A stretch of DNA of 64,000 bases from Gammaproteobacteria bacterium. GTDB taxonomy: Bacteria; Pseudomonadota; Gammaproteobacteria; Arenicellales; Poriferihabitantaceae. Numbering within the stretch: position 1 is the first letter of the stretch; each line of letters begins with the position of its first letter. Position numbers and translations under genes: made by a program. The DNA is taken from contig JAUILZ010000019.1 of NCBI GenBank assembly GCA_030432755.1, positions 1 through 64,000 on the forward strand. Direction: 5' to 3'. The notes below the pieces were generated by a model. That model ran no database searches. It worked only from the letters and a program-made list of their open reading frames with translations, and was not told where the DNA came from. Positions 1 to 64,000 of this stretch are shown here, in pieces.

Positions 1-36
1 GATCGCTATTGTAACGATTTCACTGACCCCATCGAC

Positions 37-1077
37 ATGAACAGGATCAGGGCCGGCATTCTTGGTGGAACCGGCTATACCGGCGTCGAATTGTTGCGCC
101 TGCTGGTGCGTCATCCCGCGGTCGAACTGGCGGCGATCACGTCACGCGGCGAAGCCGGCCGGCCGGTGGCGGCGATGTTCCCCTCGCTGCGCGGACTTAC
201 CGGGCTCGCCTACAGTGACCCCGCGGACGGCGGCCTCACGGACTGCGACGTGGTGTTCTGCGCCACTCCCAACGGCGTCGCCATGCAGCATGCGGAAGAA
301 CTGCTGGAAGCCGGGGTCAAGGTGATCGACCTGTCGGCGGACTTCCGCCTCGCCGACGTCGGTGAATGGGAGACCTGGTACGGCATGACCCACCACTGCC
401 CCGATCTCGTGGCCGAGGCGGTCTACGGCCTGCCGGAAATCCACCGCGAGGCGATCCGGGGCGCGAGCCTGGTGGCGAATCCAGGCTGCTATCCCACCGC
501 GGTCCAGCTTGGCTTCCTGCCGTTACTGGAATCGGGCGTCGTGGAAGCCGGCGCGCTCATCGCCGATGCCAAGTCCGGTGTATCCGGCGCCGGCCGCTCG
601 TCCAAGGTGGATCACGCCTTCTGCGAGGCGGGGGATTCGTTCAAGGCCTACGGCGTGGCCGGCCACCGCCACCTGCCCGAGATCCGCCAGGGCCTCACCG
701 GCATGACGGACGACCCGGTGAACCTGGTGTTCACCCCGCACCTGCTGCCCATGATCCGCGGCATCCACGCGACCCTCTACGCACCGCTCAAGCCCGGCGC
801 CGACCCGGACCTCCAGGTGCTGTTCGAGGAACGCTTCGCCGATGAGCCCTTCGTCGATGTCATGCCCGCCGGCTCCCATCCCGACACCCGCAGCGTGCGC
901 GGCTCCAACATGTGCCGCATCGCCGTGCACCGGCCCCAGGGCGGCAACACCGCGGTCGTCCTCGCGGTGGAAGACAATCTCGTCAAGGGCGCGGCGGGTC
1001 AGGCGGTGCAGAACATGAACCTGATATTCGGCCTGGATGAGACCCTGGGTCTTGACCAGGTGGCGTTGGTGCCCTGA
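37..1077 (+). CDS. argC: N-acetyl-gamma-glutamyl-phosphate reductase
   Basis: Cytosolic NADPH-dependent enzyme that reduces N-acetylglutamyl phosphate to the semialdehyde in arginine synthesis. The 346-residue protein is normal for the family. It opens with a Rossmann motif ([17 protein letters not shown], residues 8-24). The catalytic cysteine is Cys151 in the motif NPGCYPT, and the semialdehyde-dehydrogenase dimerisation domain follows with the GHRHLPEI stretch. The start is an ATG, and only 36 bases of upstream sequence are visible, so any operon partner lies outside the window. The gene that follows is AT-rich and unrelated in composition. Confidence 0.97.
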
Positions 1078-1098
1078 GCTAATCGTAGTTCACGCCAA

Positions 1099-1425
1099 GT
1101 GAAAAAATATTCGATGGAATACTGGCTGGCGCGCTATGGGTGCGCGATGGGCTCCAAGGAAAGAATCGATACTTATACAAGTAATCCAGTATGGACAAGA
1201 ACAAATATTGAGAGAGTTACTAGTGGTGAATTCCCACAAGGTATGACAGCTGCAAATATACTAGTAGCTTTTGTTTGCTTTGTGAGGGCTTACTATCCGG
1301 CTAAAGAGAAAGATGTTAAACCGTTGTTGTTTGAATACATTAGGTACAAGGCAGATCAAGGAGAGTCTCTGAAAAAGTCATATCAAGGCATCAGGAATTT
1401 GTATGTGCAAAGGACGGCAACATGA
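1099..1425 (+). CDS. AT-rich orphan ORF, hypothetical protein
   Basis: I do not recognise this 108-residue product. It starts at GTG 1099 (ATG 1114 and 1147 are alternatives) and begins MKKYSMEYWLARYGC. It is mostly soluble and rather basic, with a short hydrophobic stretch AANILVAFVCFVRAYY in the middle and no signal peptide. Base use is unlike its surroundings: two 60-base samples counted by hand gave about 37-40% G+C, against about 72% in a sample of argC. Codons such as ATA, AGA and CTA, rare elsewhere here, are used. It sits 21 bases after argC, and AT-rich sequence continues briefly after its stop. This suggests a recently gained small gene, though a chance ORF in foreign DNA is possible. 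Confidence 0.45.
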   Translation: MKKYSMEYWLARYGCAMGSKERIDTYTSNPVWTRTNIERVTSGEFPQGMTAANILVAFVCFVRAYYPAKEKDVKPLLFEYIRYKADQGESLKKSYQGIRNLYVQRTAT

Positions 1426-1531
1426 CATGCGCTTTGAATTGCATCCACCTAATTGATATGTTCAGAAACGGTTGCTCCCTTAGGGCCATATCTGCCTGGT
1501 CGAATCCACGCGTCTCGCACAGTTGGCCTGG

Positions 1532-1876
1532 ATGTTCCGAACATCGATGCTGGGCAAGCTAATCACCGTGGGACTGGTACTGCTCGCCCTTGGCGCGGGT
1601 TACTACCTGGGCATGCCGGATCCGGAGGCGAGCCTTCAGAACGCGGAAACCATGGCGGCGCTCGAGGAGGAGCGCGACCGGCTGGCAAAGCGTAATGAGG
1701 AGCTCGAGGAGACTCTTGGCCTGGTGAAGCGACAGATCCAGACCGATCGCATCGCTTACGACAACCTCCAGAAAACGGTGGCGCAGTCCGAGCGCGATCG
1801 CGAGCAACTGTTGCAGCGTTTGAACGCGCAGCGCGAGCTACTCGATCGCCTCAAACAACAGATCGAAAACCAGTAA
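1532..1876 (+). CDS. Short inner-membrane coiled-coil protein, DUF6776-like
   Basis: About 114 residues from ATG 1532; TTG 1523 and ATG 1547 are also possible. One N-terminal membrane segment (KLITVGLVLLALGAGYYLG) is followed by a long charged heptad-rich coiled coil to the C-terminus. The central sequence VKRQIQTDRIAYDNLQ resembles what I recall of the DUF6776 family, small proteins that often lie near argC, erpA and bactofilin in gammaproteobacteria. It looks shorter than usual. The next gene begins 7 bases after its stop, so they are probably cotranscribed. The function is unknown; the family link is an inference. Confidence 0.6.
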   Translation: MFRTSMLGKLITVGLVLLALGAGYYLGMPDPEASLQNAETMAALEEERDRLAKRNEELEETLGLVKRQIQTDRIAYDNLQKTVAQSERDREQLLQRLNAQRELLDRLKQQIENQ

Positions 1877-1883
1877 CCCTTGG

Positions 1884-3056
1884 ATGATTGATATCGACCG
1901 CGTACGGGCGGACACGCCCGCGGTGCGGGATCTCGTGCACTTCAACAATGCCGGCGCATCGTTGATGGCGAAACCGGCATTTGATTCGATGCTCGACTAT
2001 CTCCGTCTCGAGCAGTCGATTGGCGGCTACGAGGCGGCGCGCGAGAGGGCTGCCGACACCGCGCGATTCTATGCCGAGGCAGCAAGGATGCTGAATTGCG
2101 AGGCATCCGAGATCGCCTTCATGGAAAGCGATACCCGTGCCTGGCTGGGGCTGTTTTTTTCCCTGCCGATGGCGCCTGGTAGCCGAATCGTAACCACCCG
2201 CCTGGACTATGGCAGTCATTTCGTTTCCTTTGCCCAGCGTCGTCGCGAGGGCGTGGAAACCGTGGTGGTGGATCGCGACGAAAACGGCGATATCGACCTG
2301 GAATCGATGCGGCGCGCGCTGGCGGACGGGGCGGCGCTGCTGGCGATGAGCCATATCCCAACGGGAGGCGGCGTCGTCTGCGACGCGGGGGCGGCAGGTC
2401 GGCTGGCGCGCGACGCCGGGGTGCCATTTATCCTCGACGCCTGCCAGTCCTGCGGCCAGGTGCCGGTGGACGTGCGCGCGATCGGCTGCACCGCGCTCAC
2501 CGCCACCGGGCGCAAGTACCTGCGCGGGCCGCGTGGCAGCGGGCTCCTGTATGTCGAGTCTTCATTTCTCGAGAAGCTGGAGCCCGCCCAGCTCGACCAG
2601 CATGGCGCCGAGCTATTGGACGCGGAGCATTTCCGCCTGCAGCCGGGGGCACGACGGTTCGAAAACTTCGAGGTGAGTTATGCCGGGCGCGTCGGCCTGG
2701 GCGCCGCCATGGGTTACGCCAACGATCTCGGGATGGCCGACGTCGGTGAACGTGTCGTCGCGCTGGGCGCGTATTGCCGGGAGGCGCTGGCGGCCGTACC
2801 GGGCGTCGAGATCACGGACCAGGGTCGCAACCTCTGTGGCATCGTCACCTTCGCCATGAAGAAACACGCGCCCGACGAGCTCCAGCGTTATCTCGCGGAA
2901 CACCGGGTCAACATCTCGGTATCGACCACTGACGGGGGGAGCCTGGTGGACTTCCGCGCGCGGGGCATCGACAGCCTCGCGCGCACCTCGGTGCACTACT
3001 TCAATACCGAGGCGGAGATCGACCACATGGCAGCGTTGCTGGCTGAACTAGGCTAG
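1884..3056 (+). CDS. Class V PLP-dependent aminotransferase / cysteine desulfurase-like protein
   Basis: A 390-residue fold-type I PLP enzyme. The N-terminal HFNNAGASL motif, the cofactor-binding aspartate in [11 protein letters not shown] and the Schiff-base lysine Lys211 in [15 protein letters not shown] are all present. The order and spacing match the class V family (cysteine desulfurases, kynureninase, isopenicillin epimerase). No SufS- or IscS-type active-site cysteine loop is apparent, and no iron-sulfur cluster genes are near, so a desulfurase role is not supported. The substrate cannot be told from sequence. Its stop overlaps the stop of the convergent ttcA by three bases. Confidence 0.85.
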
Positions 3057-4030
3057 CTGCCTTTCCTGGCGCGCGGATCCGCGTGCACCCAGGTGCCCCG
3101 GATAGTGTCCGCCTCGGCGTTTTCCGGGCGGCGCAGCTCGAAGCGCTCGAAGTCGAACAGGGTGCTGTCGCCGAGCTGGGAGGGCGCGATGTTGGTGAAC
3201 GCGCGGAAGATGTTCTCCACCCGCCCGGGGTGACGCCGCCATTCTTTCAACATTGCCTTGATCTGCTTGCGCTGCAGGTGTTCCTGGGAGCCGCACAGGG
3301 TGCAGGGGATGATGGGAAACTCGCGTACCGCGGCGTAGTCGGCGATGTCCTCCTCGCTGCAGTAGGCGAGGGGACGAATCACCAAGTTTTTGCCGTCGTC
3401 ACTTTGCAGTTTCGGCGGCATGGCAGCGAGCCGGCCGCCGTGGAACAGGTTGAGGAAAAGCGTCTCGATGATGTCGTCGCGGTGATGGCCGAGGGCGATC
3501 TTCGTGAAGCCGTGCCGCTCGGCGTAACCGTACAGGTTGCCGCGCCTGAGACGCGAACACAGCCCGCACATCGTGTTCCCCTCCGGGATCACGCGCTTGA
3601 CCACGCTGTAGGTGTCGCGCTCGATCACGTCGAAGGGTATCCCCAGGCCGCGCAGGTATTCGGGTAGTACATGTTCCGGGAAGCCGGGCTGTTTCTGGTC
3701 CATGTTTACCGCCACCAGTTCGAAGCGCACCGGCGCCTTCTTCTGCAGCGCAAGCAGCATGTCCAGCAGGGTGTAGGAATCCTTGCCGCCGGACAGGCAG
3801 ACCATCACCCGGTCGCCCTCACCGATCATGTGATAATCTTCGATCGCACGGCCGACATTGCGCCGCAGGCGCTTGCACAGCTTGTCGAAATTGCGTTTGC
3901 GCGCGGCGCCTCCCGGCGCTTTGGCAGGAAGGGATTCCCCGACGATGGATGTCGCGACCGGATCGCGTGGCGGCTGGACGCTGACCGCGATGCCGCCGGC
4001 CGGTCGGGCCGCGGATTTGTGGTTGTTCAT
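3053..4030 (-). CDS. ttcA: tRNA 2-thiocytidine biosynthesis protein TtcA
   Basis: ATP-dependent thiolase that converts C32 of some tRNAs to 2-thiocytidine, using an iron-sulfur cluster. The PP-loop [10 protein letters not shown] is clear in the first third, and the two cysteine pairs typical of TtcA follow ([10 protein letters not shown] and PCTLCGSQ). It has 325 residues, slightly long because of a low-complexity N-terminal extension of about 35 residues before the conserved core ([16 protein letters not shown]). It is transcribed towards the aminotransferase and divergently from the AsmA-type gene, with a 44-base divergent gap. Confidence 0.95.
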
Positions 4031-4074
4031 TTCCCGATTTTATCGCAGAACAAAACCGGTATTCGGCGCACAGG

Positions 4075-7000
4075 ATGGTGAAGTCAGTTCTCAGGTGGCT
4101 GTTCCGGCTGCTGATCACCGCCATGCTCATCGCCATTATCGTGCCGCTGGGCGCGTCCCTGCTGCTCGACCAGGAAGAGATCAAGACGGGACTCAACCAG
4201 TGGATGCAGGATCAGGGCGGACGCCCCCTGATCATCGACGGGCGGGTCGGATTTCGCCCCGGCCTCGCGCTGGTGTTGTTCGCCGAGGACGTGCGCATGG
4301 AAAATGTGTCCTGGGGATCGCGTCCAGACGCACTGAATGCCACGCGGGTGGAGGCACGTATTTCCCTGCCCCGGTTGCTCCAGGGCCGCGTGGTCGTCGA
4401 GCAGGTGGAGATCTCCGGCGCCACGGTCTGGGTGGAGAGGTCGCCCACGGGACTGCTCAATTTTGGCCGTCCACCCGAGCGCCGCGATGAACCGCTGAAT
4501 CCGATCCCGTTACCGTCCTGGCTTGGCATCGAACGCCTCCAGCTCGAGAACGCGCAGGTTATCTGTGACCTGCGATCGCGCACCTGGGACATTCGCATCG
4601 ATAGCGGGGAGTTGATCGTGCCCGCGCGTGACGAGCCGGCGGAGCTGTCCCTGGAGGGCAGCGTCGAGTCAGTCGGCATAACCGCAACGGGTACGCTGGG
4701 TACCCTGGAAAACTGGTTCGCGCGTGCGGACTCCGCCGCCGAACTCATGATCACCCTGGCGGATCGCAATCCCTTCACCGCCACGGGGCGGGTGGGGGAC
4801 GTGCTCGGCTGGCGCGATCTCGATATCAGTCTCGCCGGCCAGATTGATTCGGTGCGGGATCTTACCCGCTGGTTCCGGTCGAGGCCCATCGACCTGCGGC
4901 GGATGGACCTCTCGGCGCGCCTGCGACAGCCGGGAACCGTCTCCAGCATGGCCCTCGAAGAAATCTCTGGCACGTTGACCTGGTTTGATGTGCCCCTGCG
5001 CGCGACAGGCCGGGTCGGCACCCTGTCCAGGCTGGAGGATATCGACATCGACCTTGCAGCCCACGACGACTGGGACATGCGCGGACTGCCGTTGAAATCG
5101 CCGCCCGATCTGACCGCGCGATTCGATGGCGAGGGGAACCTGTCGGGTAGCTCGAAGGATCTCGCGCTCACGGTGCATTCGCTCGCCGTCTCCGCCCCCG
5201 GCATGCTGCTCAGCGGGGCGGGCAGGGTGGAAAGCCTGGGGGGTGACTGGGGCACGCCGCTGCCGCTGGCATTGCAACTCGACGAGGTGAGCGACCTGGG
5301 TGAGAGGATCGGCCGCAAGTGGCCGATACTTGGCGGGCTTCAGGCCGCTTCGAACCTGATCCGCAAGGACGGGGCATTCGACCTCGACGACATCGAACTC
5401 CGGGGCGATGGTTCACTGGTGGATCTCACCGGCCAGGGCGCGATCCGGGGCCTTGGCCAGACGCCGGTGGGCGAGGTGTTGATCGAGGGCCGGTTACTGA
5501 AAGCGTTCCTCGAACGCAACGCCTATGCGTTACCACTCCTGCCCGAAGCGGTCGACGTGGAGGCTACCTGGCAACTGGAAGGCGCACACGCCGCGCTGTT
5601 CATATCCGCTCTGGATTTCGAAATTCCCGGTGGGCGGATCTCCGCTTCCGGCGATATCCCGGATCTCGCCGTGCCGGGTTCCCATGCACTGCAATTCACC
5701 GGGTCCGTGGCCGAGCCCGTGGTGCTGGCGAGCGCGCTTTCGCAGCGTTGGCCGTCATTGCCTCCGTTACAGGCCACGGGTGTCCTCGAGGGCATGGAGG
5801 ACGGTACGCGTCACCTGCGGAATCTCTCGGTGACCGGGGAGCGTGGCGCGGAATCCATCACTGCCAGCGGGACGGTAGAGCGTCTGGGCGCGGATGCTAC
5901 GGTCGAACTGGATGTCAGTACCCGGCTCGATCCCGCATCGCTCGACATCTGGCTGGACGGCATGGACTGGTTTGCAACGCTGGAGCCTGACCTCGAGGTG
6001 GTAACGGCGAGCTTTCGCCTGACGGGTGGGCCCAATGCGGGATATGCGGTCAGCGATATCGCCGCGCGTTCTCGCCTGGCGGGCGCCGGACTGGAACTCG
6101 GGGGCGCTTTCACCGCGTTCCAACCCCTGGCGGGAGGCCTCGACATCCGCCTCGATGGCCGCTTCACGCACCAGCCGGGAATCGCGGAGAAATATGGAAT
6201 GCCGCCCCTGGCGAGCGCGAAGCTGGCATTCCATGTTCCGTTTCCGCACCCCGGAGGCGGTCTGGACAAGCTCGACGCGACCCTGGCGCTGGCGGGTGGG
6301 AACCTGTCTGTCGCGGGGGACGTGGCGACCTTGCAGCCACTCCGCGCCGAGGGACTCGAGCTGAGTATTCAGCACCCGGACCTGGCCGCGCTGCTACCCG
6401 GGAAGACACGGCTACTGCCCGAGCAGGCGTTGTTCGTCAACACGAAGCTCACCATTGCTGACGGAGAGCTCGGTTTCGATGGCAGTGGCCGGATCGGCCA
6501 TGACTCGGTGCGCGGCACGGTGACCTGGGATCTGGCGCAAGCGGGCGGCAGGCATCGATTTGTCGCCGACCTGCATACCGACCGTCTCGACTTGCGCACG
6601 CTGATTCCCCCGGCGGAGAAAACCGGGCGCTTTTTTTCCGCGGACCCGCTCGTTCCCGGCTGGATGCGGGCAGTGGACGGCGATATCCGCTTGCGCGTCA
6701 ATCGATTCCATAGCCATCCCGTGGTTCTGAACAATCTCGACCTGCACGCGGTGATGGACGCGGAGCGGGTATTGATGGTGACAAACGCCGGCGCCCGCGC
6801 GGGCTCCCTGGACATGACACTGGAGCGCGCTGCCGATGGTGCAACGTCGCTGGCGTTGCAAGTCGACAGGGTGCCGGTGGAATCCCTGCGGATGTTTTCC
6901 CAGGATGGCCGCATGCGCGGTGGCATCGTCGATGCCGATATCGGTATCAGCGGTAGCGAGGACAATCTCGCATCGCTGATGGCGAGCGGCAAGGGCTATA

Positions 7001-7542
7001 TCCGGTTCGAGATGCTCGCCGCGAAAATCTTCGACAAGGCGCTGCAAAACGTCGGTGGCGATCTTGTGACCAACGTGATTACCGCGGTGAATCCGTTCGA
7101 GGAGAACAAGGAGTACGTCGAGATGGAATGCGGCGCCATGTATCTCGACATCGCCGACGGGCTGGCCACCACCCGCAACGGTATCGCCATCAAGACGGAT
7201 CACGTTACGGTGCTTGGTGGTGGCGAGATCACTTTTCCCGACGAGTCACTCAAGATCGTGCTCGCGCCCAAGGCGCGCAAGGGGCTTGGTATCAGCGCGA
7301 CTTCCGTCGCCAAGATGATCCGCCTCGGCGGCACTCTCGGGGAACCCAGGGTGGAAGCGGACAGCCGCGGTATTCTGAAGTCCGGGGTAGCGCTGGGCGC
7401 GGCGATTCTTTCCGGTGGCGCTTCGTTGGTGGCCATGGGGCTGATCGACAGGTTGCACGCCAATACGGATGTCTGCGCCATCGCGAGTGGCGAGATCCAG
7501 CTGGACGACTCTGCCGCGTTCAGCGGCGAGAAGTCGCGTTAG
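4075..7542 (+). CDS. Large AsmA family protein
   Basis: A 1155-residue inner-membrane-anchored protein of the AsmA type, a group linked in established work to phospholipid transport between membranes and to outer-membrane assembly. There is one N-terminal membrane helix (residues about 8-31), then the AsmA N-terminal domain (DGRVGFRPGLALVLFAEDVRMEN), a very long beta-rich repetitive middle expected to form a periplasmic groove, and the AsmA C-terminal region with a hydrophobic tail (SGVALGAAILSGGASLVAMG). It is followed after 2 bases by the DUF938 gene. The exact member (AsmA, YhjG, YdbH or TamB-like) is not assigned, though length and N-terminus fit AsmA/YhjG best. Confidence 0.88.
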   Translation: MVKSVLRWLFRLLITAMLIAIIVPLGASLLLDQEEIKTGLNQWMQDQGGRPLIIDGRVGFRPGLALVLFAEDVRMENVSWGSRPDALNATRVEARISLPRLLQGRVVVEQVEISGATVWVERSPTGLLNFGRPPERRDEPLNPIPLPSWLGIERLQLENAQVICDLRSRTWDIRIDSGELIVPARDEPAELSLEGSVESVGITATGTLGTLENWFARADSAAELMITLADRNPFTATGRVGDVLGWRDLDISLAGQIDSVRDLTRWFRSRPIDLRRMDLSARLRQPGTVSSMALEEISGTLTWFDVPLRATGRVGTLSRLEDIDIDLAAHDDWDMRGLPLKSPPDLTARFDGEGNLSGSSKDLALTVHSLAVSAPGMLLSGAGRVESLGGDWGTPLPLALQLDEVSDLGERIGRKWPILGGLQAASNLIRKDGAFDLDDIELRGDGSLVDLTGQGAIRGLGQTPVGEVLIEGRLLKAFLERNAYALPLLPEAVDVEATWQLEGAHAALFISALDFEIPGGRISASGDIPDLAVPGSHALQFTGSVAEPVVLASALSQRWPSLPPLQATGVLEGMEDGTRHLRNLSVTGERGAESITASGTVERLGADATVELDVSTRLDPASLDIWLDGMDWFATLEPDLEVVTASFRLTGGPNAGYAVSDIAARSRLAGAGLELGGAFTAFQPLAGGLDIRLDGRFTHQPGIAEKYGMPPLASAKLAFHVPFPHPGGGLDKLDATLALAGGNLSVAGDVATLQPLRAEGLELSIQHPDLAALLPGKTRLLPEQALFVNTKLTIADGELGFDGSGRIGHDSVRGTVTWDLAQAGGRHRFVADLHTDRLDLRTLIPPAEKTGRFFSADPLVPGWMRAVDGDIRLRVNRFHSHPVVLNNLDLHAVMDAERVLMVTNAGARAGSLDMTLERAADGATSLALQVDRVPVESLRMFSQDGRMRGGIVDADIGISGSEDNLASLMASGKGYIRFEMLAAKIFDKALQNVGGDLVTNVITAVNPFEENKEYVEMECGAMYLDIADGLATTRNGIAIKTDHVTVLGGGEITFPDESLKIVLAPKARKGLGISATSVAKMIRLGGTLGEPRVEADSRGILKSGVALGAAILSGGASLVAMGLIDRLHANTDVCAIASGEIQLDDSAAFSGEKSR

Positions 7543-7544
7543 TC

Positions 7545-8168
7545 ATGCAGGTATTGCCATACAGCGCCGCGGCGGAGAACAACAAGGCGCCCATCCTCGC
7601 CGCCATCCGCGATCGCATCGCGCCAGGCCACGTGGTGCTGGAGATCGGTTCGGGCAGCGGCCAGCATGCAGTGCATTTCGCGTCCGCAATGCCCTCGGTG
7701 ACATGGATTCCGAGCGAGCAGCCATCGGCGATGGCGGGACTGCGCGCACGGCTGAACCAGGCGGGGCTTTCCAATGTCGCGGAGCCACTGGTAATCGATG
7801 TCCTGCAGTTTCCCGCGCTGCCGTCGACGGTGGACGACGTGTTCTCCGCCAACACCGCGCATATCATGTCCTGGGAAGGAGTCGCGTCGATGTTTGCCGC
7901 TGTGGCGGCTATCCTGGAGAGCGGTATTTTTGCGCTTTACGGACCGTTTCACCGCGACGGCGTTCCCACCAGCCCCGGCAACGCGGAATTCGACCATTCG
8001 CTGCGTTCGCGCGACCCGGCGATGGGCATCCGCGATGACCGTGACCTGGCGGCTTTGGCGTCCGGGTGCGGCCTGGCGCTGGTGGAAGATATCGCCATGC
8101 CCGCCAACAACCGGCTGTTGATCTGGCGGCAGGCAGCGGCTCACCGAGACGGTGCAAGCGTGGCGTAA
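7545..8168 (+). CDS. DUF938 SAM-dependent methyltransferase-like protein
   Basis: A 207-residue protein starting at ATG 7545, two bases after the AsmA stop, so translation is probably coupled. The SAM-binding glycine motif is VLEIGSGSGQHAVHFA near residue 31, and the conserved N-terminus PYSAAAENNKAPIL is typical of DUF938, as is FALYGPFHRDGVPTSPGNAEFD. Members have a class I methyltransferase fold; the substrate is unknown. The reading frame remains open upstream inside the AsmA gene, but similarity begins only at this ATG. Confidence 0.9.
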   Translation: MQVLPYSAAAENNKAPILAAIRDRIAPGHVVLEIGSGSGQHAVHFASAMPSVTWIPSEQPSAMAGLRARLNQAGLSNVAEPLVIDVLQFPALPSTVDDVFSANTAHIMSWEGVASMFAAVAAILESGIFALYGPFHRDGVPTSPGNAEFDHSLRSRDPAMGIRDDRDLAALASGCGLALVEDIAMPANNRLLIWRQAAAHRDGASVA

Positions 8169-8191
8169 CCCCCATCGACAATGAACCAGAA

Positions 8192-8207
8192 TGCACTATA
8201 ATAGTGC
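8192..8207. promoter_or_regulatory. NtrC-type enhancer site, distal
   Basis: The palindrome TGCACTATAATAGTGC agrees with the NtrC consensus half-sites TGCAC and GTGCA. It lies about 110 bases upstream of the sigma-54 element and 31 bases upstream of a second, weaker copy. Both being on the same helix face and upstream of glnA supports an enhancer role. The sequence match is direct; binding is inferred. Confidence 0.75.
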
Positions 8208-8222
8208 GATTAGCCCCCATAT

Positions 8223-8239
8223 TGCACTAAAATAGATCA
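8223..8239. promoter_or_regulatory. NtrC-type enhancer site, proximal and weaker
   Basis: The left half TTGCACTA matches the NtrC half-site; the right half is degenerate (AATAGATCA). It is spaced about three helical turns from the distal site, as in the paired glnA enhancer of enteric bacteria. Confidence 0.6.
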
Positions 8240-8303
8240 TTCTGGTTTGGGGCCGACATAGAGTCATGGCCCTAAGTTTATGAAATCATGTCGAAAAATA
8301 CCT

Positions 8304-8319
8304 TGGCATGACATTTGCT
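8304..8319 (+). promoter_or_regulatory. Sigma-54 promoter of glnA
   Basis: TGGCAT, five bases, then TTGCT gives the -24 GG and -12 GC dinucleotides at exactly the required spacing. The start of transcription would be near 8330, leaving a 5' leader of roughly 65 bases. The leader carries the Shine-Dalgarno sequence AGAGG at 8381-8385 before the glnA ATG. Confidence 0.85.
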
Positions 8320-8395
8320 ACCCACAGGGCGGACCGGCATGGCCGGCGCGACTCATTTTATTCACACAACCCAGTCCATCAGAGGTTAAAACAGA

Positions 8396-9802
8396 ATGTC
8401 TTCAGAAGTGATGAAACTATTACAGGACAGCGAAGCGAAGTTCGTTGACCTTCGCTTTACCGACACCAAGGGGAAAGAGCAGCATGTCACCATCCCCACA
8501 TCCGTAGTGGACGCGGACCTCTTCGAGGACGGCAAGATGTTCGATGGTTCTTCCATTTCCGGCTGGAAGGGCATCAACGAATCCGACATGATCCTGATGC
8601 CGGACGCGGCAACCGCGGTGGTCGATCCGTTTTCCGAGATCACCACGGTCAACATCCGTTGCGACGTCATCGAACCGGCCGACATGCAGGGCTATGACCG
8701 CGACCCGCGCTCCATCGCCAAGCGCGCCGAGGCCTACCTCGCTTCGACCGGCATCGGCGATACCGCTTACTTTGGCCCGGAAAACGAATTCTTCCTCTTC
8801 GACAGCGTGCACTGGGGTTCCGAGATGGGCAAGGTGTTCTACGAGGTCGATTCCTCCGAGGCCGCCTGGAACTCCGCCAAGGAATACGAAGATGGCAACA
8901 TCGGTCACCGTCCGGGCATCAAGGGCGGCTACTTCCCGGTTTCGCCGGTGGACAGCCAGGGAGATGTCCGCTCCGCGATGTGTCTCACCATGGAGGCCAT
9001 GGGCCTGCCGGTGGAAGTGCATCACCACGAGGTCGGCACCGCGGGTCAGGGCGAAATCGGCGTCAAGTTCAATACCCTTGTGAAGAAAGCCGATGAGGTC
9101 CAGCTCTACAAGTACGTTGTGCACAACGTGGCCCATGCGCACGGCTTGACGGCCACCTTTATGCCCAAGCCCCTGGTCGGCGACAACGGCAGCGGCATGC
9201 ACGTGCACCAGTCGATTTCCAAGGGCGGCGAGAACCTGTTCGCGGGTGACCAGTACGGCGGCCTGAGCGAGACCGCACTGTACTACATCGGCGGCATTTT
9301 CAAGCACGCACGCGCGATCAATGCCTTCACCAATGCCAGCACCAACAGCTACAAGCGCCTGGTGCCCGGCTTCGAGGCGCCGGTGCTGCTCGCATACTCC
9401 GCGCGCAACCGTTCCGCGTCCTGCCGCGTGCCCTACGTCTCCAACCCCAAGGGACGCCGCATCGAGATCCGCTTCCCCGACTCCACCGCCAACCCGTACC
9501 TCGCGTTCACCGCGATGCTGATGGCGGGACTCGACGGGATCCAGAACAAGATTCATCCCGGCGATCCCGGCGACAAGGACCTCTACGACCTGCCGCCCGA
9601 GGAGGAGAAACTGATCCCCACCGTGGCGCACAGCTTCGACGTGGCCCTTGCGGCGCTGGATAGTGACCGTGACTTCCTGCTGGCGGGCGGGGTGATGAGC
9701 AACGCAACAATCGACGCGTACATCGCCCTCAAGATGGAGGAAGTGACCCGTTTGCGCATGTCCACCCATCCGGTGGAATTCGACATGTACTACAGCGTGT
9801 AA
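8396..9802 (+). CDS. glnA: Glutamine synthetase, type I
   Basis: Makes glutamine from glutamate and ammonia with ATP, and is the main ammonia assimilation enzyme. Its 468 residues are full length for the dodecameric GSI-beta type. Visible motifs are FDGSSISGW, the metal-site stretch [16 protein letters not shown] and the ATP region [11 protein letters not shown]. Tyr397 in [10 protein letters not shown] sits at the same number as the adenylylation tyrosine of the E. coli enzyme, so covalent control by GlnE is expected. It is preceded by a sigma-54 promoter with NtrC sites and followed by a strong terminator and then ntrBC. Confidence 0.98.
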
Positions 9803-9814
9803 TGCATGGGAGAA

Positions 9815-9842
9815 ACGCCCCCGACAGCGGGGGCGTTTTTTT
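9815..9842 (+). terminator. Rho-independent terminator after glnA
   Basis: An 8-base stem ACGCCCCC / GGGGGCGT with loop GACAGC is followed by a run of seven T. It starts 12 bases after the glnA stop and separates glnA from ntrBC, so the regulators need either read-through or their own promoter. Confidence 0.93.
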
Positions 9843-9850
9843 ACCCCTAA

Positions 9851-9869
9851 TTGCACCAACATGGTGCAA
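9851..9869. promoter_or_regulatory. NtrC operator before ntrB
   Basis: A perfect palindrome TTGCACCA-ACA-TGGTGCAA, the best NtrC consensus match in the window. It lies 19 bases before the ntrB ATG. In enteric bacteria a site in this place represses the glnL promoter, so autoregulation of ntrBC is inferred. Confidence 0.85.
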
Positions 9870-9888
9870 ACCGGCCCGTCTCACCCCG

Positions 9889-10952
9889 ATGTTCCAAGAT
9901 GCGCTCAAGGTCCTGCAGCAACAATCCACCAGCATTGCCATACTGGACAGTGAACTTGACGTGGCCTACCTGAACGAGTCCGCGGAATCGCTGCTGAATA
10001 CCAGTCTGCGCCGCGCCCTGGGGCTGCCGCTCACCGCCCTGGTGCGGGATGACGAGCAACTCTCTTTCGCCTGCCGCCGGGTGCTGAAGGGCGGCGGACA
10101 GTTGACGCTGCGCAATCACGAACTGTTGCTCCCGGCCACGCTCACGGAAAAGCGCATTCACTGCGTCGTCAACCTGCTGGACGAGGATTCCGGCGGCCGC
10201 CTGTTGCTGGAAATGACCGAGAGCGAGGCCTCCGGCAAGATCGCGCGCGACGAGGAATTCCTCCAGCGCCAGCAGTCCAACCAGGCGGTGATCCGCGGCA
10301 TGGCCCACGAGATCCGCAACCCGCTCGGCGGCATACGCGGCGCCGCCCAGCTGCTCGCGGAAGAGGCGGGCAGCGAGGAGTTCGCGGAGTACACCCGCAT
10401 CATCATCCAGGAGGCGGATCGACTCACCGAGCTCGTCAACCGGATGCAGGCGAGCGCGCGCGCCAATCTCGACGAGCAGGTCAACATTCATCGCGTACTC
10501 GAACACGTGCGCCAGTTGCTGGAGGCGGAAGCCGATGAGGATATCCTGATCGTCCAGGACTACGATCCCAGCCTGCCCCAGGTGCGCGGCAACCGCGACC
10601 TGCTGATCCAGGCCCTGCTCAACGTCATGCGCAACGCGATGGATGCCGTGTCCGTCAACGAGGACACGCGGCGCATCTCCCTGCGCACCCGAATCGACCA
10701 CCTCGCCCTCGAGGGCAGTCGCCGCCAGGTGGTGCGGGTGGAAGTGGCCGACAACGGCCCCGGCATCGATCGCGAACTCGAGAGCCGGATATTCGATCCC
10801 ATGGTGACCGGCAAGCCCGGCGGCACCGGCCTCGGCCTGCCCATCACCGCGGAAATCATTACCCAGCACGGCGGGGCGCTGGACTTCATCAGCAAGCCCG
10901 GCAAGACCGTGTTTCGTCTCTACCTGCCTATCCACGAGAACTCCGAAGAGTA

Positions 10953-10953
<1 letters not shown>
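9889..10953 (+). CDS. ntrB: Nitrogen regulation sensor histidine kinase NtrB
   Basis: Cytosolic kinase/phosphatase that, under PII control, phosphorylates NtrC when nitrogen is scarce. I chose ATG 9889 (MFQDALKVLQQQ), giving 354 residues. The frame is open further upstream, but that part covers the terminator and operator. An N-terminal PAS domain (STSIAILDSELDVAYLNESA) is followed by the phospho-acceptor His140 in GMAHEIRNPLGG, the N box NVMRNAMDAV and the G boxes DNGPGID and GGTGLGLP. There is no membrane segment. Its stop overlaps the ntrC start by one base (TAATG). Confidence 0.96.
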
Positions 10954-12350
<1,397 letters not shown>

Positions 12351-12496
12351 TCCAGGGCACTTCGCCGGTATCCCGCATTTTGGCGCGGGGCAGGGCGCTT
12401 GCGCGCAATGCGCCGCGCGCTGGCGCGGTGCTTGAAGCGGCCCGGGGGGACCCCAAATACAGTAGAATCCTCAATCCTTCTACACAGTAATCCCCT

Positions 12497-13771
12497 ATGC
12501 CCTGGAATCAACCCGGATCCGGCGGTGACGACCGCGATCCCTGGGGTCGAAACAACGGTGGTGGCGACAATGGCGGCCGCCGCGGCGGCAGCGATGGCCC
12601 GCCGGACCTGGACGAAATGTTTCGTGATGCGAAGAAGCGCATCGACGCCCTGTTTGGTGGTCGCCGTGGCGGCGGTTCCGGTGGTGGCAAGGGCAGTTCC
12701 GGAGGGGGTGGCGGCGGGCTCAGCCCCACCATGCTCGGCGTCCTCATCATCGTCGGCCTCGGCGCCTGGGGTTTCAGCGGTTTCTACACCGTGCAGCAGG
12801 GCGAGCAGGCGGTGGAGATGCGCTTTGGCGCCTATGCGGAAACCAAGGGTGCGGGCCTGCGCTGGCACTGGCCGACGCCCATCGAGCGGGTCGAGATCGT
12901 CAACACCGACAAGCTGAACACGGTGTTCGTCGGCTACCGGGAAACCGCCCGCGGCAAGCAACTCGTGCCCATCGAGGCACTGATGCTGACACAGGACGAG
13001 AACATTATCGACATTCAATTCGCGGTGCAGTACGACATCAAGGACCCTCGTGACGTGCTCTTCAACGTGGCCGAGTACAACCATCGCGAGGTCGCGGAGA
13101 GCGTCGTCCGCGGCGCCACCGAGAGCGCGGTGCGAGAGATCGTCGGCCGCAACACCATGGACTTCGCCATTACCGCCGGACGTGCGGAACTGGCGGCCGA
13201 AACCAAGACCCTTCTGCAGGAGGTTCTCGACCGCTATGCCACCGGCATCAACATCCGCGCGGTGGAGATGCAGGACGCGCAGCCGCCGGCCCAGGTGAAG
13301 GACGCGTTTGACGACGCGGTCAAGGCGCGCGAGGACGAGCAACGACTGAAAAACCTCGCCGAGGCATACGCCAACGACGTGATCCCGCGGGCCCGTGGCG
13401 CCGCGGCGCGCATCACCCAGGAAGCCGAGGCCTACAAGGCGACAGTGATCGCGCAGGCGGAAGGTGAGGCGGCGCGCTTCAACCAGGTTCTCGACGAGTA
13501 CGAAAAGGCGCCCGAGGTCACCCGGGACCGGCTCTATCTCGAGACCATGGAAGGGGTGCTCTCCAATACGAGCAAGATCGTCATCGACCAGCAGGGCGGC
13601 AACAGCCTGATGTACCTGCCGCTGGACCAGATGCTCAATCGTCGCGCCACGACCACCACCACGGGGCGCCAGACCTTTACCGGCGGCGATGACGTCGCAG
13701 ACAACAACTCCTCGTTCAACCAGGGTCTGCGCACCAGCTCGCGCGATACCGACCGCACCGGGAGGAACTAG
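12497..13771 (+). CDS. hflK: HflK, FtsH protease modulator
   Basis: Membrane SPFH-domain protein that with HflC forms a large periplasmic cage around the FtsH protease. The 424 residues begin with a glycine- and arginine-rich cytoplasmic segment, including a run of about 20 mostly Gly/Ser residues near 60-78. One membrane helix follows (MLGVLIIVGLGAWGFSGFY), then the SPFH/band 7 domain and a C-terminal alanine-rich helix (ARITQEAEAYKATVIAQAEGEA). hflC begins 3 bases after its stop. The order hflK-hflC-DUF2065-purA is common in gammaproteobacteria; hfq and hflX, often upstream, are replaced here by ntrC. Confidence 0.96.
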   Translation: MPWNQPGSGGDDRDPWGRNNGGGDNGGRRGGSDGPPDLDEMFRDAKKRIDALFGGRRGGGSGGGKGSSGGGGGGLSPTMLGVLIIVGLGAWGFSGFYTVQQGEQAVEMRFGAYAETKGAGLRWHWPTPIERVEIVNTDKLNTVFVGYRETARGKQLVPIEALMLTQDENIIDIQFAVQYDIKDPRDVLFNVAEYNHREVAESVVRGATESAVREIVGRNTMDFAITAGRAELAAETKTLLQEVLDRYATGINIRAVEMQDAQPPAQVKDAFDDAVKAREDEQRLKNLAEAYANDVIPRARGAAARITQEAEAYKATVIAQAEGEAARFNQVLDEYEKAPEVTRDRLYLETMEGVLSNTSKIVIDQQGGNSLMYLPLDQMLNRRATTTTTGRQTFTGGDDVADNNSSFNQGLRTSSRDTDRTGRN

Positions 13772-13774
13772 GCG

Positions 13775-14719
13775 ATGAAATCCAAGAGCACAATTCTTCT
13801 GATCGTCCTCGGCCTGGTCGTCGCCGGCCTGTTCTCCGTGTTTTACACCGTGGACCAGCGCGAGCGCGCGATCAAGTTCAAGTTCGGCGAAATCGTCGAT
13901 TCCGATATCCAGCCGGGCCTCAACTGGAAGGTTCCGTTCATCAACAACATCCGCTTCTTCGATGCGCGGGTGCAGACCATGGACTCCGAGCCGGAACGTT
14001 ACCTCACTGTGGAGAAGAAGACCCTGGTGGTGGACTCCTTCATCAAGTGGCGCATCGACGACGTGCACCAGTATTTCACCCGCCTCCAGGGACGTATCAC
14101 CAATGCACAGTCCCGCCTGGGGCAACGGGTGAACGACAGCCTGCGCCAGGAATTCGGCCGGCGCACCCTGCAGGAGGTCATATCCGGGGACCGTGCGGTG
14201 ATCATGGAATCGGTGCGCCAGGCGATGGTGGAGGAAGCCAAGCAGTTCGGCATCGAGGTCCTCGACGTCCGACTGAAGCGGGTGGACCTCGATCCGGCGA
14301 TCAGCGACGGGGTCTACGCGCGGATGCAGGCGGAACGCCAGCGAGTCGCAAAGGAGCTGCGCGCCCAGGGTGAGGAGGAAGCCGAGAAGATCCGTGCCGA
14401 CGCCGACCGCCAGCGCGAGATCCTGCTTGCCAATGCGCGCCGCGATGCGGAGCAGGTCCGAGGCGAGGGCGATGCCATCGCCACGGCTACTTACGCCAGC
14501 GCCTTCGGTCAGGATCGCGACTTCTACAACCTGTACCGCAGCCTGAATGCATATACCCGTACCTTCAGCAACAAGGACGACCTGATGGTCATCGATCCGA
14601 CCTCCGAATTCTTCCGCTACTTCAAGCAGTCCGGCGCCGAACCGGTAACGGCGGTAAGAGATTCGAACAGCTCAACCCTGGGCAGTACCGTAACGGGCAA
14701 CACGCCACCAGGCGGTTGA
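13775..14719 (+). CDS. hflC: HflC, FtsH protease modulator
   Basis: Partner of HflK in the FtsH-associated cage. The 314 residues have an N-terminal membrane helix (STILLIVLGLVVAGLFSVFYTV), then the SPFH domain starting VDQRERAIKFKFGEIV. A long charged helix (RVAKELRAQGEEEAEKIRADADRQREILLANARRDAEQVRGEGDA in pieces) and the conserved DRDFYNLYRSLNAY segment close the protein. Three bases separate it from hflK, and a hairpin terminator follows its stop. Confidence 0.97.
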   Translation: MKSKSTILLIVLGLVVAGLFSVFYTVDQRERAIKFKFGEIVDSDIQPGLNWKVPFINNIRFFDARVQTMDSEPERYLTVEKKTLVVDSFIKWRIDDVHQYFTRLQGRITNAQSRLGQRVNDSLRQEFGRRTLQEVISGDRAVIMESVRQAMVEEAKQFGIEVLDVRLKRVDLDPAISDGVYARMQAERQRVAKELRAQGEEEAEKIRADADRQREILLANARRDAEQVRGEGDAIATATYASAFGQDRDFYNLYRSLNAYTRTFSNKDDLMVIDPTSEFFRYFKQSGAEPVTAVRDSNSSTLGSTVTGNTPPGG

Positions 14720-14743
14720 TGCCAGTTGCCGGCTTGATGTTTG

Positions 14744-14770
14744 CAAGGCCGCCCCAGGGCGGCCTTGTTT
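14744..14770 (+). terminator. Probable terminator after hflC
   Basis: A 10-base GC-rich stem CAAGGCCGCC / GGCGGCCTTG with loop CCAG lies 24 bases after the hflC stop. The T run is short (TTT), so termination may be partial and DUF2065-purA may still receive read-through. Confidence 0.65.
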
Positions 14771-14816
14771 CGAGTCCGTTACCATTCGTTACCCGGCCTG
14801 ACTGGACCAGTCCGCC

Positions 14817-15011
14817 ATGCTGAACTGGAATGATCTTCTGGCGGCATTTGCGCTATATTTGGTCCTGGAAGGGCTGTTGCCGTTCCTCAATCCGGGCGCT
14901 TTCGGCCGCGTGATGAGCCAGGTAGCGCAACTGCCGGAACACCAGCTCCGTCGTATCGGACTCTTCAGCATGATTGCGGGAGCGGCGCTGCTCTACTTCG
15001 TGCGTTCCTGA
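14817..15011 (+). CDS. DUF2065 small membrane protein
   Basis: A 64-residue protein with two predicted membrane helices (NDLLAAFALYLVLEGLLPFL and RRIGLFSMIAGAALLYFVRS). The intervening loop GAFGRVMSQVAQLPEHQLR is typical of DUF2065 (YjeT in E. coli). Its place between hflC and purA is the conserved position of the family. The biochemical role is unknown. Confidence 0.9.
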   Translation: MLNWNDLLAAFALYLVLEGLLPFLNPGAFGRVMSQVAQLPEHQLRRIGLFSMIAGAALLYFVRS

Positions 15012-16328
<1,317 letters not shown>

Positions 16329-16376
16329 GGGCGATCGCCCGGCGAAGGCACCACTAGATTCTTACCGGAGCACACC

Positions 16377-17831
16377 ATGCAACTGAAAAACGCATCCCTG
16401 TTTCGCCAGCAATGCTACGTCAACGGCCAGTGGCTTGACGCCGACAGCGGCGAGACCATCGACGTCACCAACCCCGCCAACGGCGAGGTCATCGCCACCG
16501 TTCCGAAAATGGGCGTGGCGGAAACCCGCGCGGCCATAGACGCGGCCCACGAGGCACAGGTAGGCTGGCGCAACCTGCTGGCGAAGGAACGCGCCGCGAT
16601 CCTGCGCCGCTGGTTCGATCTCATGATGGAGAACCAGGAGGATCTCGCGCATCTGATGACCCGGGAGCAGGGCAAGCCGCTCGCGGAAGCGCGCGGCGAG
16701 ATTGCCTACGCGGCGTCGTTCCTCGAGTGGTTCGCCGAGGAAGCCAAGCGCGTCAACGGCGAAACCATTCCCCAGCACCAGGCCGACAAGCGCCTGGTAG
16801 TCATCCGCCAGCCGGTGGGGGTCTGCGTCGCGATCACGCCGTGGAACTTCCCCGCGGCGATGATCACGCGCAAGGTCGGGCCCGCGCTCGCGGCGGGATG
16901 CGCGGTGGTGGTAAAGCCCGCCACTCTGACGCCGCTGTCCGCCTTCGCACTCTGCGAACTGGCGGAACAGGCAGGTGTTCCCGCGGGCGTGCTCAACGTG
17001 GTCACCGGCGGCTCGGGCGATATCGGCGGCGAGATGACCTCCAATGCACACGTGCGCCACCTGAGTTTCACCGGTTCCACCGAGGTAGGCCGTCTGCTGA
17101 TGCGGCAGTGTTCCGATTCCATCATCCGCGTGGCCCTGGAGCTGGGCGGCAATGCACCGTTCATCGTCTTCGACGACGCCGACATCGACGCCGCGGTGGA
17201 AGGCGCGGTGGCGTCCAAGTACCGCAACGCCGGCCAGACCTGCGTCTGTAGCAACCGGATCTACGTCCAGGACGGGGTGTACGACGAGTTCGCTGACAAG
17301 CTCGCGCAGGCCGTGGCAAAGATGTCCGTCGGCGACGGTCTCGGGGACGGCGTTGTCCAGGGCCCGCTGATCGACATGAACGCGGTGGAGAAGGTGGAAG
17401 AGCATATCGCCGACGCGGTATCGGGTGGCGCCGAGATCAAACTCGGCGGTAAACGCCACGAACTGGGCGGGTCGTTCTTCCAGCCGACCATCCTCACCAA
17501 CGTCTCGGCGGAGATGAAGGTGGCGCGCGAGGAGACCTTTGGCCCGCTGGCGCCACTGTTCCGTTTTACCGAGGAAGCTGACGTCATCCGCCAGGCCAAC
17601 GACACCGAGTTCGGTCTCGCCGCCTATTTCTACAGCCGCGATCTCGCGCGTACCTGGCGTGTTTCCGAAGCCCTCGAATACGGCATGATCGGTGTCAATT
17701 CGGGCATCATCTCCAACGAGGTGGCGCCGTTCGGTGGCATCAAGCAGTCCGGCATCGGCCGCGAGGGATCAAGCCACGGGATCGACGAGTACCTGGAGAT
17801 GAAATACCTGTGCATCGGCGGCATCGCCTGA
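16377..17831 (+). CDS. gabD: Succinate-semialdehyde dehydrogenase, NAD(P)+
   Basis: Oxidises succinate semialdehyde to succinate, the last step of GABA breakdown. The 484 residues match the GabD group of the aldehyde dehydrogenase superfamily. Features are ITPWNFPAAMITRK for cofactor binding, the general-base glutamate in LELGGNAPF and the catalytic Cys289 in NAGQTCVCSNR. The second cysteine two residues on (Cys291) is shared with GabD proteins known to be redox-switched. No GABA transaminase or permease is adjacent, so the physiological source of the aldehyde is unclear. Confidence 0.92.
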   Translation: MQLKNASLFRQQCYVNGQWLDADSGETIDVTNPANGEVIATVPKMGVAETRAAIDAAHEAQVGWRNLLAKERAAILRRWFDLMMENQEDLAHLMTREQGKPLAEARGEIAYAASFLEWFAEEAKRVNGETIPQHQADKRLVVIRQPVGVCVAITPWNFPAAMITRKVGPALAAGCAVVVKPATLTPLSAFALCELAEQAGVPAGVLNVVTGGSGDIGGEMTSNAHVRHLSFTGSTEVGRLLMRQCSDSIIRVALELGGNAPFIVFDDADIDAAVEGAVASKYRNAGQTCVCSNRIYVQDGVYDEFADKLAQAVAKMSVGDGLGDGVVQGPLIDMNAVEKVEEHIADAVSGGAEIKLGGKRHELGGSFFQPTILTNVSAEMKVAREETFGPLAPLFRFTEEADVIRQANDTEFGLAAYFYSRDLARTWRVSEALEYGMIGVNSGIISNEVAPFGGIKQSGIGREGSSHGIDEYLEMKYLCIGGIA

Positions 17832-17865
17832 CATCCGTACCGTTTGTTACCGGCGCCAGATCGGC

Positions 17866-18135
17866 ATGCCTTTGTTCCGCCTGGGCGAGAACACCATGAT
17901 GGCGCCCATGGGGGAGGAGGTGGTGTTGCTCGATTCCCTGAACGGCAACTATTACTCCCTCGACACCGTGGGTCGCGGCATGCTGGACCTCGCCCTCGCG
18001 GAGAACGATCGCGCCAGTGTCCTTGACGCCCTCGAGGCGCGTTACGACGCCTCTCGGGAGGAAATCACACGGGATTTCGATGCGCTGATGAAGGAGCTGG
18101 AGTCGCTTTCGCTGGTCGCTCGCGAGTCCGTGTAA
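17866..18135 (+). CDS. PqqD-like small protein (RRE-type fold)
   Basis: An 89-residue acidic protein that reads as a PqqD family member. The hallmark pattern is GEEVVLLDSLNGNYYSLDTVGRGMLDL, followed by a helical stretch with D and E residues (ARYDASREEITRDFDALMKELESL). PqqD-type domains bind precursor peptides for radical-SAM or other RiPP enzymes. No PQQ, radical SAM or peptide precursor gene lies in the neighbourhood, so it is an orphan here. It begins 34 bases after the gabD stop and may be cotranscribed with it. Confidence 0.78.
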   Translation: MPLFRLGENTMMAPMGEEVVLLDSLNGNYYSLDTVGRGMLDLALAENDRASVLDALEARYDASREEITRDFDALMKELESLSLVARESV

Positions 18136-18221
18136 CACGAGACATTTATATTGGTTGCGCAATCTGGAACTGATGCCCGAATACGCCGGTAACTGGCGGA
18201 ATCAACAGCGATTTGTGACTA

Positions 18222-18250
18222 TTGCTATTGGCAAGTGCCACAGTTAAAAT
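18222..18250 (+). promoter_or_regulatory. Possible sigma-70 promoter of the LysM gene
   Basis: TTGCTA and TAAAAT are separated by 17 bases, matching the -35 and -10 consensus at four and five of six positions. They lie about 75 bases before the LysM ATG in locally AT-rich sequence. A small inverted repeat GTTAA...TTAAC overlaps the -10. Confidence 0.45.
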
Positions 18251-18325
18251 TACTTAACCGTAAGGTTTCGGTTCTACTGAACAACTGCTTTTCACACTTT
18301 GACAATAAACTGGAGACGTCCTGGT

Positions 18326-18799
18326 ATGTCCATTCCGACTGAAAAACTCATCACGGGTCTGAAACTGTCGGCCATTGCGCTCTCAGCCGCACTGGTCACC
18401 GGTTGTATCAGTGCCAAGAGCGCACCGACCGAAGAAGCCGAACCCGCGGCGCCCGCGCCTGCGCCAGTGGCTGCGCCCGCTCCCGCGCCGACCGTCGCCG
18501 AGCCTGAGATGCAGCAGCTGACCAGCTGGACCGTCGTGGAAGGCAACAACCTCTGGGCGATCGCCTGCAAGGAAGAGGTTTACAACGTTCCCGAGCAGTG
18601 GCCGCTGATCTACAAGGCCAACCTTGACCAGATCAAGGATGCCGACCTGATCTACCCCGGACAGGTGCTGGCGATCCCGCGCGACATGTCGCAGTCTGAC
18701 ATCGACGGCGCGATCCAGCATGCCAAGACGCGCGGCGCATGGGCCGTGGGTCCGGTCGAACAGGTCGACGTCGACTACGCCAACCGGACGTCAGGCTGA
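18326..18799 (+). CDS. LysM-domain lipoprotein
   Basis: A 157-residue secreted lipoprotein. I chose ATG 18326, which has GGAG ten bases upstream; a TTG 27 bases earlier is open but not preferred. The signal peptide KLSAIALSAALVTGC ends in a lipobox (LVTG before Cys). A proline- and alanine-rich linker (APAPAPVAAPAPAPTVAEP) is followed by one LysM domain of peptidoglycan-binding type (TVVEGNNLWAIACKEEVY to LIYPGQVLAIP). The cysteine in the LysM and the short acidic tail are unremarkable. It is monocistronic with a clear terminator. Confidence 0.9.
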   Translation: MSIPTEKLITGLKLSAIALSAALVTGCISAKSAPTEEAEPAAPAPAPVAAPAPAPTVAEPEMQQLTSWTVVEGNNLWAIACKEEVYNVPEQWPLIYKANLDQIKDADLIYPGQVLAIPRDMSQSDIDGAIQHAKTRGAWAVGPVEQVDVDYANRTSG

Positions 18800-18809
18800 C
18801 GCCTGGCTG

Positions 18810-18839
18810 ACCGGACGTTGTCCCGGGACAACGTCCGGT
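18810..18839. repeat. 30-base perfect palindrome after the LysM gene
   Basis: Every base from 18810 to 18839 pairs with its mirror; the arm reads ACCGGACGTTGTCCC and there is no loop. The first nine bases also occur just before the stop codon (18782-18790). It could form a cruciform or an RNA hairpin, or be a binding site. There is no T run. Confidence 0.8.
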
Positions 18840-18905
18840 TGGAGTAGAAGATTTCCCGGCTTTCCCCTGTCAGTGATGGCGGGAAGATGGAACGACTCCA
18901 GAAAA

Positions 18906-18930
18906 ACCGGCCCCAGGGCCGGTTTTTTTT
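18906..18930 (+). terminator. Rho-independent terminator
   Basis: Stem ACCGGCC / GGCCGGT with loop CCAG, an A run before it and eight T after it. The flanking A and T runs make it potentially bidirectional, but hisG on the minus strand ends 45 bases further on, so it may also stop hisG transcripts. Confidence 0.92.
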
Positions 18931-18974
18931 GCCCAGGTTTTTTTAAGTCAGGTTCTGCCTCGGGCAGGCTCTGA

Positions 18975-19853
18975 TCAGAGCACCATCTTCTGCAGTTCGA
19001 ACTCGAGGATGCCTTCCGCCCCGGCGGACTTCAGCGCCGGGATGATTTCCCGCACCTGGCTTCGTCCAACCACCGTCTCCACTGCCATCCAGTCGTCTCC
19101 ATAGAGCGGATTGATGGTGGGTGCGTGCAGGCTGGGTAGTTGCTCAACCACCGCGTCGAGCTTGACCGCCGGAACGTTCATCTTGAGAAGCACCTTGTCC
19201 CGTGCCAGCAGGGCGCTGTTGAGCAGGAGCGCGATCTTGTCGATACGTGCCCTTTTCCACGGGTCTTCCAATGCGGCGCGGTTGGCGATCAGCACCGTGT
19301 GGGTGTGCAGCAGGTCGCAGACGATGCGCAGCCCGTGTGCGCGAATGGTGGACCCCGTTTCAGTGATTTCCACCGCGGCATCCGCCAGGCCCTCCACGAC
19401 CTTGGCCTCGGTGGCGCCCCAGGAAAACTGGACGTCCGCATTGACCCCGCGATCTTCCAGGTAACGCCTGGTGAATCGCACGAGCTCCGTCGATACTACC
19501 TTGCCGTCGAGATCTTCCACCGACTGGATCGGAGAATCGTTCTTCACCACGAGCACCCAGCGGCAGGGCTGGTCCGAGGCCTTGGAATAGACCAGGTCCG
19601 CCACCGTGACCACGTCCGCACCGGTTTCCTGCACCCAGTCCTGGCCGGTGAGGCCGATGTCCAGGGTGCCGTTGGCTACGTAGGGCCCCATTTCCTGGGA
19701 GCGCACCAGCGCGCAACTCAGTTCGGCGTCGTTGACCGAGGGAAAGTAGTTACGCGAGCGGGTGCTGATGCGCCACCCGGCCTGGGCGAACAGTTCCAGG
19801 GTGGCGTTTTCCAGGCTGCCCTTGGGGATGCCCAGCTTGAGAGTTTGCGTCAT
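18975..19853 (-). CDS. hisG: ATP phosphoribosyltransferase, long form
   Basis: First enzyme of histidine synthesis, joining ATP and PRPP. At 292 residues it is the long, self-regulated form, with the catalytic region (LKLGIPKGSLENATLELFAQAGW, ... GLADAAVEITETGSTIRAHGL) and the C-terminal ACT-like regulatory domain (LPSLHAPTINPLYGDDWMAVETVV). No other his gene is in the window. It lies downstream of pntB on the same strand, with a short tandem repeat in the 60-base gap. Confidence 0.95.
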   Translation of the reverse strand: MTQTLKLGIPKGSLENATLELFAQAGWRISTRSRNYFPSVNDAELSCALVRSQEMGPYVANGTLDIGLTGQDWVQETGADVVTVADLVYSKASDQPCRWVLVVKNDSPIQSVEDLDGKVVSTELVRFTRRYLEDRGVNADVQFSWGATEAKVVEGLADAAVEITETGSTIRAHGLRIVCDLLHTHTVLIANRAALEDPWKRARIDKIALLLNSALLARDKVLLKMNVPAVKLDAVVEQLPSLHAPTINPLYGDDWMAVETVVGRSQVREIIPALKSAGAEGILEFELQKMVL

Positions 19854-19863
19854 GTATACAACC

Positions 19864-19910
19864 GAGTGTTCTACCGGGCGAGTGTTCTACCGGGCGAGTG
19901 TTCTACCGGG
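19864..19910. repeat. 16-base tandem repeat between pntB and hisG
   Basis: Two full copies and one 15-base copy of GAGTGTTCTACCGGGC lie head to tail in the gap between the pntB stop and the hisG start. All copies are identical. Their place puts them in the hisG leader if hisG is transcribed from within the gap. Confidence 0.95.
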
Positions 19911-19913
19911 ATT

Positions 19914-21308
19914 TCATCCGAGATTGGCGAAGATGGATTCCACGCTGTCGCGCGCATCGCCGAATAACATGCGGGTATTTTCACGGAAAAACAGGGGATT
20001 CTCGACGCCGGCGTAGCCGCTCGCCATGGAGCGCTTCATGACGATGACCGTGCGCGCGTTCCACACCTCCAGCACCGGCATGCCCGCGATGGGGCTGTCC
20101 GGTTCGTCGATCGCCGACGGGTTGACGATATCGTTGGCGCCGATCACCATGACCACGTCGGTGCTGCCGAGATCCTCGTTGATCTCGTCCATCTCGAGGA
20201 CGATGTCGTAGGGGACCTTGGCCTCGGCGAGCAGCACGTTCATGTGCCCGGGCATGCGGCCCGCCACCGGGTGGATGGCGAAGCGCACGTTGACGCCACG
20301 GTCGCGCAGCTTGCGCGTGAGCTCGGACACCGCGTGCTGGGCATGGGCCACCGCCATGCCGTAGCCCGGCACGATCACCAGCGAATCCGATCCGCCGAGC
20401 AGCTCGGCGGTGTCCTCCGCGGAGATGGATACCACCTCGCCCTGTTCCTCGCCGCCGCCACCACCGGAGGAGGACGTGGTGCCGAAGCCACCCATGATGA
20501 CGCTGACGAAACGCCGGTTCATCGCCCGGCACATGATGTAGGACAGGATCGCGCCCGAGGACCCCACCAGCGCGCCGGTGACGATGAGGAGGTCGTTGGA
20601 GAGCATGAAGCCGGTGGCCGCCGCCGCCCAGCCCGAGTAGCTGTTGAGCATCGAGATCACCACCGGCATGTCGGCGCCGCCGATGGCCATGACCATGTGC
20701 ACTCCGAAGGCGAGGGCGAGGGCGGTCATCAGCAGCAGTGGCCACATGCCGGAGGCGGTGCCGTCGGCGTCGAGAAAAACCTTACCCAGCCAGATGCAGA
20801 CAACCAGGATGCCGAGGTTGAGCCAGTGCCGCGCCGGCAGGATCAGCGCCCGGCTGCCGATGCGCCCGCTCAGCTTGCCGAAGGCGATCACGGAACCGGT
20901 GAAGGTCACCGCGCCGATCAGGATGCCGAGGTAGATCTCCACGTCGTGGATGGTCTTATCGACCCCGACGAAGTGATTGTTGGGGTCGATGTAGGTGGCG
21001 AAGCCCACCAGCACCGCAGCGAGGCCGACGAAGCTGTGGAGGATGGCCACCAGTTCCGGCATGGCGGTCATCTCCACGCGCGCGGCGAGCCAGGCGCCGA
21101 TGGTGCCGCCGACGAGCATCGAGACGATGATCAGGGCGTAATTGCCCACCTGGTCGGAGAGCAGGGTGGCGACGATGGCGATGGTCATCCCGGCGATACC
21201 GTACAGGTTGCCGCGGCGCGCCGTTTCCTGGTGGCTGAGGCCGCCCAGGCTGAGGATGAAGAGGATGCTCGACAGGATGTACGCAGCGATCACGAATCCG
21301 CTATTCAT
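19914..21308 (-). CDS. pntB: NAD(P) transhydrogenase subunit beta
   Basis: Membrane subunit of the proton-translocating transhydrogenase that makes NADPH from NADH. The 464 residues hold about nine hydrophobic segments, then the NADP-binding dIII domain with [36 protein letters not shown] and [14 protein letters not shown] glycine- and serine-rich loop ([13 protein letters not shown]) links the two parts. Nine bases separate it from pntA. Confidence 0.97.
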
Positions 21309-21317
21309 GGCCGCCTC

Positions 21318-22868
21318 CTATTTCTGGAACATCTTCAACATGCGCTGGGTGACGAGAAAGCCCCCCGCGATGTTGATGGATGCGATGGTGACCGCGATCA
21401 CCGCGAGCACGACGCCGATCCAGCCGGGTGACGCCACCTGCAACAGCGCGCCGATGACGATGATGCCACTGATGGCATTGGTCACGCTCATGAGCGGCGT
21501 ATGCAGCGCCGGGGTCACATTCCAGATCACCTGCCAGCCGATGAAGCAGGCGAGCACGAAGACGATGAAGTGGTTCATGAAGCTGGGCGGCGCCACGGAG
21601 CCCATGGCGAGGATCGCGATGCCGGCCACCGCCATGCCCGCAACGGTGATCCAGGCGCGGTTCTTCGGCGGCGTCTCGACTACGGGCGCCGCGGCCTTCG
21701 GTTTCGCTTTCGGTGCCGCGGACAGCTTCACCGGTGGCGGCGGCCAGGTGATTTCGCCGTCCTTGACCACGGTGGCGCTGCGGATCACCTCGTCCTCCAT
21801 GTTGACGTTCAAAACGCCGTCCTTCTCCGGGGTGAGATCGGTGATCAGGTGGCGCACGTTGGTGGCGTAGAGCTGGCTCGCCTGGGACGCCATGCGGCTG
21901 GGGAAGTCGGTATAGCCGACGACGGTAACATCGCCATGCCTGACGACTTCGTTGGGTACGGTGACCTCGCAGTTGCCGCCCATTTCCGCGGCGAGGTCGA
22001 CGATCACGCTGCCGGGTTTCATCGACTCCACCATCTCGCGGGTGATCAGCTTGGGCGCCGGCTTGCCCGGGATGAGCGCGGTGGTGATGATGATGTCCAC
22101 TTCCTTCGCCTGCTCGGCGAACAGCGCCATCTCGGCGGCGATGAATTCCTCGCTCATCACCTTGGCGTAACCACCCTCGCCGCTGCCGTCCTCGGCGAAA
22201 TCGAGCAGGAGGAATTCCGCGTTCATGCTCTCGATCTGCTCCTTGACCTCGGGCCGGGTATCGAAGGCACGGACGATTGCGCCGAGGCTGTCCGCCGCGC
22301 CGATGGCGGCAAGACCCGCCACGCCGGCGCCGATGACCAGCACCTTCGCCGGCGGCACCTTGCCCGCGGCGGTGATCTGGCCGGTGAAGAAGCGGCCGAA
22401 ATGCTGGCCCGCCTCGATCACCGCGCGGTAGCCGGCGATATTGGCCATGGACGAGAGCACGTCCATCTTCTGCGCGCGCGAGATGCGCGGAATCGCTTCC
22501 ATCGCCATCGCGGTCGCGCCACGCCCGGCGATGTCCTTCAGTAGCGCTTCGCTCTGTGCCGGCGCGAGCATAGCGATGAGTATCTTGCCGGCGTCAAGGA
22601 GTTCGGTCTCGTCGCGCCCGATTGACTCGTTTCGCTGCGGCGCGCGGACCTTGCAGATCATCTCCGCCTGGCTCCACAGTTCCGTTGTATCATTGATGAT
22701 CGTGGCGCCAGCTTCCGTGAACGCTGCGTCGGAGTACCCGGCCTCCTGGCCGGCTCCGGTTTCCACCAGGACCTCGTGTCCCAGCTTGCTCAGTTTCCGG
22801 GCTTCATCCGGCGTACAGGCGACGCGTCGCTCGCTGGCCTGGATTTCCCTCGGGATGCCAATTTTCAT
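21318..22868 (-). CDS. pntA: NAD(P) transhydrogenase subunit alpha
   Basis: Alpha subunit with the NAD-binding dI domain and part of the membrane domain. At 516 residues it is the undivided form seen in enterobacteria, not the split PntAA/PntAB form. The dI core has [20 protein letters not shown], the Rossmann motif [17 protein letters not shown] and the mobile-loop [13 protein letters not shown]. An alanine-, lysine- and proline-rich linker leads to four C-terminal membrane helices. The 278-base divergent gap to rnr should hold both promoters, but I see no convincing box. Confidence 0.97.
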
Positions 22869-23146
22869 GGTGTATTGATAAGGAGATTGAAAAGGAAATG
22901 GGTCGCGCCGCGCTTGTTGTTGTGTGCTGAACTATCGGTGCCGTGATTTGGCCCGCTTCCCGGAATCCCGCGCCAAGCCGACCGTGCCGACCGGAACGGG
23001 ACCCGCGGGATTAACCATAAAGGAAAGCTATACAAGCAATAAGTAATTCAATATTCAGGTATTTTTGGCGCAGCGATCAGGATTTCCTGCAATGCTACCA
23101 AGGTCCCCCCCGATTACCAATACACGAACAGAAAACAATTCCATCC

Positions 23147-25441
23147 TTGACTGATTCAGACTACAGAGCCGCGGACGACAGCGGCATCCCGGTACCCTCG
23201 CGCAGCCTCATCCTGCGTTACCTGTCCAGCGAGGGCGGCCCGGTGACCTTTCGCCAGTTGTGCCGCCATTTCGAGCTCGACGAAAAAGCCGCGCGGCGTG
23301 CCCTGTCGAGCCGCCTGGAGCGGCTCCAACGCCAGGGCGTGGTGATCGTCGATCGCCGCGGACGGCTCGCTCTGCCGGATCGCATGGGCGCCTTTTTCGG
23401 CCGGGTGATCGGCCACCCCAACGGATTCGGGTTCGTGCGCCCGGATGAAGGCGGTGACGATCTCTACCTCCATCACAAGCAGATGCGCCGCGTGCTGCAC
23501 GGCGACCGCGTGGTGGCGAAACTGAAGGACGTGGATTCCCGCGGACGCAAGGAGGGCGCTATCGTCGAGGTCATCGTCGATCCCGATCGGGAGATCGTCG
23601 GCCATTTCCGTATCGAGGAAGGGGTCGGTTTCGTCGAGCCGGACGACGCCCGTTTCGGCCGCGATATCGCCATCCCCGCGGATGCCTACGGGCCCGCCCA
23701 GAACGGCGACATCGTGGTGGTGAAGATCATCCAGCACCCGGTACAGCATCATCATGCGGTGGGCAGCGTGCTCCACGTTATGGGCAGCGAACTGGCCCCC
23801 GGCATGGAAACCGACATCGCCATCCGCAAGCACGAGATCCCGGCGACCTGGCCGGAGGCGGTGGAGCGTCAGCTCGAGCGCGAGCAGCGACGCCTGAAGA
23901 GCGCGCGCATGGACGACAGCCGCGAGGACATCCGCGATCTTGCGCTGGTGACCATCGACGGCGCCGATGCGCGCGATTTCGACGACGCGGTGTACTGCGA
24001 GCGCAACCGCCGTGGCTGGCGGCTGGTGGTGGCGATCGCCGACGTGAGCCACTACGTGCGCGTGGATTCACCCCTCGACGGCGAGGCTTACGCCCGTGGC
24101 AACTCGGTGTACTTCCCTAACCGGGTGATTCCGATGCTGCCGGAGCTGTTGTCCAACGGCACCTGTTCACTCAACCCGGAAGTGGACCGCTGCTGCATGG
24201 TCTGCGACATGCAGGTCAGCCGCGCGGGCAACGTGACCGACTACGATTTCTATCCCGGGCTCATGCATTCCCGCGCGCGGCTGACCTACGACGTTGTCGC
24301 GCGCATCGTCGCCGACCATGACCCCGTGGCGCGCGCCGAGTGGTCTGAGGTCTGCGATCACCTCGATGACCTGCACCTGCTCTACCAGGCCTTCGCAAAG
24401 CAGCGCGACCGCCGGGGCACGATCAACTTCGAGTTCCCCGAGCCGCTGATTCATTTCGACGAGAACCAGCGCATCGACCGCATCACCATCCGCGAGCGCA
24501 ACGTCGCCCATCGCATCATCGAGGAATGCATGCTCGCGGCCAACGTCTGCGCCGGCGAGCTGGTGCGCGATCATTACGCCGAGTCCGGCATCTACCGCAA
24601 CCACGAGGGGCCGGATCCTGACGCCCTTGCCGATCTGCAGGCCTTTCTCAAGGGCATCGGCCTGCATCTCGAGGGTGGCGACTCGCCCGACGCGTCGAAC
24701 TACGCGGCGTTACTACGTCAGGCGGCGAAGCGGCCCGCCATCGCCGGCGTGGCGCAGACCGTGCTGCTCAGGAGCCTGAGCCAGGCGGTGTACGGCGCCG
24801 AACCGCTCGGCCACTTCGCGTTGTCCTACCCGATCTACACCCATTTCACCTCGCCCATCCGGCGCTATCCCGATCTCGTGGTGCATCGGCTGATCCGGCG
24901 CATCATCTCCGGCAGCAATCGGCACGTCGCCCCGGGCGGGGTTTCCATGGGGGAGGTGGGAGAGCATTGCTCCTTTACCGAACGCCGCGCCGACGACGCG
25001 GTGCGCGACGTGGTGTCGTGGCTCAAGGCGGAGTTCATGCAGGAACATATCGGCGAGGAATTTGACGGCGTCATCAGCGGGGTCAAGGAATTCGGCATCT
25101 TCGTCCAACTCGACGACGTCTTCGTCGACGGCCTCGTGCATGTAACCGCCCTCGGCAATGATTACTACCGCTATGATCCCCACGGCCTGCTCCTGCAGGG
25201 CGATCGCAGCGGGCGACGCTTCCGCCTGGGTGATCGCATCCGGGTCCGGGTGGCGAGCGTGGATCTCGATCTCGCGCGCATCGATTTCGAATTGCCCGGG
25301 GGAAGCGGAGGAACGGGGCGGAAGGTTGCGAAAGCGCCACGCCGGTCAGCGGATCGCGGCGCGGGGGTGAAGCGGCAACCGGGTTCGAGCGGGAAACCAG
25401 GCGGAAAGAAGAAACGTGGTGGAAAAAACAAAAAGCGCTGA
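23147..25441 (+). CDS. rnr: Ribonuclease R
   Basis: Processive 3'-5' exoribonuclease able to degrade structured RNA. The 764 residues contain an N-terminal winged-helix region (SRSLILRYLSSEGGPVTFRQLCRHF), cold-shock domains (GRVIGHPNGFGFVRPD), and the RNB catalytic domain with TIDGADARDFDDAV, whose aspartates bind metal. An S1 domain (GVISGVKEFGIFVQLDDVFVDGLVHV) and a lysine- and arginine-rich tail follow. The start is given as TTG 23147 because no ATG precedes the conserved region and no good Shine-Dalgarno is visible; GTG alternatives downstream would cut the helix. rlmB overlaps its end by 26 bases. Confidence 0.95.
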   Translation: MTDSDYRAADDSGIPVPSRSLILRYLSSEGGPVTFRQLCRHFELDEKAARRALSSRLERLQRQGVVIVDRRGRLALPDRMGAFFGRVIGHPNGFGFVRPDEGGDDLYLHHKQMRRVLHGDRVVAKLKDVDSRGRKEGAIVEVIVDPDREIVGHFRIEEGVGFVEPDDARFGRDIAIPADAYGPAQNGDIVVVKIIQHPVQHHHAVGSVLHVMGSELAPGMETDIAIRKHEIPATWPEAVERQLEREQRRLKSARMDDSREDIRDLALVTIDGADARDFDDAVYCERNRRGWRLVVAIADVSHYVRVDSPLDGEAYARGNSVYFPNRVIPMLPELLSNGTCSLNPEVDRCCMVCDMQVSRAGNVTDYDFYPGLMHSRARLTYDVVARIVADHDPVARAEWSEVCDHLDDLHLLYQAFAKQRDRRGTINFEFPEPLIHFDENQRIDRITIRERNVAHRIIEECMLAANVCAGELVRDHYAESGIYRNHEGPDPDALADLQAFLKGIGLHLEGGDSPDASNYAALLRQAAKRPAIAGVAQTVLLRSLSQAVYGAEPLGHFALSYPIYTHFTSPIRRYPDLVVHRLIRRIISGSNRHVAPGGVSMGEVGEHCSFTERRADDAVRDVVSWLKAEFMQEHIGEEFDGVISGVKEFGIFVQLDDVFVDGLVHVTALGNDYYRYDPHGLLLQGDRSGRRFRLGDRIRVRVASVDLDLARIDFELPGGSGGTGRKVAKAPRRSADRGAGVKRQPGSSGKPGGKKKRGGKNKKR

Positions 25442-26216
25442 GGAGGGCGGTCGTCGCCTTGCCGGTTTCCACGCGGTTTCCGCCACCCTGCGGCGGGAGC
25501 CCGATACCATCGAGACGCTCTGGCTGGACCGCGGTCGTCACGATCCGCGCATGCGCAAGATCGCGAGCCTCGCCCGGGAGGCCGGTGTCGACATCCAGCG
25601 GGTGGAACGGAGCGAACTGGACCGCATCGGCAACGGGCTTCGCCACCAGGGCGTGGTGGCCCGGCTGCGTGACGCGCCGCCAAGGTCCGGCGGCAACCTG
25701 TTCGCGTTTCTCGGCGCGCTGACAAAGGAACCGTTTCTCCTGGTGCTCGACCAGGTGCAGGATCCCCACAACCTCGGCGCCTGCCTGCGTACCGCGGAAT
25801 GCGCCGGTGTCGATGCGGTGATCCTGCCGCGGGACGGCGCGGCGCCGGTCAACGACACCGTGCGCCGGGTGGCGGCGGGGGCGGCCGAGCGCATGCCGGT
25901 GTTTACCGTCACCAACCTCGCGCGCACCCTGGCGGCGCTGAAGGAGGAGGGCGTCTGGATCACCGGCACGTCGGACGCCGGCGACGACAGTCTCTACGCG
26001 GTGGACCTCACCGGTCCGCTGGCGGTAGTGCTTGGCGCCGAGGGCAGCGGCATCCGCCGCCTCACCGCGGAAGCCTGCGACCGCGTGGTACGTATCCCCA
26101 TGGCGGGCGCGGTGTCTAGCCTCAACGTGTCCGTCGCCACCGGCGTGGCGCTGTTCGAGGCGAGGCGGCAGCGGGATCGGGCTGCCGCAGACGGGAAAGT
26201 TGACGCAGTGGTTTGA
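25416..26216 (+). CDS. rlmB: 23S rRNA (guanosine-2'-O-)-methyltransferase RlmB
   Basis: SPOUT-class enzyme that methylates G2251 of 23S rRNA. The 266 residues have the SpoU substrate-binding domain (RLAGFHAVSATLRREPDTIETLWLD) and the three knot motifs (NLGACLRTAECAGVDAVILP, LGAEGSGIRRL, IPMAGAVSSLNVSVATGVALFEARRQ). The start is one of two tandem GTG codons (25416, 25419) inside the end of rnr, so the two are translationally coupled. The rnr-rlmB pair is conserved in gammaproteobacteria. Confidence 0.95.
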   Translation: MVEKTKSAEEGGRRLAGFHAVSATLRREPDTIETLWLDRGRHDPRMRKIASLAREAGVDIQRVERSELDRIGNGLRHQGVVARLRDAPPRSGGNLFAFLGALTKEPFLLVLDQVQDPHNLGACLRTAECAGVDAVILPRDGAAPVNDTVRRVAAGAAERMPVFTVTNLARTLAALKEEGVWITGTSDAGDDSLYAVDLTGPLAVVLGAEGSGIRRLTAEACDRVVRIPMAGAVSSLNVSVATGVALFEARRQRDRAAADGKVDAVV

Positions 26217-26545
26217 CGAGGCGGGCGGCGTGACCGGGCACTACCTGTACAAGACTTGCTGGCTAGTCGGTATTTTGTGACATGGATCCCAGCTTACGCT
26301 GGATTTTCAAGAAGTGTAGCGAAGGCATGTATCCTGATCCGCAGTCTCCACAGGGGCGACTCCAGCGGATTTCGGCAGGAACTCCATGCCGGAACAGATC
26401 GAAACGCCAGCGAAAGCATGTCCCAGCGAAAGCTGGGGCTGGCGTCCATGTATGAGAATCCCGAACGAGGTCCGGCTACGGAGAACCGTACAGGCTGTAG
26501 CACCTGGGCGAACCATGCCGAGCCTCCCTACTATGCAACACCCTT
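26217..26545. repeat. Convergent intergenic region with nested hairpins
   Basis: This 329-base gap between the convergent rlmB and the glutamate-synthase-like gene holds no convincing gene. It carries REP-like dyads: CCAGC-TTAC-GCTGG at 26289-26302, and a nested structure with outer arms CGCCAGC (26405-26411) and GCTGGCG (26438-26444) around CCCAGC-GAAA-GCTGGG (26422-26437). The left unit begins CATGGATCCCAGC, and the right unit read on minus begins CATGGACGCCAGC, so the pair is inverted. A role in ending transcripts from both sides is plausible. Confidence 0.55.
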
Positions 26546-28021
26546 TCATGAAACAACCCGCGGATATAGCTCGCTCATTCGAATCGACTTGCCGTTCTCC
26601 TGCACAAGGCGTACATGCTTTCGTTCCAGCGCGCGTGGCTCCGGCACGCCGCAGGAATGGGCGATGATCTCCACCGCGCCGGTGATCTGGGCGACGTAGT
26701 TGGCGACCTTGACCGCCTTGTCGGCCGGATCGAGTCCTTTCTGCAGGCGTGGATCGTGGGTGGTGATGCCAGTGGGGCAGGTATTGCGGTGGCAGCGCAG
26801 TGACTGGATGCAGCCGAGGGCGAACATGAAGCCGCGCGCGGAATTGACGAAGTCCGCGCCGGTGCAGAGCGCCCAGGCAACGCCCGCCGGGTTGACCAGT
26901 TTCCCCGAGGTCACCACGCGGATGCGTTGACGCAGCCCGTGGGCGTCCAGCGCGTCCACCAGCAGCGGCAGCGATTCGCGGATAGGCAGACCGACGTGGT
27001 CCATGAGCGTCATCGGCGCGGCGCCGGTGCCACCGTCGCCACTGTCGAGGGTGATGAAGTCCGGCGCGCTGCCGAGCCCGCGGCGGTTGATCTCCTCGAA
27101 AAGTTCGTGCACCCATTCCATGCCCCCGGCGACGAACTTGATGCCAGTGGGCTTGCCGCCGATATCCCGCACGCGCTCGATCATGTCGATCAGTTCGCCG
27201 ATGTCGTTGATGTCGGGGTGGCGGTTGGGCGAGATCGATGGCTGGCCCGCCGGGATGCCGCGGATCTGTGCGATCTCTTGCGTCACCTTTTCCCCCGGCA
27301 GGATGCCGCCCTTGCCGGGCTTGGCGCCCTGGGACAGCTTGATCTCCACCATCCGCACCGTGTCGTGTGCGGTGACCTCGCGCAACCGCTCCGTACTGAG
27401 ATGGCCTTGCGCGTTGCGCACGCCGTACTTCGCGGTGCCGAACTGGAACACGATGTCGCCGCCGCCCTCGAGATGCCAGGTCGACAACCCGCCCTCGCCG
27501 GTATTGAGCCAGCAGCCCGCGAGCTTCGCCCCCGCCGAAAGCGCGCGCACCGCGGGGCGCGAGATCGCGCCATAGCTCATTGCCGAGATATTGATGATGC
27601 TGTTATTGCTATAGGGCGTTCGGCACCAGCCTTCGCCAACGGTAACCGTCGCTGGCGGGCGCTTCTGTTCGTCCAGCAGGGGAAAGGCGCAATTCTCGAA
27701 GATCGGCGTGCCGCGGATCTCCAGGCTGCGGGTCGAGCCAAAGGCGACGGTGGTACTGTTGTCCTTGCTGGCGTGCTCGATCCACTGCCGTTCGGCGCGG
27801 TTGAACGGCATCTCCTCGCGGTCCATGGCGAAGAAGTACTGGCGGAAGAACTCCCCGAGGGTGGAGAAGATGTAGCGGAAATGTCCGATGACGGGATAGT
27901 TCCGCAGCACCGCGTCGCGCGTCTGGGTGACGTCGCGGACGTAGAGCCCGATGAGCAGCAGGATGCCGATTCCCACCAGCAGCAGGAACAGGTCGGACAG
28001 GATTGACAGCCAGGCGGACAT
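26546..28021 (-). CDS. Membrane-anchored FMN-binding glutamate synthase-like protein
   Basis: A 491-residue protein with an N-terminal hydrophobic helix (LFLLLVGIGILLLIGLYV) and then a domain equal to the central FMN-binding region of the GltB large subunit. Motifs include ISAMSYGAISRPAVRALSAGA, GEGGLSTWH, IKLSQGAKPGKGGILPGEKV, ITLDSGDGGTGAAP and a cysteine cluster CIQSLRCHRNTCPTGI that could bind a 3Fe-4S cluster as in GltB. The amidotransferase and FAD-binding parts of a full synthase are missing and no gltD is nearby. Such stand-alone proteins are widespread; what they do is not settled. Confidence 0.88.
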   Translation of the reverse strand: MSAWLSILSDLFLLLVGIGILLLIGLYVRDVTQTRDAVLRNYPVIGHFRYIFSTLGEFFRQYFFAMDREEMPFNRAERQWIEHASKDNSTTVAFGSTRSLEIRGTPIFENCAFPLLDEQKRPPATVTVGEGWCRTPYSNNSIINISAMSYGAISRPAVRALSAGAKLAGCWLNTGEGGLSTWHLEGGGDIVFQFGTAKYGVRNAQGHLSTERLREVTAHDTVRMVEIKLSQGAKPGKGGILPGEKVTQEIAQIRGIPAGQPSISPNRHPDINDIGELIDMIERVRDIGGKPTGIKFVAGGMEWVHELFEEINRRGLGSAPDFITLDSGDGGTGAAPMTLMDHVGLPIRESLPLLVDALDAHGLRQRIRVVTSGKLVNPAGVAWALCTGADFVNSARGFMFALGCIQSLRCHRNTCPTGITTHDPRLQKGLDPADKAVKVANYVAQITGAVEIIAHSCGVPEPRALERKHVRLVQENGKSIRMSELYPRVVS

Positions 28022-28131
28022 CGTGGCGTCCCGGGTCGGGTTGATGACGGGCGGGCTGTCCCGGGCCGAAAGTCACCGGCCACCGGTCCGGAATTCCCGC
28101 CGGCCCGCGAGACACCGCGGGCCGGCAGGTA

Positions 28132-29298
28132 TTATAGATCAAACAGCTTGCTGTACTTTTCGTAGCCTTCCGCGGCGAGCTCGGAGCGGGGAATGAAACG
28201 CAGCGCGGCGGAATTGATGCAGTAGCGCAGGCCGGTGGGCGCGGGGCCGTCCTTGAACACGTGGCCGAGGTGGGCGTCGCCGTAGCGGCTGCGCACCTCG
28301 GTGCGCGGCAGACCGAGGCGGAGGTCCAGTTCCTCGACGATGTACGCCTCGTCGATGGGTTGGGTAAAGCTCGGCCACCCGGTGCGCGAGTCGTACTTGT
28401 CGGTGGAGGAGAACAGCGGCTCGCCGCTGGTGATGTCGACGTAGATGCCGTCTTCCTTGTTGTCCCAGTACTCGTTGTCGTAAGGACGTTCGGTGCCCTC
28501 GTGCTGGGTCACCTTGTACTGCAGCGGGGTGAGGCGCGCGCGCAGTTCCTCGTCGCTGGGCTTGGTGTAGGTTGCCCCGGATTCGCTGGTGTTCGCCTGG
28601 GCCGGTTCAGATGTCGCGGCGGCAATTGCCGCCGCGCCGACATAGGGCGCGGTCAGCTCGGAACCCCAGGTCTTCGCGAGGAACTGGTCGCGTCCCGAGC
28701 CGTGGCGGTAGACCTTGTAGCGAAGTGGGCTTTTCTTGTAGTAGTCCTGGTGATAACCCTCGGCTTTCCAGAATGTGCCCAGCGGTTCGACTTCCACCAC
28801 GATGGGCTTGGCGAAGCGACCGGAGGCTTCCAGTTCCGCGATGGATTCCTCGATCCACGCCTTCTGCTGTTCGTCGTGATAGTAGATGGCCGGGCGGTAG
28901 TGATCGCCGCGATCGACGAACTGGCCGTCGGCATCGGTCGGGTCGATCTCGCGCCAGAACCAGTGCAGCAGTTCAGGGTAGCTGATCATCGAAGGGTCGT
29001 AGTGAATCTGCACCGCTTCCGTATGTCCGGTACCGCCGCCGCCGACGTCGTAGTAGGTCGGGTTGTCGGTGTTGCCGCCGGTATAGCCGGAAACTGCTTC
29101 ACTGACGCCGTCGAGTTTCTCGAAGGTGGATTCCACGCACCAGAAGCAGCCGCCCGCAAAGGTGGCAATCGCCTCGCCCGACCCGGACTCCGCGGCCATT
29201 GCCGCGGGGATGTTCTTCTCCAGGGGCCGCTGTCCGGCCCAGAGCGCCGCCAGGGTCACGCCGACCAGGGCGAACGCGATGGTGATCGCCTGTTTCAT
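28132..29298 (-). CDS. msrAB: Periplasmic bifunctional methionine sulfoxide reductase MsrA-MsrB
   Basis: Repairs both S- and R-forms of oxidised methionine. The 388 residues begin with a signal peptide or anchor ([22 protein letters not shown]). The MsrA domain has catalytic Cys51 in GGCFWC and EGYHQDYY. A short alanine-rich linker leads to the MsrB domain with [15 protein letters not shown] and catalytic Cys360 in [13 protein letters not shown]. The MsrB part lacks the zinc-binding CxxC pairs, which puts it in the zinc-free subtype. There is no thioredoxin-like domain as in Neisseria PilB, so an outside electron donor is needed. Confidence 0.94.
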
Positions 29299-29437
29299 TT
29301 CGTCACGCCATTGGTGAATACACCCCCATAGAACCGCATTTGCCGGAAAGGTTCAATCTCTCGCTGCCAGTCATGGCGGAGTTCTTGCGGTGCCCCGGCA
29401 TTCCTGTGATATCTTGGTGATTTAACGGTATCTCCCA

Positions 29438-30181
29438 ATGACCGCTCTTAGCGTCAACCTCAACAAGATCGCCCTGCTGCGTAATTCCCGCGGCCGGGAC
29501 TACCCCAACGTGCTCGAGTATGCCCGTCGGCTCGTCGACATGGGCGTGGACGGCATCACGGTGCATCCACGCCAGGACGAGCGCCATATCAAGCGCCAGG
29601 ACACGCTCGAGCTCGGCGCGCTGCTGAAGGACGTTGCCGACGTGGAATTCAATATCGAGGGCTATCCCTCGGCGGACTTTTTCGACCTGGTGGAACGCTC
29701 CAGTCCCGACCAGGTGACCCTTGTGCCCGATAGCGTCGACCAGCTCACCTCGGATCATGGCTGGCAGGTGGCGTCGAGCCTCGACACGCTCGGCCCGGCG
29801 CTGGAACGCATTCGCGCCATCGGCGCGCGCGGCGCCCTGTTCCTTGATCCCGACCTCGCCCAGGTGGAGGCGGCTGCCGCCAGCGGCTACGACCGGATCG
29901 AGCTGTACACCGAACACTACGCGGCATCGTGGGGGACGCCGGAGCAGGCCGCGGTCCTGGCGACCTACCGCGGCGCACTGGAGCGTGCGGTGCTGCTGGG
30001 ACTGGGGGTCAATGCCGGCCACGATCTCGACCTCGACAACCTGGCCGACTTCCTCGCCATCGGCGACGTGCTGGAGGTCTCCATCGGTCACGCGCTGACG
30101 GTGGAGTCCATCGACCGGGGCCTCGCCAACGTGGTTGCCCGCTACCTCGCCATATGCCACACCGCGGGCGGCCCGGCCTAG
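29438..30181 (+). CDS. pdxJ: Pyridoxine 5'-phosphate synthase
   Basis: Condenses 1-deoxyxylulose 5-phosphate with aminoacetone phosphate in the DXP-dependent vitamin B6 route. The 247 residues are standard. Motifs are LSVNLNKIALLRNSRG at the N-terminus, DGITVHPRQDERHI, FNIEGYP, QVTLVPD and the C-terminal NAGHDLDLDNL and EVSIGHALT. It is divergent from msrAB, with a 139-base gap. The usual upstream partners in gammaproteobacteria (recO, era, acpS) are absent. Confidence 0.96.
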   Translation: MTALSVNLNKIALLRNSRGRDYPNVLEYARRLVDMGVDGITVHPRQDERHIKRQDTLELGALLKDVADVEFNIEGYPSADFFDLVERSSPDQVTLVPDSVDQLTSDHGWQVASSLDTLGPALERIRAIGARGALFLDPDLAQVEAAAASGYDRIELYTEHYAASWGTPEQAAVLATYRGALERAVLLGLGVNAGHDLDLDNLADFLAIGDVLEVSIGHALTVESIDRGLANVVARYLAICHTAGGPA

Positions 30182-30190
30182 AGAACTGGC

Positions 30191-30568
30191 CTAGAGAATC
30201 AGTGCCGCGGCTACTTTTCGCCCATCTCCCGCGAGCACGTTATAGGTCCGACAGGCCGCGGGGGTGTCCATCACCTCGACCCCGATGCCACGTTCCAGCA
30301 GCGCGCGGTAGTGCCCGGGGTCGGGGAAGGTGAGTTGCTCTCCGGTACCGAGTATCAGCACCTCCAGGGCCAGTTCGGCAAGGCCCTCGAAGTGCCGGAA
30401 AGCGATGTCTGGCACAGAGGAAACATCCCACAATTCAATGGAGTGGGGTGTTATGATAACGCTTTCGTTGAAGTCGTGTTCGCCAACCGTTATCCACAGC
30501 CCGTCGTCCAGGGAACGGAGGCGGTGGACTATGTTGGCGGTCTCCGGTTTCTCAAGATTGATCTGCAT
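30191..30568 (-). CDS. Mth938-like (DUF498) family protein
   Basis: A 125-residue protein starting at the ATG whose first base is 30568 (MQINLEKPETANIVHRLRS). A longer frame to 30643 exists but adds a basic, unlikely N-terminus. The core VLILGTGEQLTFPDPGHYRALLERGIGVEVMDTPAACRTYNVLAGDGRKVAAALI is the signature of the Mth938-like family. Its function is not known in bacteria; a human relative (NDUFAF3) helps assemble respiratory complex I. It is convergent with pdxJ and divergent from hom, a neighbourhood I recall as common. Confidence 0.88.
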   Translation of the reverse strand: MQINLEKPETANIVHRLRSLDDGLWITVGEHDFNESVIITPHSIELWDVSSVPDIAFRHFEGLAELALEVLILGTGEQLTFPDPGHYRALLERGIGVEVMDTPAACRTYNVLAGDGRKVAAALIL

Positions 30569-30710
30569 GCCGGTGGCGGGTCGGTAGCTTCGCGAGCTGC
30601 GCCGTTTCACACGCGCGGCGCCGACTGCGTTGTCGCAGGCCATCGCCGGTGGAGGCGCGTAACGCGCTGGAGGTCAAATATCCTATGACAAAAACATTCG
30701 TAAAGCCAAC

Positions 30711-32021
<1,311 letters not shown>

Positions 32022-32026
32022 CGGGC

Positions 32027-32288
32027 CAAGCCCGAATAATTCACCAGCCGAAATCGGCCCGATTGCAACCAGATGAACGATTACGACAAATCATTGCGCA
32101 TAGCACCAAAGGCCAGATCACAGTCTGGATTGGGCCCGATTTCTATCCCGGCCCTGACTGGTCCAGGAACGCCTGAGCTTGCGCTTCACTCACACCATAG
32201 CAACGGCTATGCTGTTCGCTCCAGCGCGGCGCCCAGCCGCCCCTGGCCTGCGTCAGCATCCGGGATGCTGGTGAAATATCCGGGCTAG
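32027..32288. mobile_element. MITE-like element, copy A
   Basis: A 262-base element about 90% identical by hand alignment to the copy at 46908-47170; the right 165 bases differ at only five positions. The right end, read inwards on minus, is CTAG then CCCGGATATTTCACCAG. The left end is a decayed match (CAAGCCCGAATAATTCACCAG has three changes from copy B). Internal hairpins CATAGC-AACG-GCTATG (32206-32221) and CAGCATCC-G-GGATGCTG are kept. No transposase is encoded. It lies between hom and gspD. Confidence 0.85.
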
Positions 32289-32473
32289 AATCCCGCCATG
32301 CTCCCGGGTAGATCGCCTTGACTGTCCTACTAAACATCCTTGAACGACTGCGCCGTTCCTGTTGTCCGGGAGGGAATGTTCTCCGTTTGCCTGGGTGGTG
32401 TCGAATTGTTTGTTTATCGTTGGAGCGACCATCGGTGCCGCCCCGGGATTTCGTGACAGACTGGCGGTCGCGT

Positions 32474-34666
32474 ATGACCCGTGCAGGAATGGCATGGGCG
32501 ATCGCGGTGACCGTATCCACCGCGGGCTCCGCTTCCGCGCAGTCTGCACATGATGCCGCGCTGGTGGACCTTGGCTTCCAGCGCGACCTGCAGTATTACG
32601 CGCGCCAGATCGCGCGACCGGGAAGCGAACCGGTTTTCGCGTTCAGCCCGGGCGAGGGAGACCCGGAAGAGGATGCCGCCATCGCCGACACCGAACGGAC
32701 GACAGCAGGGGGCCTCAACCAGGTCATCGAGGGTGAGCACCTGCTGGCCCAGGCGGACCCGCCTGCCACGGAAGGGGAGTCGAGCGAGGAATTCGAGATC
32801 ACCTCGACGCCCGGCGAAGGCGACGACCTCATCACGCTGAACTTCCAGGGCGCGGACATCAACGCACTCATCAGCCTCGTCTCCCAGGTGACCGGGCGCA
32901 GCTTCATCGTCGATCCCCGGGTCAAGGGCAAGGTCACGCTGGTTTCCGGCTCGGGACTGCCGGCGGACCAGCTTTACGACATCTTTCTCTCGGTCCTCGA
33001 GGTGAGCAACTTCGCCGCGGTGCCGAGCGGTGGGGTGATCAAGATCCTGCCGAAGAACCTGATCAAGCAGCATCCCACGCCCACGGTGGAAACGCCGCCC
33101 GACAACGACGAGCAGATCACCCATATCGTCACCCTGGAACACGCCTCGGTGAACGAACTGTTGCCGATCCTGCGGCCGCTGCTGCCGCCCACGGATCACA
33201 TCGCGCCCCATGCCGGCAGCAACACGCTGATCCTCACCGGCACCGCGGCCAACATCAACCGCACCCTGGCCATGATCCAGCGCATGGACAAGGAGCAGCG
33301 CGGCGTGGATATCCGGGTGATCTACCTCGAGCACGCCGACGCCACCCAGTTGTCCCAGGTTATCAGCCAGACCCTGAATACCATCAATGCCGAGAACGCC
33401 CGTGGCGGGCAGCCACCGGTCTCGGTCAGCGTGCAGGTGGACGAGGGGTTGAACGCGCTCATCATCCAGGCGCCGGAAAACGAGTTCCCGGTGCTGCTCG
33501 CGCTCATCGATCAACTGGACATCCCGCGGCCCGATGTGGGTGACACGCACGTGGTCTACCTCAAGTTCGCCCAGGCCACCGAGATGGTGAACCTGCTCAC
33601 CGGCCTGCAGCAGCCCGCCGAGCAGGCCGAGACCGGCGCCGTGGCGCGCCCGGAGGTCAGCATCCAGGCGGACGAGCCCAGCAATGCGCTGGTGATCCGC
33701 GCGGATTCGAAGGACTTCGAGGACATTCAGCGGATCATCGAGAAGCTCGATATCCGCCGCGCGCAGGTATTCGTCGAGACCATCATCGCCGAGGTCTCGC
33801 TCAACAAGGAATCCGAGATCGGCGTCGACTGGACCGGCAACCGGCGCACCGACGACGGAGGTGATCTCAGCTTCAGTACCGGCTTCAGCGAGACCAGCGG
33901 CGGCTTCCAGGTCGGCTACGTGGATCGCTTTTTCACCAATCTCGAGGGCCTGGTGGTGCCCAACCTGAACGTGGTGCTGCACGCGCTGCGTGGCGACAGC
34001 AACACCAACATCATCTCCACTCCGAACCTGCTCACCCTGGACAACGAGGAGGCCGAGATCGTGGTGGGTCAGGAGGTGCCGTTCGTCACCGGTAACTTCA
34101 CCAGCACCGCCTCCACCAGCGCCACCACCGACGACGGCAACACCACCGGCGTGGTGAATCCGTTCCAGACCATCGAACGCAAGGATGTCGGTCTCACCCT
34201 GCGGGTAACGCCGCAGATCAACGACGGCGACACCATTCGTCTCGAGATCGAGCAGGAGGTGTCGAGCGTCAGCCCCACCACGGTGCAGGGGGCGTCGGAC
34301 CTGATCACCGATACCCGCTCCATCAATGCCACGGTGCAGGTGGACAATCGCCAGATCATCGTCCTCGGCGGTCTCATACGCGATGACGCGGTGGATACTC
34401 ACCAGTGGGTCCCGGTGCTGGGCAAGATACCGATCATCGGCTTCCTGTTCCGCAAGAAGCGCAAGACCGCGGTGAAGAACAACCTCATGGTGTTCCTCAG
34501 GCCCACCATCGTGCGCGAACCCGAGGACCTGTCTCTCATCACCGAGGAGCGCTACGAGTTCATTCGCAACGAGGAGGCGGAAAGCCAGCCGGATACCCGC
34601 AACCTGCTGCCCGAGGGCCCGCCCCAGCTCAACGTCATCGACTGGGACAAGGAGAAAAACCGTTAG
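32474..34666 (+). CDS. gspD: Type II secretion system secretin GspD
   Basis: Outer-membrane channel of the type II system. I chose ATG 32474, which gives a signal peptide (MTRAGMAWAIAVTVSTAGSASA) and 730 residues; the frame is open to TTG 32318, but that would bury the signal. After an acidic linker come N0 (LITLNFQGADINALISLV), three N repeats (VTLEHASVNELLPIL, IYLEHADATQLSQVI, VYLKFAQATEMVNLL) and the secretin domain with VGQEVPFVTGNF, VGLTLRVTPQIN and VLGGLIRDD. It is the first gene of an operon to gspM; the expected gspC is not upstream. Confidence 0.96.
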   Translation: MTRAGMAWAIAVTVSTAGSASAQSAHDAALVDLGFQRDLQYYARQIARPGSEPVFAFSPGEGDPEEDAAIADTERTTAGGLNQVIEGEHLLAQADPPATEGESSEEFEITSTPGEGDDLITLNFQGADINALISLVSQVTGRSFIVDPRVKGKVTLVSGSGLPADQLYDIFLSVLEVSNFAAVPSGGVIKILPKNLIKQHPTPTVETPPDNDEQITHIVTLEHASVNELLPILRPLLPPTDHIAPHAGSNTLILTGTAANINRTLAMIQRMDKEQRGVDIRVIYLEHADATQLSQVISQTLNTINAENARGGQPPVSVSVQVDEGLNALIIQAPENEFPVLLALIDQLDIPRPDVGDTHVVYLKFAQATEMVNLLTGLQQPAEQAETGAVARPEVSIQADEPSNALVIRADSKDFEDIQRIIEKLDIRRAQVFVETIIAEVSLNKESEIGVDWTGNRRTDDGGDLSFSTGFSETSGGFQVGYVDRFFTNLEGLVVPNLNVVLHALRGDSNTNIISTPNLLTLDNEEAEIVVGQEVPFVTGNFTSTASTSATTDDGNTTGVVNPFQTIERKDVGLTLRVTPQINDGDTIRLEIEQEVSSVSPTTVQGASDLITDTRSINATVQVDNRQIIVLGGLIRDDAVDTHQWVPVLGKIPIIGFLFRKKRKTAVKNNLMVFLRPTIVREPEDLSLITEERYEFIRNEEAESQPDTRNLLPEGPPQLNVIDWDKEKNR

Positions 34667-34668
34667 CC

Positions 34669-36225
34669 ATGGAACCCGCTCCCGGCATAACCACGGGCTC
34701 GCCCCCGGTCAGCGAAACCGACAACCCGCTGGCCTGGGCGGAGCATATCGACTCCACGGTGGTGCAGCTCCTGCCCTATGCGTTCTCCAAGCGGCATGGC
34801 GTGGTGGCGGTCTGCGGCGACGAGAGCGCGGTGGACGTCGTCTGCCTCAAGCGGCCCGAGTTCACCGTATTCGGCGAACTCAGGCGCCGCGTTGGTACCC
34901 GCATCCGTCTCCACGTGATGCCCCAGGCGGGTTTCGAACACCTGCTGCGCCAGGCCTTCGACAAGGGCCAGTCCGAGGCCACCCAGATGGTCAGCGACCT
35001 CGACGACGACATCGACCTCGACCTGCTGGCGAGCGAGGTGCCGGAGACCACAGACCTTCTCGAGGCTTCCAACGATGCCCCGGTGGTGCGGCTCATCAAT
35101 GCGCTGCTTACCCAGGCAATTCGCGAGAACGCTTCCGACATCCATCTCGAGGTGTTCGAGAAGCGCTCGCTGGTACGCTTTCGCATCGACGGCGTGCTGC
35201 GCGACATCGTCGAACCCCAGCGCGCGATCCATGCCGCGCTGATCTCGCGTCTCAAGGTCATGGCCAAGCTCGATATCGCGGAGAAGCGCCTGCCCCAGGA
35301 CGGCCGCATCTCGCTCATGGTCGGCGATCGCCCCATCGACGTGCGCGTATCGTCGCTGCCGACCCAGTACGGCGAACGCGTGGTACTGCGGCTGCTCGAC
35401 AAGAAGGGCGACAACATGGCCCTCGAGTCGCTCGGCATGGACGACAGGACGCTGTCGCGCTTTCGCAGGCTGATCACCTCGCCCCATGGCATCCTGCTGG
35501 TCACCGGTCCCACCGGTTCCGGCAAGACCACTTCGCTCTACGCCGGGCTGTCCAATCTCGATCGCAAGAAAAACAACATCCTCACCATCGAGGACCCGGT
35601 GGAATATGACCTCGACGGGGTAGGGCAGATCCAGGTGCACAGCCGCATCGGCCTGACCTTCGCCGCCGGGCTGCGCTCGATCCTGCGCCAGGACCCCGAT
35701 ATCGTTCTCGTGGGCGAGATCCGCGATCTCGAGACCGCGGAGATCGCGGTGCAGGCGAGTCTCACGGGCCACCTCGTGATGTCCACCCTGCACACCAATA
35801 CCGCCATCGGCGCGGTGACCCGGCTGGTGGACATGGGGGTGGAGGACTTTCTTATCGCCTCCAGCATCGTAGGCATCGTCGCCCAGCGCCTGGTGCGCAT
35901 CCTCTGCACCCGGTGTCGCAAGGAGGTGGAGCCGGATGCCGGTGAGATCGAGCACATGCGCGGGCTCTACCAGGGCGGTTCGATATACCATGCCGTCGGC
36001 TGCCAGCACTGCGACTACACCGGTTACCGCGGCCGCGTCGGCATCTACGAGCTCATCATCGTCGACGAGGCGCTGCGTACCCTGATCCATGATCGCGCGA
36101 GCGAGGAACAGATGCTCGCGCACGTGCGCAAATCGACGCCAAGCCTCACCGCCAACGGCATCATGCGGGTACTCGACGGGACCACCAGTATCGACGAAGT
36201 GGTGCGCGTCACCCAGGTCCAGTAA
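34669..36225 (+). CDS. gspE: Type II secretion ATPase GspE
   Basis: Cytoplasmic hexameric ATPase driving pseudopilus assembly. It starts at ATG 34669, two bases after the gspD stop, giving 518 residues; the upstream part of the frame overlaps gspD and is not used. Walker A is GPTGSGKT at residues 280-287, the Asp box is ILTIEDPVEYDLDGVGQIQV, Walker B is DPDIVLVGEIRDLETAEIA and the His box is TGHLVMSTLHTN. Two CxxC pairs (CTRC and CQHC) form the zinc motif. The N-terminal domain that binds GspL begins near HIDSTVVQLLPYAFS. Confidence 0.97.
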   Translation: MEPAPGITTGSPPVSETDNPLAWAEHIDSTVVQLLPYAFSKRHGVVAVCGDESAVDVVCLKRPEFTVFGELRRRVGTRIRLHVMPQAGFEHLLRQAFDKGQSEATQMVSDLDDDIDLDLLASEVPETTDLLEASNDAPVVRLINALLTQAIRENASDIHLEVFEKRSLVRFRIDGVLRDIVEPQRAIHAALISRLKVMAKLDIAEKRLPQDGRISLMVGDRPIDVRVSSLPTQYGERVVLRLLDKKGDNMALESLGMDDRTLSRFRRLITSPHGILLVTGPTGSGKTTSLYAGLSNLDRKKNNILTIEDPVEYDLDGVGQIQVHSRIGLTFAAGLRSILRQDPDIVLVGEIRDLETAEIAVQASLTGHLVMSTLHTNTAIGAVTRLVDMGVEDFLIASSIVGIVAQRLVRILCTRCRKEVEPDAGEIEHMRGLYQGGSIYHAVGCQHCDYTGYRGRVGIYELIIVDEALRTLIHDRASEEQMLAHVRKSTPSLTANGIMRVLDGTTSIDEVVRVTQVQ

Positions 36226-36243
36226 TCCGCGGCGGTAACGGCC

Positions 36244-37461
36244 ATGCGCGCGTTCGAGTACCAGGCCCTGGACCAGCGTGGCCGGCGCAAGCGCGGGGTC
36301 GCCTCGGGGGACAGCGCGCGCCAGGTGCGCCAGCACCTGCGCGAGCAGGGACTCGCGCCCATCGCCGTGGAAATGGTGGTGGAGCAGAGAAAGGGCGAAC
36401 GCCAGGGCCCTGGCGGCGGGCGCAAGAAGCTCAACAACATGGAGCTTGCGGTGGTGACGCGCCAGTTTGCCACCCTGCTGGATTCCGGGCTCACCATCGA
36501 GGATGCGCTTACCGGACTCATCGACCAGGCAGAGAGTCACCGGGTGAAGACCATCCTCAGCGGGGTGCGCGCCCAGGTAGTGGAGGGGCGTTCACTGGCG
36601 GATGGCCTGCGCCAGTTCCCGCGCGCGTTCCCGGAACTCTATATCGCCTCGGTTTCCGCGGGCGAGCAGACCGGCCATCTCGGCGAGGTGCTGGAGCGGC
36701 TCGCGGAATACACCGAGGCCAAGCAGGGACTGCAGCAGCGCCTCGGCGTAGCGCTCGTCTACCCGATCCTGCTGACCCTGGTCTCCATCGCCATCATCAT
36801 CGGCCTCATGACCTACGTGGTGCCACAGGTGGTGCGGGTGTTCGAGGACAATGACCAGGTGTTGCCGGCGCTCACCCGCGCCCTGATCGCGGTCAGTGAA
36901 TTTCTCCAGGCCTACGGCCTGACACTGTTGCTGGTGCTTGGCGGTATCTTGGTGGTGGCGCTGGTGCTGCTGCGATTCGAGAAACCGCGCTATGCCTGGC
37001 ACAGGATGATCCTGTTGATGCCAGGTATCAAGCGCCTTTCCCGCAGCCTCAATACCTCGCGCATGGCGCGCACGCTGTCGATACTGATCGGCAGCGGGGT
37101 GCCGCTGATCTCGGCGCTCAACAGCAGCGCCGAGGTGGTGCTCAACCGCGTGCTCCGGCGTCACCTGCAACTCGCTACCCGGGAAGTGGAGCAGGGCGCC
37201 ACCCTCAATCGCGCGCTGCTACGAAGACAGTCGTTCCCGCCGCTGTTCACCCAGATGGTGGCGAGCGGGGAATCGAGCGGCAGGCTCGGCGAGATGCTCG
37301 AGAAATCGGCCACGGCGCTGGAACGCGAGGCCGAATCGCGCATCTCCGTGGTGGTGAGCCTGTTCGAGCCACTGATGATCCTGGTCATGGGCGTGGTGGT
37401 GCTGATCATCGTGCTCGCGATACTGTTGCCGATCTTCGACCTCAACCAGCTAATCAGCTAA
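36244..37461 (+). CDS. gspF: Type II secretion inner-membrane platform protein GspF
   Basis: Polytopic platform protein at the base of the pseudopilus. The 405 residues have the usual pattern: N-terminal cytoplasmic part beginning MRAFEYQALDQRGRRKRGV, two repeated GspF domains (LAVVTRQFATLLDSGLTIEDAL and ARTLSILIGSGVPLISALN), and three membrane segments, the last at PLMILVMGVVVLIIVLAILLPIF. Each repeat carries the PxLYxxxVxxGExxGxL-type signature (FPELYIASVSAGEQTGHLGEVL; FPPLFTQMVASGESSGRLGEML). Confidence 0.97.
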   Translation: MRAFEYQALDQRGRRKRGVASGDSARQVRQHLREQGLAPIAVEMVVEQRKGERQGPGGGRKKLNNMELAVVTRQFATLLDSGLTIEDALTGLIDQAESHRVKTILSGVRAQVVEGRSLADGLRQFPRAFPELYIASVSAGEQTGHLGEVLERLAEYTEAKQGLQQRLGVALVYPILLTLVSIAIIIGLMTYVVPQVVRVFEDNDQVLPALTRALIAVSEFLQAYGLTLLLVLGGILVVALVLLRFEKPRYAWHRMILLMPGIKRLSRSLNTSRMARTLSILIGSGVPLISALNSSAEVVLNRVLRRHLQLATREVEQGATLNRALLRRQSFPPLFTQMVASGESSGRLGEMLEKSATALEREAESRISVVVSLFEPLMILVMGVVVLIIVLAILLPIFDLNQLIS

Positions 37462-37668
37462 GTCCTTGTACTACGCGACTTGCGTTGCTGTGAAACTCCC
37501 GGTGAATGCATTATGATTCCGCGACGCACAGCGGCCCGTGGCGCAAGGTCCCACTGGCCCGGCGATTCCCATTTTCAGCCTTAATTCCAGATGCCAGTGA
37601 TCGAGAACAGGGAGCGTTTCCAGCCCAATCAACCCAATCGCGCAAGGACAGCCGGCAAGCGCAGGTCG

Positions 37669-38085
37669 ATGGCGCGGCAGGGCGGCTTTACCCTGATCGA
37701 GATCATGGTGGTGGTGGTGATCATCGGTCTCCTCGCGACCATGGTACTCCCACGGGTGCTGGGCCGCCTCGACCAGTCGCAGCAGATCGCGGTGAAGGCC
37801 GACATCAACCAGCTGTCCACCGCGCTCAAGTTCTACAAGCTCGACAACGCGAAGTTTCCGAGCAGTTCCGACGGCCTCGGGGTGCTGATGTCCGGCGGTC
37901 GCGACGGCAAGGGATACCTCGACGGTGATTCGCTGCCAAAGGATCCCTGGGGCAACGACTACCTCTACCAGTATCCGGGCCAGCACCTGGAATTCGATAT
38001 CTGGAGCCTCGGCGCGGACGGCCAGGCGGGCGGTACCGAGATCAACCTGGATATCGGCAACTGGAACATGGACGAGATCAAATAG
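37669..38085 (+). CDS. gspG: Major pseudopilin GspG
   Basis: Main subunit of the type II pseudopilus. ATG 37669 gives a 138-residue preprotein with a six-residue leader ending in Gly-Gly (MARQGG) before the methylated Phe, then FTLIEIMVVVVIIGLLATMVLPRVL with the +5 Glu. The calcium-binding C-terminal region DPWGNDYLYQYPGQH...DIWSLGADGQAGG is typical. The frame is open to 37591, but that would make an improbably long leader. The 207-base gap after gspF has no other gene. Confidence 0.95.
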   Translation: MARQGGFTLIEIMVVVVIIGLLATMVLPRVLGRLDQSQQIAVKADINQLSTALKFYKLDNAKFPSSSDGLGVLMSGGRDGKGYLDGDSLPKDPWGNDYLYQYPGQHLEFDIWSLGADGQAGGTEINLDIGNWNMDEIK

Positions 38086-38123
38086 AACGGGCCGTCAAAC
38101 CAGCCACGCGCCAGCCGCAGACA

Positions 38124-38717
38124 CTGGCGGTAAACGGGTCGCCAGCGCCTGGCGCGCATCCTGCAATCGCCCTCCAGGCAGGATTCACCCTGCTGGAGAT
38201 GATGCTCACGGTGTTCCTGATCGGGCTTGCCGCCGGCCTGGTGGCGCTCAACGTGGAGCGCGACAACGACGACATCGCCGCGCTCGAGGCGCGTCGATTC
38301 GCCGCACTGGTGACCCATCTGCAGGACGAATCCACCTTTACCGGCCTGCCCATGGGCATCGAGGTGCGCGAGCAGGAGAACCTTTACCGCTTCTGGCAAC
38401 TGGAAGACACCTGGTCGCCGGTGGAGCGTGTCCAGGTCCTGCGCGAGCGTAGCGTACCCGAGGGCGTGACGCTGCGCTTCAACGATCTCCGCAGACGAGA
38501 GGAATCGCGCGAGTCCACCCGGGATGATGCGGAGGACGACAGCGAAGGCGAGGATGAAGAGGGCGAGAAAAAACCCAGGATGCCGAACAACCTGCTGGTG
38601 GTGGAACCCACCGGGCTGATCCGGCCGTTCATCACCACCTTTCGTGGCGACGCCTCCGCTTACCATGTCTCCCTCGACAACTCGCTCAAGCCGGTGATCT
38701 CGCGTGAGGCGATCTAG
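38124..38717 (+). CDS. gspH: Minor pseudopilin GspH, start codon uncertain
   Basis: Minor pseudopilin, recognised by the cleavage motif AG-FTLLEMMLTVFLIGLAAGLVALNVE, which begins at 38178. The first ATG in frame (38199) lies inside this motif and would remove the cleavage site, and no ATG, GTG or TTG precedes it in frame after the gspG stop. CTG 38124 is given as a provisional start; ATA 38082, overlapping the gspG stop, is another option. The C-terminal part has an unusual acidic insert (DDAEDDSEGEDEEGEKK). gspI overlaps its end by 14 bases. Confidence 0.75.
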   Translation: MAVNGSPAPGAHPAIALQAGFTLLEMMLTVFLIGLAAGLVALNVERDNDDIAALEARRFAALVTHLQDESTFTGLPMGIEVREQENLYRFWQLEDTWSPVERVQVLRERSVPEGVTLRFNDLRRREESRESTRDDAEDDSEGEDEEGEKKPRMPNNLLVVEPTGLIRPFITTFRGDASAYHVSLDNSLKPVISREAI

Positions 38718-39105
38718 GCGTCACTCCAAAACGGGCAGGGGATTCACCCTGATGGAGGTGATGGTGGCGCTGGCGGTGGCGGCCATCGGCCTCGCCGCGG
38801 TGTCGCAGTCCATGAGCGGCAACGTGGACGCCGCGACGCGCGTGCGGGAACGCACCGTGGCGACCTGGGTGGCGGCAAACCGCATGGCGGAGCTCAGGAT
38901 GTACCGCCAGTTCAATACCGGTGGCGGGCAGAGCGGACGCGCCGAGATGGACGGCCGACAGTGGCGCGTCGAGGAGCGCTTCGACACCACCCCGGATCCC
39001 AATATCGCGCGCGTGGACATCGAGGTATTCGCCGTCGGTGACTCCCGACGCAGCGCCATGCTCTCCGGTTACCTGGCGCGCTACCGTCCGGCGGAGAACC
39101 AGTGA
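38704..39105 (+). CDS. gspI: Minor pseudopilin GspI
   Basis: Minor pseudopilin of the tip complex I-J-K. It has 133 residues from GTG 38704. The leader ends TGRG before FTLMEVMVALAVAAIGLAAVSQSM, with the +5 Glu. The conserved segment TWVAANRMAELR is a GspI hallmark. It overlaps gspH upstream and gspJ downstream, consistent with translational coupling. Confidence 0.94.
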   Translation: MRRSRRHSKTGRGFTLMEVMVALAVAAIGLAAVSQSMSGNVDAATRVRERTVATWVAANRMAELRMYRQFNTGGGQSGRAEMDGRQWRVEERFDTTPDPNIARVDIEVFAVGDSRRSAMLSGYLARYRPAENQ

Positions 39106-39722
39106 TGCCGCGCACGCGATTTCCGGGTCGCCAACGCGGCTTCACCTTCGTCGAGGTGCTGGTGGCGGTGGGCGTGTTCGCGGTGGTTTCGACCATCTCC
39201 TACGCCACCCTCAGCCAGTACCTGCAGGTGCGCGAGGGGGTGAGCGAGGCGAACAGCGAGCTTGGCGACCTGCAGCGCGCCTTCAGCCTGCTGGAGCGGG
39301 ACCTGCGCTTCATGGTGGACAGGCCGGTGCGCGATGGCTACGGCGATCCCGAGGCCGCCTGGCTAAGCGCGGGAGACGCTCTGGACGGTGAACTGTTCCG
39401 TTTCACCGTCTCGGAACCGGACTTCACCGTCCAGGGCGGCACGCGGCTGGCCCGGGTGGGCTGGCGGCTGGTGGACGGCGATCTCTATCGGGATGGCTGG
39501 CTGGTGCTCGACCGGGTGCAGGACAGCGAGCCGGCGAGCCGGCTGGTGCTGCGCGGCGTGCGCGACCTCGCGTTCACCACGTATCGCTGGGATGACCGCG
39601 AGGGACTGCAACAGCGCTTCGACGCCGATACCGCGGGCCTGCCCTATGCGCTCGAGCTGATCGTCTCGCTGGATGACGATCGCACGTTCCGCCGGGTGTT
39701 TGACCTTGCCAATGGTAGCTGA
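39102..39722 (+). CDS. gspJ: Minor pseudopilin GspJ
   Basis: Tip pseudopilin of 206 residues. The leader ends RQRG before FTFVEVLVAVGVFAVVSTISYATLSQYL. LQRAFSLLERDLRFMVDRPVRD and LVLRGVRDLAFTTYRWDDREG are typical for GspJ. The start is GTG 39102 or ATG 39105, overlapping the gspI stop. gspK begins one base after its stop. Confidence 0.95.
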   Translation: MMPRTRFPGRQRGFTFVEVLVAVGVFAVVSTISYATLSQYLQVREGVSEANSELGDLQRAFSLLERDLRFMVDRPVRDGYGDPEAAWLSAGDALDGELFRFTVSEPDFTVQGGTRLARVGWRLVDGDLYRDGWLVLDRVQDSEPASRLVLRGVRDLAFTTYRWDDREGLQQRFDADTAGLPYALELIVSLDDDRTFRRVFDLANGS

Positions 39723-39723
39723 C

Positions 39724-40890
39724 ATGGCGATCCGGCAGCGGGGCGTCGCCCTGGTCACGATCCTCCTGCTGCTCGCGGTGCTCGCCACCCTCGCGATCTA
39801 CGCCGCCGAGGAACAGGATTTATCGATCCGCCGGGTTTCCAACCTGGTGACCGCGGAGCAGGGCTTCGAGATCAACCTGAGTGGCGAGCAGTGGGTGGTC
39901 AAGGTGCTCGAGGCCGATATCGACAACGATAACGTCAATGCTTCCGGCAACCAGCCGGTCGTCGATCATCCGGGAGAGATCTGGGGCAATCTCGGTCCCC
40001 CGGTCGAGGTCGGGGAAACCGGGATGTCGCTGTGGATGCTGGTGGAGGACCAGCAGTCGCGAATCAACATCAACAACCTGGTGCAGGGCAGCGATCCCGC
40101 GATACTGTCGGGAGACGGGAACCAGGAAGGTGAAGGCGCCGGCGCCGACGGTGGTGACGCCGAGCCCGGGCAGGTCAACGAGGGCGAGGTCGTGGTGGAG
40201 TCCGACCCGGAACCGGAGGACGAGGAAGAGGAGGGGCGGGTGCTCTGGTACCAGGTGATGCGCAACCTGCTGGTCGGCCTCGAGATCAATCCCGAGCTCG
40301 CGGACCCGCTCATGGACTGGGTGGATGCGGACGGGAATCCCACCGGCACCACCGGCGCCGAGGACTTCCACTACACTGGTCTCGACCTGCCGTACCGCGC
40401 GCCCAACCGGCCGATGGCCTCGCCCGCGGAACTGGCGATGGTGCGCGATTTCAGTCCCCGCATCGTCGCCCGCCTGCTGCCCTGGGTGAGCGCGTTGCCG
40501 GTGGGGGACGCCGGCGACCTGGTGGCGGTCAACGTCAACACCGCCCCTGCCCGGGTACTGGCGGCATTCGCCGTGGACCAGCCCATGGACCCCTCCGCGC
40601 TGGAAGGACTGGTGCAGCGGCGCGCGCTGACGCCGTTTGAGTCCGTGGCGGATTTCGCCGACGAGTTCGAGTCCCAGGTGCCGGGCGGCCTGCTGCCTGG
40701 CTACGAGGACATGCTGTCGGTATCGAGCCTGTATTTTGCCGGTCGTAGCTGCGCCCAGTCGGGGAAGGTAAAATTCAGTATGACCAGCCTGCTGCACAAG
40801 CAGACCGGCGCCAACAACGTCAAGGTGCTGCAGCGGGAACGGTTCTTCGGCTGCCCCCTGTTTCCCGAGCCGGAAGCGGGCGGGCAATAG
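39724..40890 (+). CDS. gspK: Minor pseudopilin GspK
   Basis: Large tip pseudopilin that caps the pilus. ATG 39724 gives 388 residues; an upstream open frame inside gspJ is not used. The leader MAIRQRG precedes VALVTILLLLAVLATLAIYAAEEQD, without the +5 Glu, as is normal for GspK. LVEDQQSRININNLV and the SPAELAMVRDFSPRIVARL to VNVNTAPARVLAAF helix-hairpin regions are recognisable. An acidic low-complexity insert of about 45 residues (ending ESDPEPEDEEEEGR) interrupts the alpha domain. Confidence 0.94.
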   Translation: MAIRQRGVALVTILLLLAVLATLAIYAAEEQDLSIRRVSNLVTAEQGFEINLSGEQWVVKVLEADIDNDNVNASGNQPVVDHPGEIWGNLGPPVEVGETGMSLWMLVEDQQSRININNLVQGSDPAILSGDGNQEGEGAGADGGDAEPGQVNEGEVVVESDPEPEDEEEEGRVLWYQVMRNLLVGLEINPELADPLMDWVDADGNPTGTTGAEDFHYTGLDLPYRAPNRPMASPAELAMVRDFSPRIVARLLPWVSALPVGDAGDLVAVNVNTAPARVLAAFAVDQPMDPSALEGLVQRRALTPFESVADFADEFESQVPGGLLPGYEDMLSVSSLYFAGRSCAQSGKVKFSMTSLLHKQTGANNVKVLQRERFFGCPLFPEPEAGGQ

Positions 40891-40903
40891 ATCGCAAGCG
40901 ACG

Positions 40904-42088
40904 ATGAAATTCTACTTCTCCCTCGAGGCGCCCTGGTTCTTTGTGTTGACGAACGCGAAGGGCGAGGTCACGGACGCGGGGGAGGCCGCCGACCTGGCAT
41001 CCTGTGCGCCACCAGACGGGGTGACCGAGGTGATCGGCATCGCTCCCGGCGAGGCGGTCACCACGCGCTCGGTGGAGGTGCCGGGCCGCCGCCGCGGCCA
41101 CGTCGAGGCGGCGATGCCTTACGCGCTCGAGGACAGCCTGAGCGAGGACGTGGACGCGCTGCATTTCACACTGCTCGGCTGGGAGGCGGGACAACCCGCT
41201 GAAGTCGCGGTGGTGGCGCGGGACCGCCTCGCGGCCTGGATCGCGGCGGCGCGGGATGCCGGCCTGCGCATGGACCGCGTGATCCCGGGATATCTGTTGC
41301 TGCCGCGCTATGACGGCGACAGCGTGACCGTGGCCCCGGCCGGGAACAGCACGGAGACGCTCTACGTGCGTACCGGCGATCGCATGGGACTCACCATCGA
41401 CCGCGAGTTCCTGCCCTGGTGGATCGCCGAGGAGGCGCCGGGTGAGGGAACCATCTCGGTCACCGATCTCACGCTCGCGCGGGAGCTTTCGGCGGATCAC
41501 GGCAACCGGGTGCGTTACTGGGACATTGGCGCGACTCCGGGAGACTGGCTGCGGCTGTCGCATGGAGAGGTCGTGCCGGTCAACCTGCTGCACGGAGACT
41601 TCGTCCCGGCGCATCGTTCTCGCAATCTCCTGCCGCTCAAGGCAGCGGCGGTGGCCGGGCTGGTCGCCGTGGCCCTGCTCTACGGATCGCTGCTCATGGA
41701 ATCCCGCCGCTTGCAGGCCGAGGACCAGGAACTCAACCAGGAGATGAACAGCGTCTTCAGGCAGCATTTCCCCGGCGAGCCCTGGCTCGGCCGTCCGCGT
41801 TTCCAGGTGGAATCGCTGCTGCAGGCGCGCGAGGGCGGTAGCGACGGCTTCGGTTTCCAGTCCCTGCTCGCCGCCATTACCGGGGTCACCCGCCAGCATC
41901 GCGCCGAGATCGAGGAGCTCAATTTCCGCGACGACGCGATGATCGTGCTCTGCAACGTGCGCAGTCTGTCGGTGCTGGACGAGATCCAGGCATCTCTCCA
42001 GTCCCTGCCCGGGCTCGAGGCGGAACTCCTGTCCTCCGGCGCGCGTGACGACCAGGTCACCGGCCGCTTCCGCGTGAGCCGGAGCTGA
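40904..42088 (+). CDS. gspL: Type II secretion protein GspL
   Basis: Inner-membrane protein linking the ATPase to the pseudopilus platform. The 394 residues have an actin-like cytoplasmic domain (RRRGHVEAAMPYALEDSLSEDVDALHF), one membrane helix (KAAAVAGLVAVALLYGSLLM) and a small periplasmic ferredoxin-like domain. FPGEPWLGRPRFQVESLLQAR fits the GspL family. Similarity within this family is low, so position after gspK supports the call. gspM begins two bases after its stop codon. Confidence 0.92.
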   Translation: MKFYFSLEAPWFFVLTNAKGEVTDAGEAADLASCAPPDGVTEVIGIAPGEAVTTRSVEVPGRRRGHVEAAMPYALEDSLSEDVDALHFTLLGWEAGQPAEVAVVARDRLAAWIAAARDAGLRMDRVIPGYLLLPRYDGDSVTVAPAGNSTETLYVRTGDRMGLTIDREFLPWWIAEEAPGEGTISVTDLTLARELSADHGNRVRYWDIGATPGDWLRLSHGEVVPVNLLHGDFVPAHRSRNLLPLKAAAVAGLVAVALLYGSLLMESRRLQAEDQELNQEMNSVFRQHFPGEPWLGRPRFQVESLLQAREGGSDGFGFQSLLAAITGVTRQHRAEIEELNFRDDAMIVLCNVRSLSVLDEIQASLQSLPGLEAELLSSGARDDQVTGRFRVSRS

Positions 42089-42089
42089 C

Positions 42090-42563
42090 ATGATGGGCTG
42101 GAATACATTGAGCCAACGCGAGCGGATGCTCGTGGGTGTGATCCTGCCGCTGGTCTGCGTGGTTCTGTTCTACCTGTACCTCTGGCAACCCACCCACACC
42201 GAGGTGAGCCGATTGCGCCTCAGCGTTCCGGAGAAGAACGCCAACCTGGCCTGGATGCGCAACCGGCTGGCCGGCGCGGATCCCGGTGATCGCAGCCAGG
42301 CTGCGCCGGCTTCCGGCGGGCCGCTTCTTACCGAGATCGAGCGCGTGGCGATCGCCGCTGGCGTCAAGGACGCGATCCAGCGGGTCCAGCCGGGAAACGA
42401 CGACACCGTGGAGCTGTGGTTCCAGGAGGTCGTGGCGGACCAGCTGTTTCGCTGGGTGGACCAGCTTTCCGGTAGCGGCATCGCGGTGGACACGGCGACC
42501 ATCACCCGCGCTTCGCCGGGGCTGGTGTCGGCGCGCGTCAAGGTGCGGCGCGGATCCTCGTGA
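42090..42563 (+). CDS. gspM: Type II secretion protein GspM
   Basis: Bitopic inner-membrane partner of GspL. The 157 residues start with the short cytoplasmic SQRERMLVG, then a membrane helix (VILPLVCVVLFYLYLW), and a periplasmic ferredoxin-like domain ending in ELWFQEVVADQLFRWVDQLSGSGIAVDTATITRASPGLVSARVKVRR, which is characteristic. It is the last gsp gene here, and recJ begins inside its stop codon (GTGA overlap). gspN does not follow. Confidence 0.92.
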   Translation: MMGWNTLSQRERMLVGVILPLVCVVLFYLYLWQPTHTEVSRLRLSVPEKNANLAWMRNRLAGADPGDRSQAAPASGGPLLTEIERVAIAAGVKDAIQRVQPGNDDTVELWFQEVVADQLFRWVDQLSGSGIAVDTATITRASPGLVSARVKVRRGSS

Positions 42564-44449
42564 AGCAGGCCGCGGGGGAAGTGTCCCGGCCGGATGGTGC
42601 GATCGCGGATCGGGCCGTTGGAGAGAAGGACAGCCCGGGGCAATCCAGACCGGGGCAATTCAGCCCGGGGCAATCCAGCCCGGGGCACTCCAGCCCGGGG
42701 CAGGGTACAAGTGGTGAGGCCCCGGCGCGGGTCATCGTTCACCGTACGTCATCCGGTTCAGGCGGGCTGAACGGCCTCCATCCGTTGCTGCGACAACTGT
42801 TCGCCGCCCGGGGTATCGTGGCGGCGGATGAACTCGACCATTCCCTCGGACAGCTTCCGCCCCCCGCGTCAATGAAGAATATCGGCGACGCCGCGGCCCG
42901 ACTCAGGGAAGCCATTCATGGCAATGAATCCATCCTGATTCTCGGCGACTACGACACGGATGGCGCCACCGCCGCGGTGCTGGGGATGCTGGCGCTGCGG
43001 TTACTGGGCGCGCGCGACGTCGACTATCTCGTGCCCAACCGGTTCGACTACGGCTATGGCCTGTCGCCTGCCATTGCCCGGGTGGCCGCGGAGCGTACGC
43101 CCGCGGTGGTGGTTACCGTTGACAATGGCATCGCCAGCGTCGATGGCGTCGAGGTACTGCGTGATGCGGGCGTGGATGTAATCATTACCGACCACCATCT
43201 CCCCGGAGAAACACTGCCGCGGGCCAACGCCATCGTCAATCCGAACCAGCCCGGCTGCGAGTTTCCCTCTCGAATGCTTGCCGGCGTCGGCGTGATGTTC
43301 TACCTCCTGCTCGCGCTACGCGGGATCATGCGTGACGCAGGGGATTTCGGCGATGGAGCGGCTCCCAACCTGGCCCAGTTTCTCGACCTGGTGGCGCTCG
43401 GCACGGTGGCGGACCTGGTGCCCCTCGACCGGGTGAACCGGATCCTCGTGGCCCAGGGCATCGCGCGCATCCAGCAGGGGCATTGCCGGCCGGGAATTCG
43501 CGCCCTGCTGGAGGTTGCCAGCCGTGACCCTTCCCACGTCGCGAGCAGCGATCTTGGCTTCGTCGTCGCGCCGCGGCTCAATGCCGCCGGGAGGCTCGAC
43601 GATATCAGCCTCGGCATCGAATGCCTGCTCACCGACGATCCGATCATTGCGAAACGCCATGCCGCCACCCTCCACCGCATCAACCTCGAGCGGAGGGATA
43701 TCGAGCAGCGCATGCAGCAGGAGGCGCTCGCCGTCGCCGCTACCATACCGTCGGAATCCAGCGGCTCGGGCCTCTGCCTGTTTGGCGAGGACTGGCACCA
43801 GGGGATTACCGGTCTGGTGGCATCGCGGCTCAAGGACCGCTTCCTGCAGCCGGTGATCGCCTTCGCGCCGTCCACGGACGGTTATATCACCGGTTCGGCG
43901 CGTTCCGTTCCCGGGCTGCACATGCGCGACCTGCTGGCGGATATCGACGCCGAGCATCCCGGTCTGATACGCAAGTTCGGCGGCCACGCGATGGCCGCGG
44001 GCCTCACCCTGGAGGCAGCCTCGCTGGAGCCTTTCCGCGCGCAGTTCCTGGCGGCGGTGACGCGCCACTTCAGCCAACATCCGCCGAGCAACGAGATCCT
44101 TACTGACGGCCCGCTGCCGCCCGAGTTCTTCACCATGGAGGTGGCGACGATGCTGCGCAACGCGGCGCCCTGGGGGCAATTGTTCCCCGCGCCGCTGTTC
44201 GACAACGAGTTCAGCGTCGCGCAGTGCCGGGTGGTCGGCGAACAGCATCTCAGGATGCGCCTGCGCAATCGTGACGGGTTCGTGGACGCCATCGCCTTCC
44301 GCCAGATCGAGCCGGGCCAGGCGCCGCCCGACTATGACCGGGTGCGCGCGGTATTTCAGCTCGACGTCAACGAGTATCGCGGCAATCGCAGCCTGCAACT
44401 GATCGTCGAGCATATCGAGCCGCTGCCACAGGCTGCCGTCGCCGGTTGA
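42560..44449 (+). CDS. recJ: Single-stranded-DNA-specific exonuclease RecJ
   Basis: 5'-3' single-strand exonuclease used in recombination and mismatch repair. The catalytic DHH family motifs are ILGDYDTDGATAAVL (motif I), VTVDNGI and ITDHHLPGE (motif III), followed by DHHA1 with SGSARSVPGLHMRDLL and RKFGGHAMAAGLTL and the OB-like end. The core starts near residue 57; before it is a variable extension made partly of five SPGQS-like pentapeptides from a DNA tandem repeat. The GTG start overlaps the gspM stop by four bases. An ATG for a shorter form was not seen before the conserved region. Confidence 0.95.
   Translation: MKQAAGEVSRPDGAIADRAVGEKDSPGQSRPGQFSPGQSSPGHSSPGQGTSGEAPARVIVHRTSSGSGGLNGLHPLLRQLFAARGIVAADELDHSLGQLPPPASMKNIGDAAARLREAIHGNESILILGDYDTDGATAAVLGMLALRLLGARDVDYLVPNRFDYGYGLSPAIARVAAERTPAVVVTVDNGIASVDGVEVLRDAGVDVIITDHHLPGETLPRANAIVNPNQPGCEFPSRMLAGVGVMFYLLLALRGIMRDAGDFGDGAAPNLAQFLDLVALGTVADLVPLDRVNRILVAQGIARIQQGHCRPGIRALLEVASRDPSHVASSDLGFVVAPRLNAAGRLDDISLGIECLLTDDPIIAKRHAATLHRINLERRDIEQRMQQEALAVAATIPSESSGSGLCLFGEDWHQGITGLVASRLKDRFLQPVIAFAPSTDGYITGSARSVPGLHMRDLLADIDAEHPGLIRKFGGHAMAAGLTLEAASLEPFRAQFLAAVTRHFSQHPPSNEILTDGPLPPEFFTMEVATMLRNAAPWGQLFPAPLFDNEFSVAQCRVVGEQHLRMRLRNRDGFVDAIAFRQIEPGQAPPDYDRVRAVFQLDVNEYRGNRSLQLIVEHIEPLPQAAVAG
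42631..42705. repeat. 15-base tandem repeat in recJ
   Basis: Five in-frame copies of a unit close to CAGCCCGGGGCAATC run from 42631 to 42705, with one to three changes each. They encode SPGQS, RPGQF, SPGQS, SPGHS and SPGQG near the N-terminus of RecJ, ahead of the conserved nuclease core. Because the unit is a multiple of three, copy-number change would keep the frame. Confidence 0.95.
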
Positions 44450-44473
44450 GATTTGCGGACCATCCACTATACT
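44446..44473 (+). promoter_or_regulatory. Possible sigma-70 promoter of rpoE
   Basis: TTGAGA (44446-44451), 16 bases, then TATACT (44468-44473), overlapping the recJ stop codon. The start of transcription would be near 44480, about 37 bases before the rpoE ATG. I did not find a clear sigma-E type GAACTT/TCTGA pair nearby. Confidence 0.4.
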
Positions 44474-44516
44474 GCGCGCCTGTTTGCCCCACCCGCGCTG
44501 ATCGACATCACCCTCC

Positions 44517-45092
44517 ATGGATAACGAGCTGACGGACATCGCCGTGGTGGAACGGGTGCGCGCGGGGGACAAGCAGGCGTTCAACCTGCTGGTGGGGCGT
44601 TACCAGTATCGCATCCAGAACCTCGTGGCGCGCTTCATCCGCGACCCCGCGGAACAGGAGGACGTCGCCCAGGAGGCGTTCATCAAGGCCTACCGCGCGA
44701 TCGGCAATTTCCGCGGCGACAGCGCGTTCTATACCTGGCTCTACCGGATCGCGGTCAATACCGCCAAGAACCACCTCGTCAGCACCGGGCGCAAGCCACC
44801 CGCCCAGGACGTGGACCTGGAGGAAACCGCCACCATCGGCACCGCGGACGGTCTTACCGAGCTGAATTCGCCCGAGGCCATGCTGGAAAATGACGAGCTG
44901 GTGCGCACCATCCGCCGCGCGATCAGCGAACTGCCGGACGAGCTGCGCCAGGCGATCACCCTGCGCGAGTTCGACGGCCTCAGCTACGAGGATATCGCCG
45001 ACGTCATGAGCTGCCCGATCGGCACCGTGCGTTCGCGCATTTTCCGCGCCCGCGAGGCGATCGAGCAGGCCATGGGGGTGCCGCTGAAATGA
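44517..45092 (+). CDS. rpoE: RNA polymerase sigma-E factor
   Basis: ECF sigma factor for envelope stress. The 191 residues show region 2 (FNLLVGRYQYRIQNLVARFIRDPAEQEDVAQEAFIKAYRAIGNF in sequence) and region 4 (LPDELRQAITLREFDGLSYEDIADVMSCPIGTVRSRIFRAREAI). It matches the RpoE/AlgU subgroup closely. The cognate anti-sigma factor gene follows after about 130 bases. Confidence 0.97.
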   Translation: MDNELTDIAVVERVRAGDKQAFNLLVGRYQYRIQNLVARFIRDPAEQEDVAQEAFIKAYRAIGNFRGDSAFYTWLYRIAVNTAKNHLVSTGRKPPAQDVDLEETATIGTADGLTELNSPEAMLENDELVRTIRRAISELPDELRQAITLREFDGLSYEDIADVMSCPIGTVRSRIFRAREAIEQAMGVPLK

Positions 45093-45222
45093 CCCCTGGA
45101 AATCGCATCAGGCGACCCGAATCCGCAGGCAAATTGTTGCCTTGCCGGATGAACTTCAACCGCCATCGGCGGACTAATAGGCAGCCCGCCGGGTGACAGT
45201 GGGCGCAAAAAACTGGCAGACA

Positions 45223-45810
45223 ATGAAACAGACCATATCCGACATCATCGACCGGAGGCCCGAGGCCGTGGATGCGGGCGAACCATTCGAGCGCATCGCA
45301 ACGGATGCCGACAGTTGCCGCGCCTGGCGTGACTACCACCTCATCGGTGATGTCATTCGCGGCGAGGTGACCGCGACCGGGACCTGCCTGATCGCGCGCG
45401 TCCAGGATGCGCTGGCGGATGAGCCCACGGTGCTCGCGCCGGGCGCAAAACGTAGCGCCACCGCCGAATCTGACAGGTCGGCTTCCACCGGTGGGTCCCG
45501 CGGCGACACCCTCAAGGCGGCGGGGCTGTTCGCGGTCGCGGCATCACTGGCGCTGGTCGCGGTGATAACACGCGCTCCGGATTCCTCGGCACCCGTGGCG
45601 GGACCCGAACTGGCGGCCGTCCCCACACCGTCCGCGGAGGCCGTGCAGGCACCGCAGGTGGCGGGCGCTACGGGTTCCGATACGCAGCAGGCATTTGCCT
45701 CGGAGTTTGGCCAGATGCTGGCGGAGCACGGAGAATTCACGTCCTCCGCGGCGCTGAACGGCCTGCTGTCCTATGCCAAGCTGGTCAGCAACGAGCCGCT
45801 CGCGGAATAA
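45223..45810 (+). CDS. rseA: Anti-sigma-E factor RseA
   Basis: Inner-membrane protein that holds sigma-E inactive until cut by DegS and RseP. ATG 45223 (MKQTISDIIDRR) gives 195 residues; a GTG 30 bases upstream is possible. The N-terminal RseA domain includes ERIATDADSCRAWRDYHLIGDVIRGE. One membrane helix (AAGLFAVAASLALVAVITRA) follows, then an alanine- and proline-rich periplasmic part ending SLASEFGQ-like and YAKLVSNEPLAE. The C-terminus lacks the hydrophobic end that DegS senses on porins, as expected for the substrate. Confidence 0.9.
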   Translation: MKQTISDIIDRRPEAVDAGEPFERIATDADSCRAWRDYHLIGDVIRGEVTATGTCLIARVQDALADEPTVLAPGAKRSATAESDRSASTGGSRGDTLKAAGLFAVAASLALVAVITRAPDSSAPVAGPELAAVPTPSAEAVQAPQVAGATGSDTQQAFASEFGQMLAEHGEFTSSAALNGLLSYAKLVSNEPLAE

Positions 45811-45828
45811 TCACGGTTCGCGGCGGGG

Positions 45829-46827
45829 GTGATGATGCATCGGGGACACGGGCGAATGTGGATACGTCGATGTGGCCTGTCGTGGTTGACGGCCTGCCTT
45901 CTGCTGGCTATCGCGCCTCTGGCGTTCGCCGATGCACGCGACTGGCTGATGCGAATCCACGCCGCCGCCGCGAACCACAGCTTCGTCGGCAATTTCGTCT
46001 ACAGCCACGACGATCGCATCGAGGCCATGCACGTGGTGCGCCGGGTGCAGGAAGGACTGATGCAGGAGCGCCTCTATGCGCTCAACGGGGAGGCCCGGGA
46101 AGTGGTGCGCGACCGCGACCGGGTATGGTGTTATATCCCGGACAAGAAGGTCGCGGTACACGACTACCGCCAGACCTCGGAAAGCGGCTTTCCCCGCATC
46201 CTGCCCGCCGACCTCGAGGTGCTGGGCGAGCACTACCGCTTCGCTCTCGGCGACACCGCGCGCATCGCCGACCGGATGGCACAACAGGTCCAGGTGCAGC
46301 CGGCGGATGATTACCGCTATGGCTACCACCTCTGGGCCGATACCGAGACCGGCCTTCTGCTGCGTTCCGACCTGGTGGACGATGGCGGCAGCATCGTCGA
46401 GCAGTACCTGTTCGTGAATATCAAAATCGGTGGCGACATCGCCGATGCCGAGCTCGAATCCGTCACCAGCCGCGAGGATCTCGTCTGGTATGGCATGGAC
46501 ATGCCCAACATGAGCAAGGAGGTGTCCGATACCGCGTGGCGGGTGGAGTCGTTGCCCCCCGGCTATCGCCTGACACGCCACATCAAGCGCATGGACCCGA
46601 TGAAGATGGAGGAAGAGGAACACATGGTGTTCACCGACGGGTTGTCGTCGGTGTCGGTGTTCGTCAAGGAGTCGAAGGAAGGCCAGAGCGGGATGGTCGG
46701 GCTGTCGCGGATGGGCGCGATACACGCGTTTCGCGAGACGGTGGCGGGTCATTGGGTAACGGTGATGGGAGAAGTGCCCGCGCGCACGGTCAAGCACCTG
46801 GCGGAGGCCATAGCCTACCGTCCCTGA
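45829..46827 (+). CDS. rseB: Sigma-E regulatory protein RseB/MucB
   Basis: Periplasmic sensor that protects RseA from cleavage and responds to lipopolysaccharide or lipoprotein stress. The 332 residues (from GTG 45829, or the ATGs at 45832 and 45835) start with a signal peptide (LSWLTACLLLAIAPLAFA). The LolA-like domain begins DWLMRIHAAAANHSFVGNFVYSH, and the smaller C-terminal domain has SDTAWRVESLPPGYRLTRH and GHWVTVMGEVPARTVKHLAEAI. mucC and a DegP-type protease, often next, are absent; a MITE-like element lies 80 bases on. Confidence 0.95.
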   Translation: MMMHRGHGRMWIRRCGLSWLTACLLLAIAPLAFADARDWLMRIHAAAANHSFVGNFVYSHDDRIEAMHVVRRVQEGLMQERLYALNGEAREVVRDRDRVWCYIPDKKVAVHDYRQTSESGFPRILPADLEVLGEHYRFALGDTARIADRMAQQVQVQPADDYRYGYHLWADTETGLLLRSDLVDDGGSIVEQYLFVNIKIGGDIADAELESVTSREDLVWYGMDMPNMSKEVSDTAWRVESLPPGYRLTRHIKRMDPMKMEEEEHMVFTDGLSSVSVFVKESKEGQSGMVGLSRMGAIHAFRETVAGHWVTVMGEVPARTVKHLAEAIAYRP

Positions 46828-46907
46828 GGTGCGCTGCCTCGCGGAGCCGACCGGCGCTGTGCCGGCTTTACCTTTATCCCGCGATCACGTAACGTCGGGC
46901 GCACCTT

Positions 46908-47170
46908 CTAGCCCGAATATCTCACCAGCCGAAATCGAGCCCGGTTGGAGCCTGATGAAAAATCTCGATAAATCATTGCGTACTGCACAGAATGTCCGGT
47001 CACAGTCTGGATTGGGCCCGATTTCTATCCCGGCCCTGACTGGTCCAGGAACGCCTGGACTTGCGCTTCACTCACCCCATAGCTACGGCTATGCGGTTCG
47101 CTCCAGCGCGGCGCCCAGCCGCCCCTGGCCTGCGTCAGCATCCGGGATGCTGGTGAAATATCCGGGCTAG
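46908..47170. mobile_element. MITE-like element, copy B
   Basis: The better preserved of two copies (263 bases). Both ends begin CTAG and then carry a 17-base inverted repeat CCCGRATATYTCACCAG with two differences, which fits CTAG target duplication by an IS5-type transposase, though that is inference. Inside are the arms CAGTC/GACTG (47003-47007, 47038-47042), GGGCC/GGCCC, CATAGC-TACG-GCTATG (47078-47093) and CAGCATCC-G-GGATGCTG (47136-47152). Open frames on both strands exist but look like by-products. It lies between rseB and ppx, ending 25 bases before the ppx ATG. Confidence 0.87.
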
Positions 47171-47195
47171 CGGCGCCAGGCGCATTCACCAGTAC

Positions 47196-48704
47196 ATGAC
47201 CGGGCAGGAACCGGCCACGGGGCAGACCCTCGCGGCGATCGACCTCGGATCCAACAGCTTCCACATGGTCATCGCGGAAGCGGATGCCGATGGCGGGTTG
47301 CAGATCATCGACCGGGTCAAGGAAATGGTGCGCCTCAATGCCGGGCTCGACGCGAGCGGTAATCTCGACGAGGATTCACAGGTACGCGCGCTCGACTGCC
47401 TGCAGCGTTTCGGTCAGCGGCTGCGCGACATTCCCCCGATGCAGGTGCGCGCGGTGGGCACCAACACGTTCCGCGCGGCGCATAACGCGGCGCAGTTCCT
47501 TGCCCGCGCCGAGGAGGCGCTCGGGCATTCTATCTCCATCATTTCGGGCCACGAGGAAGCGCGTCTCGTCTACCTCGGCGCGGCGTTCAGCCTCGAGAGC
47601 AGCGGCCGCCGCCGGCTGGTCATCGACATCGGCGGGGGCAGCACGGAACTGATCATCGGCCGCGGTCACGAGGCGGTGACCATGGATTCCCTCTACATCG
47701 GCTGCGTGAGCCTGAGCCGGCGATTCTTTCCCGATGGCCGCATCAGCGCCGAGCGGCTGGAGCGGGCGCGAGTGGCTGCGTTTCTAGAACTGGAACCCAT
47801 TGTCGGTCGCTACCAGCGCATGGGCTGGGAGGAGGTGGTGGGAACCTCGGGTACCATCCGCGCGGTGGATGACCTCTCACGGGCGTTGGGACTCAACCGC
47901 GACTGGGTATCGCTGGAAAGCTTCGAACGCATCGAGCGCTGGCTGATCCGCCGCGGCCATGCCGATCGCCTCGACCTGGTACCGGAACAGCGTCGTCCGG
48001 TGTTCGCCGGCGGATACGCCATCATCGCCGCGGTATTCTCCGCGCTCGGGCTCGAGCGTCTCGACTGCGCCACCGGCGCCCTGCGCGAGGGCGTGCTCTA
48101 CGATCTCAATGGCCGCCTGCATGATCACGACTCCAGGGACCAGGGCGTGGAGGCGCTGGCGAGCCGTTTCAGCCTGGACCGCGAACAGGCGAGGCGACTC
48201 CAGCGCACCTGCGGCTGGTTGCTCGCCCAGGTGGCGGAGACCTGGGAAATGCAGGCCGTCATCTACCGCAAGCAACTCGGCTGGGCCTGCCGCCTGCACG
48301 AGATCGGCACCGCGATCTCCTTCAGGCAGAATCACAAGCATGGGAGCTATATTATTGAAAACACGGATATTGATGGCTTCTCGCGCCAGCAGCAGCGGAT
48401 CCTGGCATTGCTCGTGCGAAGCTACCGGCAGAAGTTTCCGCTGGAACTGTTCGAGGAGCTGCCGGCTTCGAGCCGGCGCCAGGTGGTCCGCGCGGCGATC
48501 CTGCTCCGTCTGGCGTTTGCCTTCGGCCGTGCGCGCTCCGACACGCGGTTGCCGGCGATGAAGGTGGAGGCGAAGAAAAACGGATTGAAACTGACCCTGT
48601 CCAAGTCCTGGGGCGCGAACCATCCGCTCACGGTGATGGACCTGGAGAGCGAGGCCGAGTACCTGGCACCGGCGGATTTCGCCCTCGATGTGCGCCTCGT
48701 CTGA
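47196..48704 (+). CDS. ppx: Exopolyphosphatase, Ppx/GppA family
   Basis: Removes terminal phosphate from polyphosphate, or from pppGpp in GppA members. The 502 residues fit Ppx. The two sugar-kinase-type phosphate loops are AIDLGSNSFHMVIAE and LVIDIGGGSTELIIG, with EEARLVYLGAAF between them, and the HD-like C-terminal half contains HKHGSYIIENTDIDGFSRQQQRILALLVRSYR. ppk is not adjacent. Its leader is very short because the MITE-like element ends 25 bases upstream, so the promoter probably lies in or before that element. Confidence 0.93.
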   Translation: MTGQEPATGQTLAAIDLGSNSFHMVIAEADADGGLQIIDRVKEMVRLNAGLDASGNLDEDSQVRALDCLQRFGQRLRDIPPMQVRAVGTNTFRAAHNAAQFLARAEEALGHSISIISGHEEARLVYLGAAFSLESSGRRRLVIDIGGGSTELIIGRGHEAVTMDSLYIGCVSLSRRFFPDGRISAERLERARVAAFLELEPIVGRYQRMGWEEVVGTSGTIRAVDDLSRALGLNRDWVSLESFERIERWLIRRGHADRLDLVPEQRRPVFAGGYAIIAAVFSALGLERLDCATGALREGVLYDLNGRLHDHDSRDQGVEALASRFSLDREQARRLQRTCGWLLAQVAETWEMQAVIYRKQLGWACRLHEIGTAISFRQNHKHGSYIIENTDIDGFSRQQQRILALLVRSYRQKFPLELFEELPASSRRQVVRAAILLRLAFAFGRARSDTRLPAMKVEAKKNGLKLTLSKSWGANHPLTVMDLESEAEYLAPADFALDVRLV

Positions 48705-48716
48705 GGCGCCCGCTGC

Positions 48717-49913
48717 CTAGACCTGCGCGTATTCCTTGCGTAGCGCCTTGATGCGGCCCGAATACCGGGTGGCGATAGTCGCGGTGGTCATCTTGGAGAT
48801 CTCCATGGCGGTGTCGTCGATGTCGACGTTTTCCACGATCTCGATGTCCGCCGCGTCAGCGTCCGACAGGATCGCCGACTGGAGCTGCCAGATGCGATCG
48901 AAGTTCTCCAGGTAGCGCTTGGCCACGCGTTTCTCGGCCTGCCTGTAGCGGCCGCGGAAATTCTGTTTCAGGCGTTTCTGCTGCAGCACCGCGAGGATCA
49001 CCGGCACCACCACGGCATCGGTCTTGGTCAGGCGCTTGAACAGGCCGGGGTGCATGTGCACGCCTTCCAGAATCAGCGATACGCGCTCGTTCACCGCGCG
49101 GCTCAGCACCGCCTCGGAGGCGACCGATACCATGTCGCTCTGCATCTGGTAGCCGCCGAGAAGGAGATCGAGTTCCGGCGCCTTGCGTACCGATGAGCGG
49201 AACAGCGACTTGCCCGCGTCGAAAGAGGACTCGTGCAGCGAGGGCGCGACCCGGCGTGGGATGAGCGCGCGCATCACCTCGCGCAGCATGTCGGTGGACT
49301 GGGTGCGGACGATGGACATGCGGTTCGCGAGTTCCGTGGCCACCGTACTCTTGCCGCTGCCGGGCACCCCGCCGATGAGAATGATGAGCGGGGTATTGGT
49401 GCGATGGAAATCGCACCAGACCAGGTAGTGGTCGGCGTTCTTCTGCGTCCCCAGGGACTGGATCGACTTGTAGGTGCGGGCGATGAGTTCGCCGGTGGAG
49501 ATTTTTCGTACCTTGTACTCCACCAGGTATTCGTGAACCTCGCGCGTAATGGCGCCGGACAGGTCCTGGGACAGTCCGCAGCTCATCAGTCGCTTGAGGA
49601 ATCGGCCGCGCGAGAACGGGTCGCTGTGGCCCTCCTCGTCGACAACCTCGATGGCTTCGGTGTACGGGCTTTCCTTCTGGAAGCGACTGAGGACGATGTC
49701 CGGGTAGTCCGCCGCCAGCACGTCAGCGATGCGCTTGCGCAGGTCCTCGATGGTGATGTTGTCGAGTTCGTCGAGATCGTCACGAATGTCGGAGGCGAGC
49801 TCGTAGGCGTCGGCGAAGTCGAGCCCGGAATGCTGCAGTGACTTGATCAGCATCCCGCGAAGAAACGGCACCCGGGTGTCCGCCTTCTTGTCGATGACGT
49901 AGAGTTTCGACAT
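48717..49913 (-). CDS. ATP-cone and P-loop kinase related to 2-phosphoglycerate kinase
   Basis: A 398-residue protein from the ATG at 49913 (MSKLYVIDKKADTRVPFLRGML); an upstream extension into avtA is not used. The N-terminal third carries ATP-cone-like repeats. The C-terminal half is a P-loop kinase with Walker A GGVPGSGKST, a downstream lid (RTQSTDMLREVMRALIPRRVAPSLHESSFDAGKSLF) and LILEGVHMHPG. This order is what I recall for 2-phosphoglycerate kinases of archaea and some bacteria. The substrate is unproven here. The avtA stop and its ATG read TGACATG, so the two are surely coupled. Confidence 0.75.
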   Translation of the reverse strand: MSKLYVIDKKADTRVPFLRGMLIKSLQHSGLDFADAYELASDIRDDLDELDNITIEDLRKRIADVLAADYPDIVLSRFQKESPYTEAIEVVDEEGHSDPFSRGRFLKRLMSCGLSQDLSGAITREVHEYLVEYKVRKISTGELIARTYKSIQSLGTQKNADHYLVWCDFHRTNTPLIILIGGVPGSGKSTVATELANRMSIVRTQSTDMLREVMRALIPRRVAPSLHESSFDAGKSLFRSSVRKAPELDLLLGGYQMQSDMVSVASEAVLSRAVNERVSLILEGVHMHPGLFKRLTKTDAVVVPVILAVLQQKRLKQNFRGRYRQAEKRVAKRYLENFDRIWQLQSAILSDADAADIEIVENVDIDDTAMEISKMTTATIATRYSGRIKALRKEYAQV

Positions 49914-49914
49914 G

Positions 49915-51210
49915 TCAGGCGGCTCCCCGGGCCGCGGCTGCGCCGCTCGTGTTTTCACCGTAGGCGCGGCGTGCTTCCTCTGCGATGATCTCGAGACCGC
50001 GGCGCAGCTCGTCTTCCGTCGCGGCGTAGCTCACCCGGATGCATTCATGGCAATGCCGCCACGAGCCGACGTCGAGGCCGGGGAAGAAGTGATGCCCGGC
50101 GATGACGTACACGCCGCGATCCTTGAGCCGGCGATAGAGTGTCTCGCTGCTGACAGGCAGGTCTTCGAACCAGAACCAGAGAAAGATCGCGCCCTCGGAC
50201 TCGTGGATCCTGAGTGGCAGGTCCGGCATCAGTTCATTGGCGATGTCGCGCGCGAGCCGGGAGCGGGCTTCGTACCAGGGCCGGATCACGGTTTCGGAGA
50301 GCGCCATGATTTCTCCGCCCTGGACGAGTCCCGTGGCGAGGCTGGGGCCGAAGCGTCCCGGAGCGAGGCTGAAGATCGCGTTGGCGCCGGTAATCATGTC
50401 GATGACCGCCGGGTCGGCGATCACGATGCCGGTGCGTACCCCGGGCAGGCCGAGCTTCGACAGGCTCAGGCAGAGGATGATCCCCGGATCCCAGGCCGGG
50501 GCTGCGTCACCGAAGACGATCCCGGGGAAAGGTTGCCCGTAGGCACTGTCGAGGATGAGGGGAACGTCATTCGCGGCGGCCAGCTCCCTGAGCCGCGACA
50601 ACTCGTCGTCGGTGACCAGGTTGCCCGTGGGATTGGTGGGCCTGGAAAGGCAGATTGCACCCACATCGTCGCCGATCTCGAGCTGGTCGAAGTCCACCCG
50701 GTATTTGAATGCCCGGTCACCGTGCATTTCGATCAGCGGACGGTTGGCGTGGAATATCGGGCGGTCGCCCAGGCCGACGTCCGCGTAGCCGATGTACTCC
50801 GGGGTCAGCGGCAGCAGGATGCGACGGAAGACGCCGTCGTCGGATTCCCCGGCGAACAGGTTGAACAGGACGGAGAAACTGGACTGGCTGCCGTTGGTGA
50901 TCGAGATGTTGCGGTGGTCAAGCGACCAGCCGAACTGGTTCCGCAGGAGTTCTGCCAGGGCGTCGATAAAGGGCCGGTTGCCCGAAGGCGCGTCGTAGAC
51001 CCCGACCATGGATTCGAATGCGCGTCCATTGTCCATCAGGGCGCCCATCTCGCGCCGGAACACCGATTCCATGGCCCCGATCGCCGCGGGATTCCCGCCA
51101 CCCAGCATCGCCACGGGGGGCGCGCCACCCTCTGCGCTACCAAGATCATGCATGAGCTGCAGGATCCCGCTGTCCGGGCTGAACTGTTCAGAAAAACGTG
51201 AAAACTTCAT
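49915..51210 (-). CDS. avtA: Valine-pyruvate aminotransferase
   Basis: PLP enzyme interconverting valine and pyruvate with 2-oxoisovalerate and alanine. ATG at 51210 (MKFSRFSEQFSPDSGILQLMHDL) gives 431 residues; the frame extends to 51279 but the conserved start is here. Motifs are AMLGGGNPAAI, SITNGSQSSFSVLFNLF, the cofactor region ILDSAYGQPFPGI and the Schiff-base lysine in CLSLSKLGLPGVRTG. The late WFWFEDLPVSS and HHFFPGLD are typical of AvtA. It lies 93 bases after prc and directly before the kinase gene on the same strand. Confidence 0.92.
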   Translation of the reverse strand: MKFSRFSEQFSPDSGILQLMHDLGSAEGGAPPVAMLGGGNPAAIGAMESVFRREMGALMDNGRAFESMVGVYDAPSGNRPFIDALAELLRNQFGWSLDHRNISITNGSQSSFSVLFNLFAGESDDGVFRRILLPLTPEYIGYADVGLGDRPIFHANRPLIEMHGDRAFKYRVDFDQLEIGDDVGAICLSRPTNPTGNLVTDDELSRLRELAAANDVPLILDSAYGQPFPGIVFGDAAPAWDPGIILCLSLSKLGLPGVRTGIVIADPAVIDMITGANAIFSLAPGRFGPSLATGLVQGGEIMALSETVIRPWYEARSRLARDIANELMPDLPLRIHESEGAIFLWFWFEDLPVSSETLYRRLKDRGVYVIAGHHFFPGLDVGSWRHCHECIRVSYAATEDELRRGLEIIAEEARRAYGENTSGAAAARGAA

Positions 51211-51303
51211 TCCATCGATGCGCCGTGCAGGCCGCCTGGCCGCGATATCGGCGGCCGGGGTTGAACGCAGTATCGCCAATCGCAGGCTGTTTCGAGACCG
51301 ATC

Positions 51304-53505
51304 CTAATTGCTCAGACTGGTTTCCGGGGCTTCCTGCTTCACCAGGGTACTGGTATCCGCGCTGTGGTTGAGGCGCGAGAAGTAGGTCAGGTCGCCAAGG
51401 ATACGGGCGGCCTCCAGGGTGAAGGCGTCGGGCTTGCGCTCGGCGTCGCTCAGGCGTTGATCTTCCTCGTCGAATTCCTCCAGCGCCTCGGTGTCGGCAA
51501 ATGGCTTTTCTCCCAGCGCCTGGCGCTTGCGGTTCTCGAGATCGAGGCGCTCCTGTTCCCGCTGGCTGCGTTCCGCTCGGCGGGTTTCCTCGTTCAGGGA
51601 AACGCTCGTGATATCGCGGCGTTCGCGGTTGATGCGCGCGACCTCGAGGTAATAGTTGAATTCCGGATCACGCGCGATGCGCCGCAGGTGTTGCTCGCGC
51701 ACCATGTTGAGGGTCATCTCCGAATCGCCGAGCACCACGCCGAAGGGGGTATAGCGGGCTTCGCGGATATTCCGCCACGGAATGGCATTGTCGTAACCGC
51801 GTTCGCCGAACTCGGGATCAGGGTCCGACGTGGTCCAGACGAGATCGGGAATGACGCCGCGGTACTGCGTACTGTCGCCGTTGACGCGGAAGAACTGGGC
51901 GATGGTGACTTTCAGTTGCCCCATGTCCTCGTCGTTGCGGGAAAACCGGTTGAGGTTGACCAGGTTCTGCACCGTGCCCTTGCCGAAGGTCGGCTCGCCG
52001 ATGATGATGCCGCGGCCATAGTCCTGGATCGCGCCGGCGAATATTTCCGACGCCGACGCGCTGTAGCCGTCCACCATCACCGCCAGCGGGCCGTCGTAGA
52101 CGATTTCCGGATCGGGGTCGCGGTCCACCTGCACGTTGCCGCCCGAGTTCTCCACCTGGACCACGGGGCCCTGGGGAATGAACAGGCCGGTGAGGGCGAT
52201 GGCCTCGGTAAGGGCGCCGCCACCATTACCGCGCAGGTCGATCACCAGGCCATCGATGTCCTCGTCACGAAACTCCTCCAGCAGCCGGCGCACGTCGCGG
52301 GTGGTGCTGCGGAAATCCGCGTCGCCGTTGTGCATCGCGTCGAAATCGACGTAGAACGACGGCAGCTGGATCAGGCCGATATGCGCCTTGGTATTGCCGG
52401 TATCGACGTCAAGCACGCGCTTGCGGGCGGCCTGCTCCTCGAGGCGGATCTCGTCGCGCACGATGGCGATGATCTCGGTATCGCCATGCATGCCCGAAGA
52501 CTCCGGCAGGACTTCCAGGCGCACGGTGGAGTTCTTCGGTCCGCGGATCAGTTCCACGACATCGTCAAGGCGCCAGCCGATGACATCGACGAACGTGTCA
52601 TCGCCCTGGGCCACGCCGACGATGCGATCCTCGGCCTTGAGCTGGCCGTTCAGGTCCGCGGGGCCGCCGGGGACCACTCGCCGTACCACCGTGTACTCGT
52701 TGTCGGTCTGCAGCACCGCGCCGATGCCCTCGAGGGACAGGCGCATGTTGATCTTGAAATTCTCGCTCGCCCGCGGAGAGAAGTAACTCGTATGCGGCTC
52801 GATGGAGTTGACGTAAGCGTTGGTGAATGTCTGGAACACGTCATCGGACTTGAACTGCCGCGTTCGGCGCGCGATATGCGTGTAGCGGCGTTCCAGCGTG
52901 TCACGAATTTCCTCCGTTTCCTTGCCGGCGAGGCGCAGGCTGAGGACATCGTTCTTGATGCGCTTGCGCCAGAGTTCGTCGAGCTCGGCAGCGTCCTTCG
53001 CCCAGGGGGCATCCTCGCGATCAAGCTCGTATTCTTCCTCGACATCGAAGTCGAAGGGCTCCTTCAGCCGCTCGAGGGCGTATTCCACGCGCTGGTCGAC
53101 GCGGGTGCGGAAGATGCTGAAAATCGCGAACGCCGGCTTGAGCGAACCCTGGAGAATGAAATCGTCGAACTGGAAGCGCAGGCGGGAAAACTGGTCGATG
53201 TCGGCGGAAAGGAAAAACGCACGGCCGGGATCCAGTTGCCCCAGGTACTCGTCCATCACCTGGGCGGAAAACACGTCGTCGATGTCCACCGCGCGGTAAT
53301 GGGACTTGTCGATCAGGTAATTGATCAGCTTCAGGGTGCGCTCCTGCTTCGCCGTGCTCGCGGGAATCTCGGTTTCCTCGAGCGCGGCGATCTCGGCGGC
53401 GGCGGGCAGGCAGAGGCCGGCCAGCAGCGCGAGACCCAAAAGGGCAGAGGTTGCGGTGGCGCGAATGCGCGGCAGAAGAGCAGGGAATGGGTCAGTTGGC
53501 TTCAA
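51304..53505 (-). CDS. prc: Tail-specific periplasmic protease Prc
   Basis: C-terminal processing peptidase that trims periplasmic proteins such as FtsI and degrades tagged substrates. The 733 residues begin with a signal peptide (ATSALLGLALLAGLCLPAAA). The N-terminal Prc domain (LDPGRAFFLSADIDQF), a PDZ domain (LSLEGIGAVLQTDNEYTVVRRVVPGGPADLNGQLKAED) and the S41 protease domain follow. The catalytic pair is Ser482 in VDGYSASASEIF and Lys509 in GEPTFGKGTVQ. The long C-terminal domain is charged. It probably begins a minus-strand series with avtA. Confidence 0.96.
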   Translation of the reverse strand: MKPTDPFPALLPRIRATATSALLGLALLAGLCLPAAAEIAALEETEIPASTAKQERTLKLINYLIDKSHYRAVDIDDVFSAQVMDEYLGQLDPGRAFFLSADIDQFSRLRFQFDDFILQGSLKPAFAIFSIFRTRVDQRVEYALERLKEPFDFDVEEEYELDREDAPWAKDAAELDELWRKRIKNDVLSLRLAGKETEEIRDTLERRYTHIARRTRQFKSDDVFQTFTNAYVNSIEPHTSYFSPRASENFKINMRLSLEGIGAVLQTDNEYTVVRRVVPGGPADLNGQLKAEDRIVGVAQGDDTFVDVIGWRLDDVVELIRGPKNSTVRLEVLPESSGMHGDTEIIAIVRDEIRLEEQAARKRVLDVDTGNTKAHIGLIQLPSFYVDFDAMHNGDADFRSTTRDVRRLLEEFRDEDIDGLVIDLRGNGGGALTEAIALTGLFIPQGPVVQVENSGGNVQVDRDPDPEIVYDGPLAVMVDGYSASASEIFAGAIQDYGRGIIIGEPTFGKGTVQNLVNLNRFSRNDEDMGQLKVTIAQFFRVNGDSTQYRGVIPDLVWTTSDPDPEFGERGYDNAIPWRNIREARYTPFGVVLGDSEMTLNMVREQHLRRIARDPEFNYYLEVARINRERRDITSVSLNEETRRAERSQREQERLDLENRKRQALGEKPFADTEALEEFDEEDQRLSDAERKPDAFTLEAARILGDLTYFSRLNHSADTSTLVKQEAPETSLSN

Positions 53506-53686
53506 TGCGTTGCGTCTCGTCAGTTACCGGGTCGAATCCGGCCGCGCCACGCGAAAATATCGGGCGTCGAAAAACTGGCCGGTGAATACCCCCGGGGCAG
53601 CGGAAATGCCGCCGTCATACCGTACTTGGAATCATACACCAATTTAATTTGCCCAACCCTTAACGGGCGCTGAAAACGTCGGAAAA

Positions 53687-54640
53687 TCAGGTATGTAATT
53701 CGTTGCGCCGGAGCGTCCAGATGCCGGCGGTCAGTGACTGTCCGTCATCCACGTCGCGCGCCAGCGCCTCGTGATGGACAACCCCGAGGCCGTGACGTTC
53801 ACTCCACTGGCGAATGGTATCCGGAGAGAAACCGAGCCGCTGGTGGGCATGGGTTTCACGCAGGAATTCCAGGTTATGGGGGAGGAAGTCCACCAGCAGC
53901 AGCCGACCACCGGGGCAGAGCAGGCGCGCGGACTCGGCGATGGCCCGCTCGGGGTTGTCACAGTAGTGCAGCACCTGGTGGATGGTGATGACGTCGGCGG
54001 AGTTGTCCGGCAGGTCGATACTGTAGATATCCCCGCGGCGCACGGTACAGTTGGTGATGCCCGCGTTCTCGAGCTTGCTGCGGGCGATGCTCAGCATCTC
54101 CCGGCTGAGATCGAATCCGACGCCGCGGCGCACCCGCGGGGCGAAGATCTCGAGGATGCGCCCGGTGCCGGTGCCGAGATCGAGGAACAGGTCGATCGGC
54201 TCCTCACCGGCCCATTCGAGCAGGCGGCGCTCGATGGCTTCGTCGGAGACCATGCGTGCGCGCAGTGAGTCCCAGTCGGCCGCATGCTCGCTGAAGTAAC
54301 GCGCCGCGAGCCGGGTCTTCTCCTCGCGGATCTCGCGCAGTTTTTTCTGGTCGCGTTCGAGCGCGGGGTCGGAAAGATCGATAAGGGCCATCAGGCCGCG
54401 GGTGATGTCGCGCACGCCCTCGCGATCGGAGACGCGATGAAACACCCAGGCGCCCTCCTGGTAGCGTTCCAGCAGGCCGGAATCGCACATCAGCTTGAGG
54501 TGACGACTGACGCGTGGTTGGCTCTGGTCGAGGATGCGCGTGAGCTCGCTCACGGTGAGCTCGCTTTCCTTGAGCGCGGCCAATATCCGCAGGCGGGTGG
54601 ATTCGCCGGCGGCGCGCAGGGCAAGAAGGAGCTGGTTCAT
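53687..54640 (-). CDS. ArsR-type regulator fused to a class I methyltransferase
   Basis: A 317-residue fusion from the ATG at 54640. The first 90 residues are an ArsR winged helix (LRILAALKESELTVSELTRILDQSQPRVSRHLKLMCDSGLL). After a helical linker comes a methyltransferase with the SAM motif LFLDLGTGTGRILEIFAPRVRRGVGFDLS and the UbiE-like HQVLHYCDNPERAIAESARLLCPGG. No metal-binding cysteine pair of arsenic sensors is visible. I recall such fusions in proteobacteria near methionine-cycle genes such as metF or ahcY; none of these is here. Target genes are unknown. Confidence 0.9.
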   Translation of the reverse strand: MNQLLLALRAAGESTRLRILAALKESELTVSELTRILDQSQPRVSRHLKLMCDSGLLERYQEGAWVFHRVSDREGVRDITRGLMALIDLSDPALERDQKKLREIREEKTRLAARYFSEHAADWDSLRARMVSDEAIERRLLEWAGEEPIDLFLDLGTGTGRILEIFAPRVRRGVGFDLSREMLSIARSKLENAGITNCTVRRGDIYSIDLPDNSADVITIHQVLHYCDNPERAIAESARLLCPGGRLLLVDFLPHNLEFLRETHAHQRLGFSPDTIRQWSERHGLGVVHHEALARDVDDGQSLTAGIWTLRRNELHT

Positions 54641-54865
54641 GGGGCGTAGGCTCGAGGCGGCAGCGCCGCGCACCGAAAATAAGTAGTTCTCGTGGCCAAG
54701 TCAACCGCGCCGGAGGAGGTGATATGCGCGGTCACGTAGCAGATTCGACGGGCTGATGACGCAATCTGGCGACGCGAGACCATTGGCTCCGGGCTAGCCG
54801 TTGGTTACAATGGAGCGCTTGGGGTAAACAGATTTTATAACAATTCAAATTCAATCAGTTGCGCT

Positions 54866-55498
54866 ATGTTTCTCAGGCCAATCATATTGCCGGTGCTGTT
54901 GGTCGCCCTGTGCTGGTCGGGACTTGCCGCGGCGGCGACGATCTACGTCTATACCGACAAGCGTGGTGACCGCCTGATCACCAACCAGCCGCGCAGCGCC
55001 GCCGAGGGTTTCCGGCTGTTGAAGAAATACCAGGCCGATGACTACTTCGGCACCGCCGAACGGCCCGGTCAACGGTCCCGCGCGCTGGCGCCTCGACTGT
55101 CCGACTACGACGAGCTGATCCTGTCCAAGGCGCGCCAGCTCGGCCTCGAGCCGGCGCTGATGAAGGCCATCGTCCACGCCGAGTCCGCCTTCGACCCGCG
55201 CGCGATATCACCCAAGGGCGCCACCGGCCTGATGCAATTGATGCCGGCCACCGCGGCGCGCTACGGCGTCACCGATCGTTTCAACCCGGTGCAGAGCCTC
55301 GAGGGCGGTGGGCGCTACATGCGCGACCTGCTCATGCTGTTCAACCACGACACCCGCCTCGCGCTCGCGGCTTACAACGCGGGCGAGAACGCGGTCGCGC
55401 GTTACCAGGGCATTCCACCCTATGCCGAAACACAGGATTACGTCGAGACGGTGATGCGGCTTCTCGACCTCTACCGCAAGGAGATGCTCGGCGTCTGA
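54866..55498 (+). CDS. Lytic transglycosylase, SLT family
   Basis: A 210-residue periplasmic peptidoglycan lyase. The signal peptide is ILPVLLVALCWSGLAAAA, and an N-terminal DUF4124-like stretch (IYVYTDKRGDRLITNQP) precedes the SLT domain. The catalytic glutamate is Glu106 in HAESAFDPRAISPKGATGLMQLMPATA, and the motif LALAAYNAGENAV is intact. It is divergent from the ArsR fusion, with 225 bases between them, and upstream of guaB but with its own start. Confidence 0.94.
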   Translation: MFLRPIILPVLLVALCWSGLAAAATIYVYTDKRGDRLITNQPRSAAEGFRLLKKYQADDYFGTAERPGQRSRALAPRLSDYDELILSKARQLGLEPALMKAIVHAESAFDPRAISPKGATGLMQLMPATAARYGVTDRFNPVQSLEGGGRYMRDLLMLFNHDTRLALAAYNAGENAVARYQGIPPYAETQDYVETVMRLLDLYRKEMLGV

Positions 55499-55579
55499 GT
55501 GCCGGATGACGTCGCGTTCACGGCCGCGACGCGATACGTGTTGACCACCGCGTGGGGGACTGTTTCCATCGAGAGGTGG

Positions 55580-55608
55580 TTCAGCGGAAAAACGGATTCC
55601 TGTATAAT
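55580..55608 (+). promoter_or_regulatory. guaB promoter, likely giving a leaderless mRNA
   Basis: A perfect -10 TATAAT lies at 55603-55608, 17 bases after a weak -35 (TTCAGC). Only six bases separate the -10 from the guaB ATG, so transcription from it should begin at or next to the A of the start codon. No Shine-Dalgarno sequence precedes the ATG. Confidence 0.65.
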
Positions 55609-55614
55609 CCTTAG

Positions 55615-57069
<1,455 letters not shown>

Positions 57070-57091
57070 TTCCAACGTATCCGCCAGGTCC

Positions 57092-58702
57092 GTGAACCAC
57101 GCCGCGCCCCGGGAAGTCGAGCCCGGCCCCAATCCGCCCCCCATTGCCGACGCCCAGGACCCGCACCACGACCGCATCCTGATCCTCGACTTCGGCGCCC
57201 AGTACACCCAGCTCATCGGCCGCACGGTGCGCGAACTGGGGGTCTACTGCGAGATATTCCCCTGGGACGTCGACTACGCCGTCATCGAGGCTTTCGCCCC
57301 GCGCGGCGTGATCCTCTCCGGAGGACCGGCGTCCGCCTACGAGGACGATACCCCGGCCGCGCCCGCGGCGCTGTTCGACAGCGGCCTGCCGGTGCTCGGC
57401 ATTTGCTATGGCATGCAGACCCTGGTGGCGCAGCTGGGCGGCAGCGTCGAGAACGCCGACCATCGCGAGTACGGCCATGCGAAGGTGGAGACCCGGCGCG
57501 CCTGCCGGCTGCTCGGTGAGGCCGGCCAGGATCTCGATGTCTGGATGAGCCACGGCGACCGGGTGAGCGCGCTGCCGGAAGGATTCGAGGTGGTTGGCGT
57601 GAGCCGCAACTCACCCTACGCCGCCATCGCGAACGATGCACGTGGTTACTACGGCGTCCAGTTCCACCCCGAGGTCACCCATACCGCGGCCGGCAAGGAT
57701 ATGCTCGGGCGCTTCGTCCACGATATCTGCGGCTGCGCGGCCGACTGGGTGCCGGCGAACATCATCTCCGCCATCGTCGCCGACGTGCGCGAACGCGTCG
57801 GCAAAGAAGAGGTGATTCTCGGCCTCTCGGGCGGGGTGGATTCCTCGGTGGTCGCGGCGTTGCTGCACGAGGCCATTGGCGATCAGCTCACCTGCATCTT
57901 CGTCGATACCGGCCTCCTTCGCCTCAATGAGGGCGACCAGGTGATGGCGACCTTCGCCGAGCATCTCGGCGTGCGCGTGATCCGGGTGGACGCCGAGGAC
58001 GAGTTCCTCGCGCGCCTCGCCGGCGTGGCCGATCCCGAGGACAAGCGCCGCATCATCGGCAACCTGTTCGTCGAGATCTTCGAGCGCGAGTCAGCGAAGA
58101 TCACCGGCGCCGCCTGGCTCGCGCAGGGCACGATCTACCCCGATGTGATCGAGTCCGCCGGCAACAAGCACGGCAAGGCCAAGGTCATCAAGTCGCATCA
58201 CAATGTCGGCGGCCTGCCGGAGCACATGAAGCTCCAGCTACTGGAACCCCTGCGCGAACTCTTCAAGGACGAGGTGCGGCGCATCGGCGTGGACCTCGGC
58301 CTGCCCGAGCGTATGGTCTACCGCCACCCGTTCCCCGGCCCCGGCCTCGGGGTGCGCATCCTCGGCGAGGTGAAGAAGGAATACGCCGACATCCTCCGCC
58401 TCGCGGACGCCATCTACCTCGAGGAACTGGAGAAGCACGACCTCTACGACCAGGTCAGCCAGGCCTTTGCGGTGTTCCTGCCGGTGAAGTCAGTGGGCGT
58501 GGTCGGTGACAACCGCGCGTACGAGTACGTCATTGCTCTCAGGGCAGTGGAGACGGTGGACTTCATGACCGCCAACTGGGCGAGGCTGCCCTACGAGATG
58601 CTCGCGACCGTCTCCAGCAGAATCATCAACGAGGTGCGCGGAATCAGTCGCGTGACCTACGACATCTCGGGCAAGCCGCCGGCTACGATCGAGTGGGAGT
58701 AG
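57092..58702 (+). CDS. guaA: GMP synthase (glutamine-hydrolysing)
   Basis: Converts XMP to GMP using glutamine and ATP. The 536 residues hold a class I glutamine amidotransferase with nucleophile Cys105 in LGICYGMQT and the FHPEVTHT triad part. The PP-loop [19 protein letters not shown] and the dimerisation domain ending [14 protein letters not shown] follow. It begins at GTG 57092 and has a proline- and histidine-rich N-terminal extension of about 28 residues before [15 protein letters not shown], so a later start is possible, though no better codon is seen. Confidence 0.97.
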
Positions 58703-58771
58703 GGCAGTGGCGCTGTGCCTCCCGGGCGCCGGCCATAGCTATTCCGGCGAAGCCAGCCTGTATCAACCTAT

Positions 58772-59281
58772 ATGAACTTGTAACAACCCGCGGGTAGTGC
58801 AATACCGATTGCAACCTCGCCATCCCGACGTCGTGTACTCCGTACGCTCGCTGCCCCGGCCGGTGGCCTGGTTACGCTGGGGGCTCTCCCCGACAAGTGG
58901 GTGAAGCCGATCGTCGAGGTCGCGATACTCCCGGCGCATGCACAGTCGTCGCCAGGTTCACTGGCGACACCACCGGTTACCTCGCCGGCACCAACGATCT
59001 TTTCGTTGTCGGGCTCGGGATCTACTCCTCCCAGCGGCACGACGCTTCCAACGGCAGCTGCGATCAATCTCGTCCTCACGGTGACGCCGAATCCCGGCGC
59101 CGGCGAGATCGTCGACCAGGAGATTCTGCGCGGCGGCGTTCCGTTCGCATCGAGCCAGGTCGTGACCGACACCAACGGCCAGGTCGTGGGCAACACCAAT
59201 ACCTCGCTCTGTGGTTTGTCGAACGAACTTCGCGTCCGTTGGACCTACATGGGGCAACCGCGGAAGTTTTCTGGTCCATAA
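58772..59281 (+). pseudogene. Tat-signal secreted protein with a stop at codon 4
   Basis: An ATG at 58772 opens a frame reading MNL, then TAA (58781-58783), then an unbroken 166-codon run to the stop at 59281. Right after the TAA comes a twin-arginine signal (SRRRVLR and a hydrophobic stretch TLAAPAGGLVTLGAL) and the segment PDKWVKPIVEVAILPAHAQSS, a pattern I recall from small Tat-exported proteins of unknown role. The rest is Ser/Thr/Pro-rich, then a beta-type domain (INLVLTVTPNPGAGEIVDQEILRGG). No ATG, GTG or TTG occurs between the TAA and GTG 58901, which lies past the signal. CAA to TAA would explain it. Confidence 0.6.
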
Positions 59282-59311
59282 TCTCCGCGTAGACGTGTTT
59301 GCGGTGTGACG

Positions 59312-59329
59312 CCACCGCACCAGCGGTGG
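59312..59329 (+). terminator. Hairpin after the broken Tat gene
   Basis: Stem CCACCGC / GCGGTGG with loop ACCA, 30 bases after the stop at 59281. No T run follows, so a terminator role is weak. Confidence 0.3.
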
Positions 59330-59384
59330 TTGAAAATACGGACCGGGACTACACTTCAGACATATCCCACTCCGTTCCTTCTCC

Positions 59385-60098
59385 ATGGCAGGTAAAGGGG
59401 ACAAACTCCCCCGGAAATCGAGCAAGTCCGAAGTAGACGCGTTTATCGGGAAAATCAGGTCCACGCCGGTCGTCAAGGCCGGCGGTGACCGCGGGCGACT
59501 GATTTTCGCCATGGATGCCACGGCGAGTCGCGAACCCACCTGGGACCGGGCCTGCCAGATACAGGGTGAAATGTTCAGGGAAACCGCCACTCTCGGTGGG
59601 CTGGAGTTGCAGCTTTGCTACTACCGCGGATACGGCGAGTTCGAAGCGAGTCCCTGGTTGTCCTCCGCGGATGCATTACTGAAGCGCATGACGAGCGTAT
59701 CCTGCAGAGGTGGCTTCACCCAGATTGAAAAAGTACTGCGCCAGGCAATCAGGGAGACAAAACGGAAGAAGGTTCACGCCGTTGTTTTTGTCGGTGATTG
59801 CATGGAGGAAAAGGTGGATCGCCTGTGTCACCTGGCCGGAGAGCTCGGACTTCTCGGCGTACCCGTCTTCGTATTTCACGAGGGATCGGAGCCCGGGGCG
59901 CAACGCGCATTCAGGCAGATCGCCGGGCTGACCAACGGCGCCTATTGCTCCTTCGACGCCTCGAGCGCCGCACAGCTGCGCGACCTGTTGAGCGCGGTTG
60001 CGGTGTATGCCGCCGGTGGACGGGCCGCACTACAGGACTTCAGCAGAAAAAGCAGTGAGCTGGTGCGGCGGTTGACACACCAGCTCGACAAGGATTGA
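59385..60098 (+). CDS. VWA domain protein
   Basis: A 237-residue cytosolic protein whose core is a von Willebrand A fold. The metal site is the variant DATAS in RLIFAMDATASREPTWDRA, with conserved later segments GGFTQIEKVLRQAIRE and VVFVGDCMEE at the right distances. The N-terminus is lysine-rich and polar, with no signal peptide. A J-domain membrane protein gene starts four bases after its stop, so the two form an operon. I recall similar VWA/J-domain pairs in other proteobacteria but no experimental role. Confidence 0.8.
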   Translation: MAGKGDKLPRKSSKSEVDAFIGKIRSTPVVKAGGDRGRLIFAMDATASREPTWDRACQIQGEMFRETATLGGLELQLCYYRGYGEFEASPWLSSADALLKRMTSVSCRGGFTQIEKVLRQAIRETKRKKVHAVVFVGDCMEEKVDRLCHLAGELGLLGVPVFVFHEGSEPGAQRAFRQIAGLTNGAYCSFDASSAAQLRDLLSAVAVYAAGGRAALQDFSRKSSELVRRLTHQLDKD

Positions 60099-60101
60099 AC
60101 C

Positions 60102-60830
60102 ATGATTCGCCTGGTTGTGTTTGGCGGCCTGGCTGTCATTCTGTTCATGTTCTTCCGATGGCTCTCGCGCCAACCCCGAAAGGTCCAGTGGCAATCCATG
60201 GCAGGTCTGGTGGCGATCGTTCTGATCCTGCTCGTTGTCTCGGGTCGGGCGCATTGGCTGATGGCGATATTTGCCGCGCTCCTGCCGTTCCTGCGCGGGA
60301 TGCTGTCCCTGCTCGCGCATATCCCGCTGCTACAGCGATTGTTTGGCGGCGCGAAAGCCTCGCAGTCATCGACGACATCGAGCGGCGGGCAGACTTCCAC
60401 CGTGCGAAGCCGTTATATCCACATGACGCTGAACCACGAAACCGGAGACGTCAACGGTGAGGTGCTGGAAGGACGGTTCAAGGGAGAGACACTCGACCGG
60501 TTGGAACTCGAACAACTCCTGGAACTGTTGCAGGAGTGCGGGGATGATGAAGAATCGGTCGCCCTGCTGCAGGCCTACCTCGACCGGGTGCATGGGGATA
60601 CCTGGCAGCAACGGGCGGGTGAACAGGGACGGAAGGAAGCGTCCGACGATCCGGGCAGCATGTCGCGGGAGGAGGCGATTCAGATACTGGGACTGCAACC
60701 GGATCCAGATGAGCAGGAAATCATCCAGGCGCACCGTCGACTGATGCAGAGCGTCCACCCGGATCGCGGCGGCTCCGCCTACCTCGCGGCCAGGATCAAT
60801 CTCGCCAAGGCAACCCTGTTGGGGAAATAG
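60102..60830 (+). CDS. Membrane protein with C-terminal J domain
   Basis: A 242-residue protein. Two N-terminal membrane helices (IRLVVFGGLAVILFMFFRWL and MAGLVAIVLILLVVSG), then a third hydrophobic stretch (LMAIFAALLPFLRGMLSLLAHIPLL), a soluble middle, and a C-terminal J domain (EEAIQILGLQPDPDEQEIIQAHRRLMQSVHPDRGGS) with an intact HPD motif. This layout resembles DjlA/TIM14-type J proteins that recruit Hsp70 to a membrane. It is coupled to the VWA gene upstream. Its substrate is unknown. Confidence 0.85.
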   Translation: MIRLVVFGGLAVILFMFFRWLSRQPRKVQWQSMAGLVAIVLILLVVSGRAHWLMAIFAALLPFLRGMLSLLAHIPLLQRLFGGAKASQSSTTSSGGQTSTVRSRYIHMTLNHETGDVNGEVLEGRFKGETLDRLELEQLLELLQECGDDEESVALLQAYLDRVHGDTWQQRAGEQGRKEASDDPGSMSREEAIQILGLQPDPDEQEIIQAHRRLMQSVHPDRGGSAYLAARINLAKATLLGK

Positions 60831-60926
60831 GTTCATGCCATTCGGAGTGTCAACTGATTGCCAGGAGCGGACTGATTTTCGTCAACTCCATATCATTCGG
60901 GAGGTACTCGGGCTACATTCCTCCGG

Positions 60927-62243
60927 GTGGTGACCAGCATGCCTGTCCTCTTTCTGTATTCGATGTCCTTGTGCAACCCGCCCCGGTTGAGAATACCCAT
61001 CCGGACTGGAATCCTTATGCTGGCGCTGTTGGCGCTCACGGGATGTAACAGCCTGGGCAACCGGATCGACAAAGGAATCGAGAAGGTCGGGACGGAGCTT
61101 ACCGGGGTCCCGGTTACAGTCGAATCCGTTTCGTTGCGAATCGGGCCGGGAAAAGGTGAGATTTCAGGTCTTACGATTGGCAATCTGGAGGGTTATTCGG
61201 ATCTGAATGCGTTCGAGCTTGAATACGCCAGCCTGAACCTGGGATTGTTTTCACTGGTGGGTTCTTCACGCTACGTCGTCGATGAACTGATCATTACCTC
61301 CCCGGTGGTTCGATACGAGCAAATAGGCCCGGGTCAATCCAACCTGAAGGAGCTGCTTGACCGCGTCCAGTCCAGTCGGGATTCGCATGACGAGCCGGCG
61401 ACCGGGCATGACGGTGTGGACGGGGAGGCCGACGAGAGCGAATCCCGTCCTGTACGCATACGCGTCAAGTCGCTCGTCATCGAGGGGGTCACGTTCGACC
61501 TGCTGCTGGCGGATGGAACCGCCCGAACGATCGTCCTGCCTTCATTGCAAATGTCCGACGTCGGCGGGAAGGAGGGGATAACACCGCTGGCCCTCGGCGC
61601 CCTGATAGTCGGGTCGATCGGCCGGGAGGTTCTGAAGCAGGCATTGGAGCAACGATTGATGGCTGGCGGGCGTCTGGATGGCGGTCTGCTGGCGGCCTAC
61701 CTGCAGGAGCATTTCGAGCTTTCGGAAGCACAACTGGAAAGCGTCCGCGAGACCGCCCTGCTGATCGGGAACGAGGTTGGTCGGATAGTCGACCAGTGGG
61801 CGGACCAGGGATACACAGACCCGGCTGCAATCCGCGAGCAACTGGAAACGGTAGCCGCGAACGCCCTGGAAATCCTTTCAGATGCGCTGGACCAGCAACA
61901 ACTGGAGTCGATCAGGGCCCTGCTGACCAATCTCCAGGAGATCGCCCGCGATACCGCGAACCGGTTGACCATTGACCGGGTGATCGACTCTCTCGGGCTG
62001 GAAGCGGCTCAACTCCCGGAGTTCAGGGACCTGTATCGCCAGTTTCTTGAAAACCTCTCTCTGCTGGTTCACCGGTACCGGTCGGATCCGGCGTTTTCAC
62101 TGGATGAGATGTTGCTCGAAACGGACCGCTTGCAGAAGGAGTTGAACCTGCGGCTGGGTGAATTTTTAAGCCCGGATCAGCTCGACCGGTTCCGAACCCT
62201 GTTCGGGAAAATCCGGGCCCGGATCGAGAAGATGACCCGATAG
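60927..62243 (+). CDS. AsmA-like lipoprotein of unknown function
   Basis: Up to 438 residues from GTG 60927; ATG 60939 and 60963 are also possible. The lipobox LALLALTGC lies about 40 residues in, so an ATG at 60963 would give a more normal signal peptide. The first part after the cysteine (VTVESVSLRIGPGKGEISGLTIGNLEGYSD, ELIITSPVVRYEQ) resembles the start of AsmA/DUF748-type proteins. The rest, from LGALIVGSIGREVLKQAL, is helical and charged and unfamiliar. It follows the J-domain gene by about 100 bases. Confidence 0.7.
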   Translation: MVTSMPVLFLYSMSLCNPPRLRIPIRTGILMLALLALTGCNSLGNRIDKGIEKVGTELTGVPVTVESVSLRIGPGKGEISGLTIGNLEGYSDLNAFELEYASLNLGLFSLVGSSRYVVDELIITSPVVRYEQIGPGQSNLKELLDRVQSSRDSHDEPATGHDGVDGEADESESRPVRIRVKSLVIEGVTFDLLLADGTARTIVLPSLQMSDVGGKEGITPLALGALIVGSIGREVLKQALEQRLMAGGRLDGGLLAAYLQEHFELSEAQLESVRETALLIGNEVGRIVDQWADQGYTDPAAIREQLETVAANALEILSDALDQQQLESIRALLTNLQEIARDTANRLTIDRVIDSLGLEAAQLPEFRDLYRQFLENLSLLVHRYRSDPAFSLDEMLLETDRLQKELNLRLGEFLSPDQLDRFRTLFGKIRARIEKMTR

Positions 62244-62264
62244 GCATCGACCGGACTGCCACGC

Positions 62265-62717
62265 TCACACGCGCCCGATCGGCATCGTGTAGCATGCCGC
62301 GTCGCCCTCCAGCACGACCGTGCCGTCGGCCAGCGTCACGCGCGCCGTAATTTCCGTGATGGGTTTGTCCGCGCGCACCTTCGTCACCTCGACGCTGCCG
62401 GTGATGCGGTCGCCCGGGCGGACCGGCGCCTTGAAGCGCCAGTTGGTCTGCAGGAACACGGTGCCGGGTCCGGGCAGGTCTTCCGCCACGACCGCGTTGA
62501 GGATGGCGCTGGTGATCCCGCCCTGCACCACGATGCCGCCGAAGGGCGTCGATTTCGCCAGTTCCTCGTCATAATGCAGCGGATTGCCGTCGCCGCTGAT
62601 CTCGGTGAACAGTGCGATGTCGCGGCTGGCGACGTCGCGTGTCCTCTCGGCGGCCTGGCCGACGCGCGGCATTCCGTTGGGCCATGTTTCGTTGTCGATC
62701 ATGATGGATATCTCCAT
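62265..62717 (-). CDS. MaoC-like hot-dog hydratase
   Basis: A 150-residue single hot-dog domain of the (R)-specific enoyl-CoA hydratase type. The catalytic Asp/His loop is FTEISGDGNPLHYDEELAKSTPFGGIVVQGG, and LQTNWRFKAPVRPGDRITGSVEV follows as in MaoC proteins. The start may be at the first Met or at Met6 (MIDNETW). It lies 15 bases downstream of the flavoprotein gene on the same strand, so the two are probably cotranscribed. The substrate is unknown. Confidence 0.88.
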   Translation of the reverse strand: MEISIMIDNETWPNGMPRVGQAAERTRDVASRDIALFTEISGDGNPLHYDEELAKSTPFGGIVVQGGITSAILNAVVAEDLPGPGTVFLQTNWRFKAPVRPGDRITGSVEVTKVRADKPITEITARVTLADGTVVLEGDAACYTMPIGRV

Positions 62718-62732
62718 GGTTGGTGTGTCGGA

Positions 62733-64000
62733 TCAGCCGTTCGCGGCCAGTGCCAGCGTTGTCTGCGATTCGTCGGCGGCGAGCCGGCTTCGACCGTTCT
62801 CGTGCGCGGCGATCAGGGCCTCGAGATTTGCCACGGCCTGCGGGCGCAGGGCAGCGATGCGCCGGCGCAGGGCATTGAGCTTCTCGCCCGCGTCGCGGCT
62901 GGACGCATCGGCGGTGGTGAAGCCGGCCAGGCGATGCCCGCGCGCCCAGGCGCGCATGGCCGGGTCGCTGGCCCAGGCCTCGCCGTTGCGCAGTTCCGCC
63001 AGCACGGCCCTGGGCCAGGTGACCAGGTGCTCTTCGTACGGAATCGGCGCGCACAAACGGTTCTTGCGGTCCTCGTCGTCCATGGTGGCTTCGACGAAGC
63101 CGGTCGCGGCGGCGCTGAAACTGATGCGACCGTCACGGACGAACTGCAACGTGATGCGCGGCCCGTCGAATACCGGCACGGTGGGCCGGAAGCTGATCGC
63201 CCGCGCGGTGCAGTCGACGTAAAGCGCATTGGCTGGAGCCTGCAGGATGCCGTCCTCGAAAACGATACGATCCGCGTCGATGCGGCGCACGCGGCGCCCG
63301 CGGATCACGTTTTTCACCTGCCGCAGCAGCGTGAGTTCTCCGCGCGAGATGGTCGCCTGGTGGAACATGCCCGGCCGCACTTTCGGGTCCAGCCGCAGCA
63401 TGTCGCCGGAGCGTTCGAGACGCTCGTAGATCTCGTCCAGGCTGCGGGCGCTGACGGCTGCTTCGAGGCCGTTGGCCAGGCCCTCCACCATGCGCAGCGT
63501 GCCGGCGCCCCCCGGCTGAAGGGTTTCGCGATTCAGAAGCCAGGAGTCGCGCGGGACGATCCAGCGCAGGTTCCCGGCACCCACGCCCTGTTCAAGCAGC
63601 CAGATCACGACGTCCATACTGGTCTTGCCGCCGCCGACCACGACGTAGTGCCGGCCGGGCGCCAGAGATTGCGGCAGCTCGCCGGGCGTTATCACTGTCA
63701 CGCCCGGCGCGCTCTCGTATGGTCGCGTGTGGCTTACCGGGGTGGAGATGCGGTAAAAGGTCGTGTCCACCACTTTCCTGTTCACGCGGATGTCCCTGAC
63801 CTCTCCGGTCGCCAGTGAGACGGCCCGGTGCTGGCCGTTCCAGTCTCCGCGATAGTCGTGCAGGGGCAGGAACCGCACCCGGCCGGAGGGCAGAAAGCGT
63901 TCCTGCATCAATTGTTCGAAATAGGCGGTGATCTCGGCACCACCGGCCTGCTGGTAAAGGCCCGAGTTGGGGCCGCCGGTCTCGACACGGCGGCTGCCCA
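62733..64000 (-). CDS. FAD/NAD(P)-binding oxidoreductase, N-terminus beyond the window
   Basis: The frame remains open to the right edge, where GSRRVETGGPNSGLYQQAGG and AEITAYFEQLM can be read before the first internal start, so the gene is cut. At least 422 codons are present, including the stop. The Rossmann motif HYVVVGGGKTSMDVVIWLLEQG, the short DCTARA-type segment and LRWIVPRDSWLLNRE suggest a flavin monooxygenase-like or related two-dinucleotide-domain flavoprotein. The FAD-binding N-terminus lies outside. The MaoC-like gene follows on the same strand. Confidence 0.82.
   Translation of the reverse strand, partial: GSRRVETGGPNSGLYQQAGGAEITAYFEQLMQERFLPSGRVRFLPLHDYRGDWNGQHRAVSLATGEVRDIRVNRKVVDTTFYRISTPVSHTRPYESAPGVTVITPGELPQSLAPGRHYVVVGGGKTSMDVVIWLLEQGVGAGNLRWIVPRDSWLLNRETLQPGGAGTLRMVEGLANGLEAAVSARSLDEIYERLERSGDMLRLDPKVRPGMFHQATISRGELTLLRQVKNVIRGRRVRRIDADRIVFEDGILQAPANALYVDCTARAISFRPTVPVFDGPRITLQFVRDGRISFSAAATGFVEATMDDEDRKNRLCAPIPYEEHLVTWPRAVLAELRNGEAWASDPAMRAWARGHRLAGFTTADASSRDAGEKLNALRRRIAALRPQAVANLEALIAAHENGRSRLAADESQTTLALAANG

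Follow-up and report, generated by a model that had tools for sequence, protein, structure and literature searches.

A probable young pseudogene in a multi-copy family of proteins with a Tat-type signal

The stretch of DNA analysed here (the window) spans 64,000 nucleotides and lies on contig C28 of a 4.12-Mb draft genome (58 contigs, 83% complete). Near its downstream end is an open frame that carries a twin-arginine-type signal and is preceded, in the same frame, by an ATG and a stop. The next two frames upstream, of 484 and 536 codons, we take to be guaB and guaA. The features of the locus are:

58772–58783, + strand: ATG AAC TTG TAA, an in-frame ATG and stop 5′ of the signal, with no SD match
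58784–58822, + strand: open stretch from the TAA to SRRR, with no standard start and no charged residue (n-region and codon comparison)
58823–58951, + strand: family-specific twin-arginine-type signal, SRRRVLR...DKWVKPIVEVAILPAHAQSS (profile match, alignment A1)
58952–59254, + strand: linker rich in Ser/Thr/Pro, then the C-terminal domain; clear relatives occur in two further genomes
59246–59256, + strand: second lesion, where the frame common to two relatives is lost (tail comparison)
59248–59292, + strand: out-of-frame remnant of the C-terminal tail, HGATAEVFWSIISA, with stop TAG at 59290–59292 (scores against the tails of L008 and L010)
59279–59281, + strand: stop of the in-frame reading, past the frame loss (sequence)
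59385–60098, downstream: VWA-like protein (Pfam E 0.02, below cut-off)
60102–60830, downstream: DnaJ-like protein (Pfam E 2.8e-5, below cut-off)

A previous, sequence-only reading of this DNA had described ATG AAC TTG TAA followed in frame by a twin-arginine signal and a long run of open codons, with no normal start between the stop and the signal. We find the same on both points. The TAA at 58781–58783 is followed by 165 open codons (58784–59278), 152 of them counted from SRRR onward, and then by a TAA at 59279–59281. Read directly, the frame contains no ATG, GTG or TTG from 58784 to the RR pair. The earliest standard start past the TAA is GTG 58901, which lies within the signal.

Openness alone is weak evidence that this frame is coding, because 75 of 5,000 single-base shuffles also keep it open. 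The codon score says little either way, since it is below zero in all six frames, although it is least negative in this one. Over 58784–58822 (13 codons only) it is worst in the frame of the RR pair. Searches with the open frame gave no Pfam or NCBIfam match up to E 1, and tblastn against phage and plasmid records gave none at E up to 0.01. The single-protein query against GTDB r220 genome contigs returned no confirmed match; neither there nor among the order genomes and the class sample was a close orthologue found. No second copy of the gene's DNA was found in the host genome at E up to 0.01. The C-terminal part, predicted from its single sequence, has a mean pLDDT of 38, too low for use. 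On the alignments described below, coding status is better shown by homology than by openness.

That homology is clearest in the signal. By eye, from the sequence and alignment A1, the RR motif, a hydrophobic stretch and an AxA-like site are all present. The 45-residue signal profile built from A1 matches at 58820–58951 with E 7.1e-18, the window sequence being itself one of the profile's 30 rows. The same profile finds eight places in the host genome (E up to 1e-3); the open frame, searched against its own genome with a limit of E 10, finds six further places, of which the weakest has E 0.02. Across the order, at least one place was found in 39 of 109 genomes, with up to 20 per genome (E up to 1e-3). 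In the class sample the signal was found in 7 of 369 genomes (E up to 1e-5); the host and others from its order make up four of these seven. Forty named loci that carry it belong to gammaproteobacterial or proteobacterial MAGs, among them one labelled Arenicellales, one Arenicella sp. and 'Marine bacterium B5-7'.

The consensus of the signal is RR-x-LL ... LP-xx-W-x-KPVV-x-SV-x-LPAHAQTS. Both arginines, the tryptophan, two prolines and the HA pair are invariant in the 30 rows of A1; 29 of these rows were chosen by our own motif pattern and one was added otherwise, so the conserved columns are biased toward that pattern. What follows the signal differs from member to member. The exterior parts of two of eight scanned members match fasciclin (E 5e-22 and 8e-21), and those of the other six gave no match up to E 0.01.

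If the gene belongs to this family, its relatives should tell us where it ought to start. Counting this gene, 150 distinct members were read together with the DNA upstream of them; these are the members listed, and the family is larger. The reading covered 151 rows, of which L155_m2 was dropped as a cut copy of L136 (it was kept in the sets of 130 and 141 rows used below). L137 and L146, which share 40 bases of signal DNA, come from different places and are both counted. Left out of the 150 are the 40 named loci and L220, the eighth host copy. Among the 150 members listed, 137 have an in-frame ATG before the RR pair, 11 have only GTG or TTG, and two, the window gene and L063, have no standard start. 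In L063 a plausible GTG that gives an n-region of the usual kind does exist, but in another frame; the shift appears to lie near a run of A.

Two further members, L043 (TAA) and L141 (TGA), have an ATG but also, inside the signal, a stop with an open frame after it. (Positions 1495–1995 of L031 are the same gene as L043.) Broken N-termini therefore occur occasionally in the family, in at least 4 of the 150 listed, because L043 and L141 also carry signal stops. This figure is a lower bound, since frame breaks that leave a chance in-frame ATG go unseen. As far as these sequences can tell, breakage of the kind seen in the window gene is uncommon among the family members listed, yet nothing out of the ordinary.

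Was it broken by a single nonsense change? The sequence-only reading proposed that one CAA-to-TAA change had interrupted an otherwise whole gene starting at ATG 58772, and suggested that the N-termini of homologues be compared. The comparison upholds the broken gene, in that 148 of the 150 members listed have a standard start where this one has none. It does not uphold the one-base reading of the break, which is not supported: the ATG has no SD match, the n-region is atypical and there is a second lesion at about 59250.

One observation does favour the proposed start. ATG 58772 lies 18 codons before the RR pair, and this spacing falls inside the range of the relatives' starts (3–75, median 12). 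However, no SD match precedes it, whereas 129 of the 137 listed members with an ATG have a match of at least three bases, by a loose criterion that takes the best ATG of each member. An SD match is also absent at two neighbouring frames (ATG 59385 and GTG 60927). From the TAA to the RR pair there are 14 residues, none of them D, E, K or R, and 36% of them are polar. The n-regions of the family, taken from the farthest start (130 rows), are on average 32% charged and 73% polar, and none is as low in either respect; when the nearest start is used instead, seven of 141 rows carry no charge and two are as poor in polar residues. A more typical n-region is read from GTG 58797, in another frame, and 33 of 130 rows are as low as it or lower in charge. 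The 5′ lesion may for this reason equally be a loss of frame. ATG 58772 is probably a chance ATG and not the lost start.

Another possibility is that the gene works from a non-standard start, either ATT 58808, with a short n-region before SRRR, or ATA 58802, as the sequence-only reading had allowed. Bacteria are known to use ATT as a start, though rarely (infC, pcnB). Nor would a short n-region be out of place here, since some relatives start three to five codons before the RR pair; moreover, the ATT version is at least as polar as 30 of 130 family rows, and the seven rows uncharged from their nearest start show that lack of charge occurs elsewhere in the family. Nevertheless, such a start has no precedent among the other 149 members listed: L063 alone of these lacks an in-frame standard start, and it appears to be out of frame. 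Both ATA and ATT are preceded by SD matches of only three bases, and a non-standard start leaves the loss of frame at the 3′ end unexplained. The suggestion found no support in our comparison, and we regard it as improbable.

Translation might instead begin at GTG 58901, leaving a remnant that would yield a cytoplasmic or poorly exported domain. This codon is the first standard start in frame past the TAA. A protein begun there, though, would be without the twin-arginine motif and the greater part of the signal; the GTG has only a three-base SD match, and the starts of 148 of the 150 members listed lie upstream of the RR pair. We think a remnant of this kind very improbable.

The early stop could also be functional, through a programmed bypass of the stop or as the end of a three-codon leader that regulates the gene. 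Short leaders exist elsewhere. Here, Rfam gave no match up to E 0.1 in 58400–59500, and simple consensus scans found no promoter-like or terminator-like site in 58600–59500. A stop combined with no standard start before the signal recurs in only one of the other 149 members listed (L063 again, apparently out of frame), and the stops of L043 and L141 sit at different places inside the signal. A functional stop is accordingly rejected for want of support; we give it hardly any credence.

Further evidence against a single break comes from the other end of the gene. One of two clear relatives there, L008 (genome G029), has the same signal and is 34% identical over window residues 13–158 (E 1.3e-12), in an alignment that is independent of the signal profile. 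The second, L010 (genome G024), is related in the C-terminal domain (39% identity) and has a different N-terminus. Both end in G-x5-[FY]W-x6, beyond the point at which the window frame reads GQPRKFSGP and stops. A matching tail is present in the window DNA in another frame (59248–59289, followed by a stop at 59290). Compared with the L008 and L010 tails, this out-of-frame tail scores 31 + 31 = 62, compared with 16 + 15 = 31 for the in-frame tail. None of 2,000 shuffles scores 62 in any of three frames. Of 2,063 sixty-base pieces of the window, one reaches that score: the piece at 59242, which is the site itself.

The in-frame stop at 59281 is thus there because the frame was lost at about 59246–59256, and the family's end, judged by these two tails, is not at 59281. 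The loss of frame rests on two sequences because only two clear relatives were found: there were no others among the 109 order genomes, and in the 369-genome class sample the C-terminal domain was found in the host only (E up to 1e-3). Weaker C-terminal matches, in G005 (E 9.6e-4), G097 (E 0.006) and G045 (E 0.003), were left out. Alignment A2 includes L008 and L010, so their match to it is by construction. Changes confined to the final dozen residues can leave a protein functional.

The 3′ loss of frame sits at a run of four G, and G runs are common places for length errors. Could the break lie in the assembly, with a normal gene in the chromosome itself and a consensus that is in error at each end of it? 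The run of G is a plausible site for an error, and the assembly is a draft, in the state of completeness given above. However, this explanation would need two separate errors within about 470 bases, and reading through the TAA yields no typical n-region. It is also made less likely by the rest of the window, which is filled with long open frames. We judge an assembly error unlikely, and think that the lesions probably arose in the cell.

Elsewhere in the window the codon scan leaves five other gaps, of 293 to 850 bases. The longest, at 7540–8389, is an 850-base gap in which the simple codon scan found no well-scoring frame of at least 50 codons.

The surroundings of the gene would suit a variable segment. 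With a codon table from four neighbouring genes, no well-scoring frame was found in 58700–60098, the VWA-like gene included. The VWA-like and DnaJ-like genes occur together at all four loci checked. The former was found in 56 of 109 order genomes, host included; the host's family is represented by 23 further genomes, and in none of them was it found. The gene next upstream, guaA, was found in three of four congeners, with 1,485, 96 and 356 bases readable after it, and in those bases the signal, VWA-like and DnaJ-like genes were not found. At the protein level the congeners gave a single line, in L173 (33% over 45 residues, E 0.064), which is at chance level; window DNA from 58703 onward had no match downstream of guaA in L172, L173 and L174. 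That the genes were not found in these bases is as expected for a dispensable gene. We suggest that 58700–60098 is a variable, possibly acquired segment that holds one. In two of the three congeners the contig ends less than 400 bases past guaA, as if the site were variable.

We can now say what this locus probably is. The frame is homologous to the listed members of the family, there is no usable start before its signal, and a further lesion is apparent from two relatives. We think it very probable that a gene encoding a protein with a Tat-type signal is broken here, and likely that it is a young pseudogene from a multi-copy, lineage-specific family, one that has lost either its start or the frame at its 5′ end, and also the frame at its 3′ end. 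The most likely explanation is a decaying copy of an ordinary secreted-protein gene, and not a novel mode of decoding.

The ancestral gene would have encoded a short charged N-terminus, a conserved signal of unusual length, a Ser/Thr/Pro linker and a small extracellular domain. The parent protein would presumably have been exported by Tat and cleaved, and the cleavage should fall after the AxA-type site in LPAHA. In the host the gene would then have lost its start, or else the frame ahead of the signal, which leaves the signal without a normal start of translation. The last ~13 codons have slipped out of frame, and any product would be missing its final segment. The gene is presumably not expressed.

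As a stopped gene, then, it carries little weight; it is one more young pseudogene. It does offer a caution: an early stop should not be taken for the only break before the gene's other end has been compared. The family is of more interest. Unlike exteriors on one conserved signal suggest a lineage-specific repertoire of surface proteins. We can also put forward, tentatively and as an unlikely proposal, that the signal is a dedicated sorting tag, in which a putative lineage-specific partner would recognize or process the W-x-KPVV-x-SV-x-LPAHA block; the window gene would be a decaying copy from a repertoire with rapid turnover or, less likely, a copy still started at ATT. What suggests this is the variety of exteriors fused to one signal (fasciclin, Thr/Pro repeats, Gly-rich and unmatched).

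How does the signal compare with known Tat signals? Like TIGR01409 and PF10518, it has an RR motif, then a hydrophobic stretch and an AxA-like site. Beyond these models the family adds the conserved block LPxxWxKPVVxSVxLPAHAQTS. The window signal segment scores 11.2 bits against TIGR01409 (E 0.37), below the cut-off of 16.7, and 11 of 30 members match that model at E up to 1 (best 3.3e-4). PF10518 matches five of 30 members in Pfam (best 0.049), and the window member has no Pfam match up to E 1. The window signal thus appears to resemble that of a Tat substrate, yet it is not filed under either model. A third model, TIGR02811, for Tat targets of formate dehydrogenase regions, matches six of 30 family members weakly (best E 7.6e-4) and the window member not at all; formate dehydrogenase models found no match in the three downstream neighbours scanned. 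No model specific to the LPAHAQ-type signal was found in Pfam or NCBIfam, and a literature search found no report of an LPAHAQ motif, or of Arenicella together with twin-arginine. Judged by that search, Pfam and NCBIfam, the signal type appears to be undescribed. A search combining twin-arginine, pseudogene and in-frame stop codon gave nothing related in the portion of the literature it covered.

As a pseudogene, finally, the gene is much like others in bacteria: a homologous frame whose relatives have standard starts elsewhere, with none usable here, and a further loss of frame. It is unlike ordinary bacterial pseudogenes in one respect. Its 165 codons hold no internal stop, and it is for this reason that we take it to be probably young.
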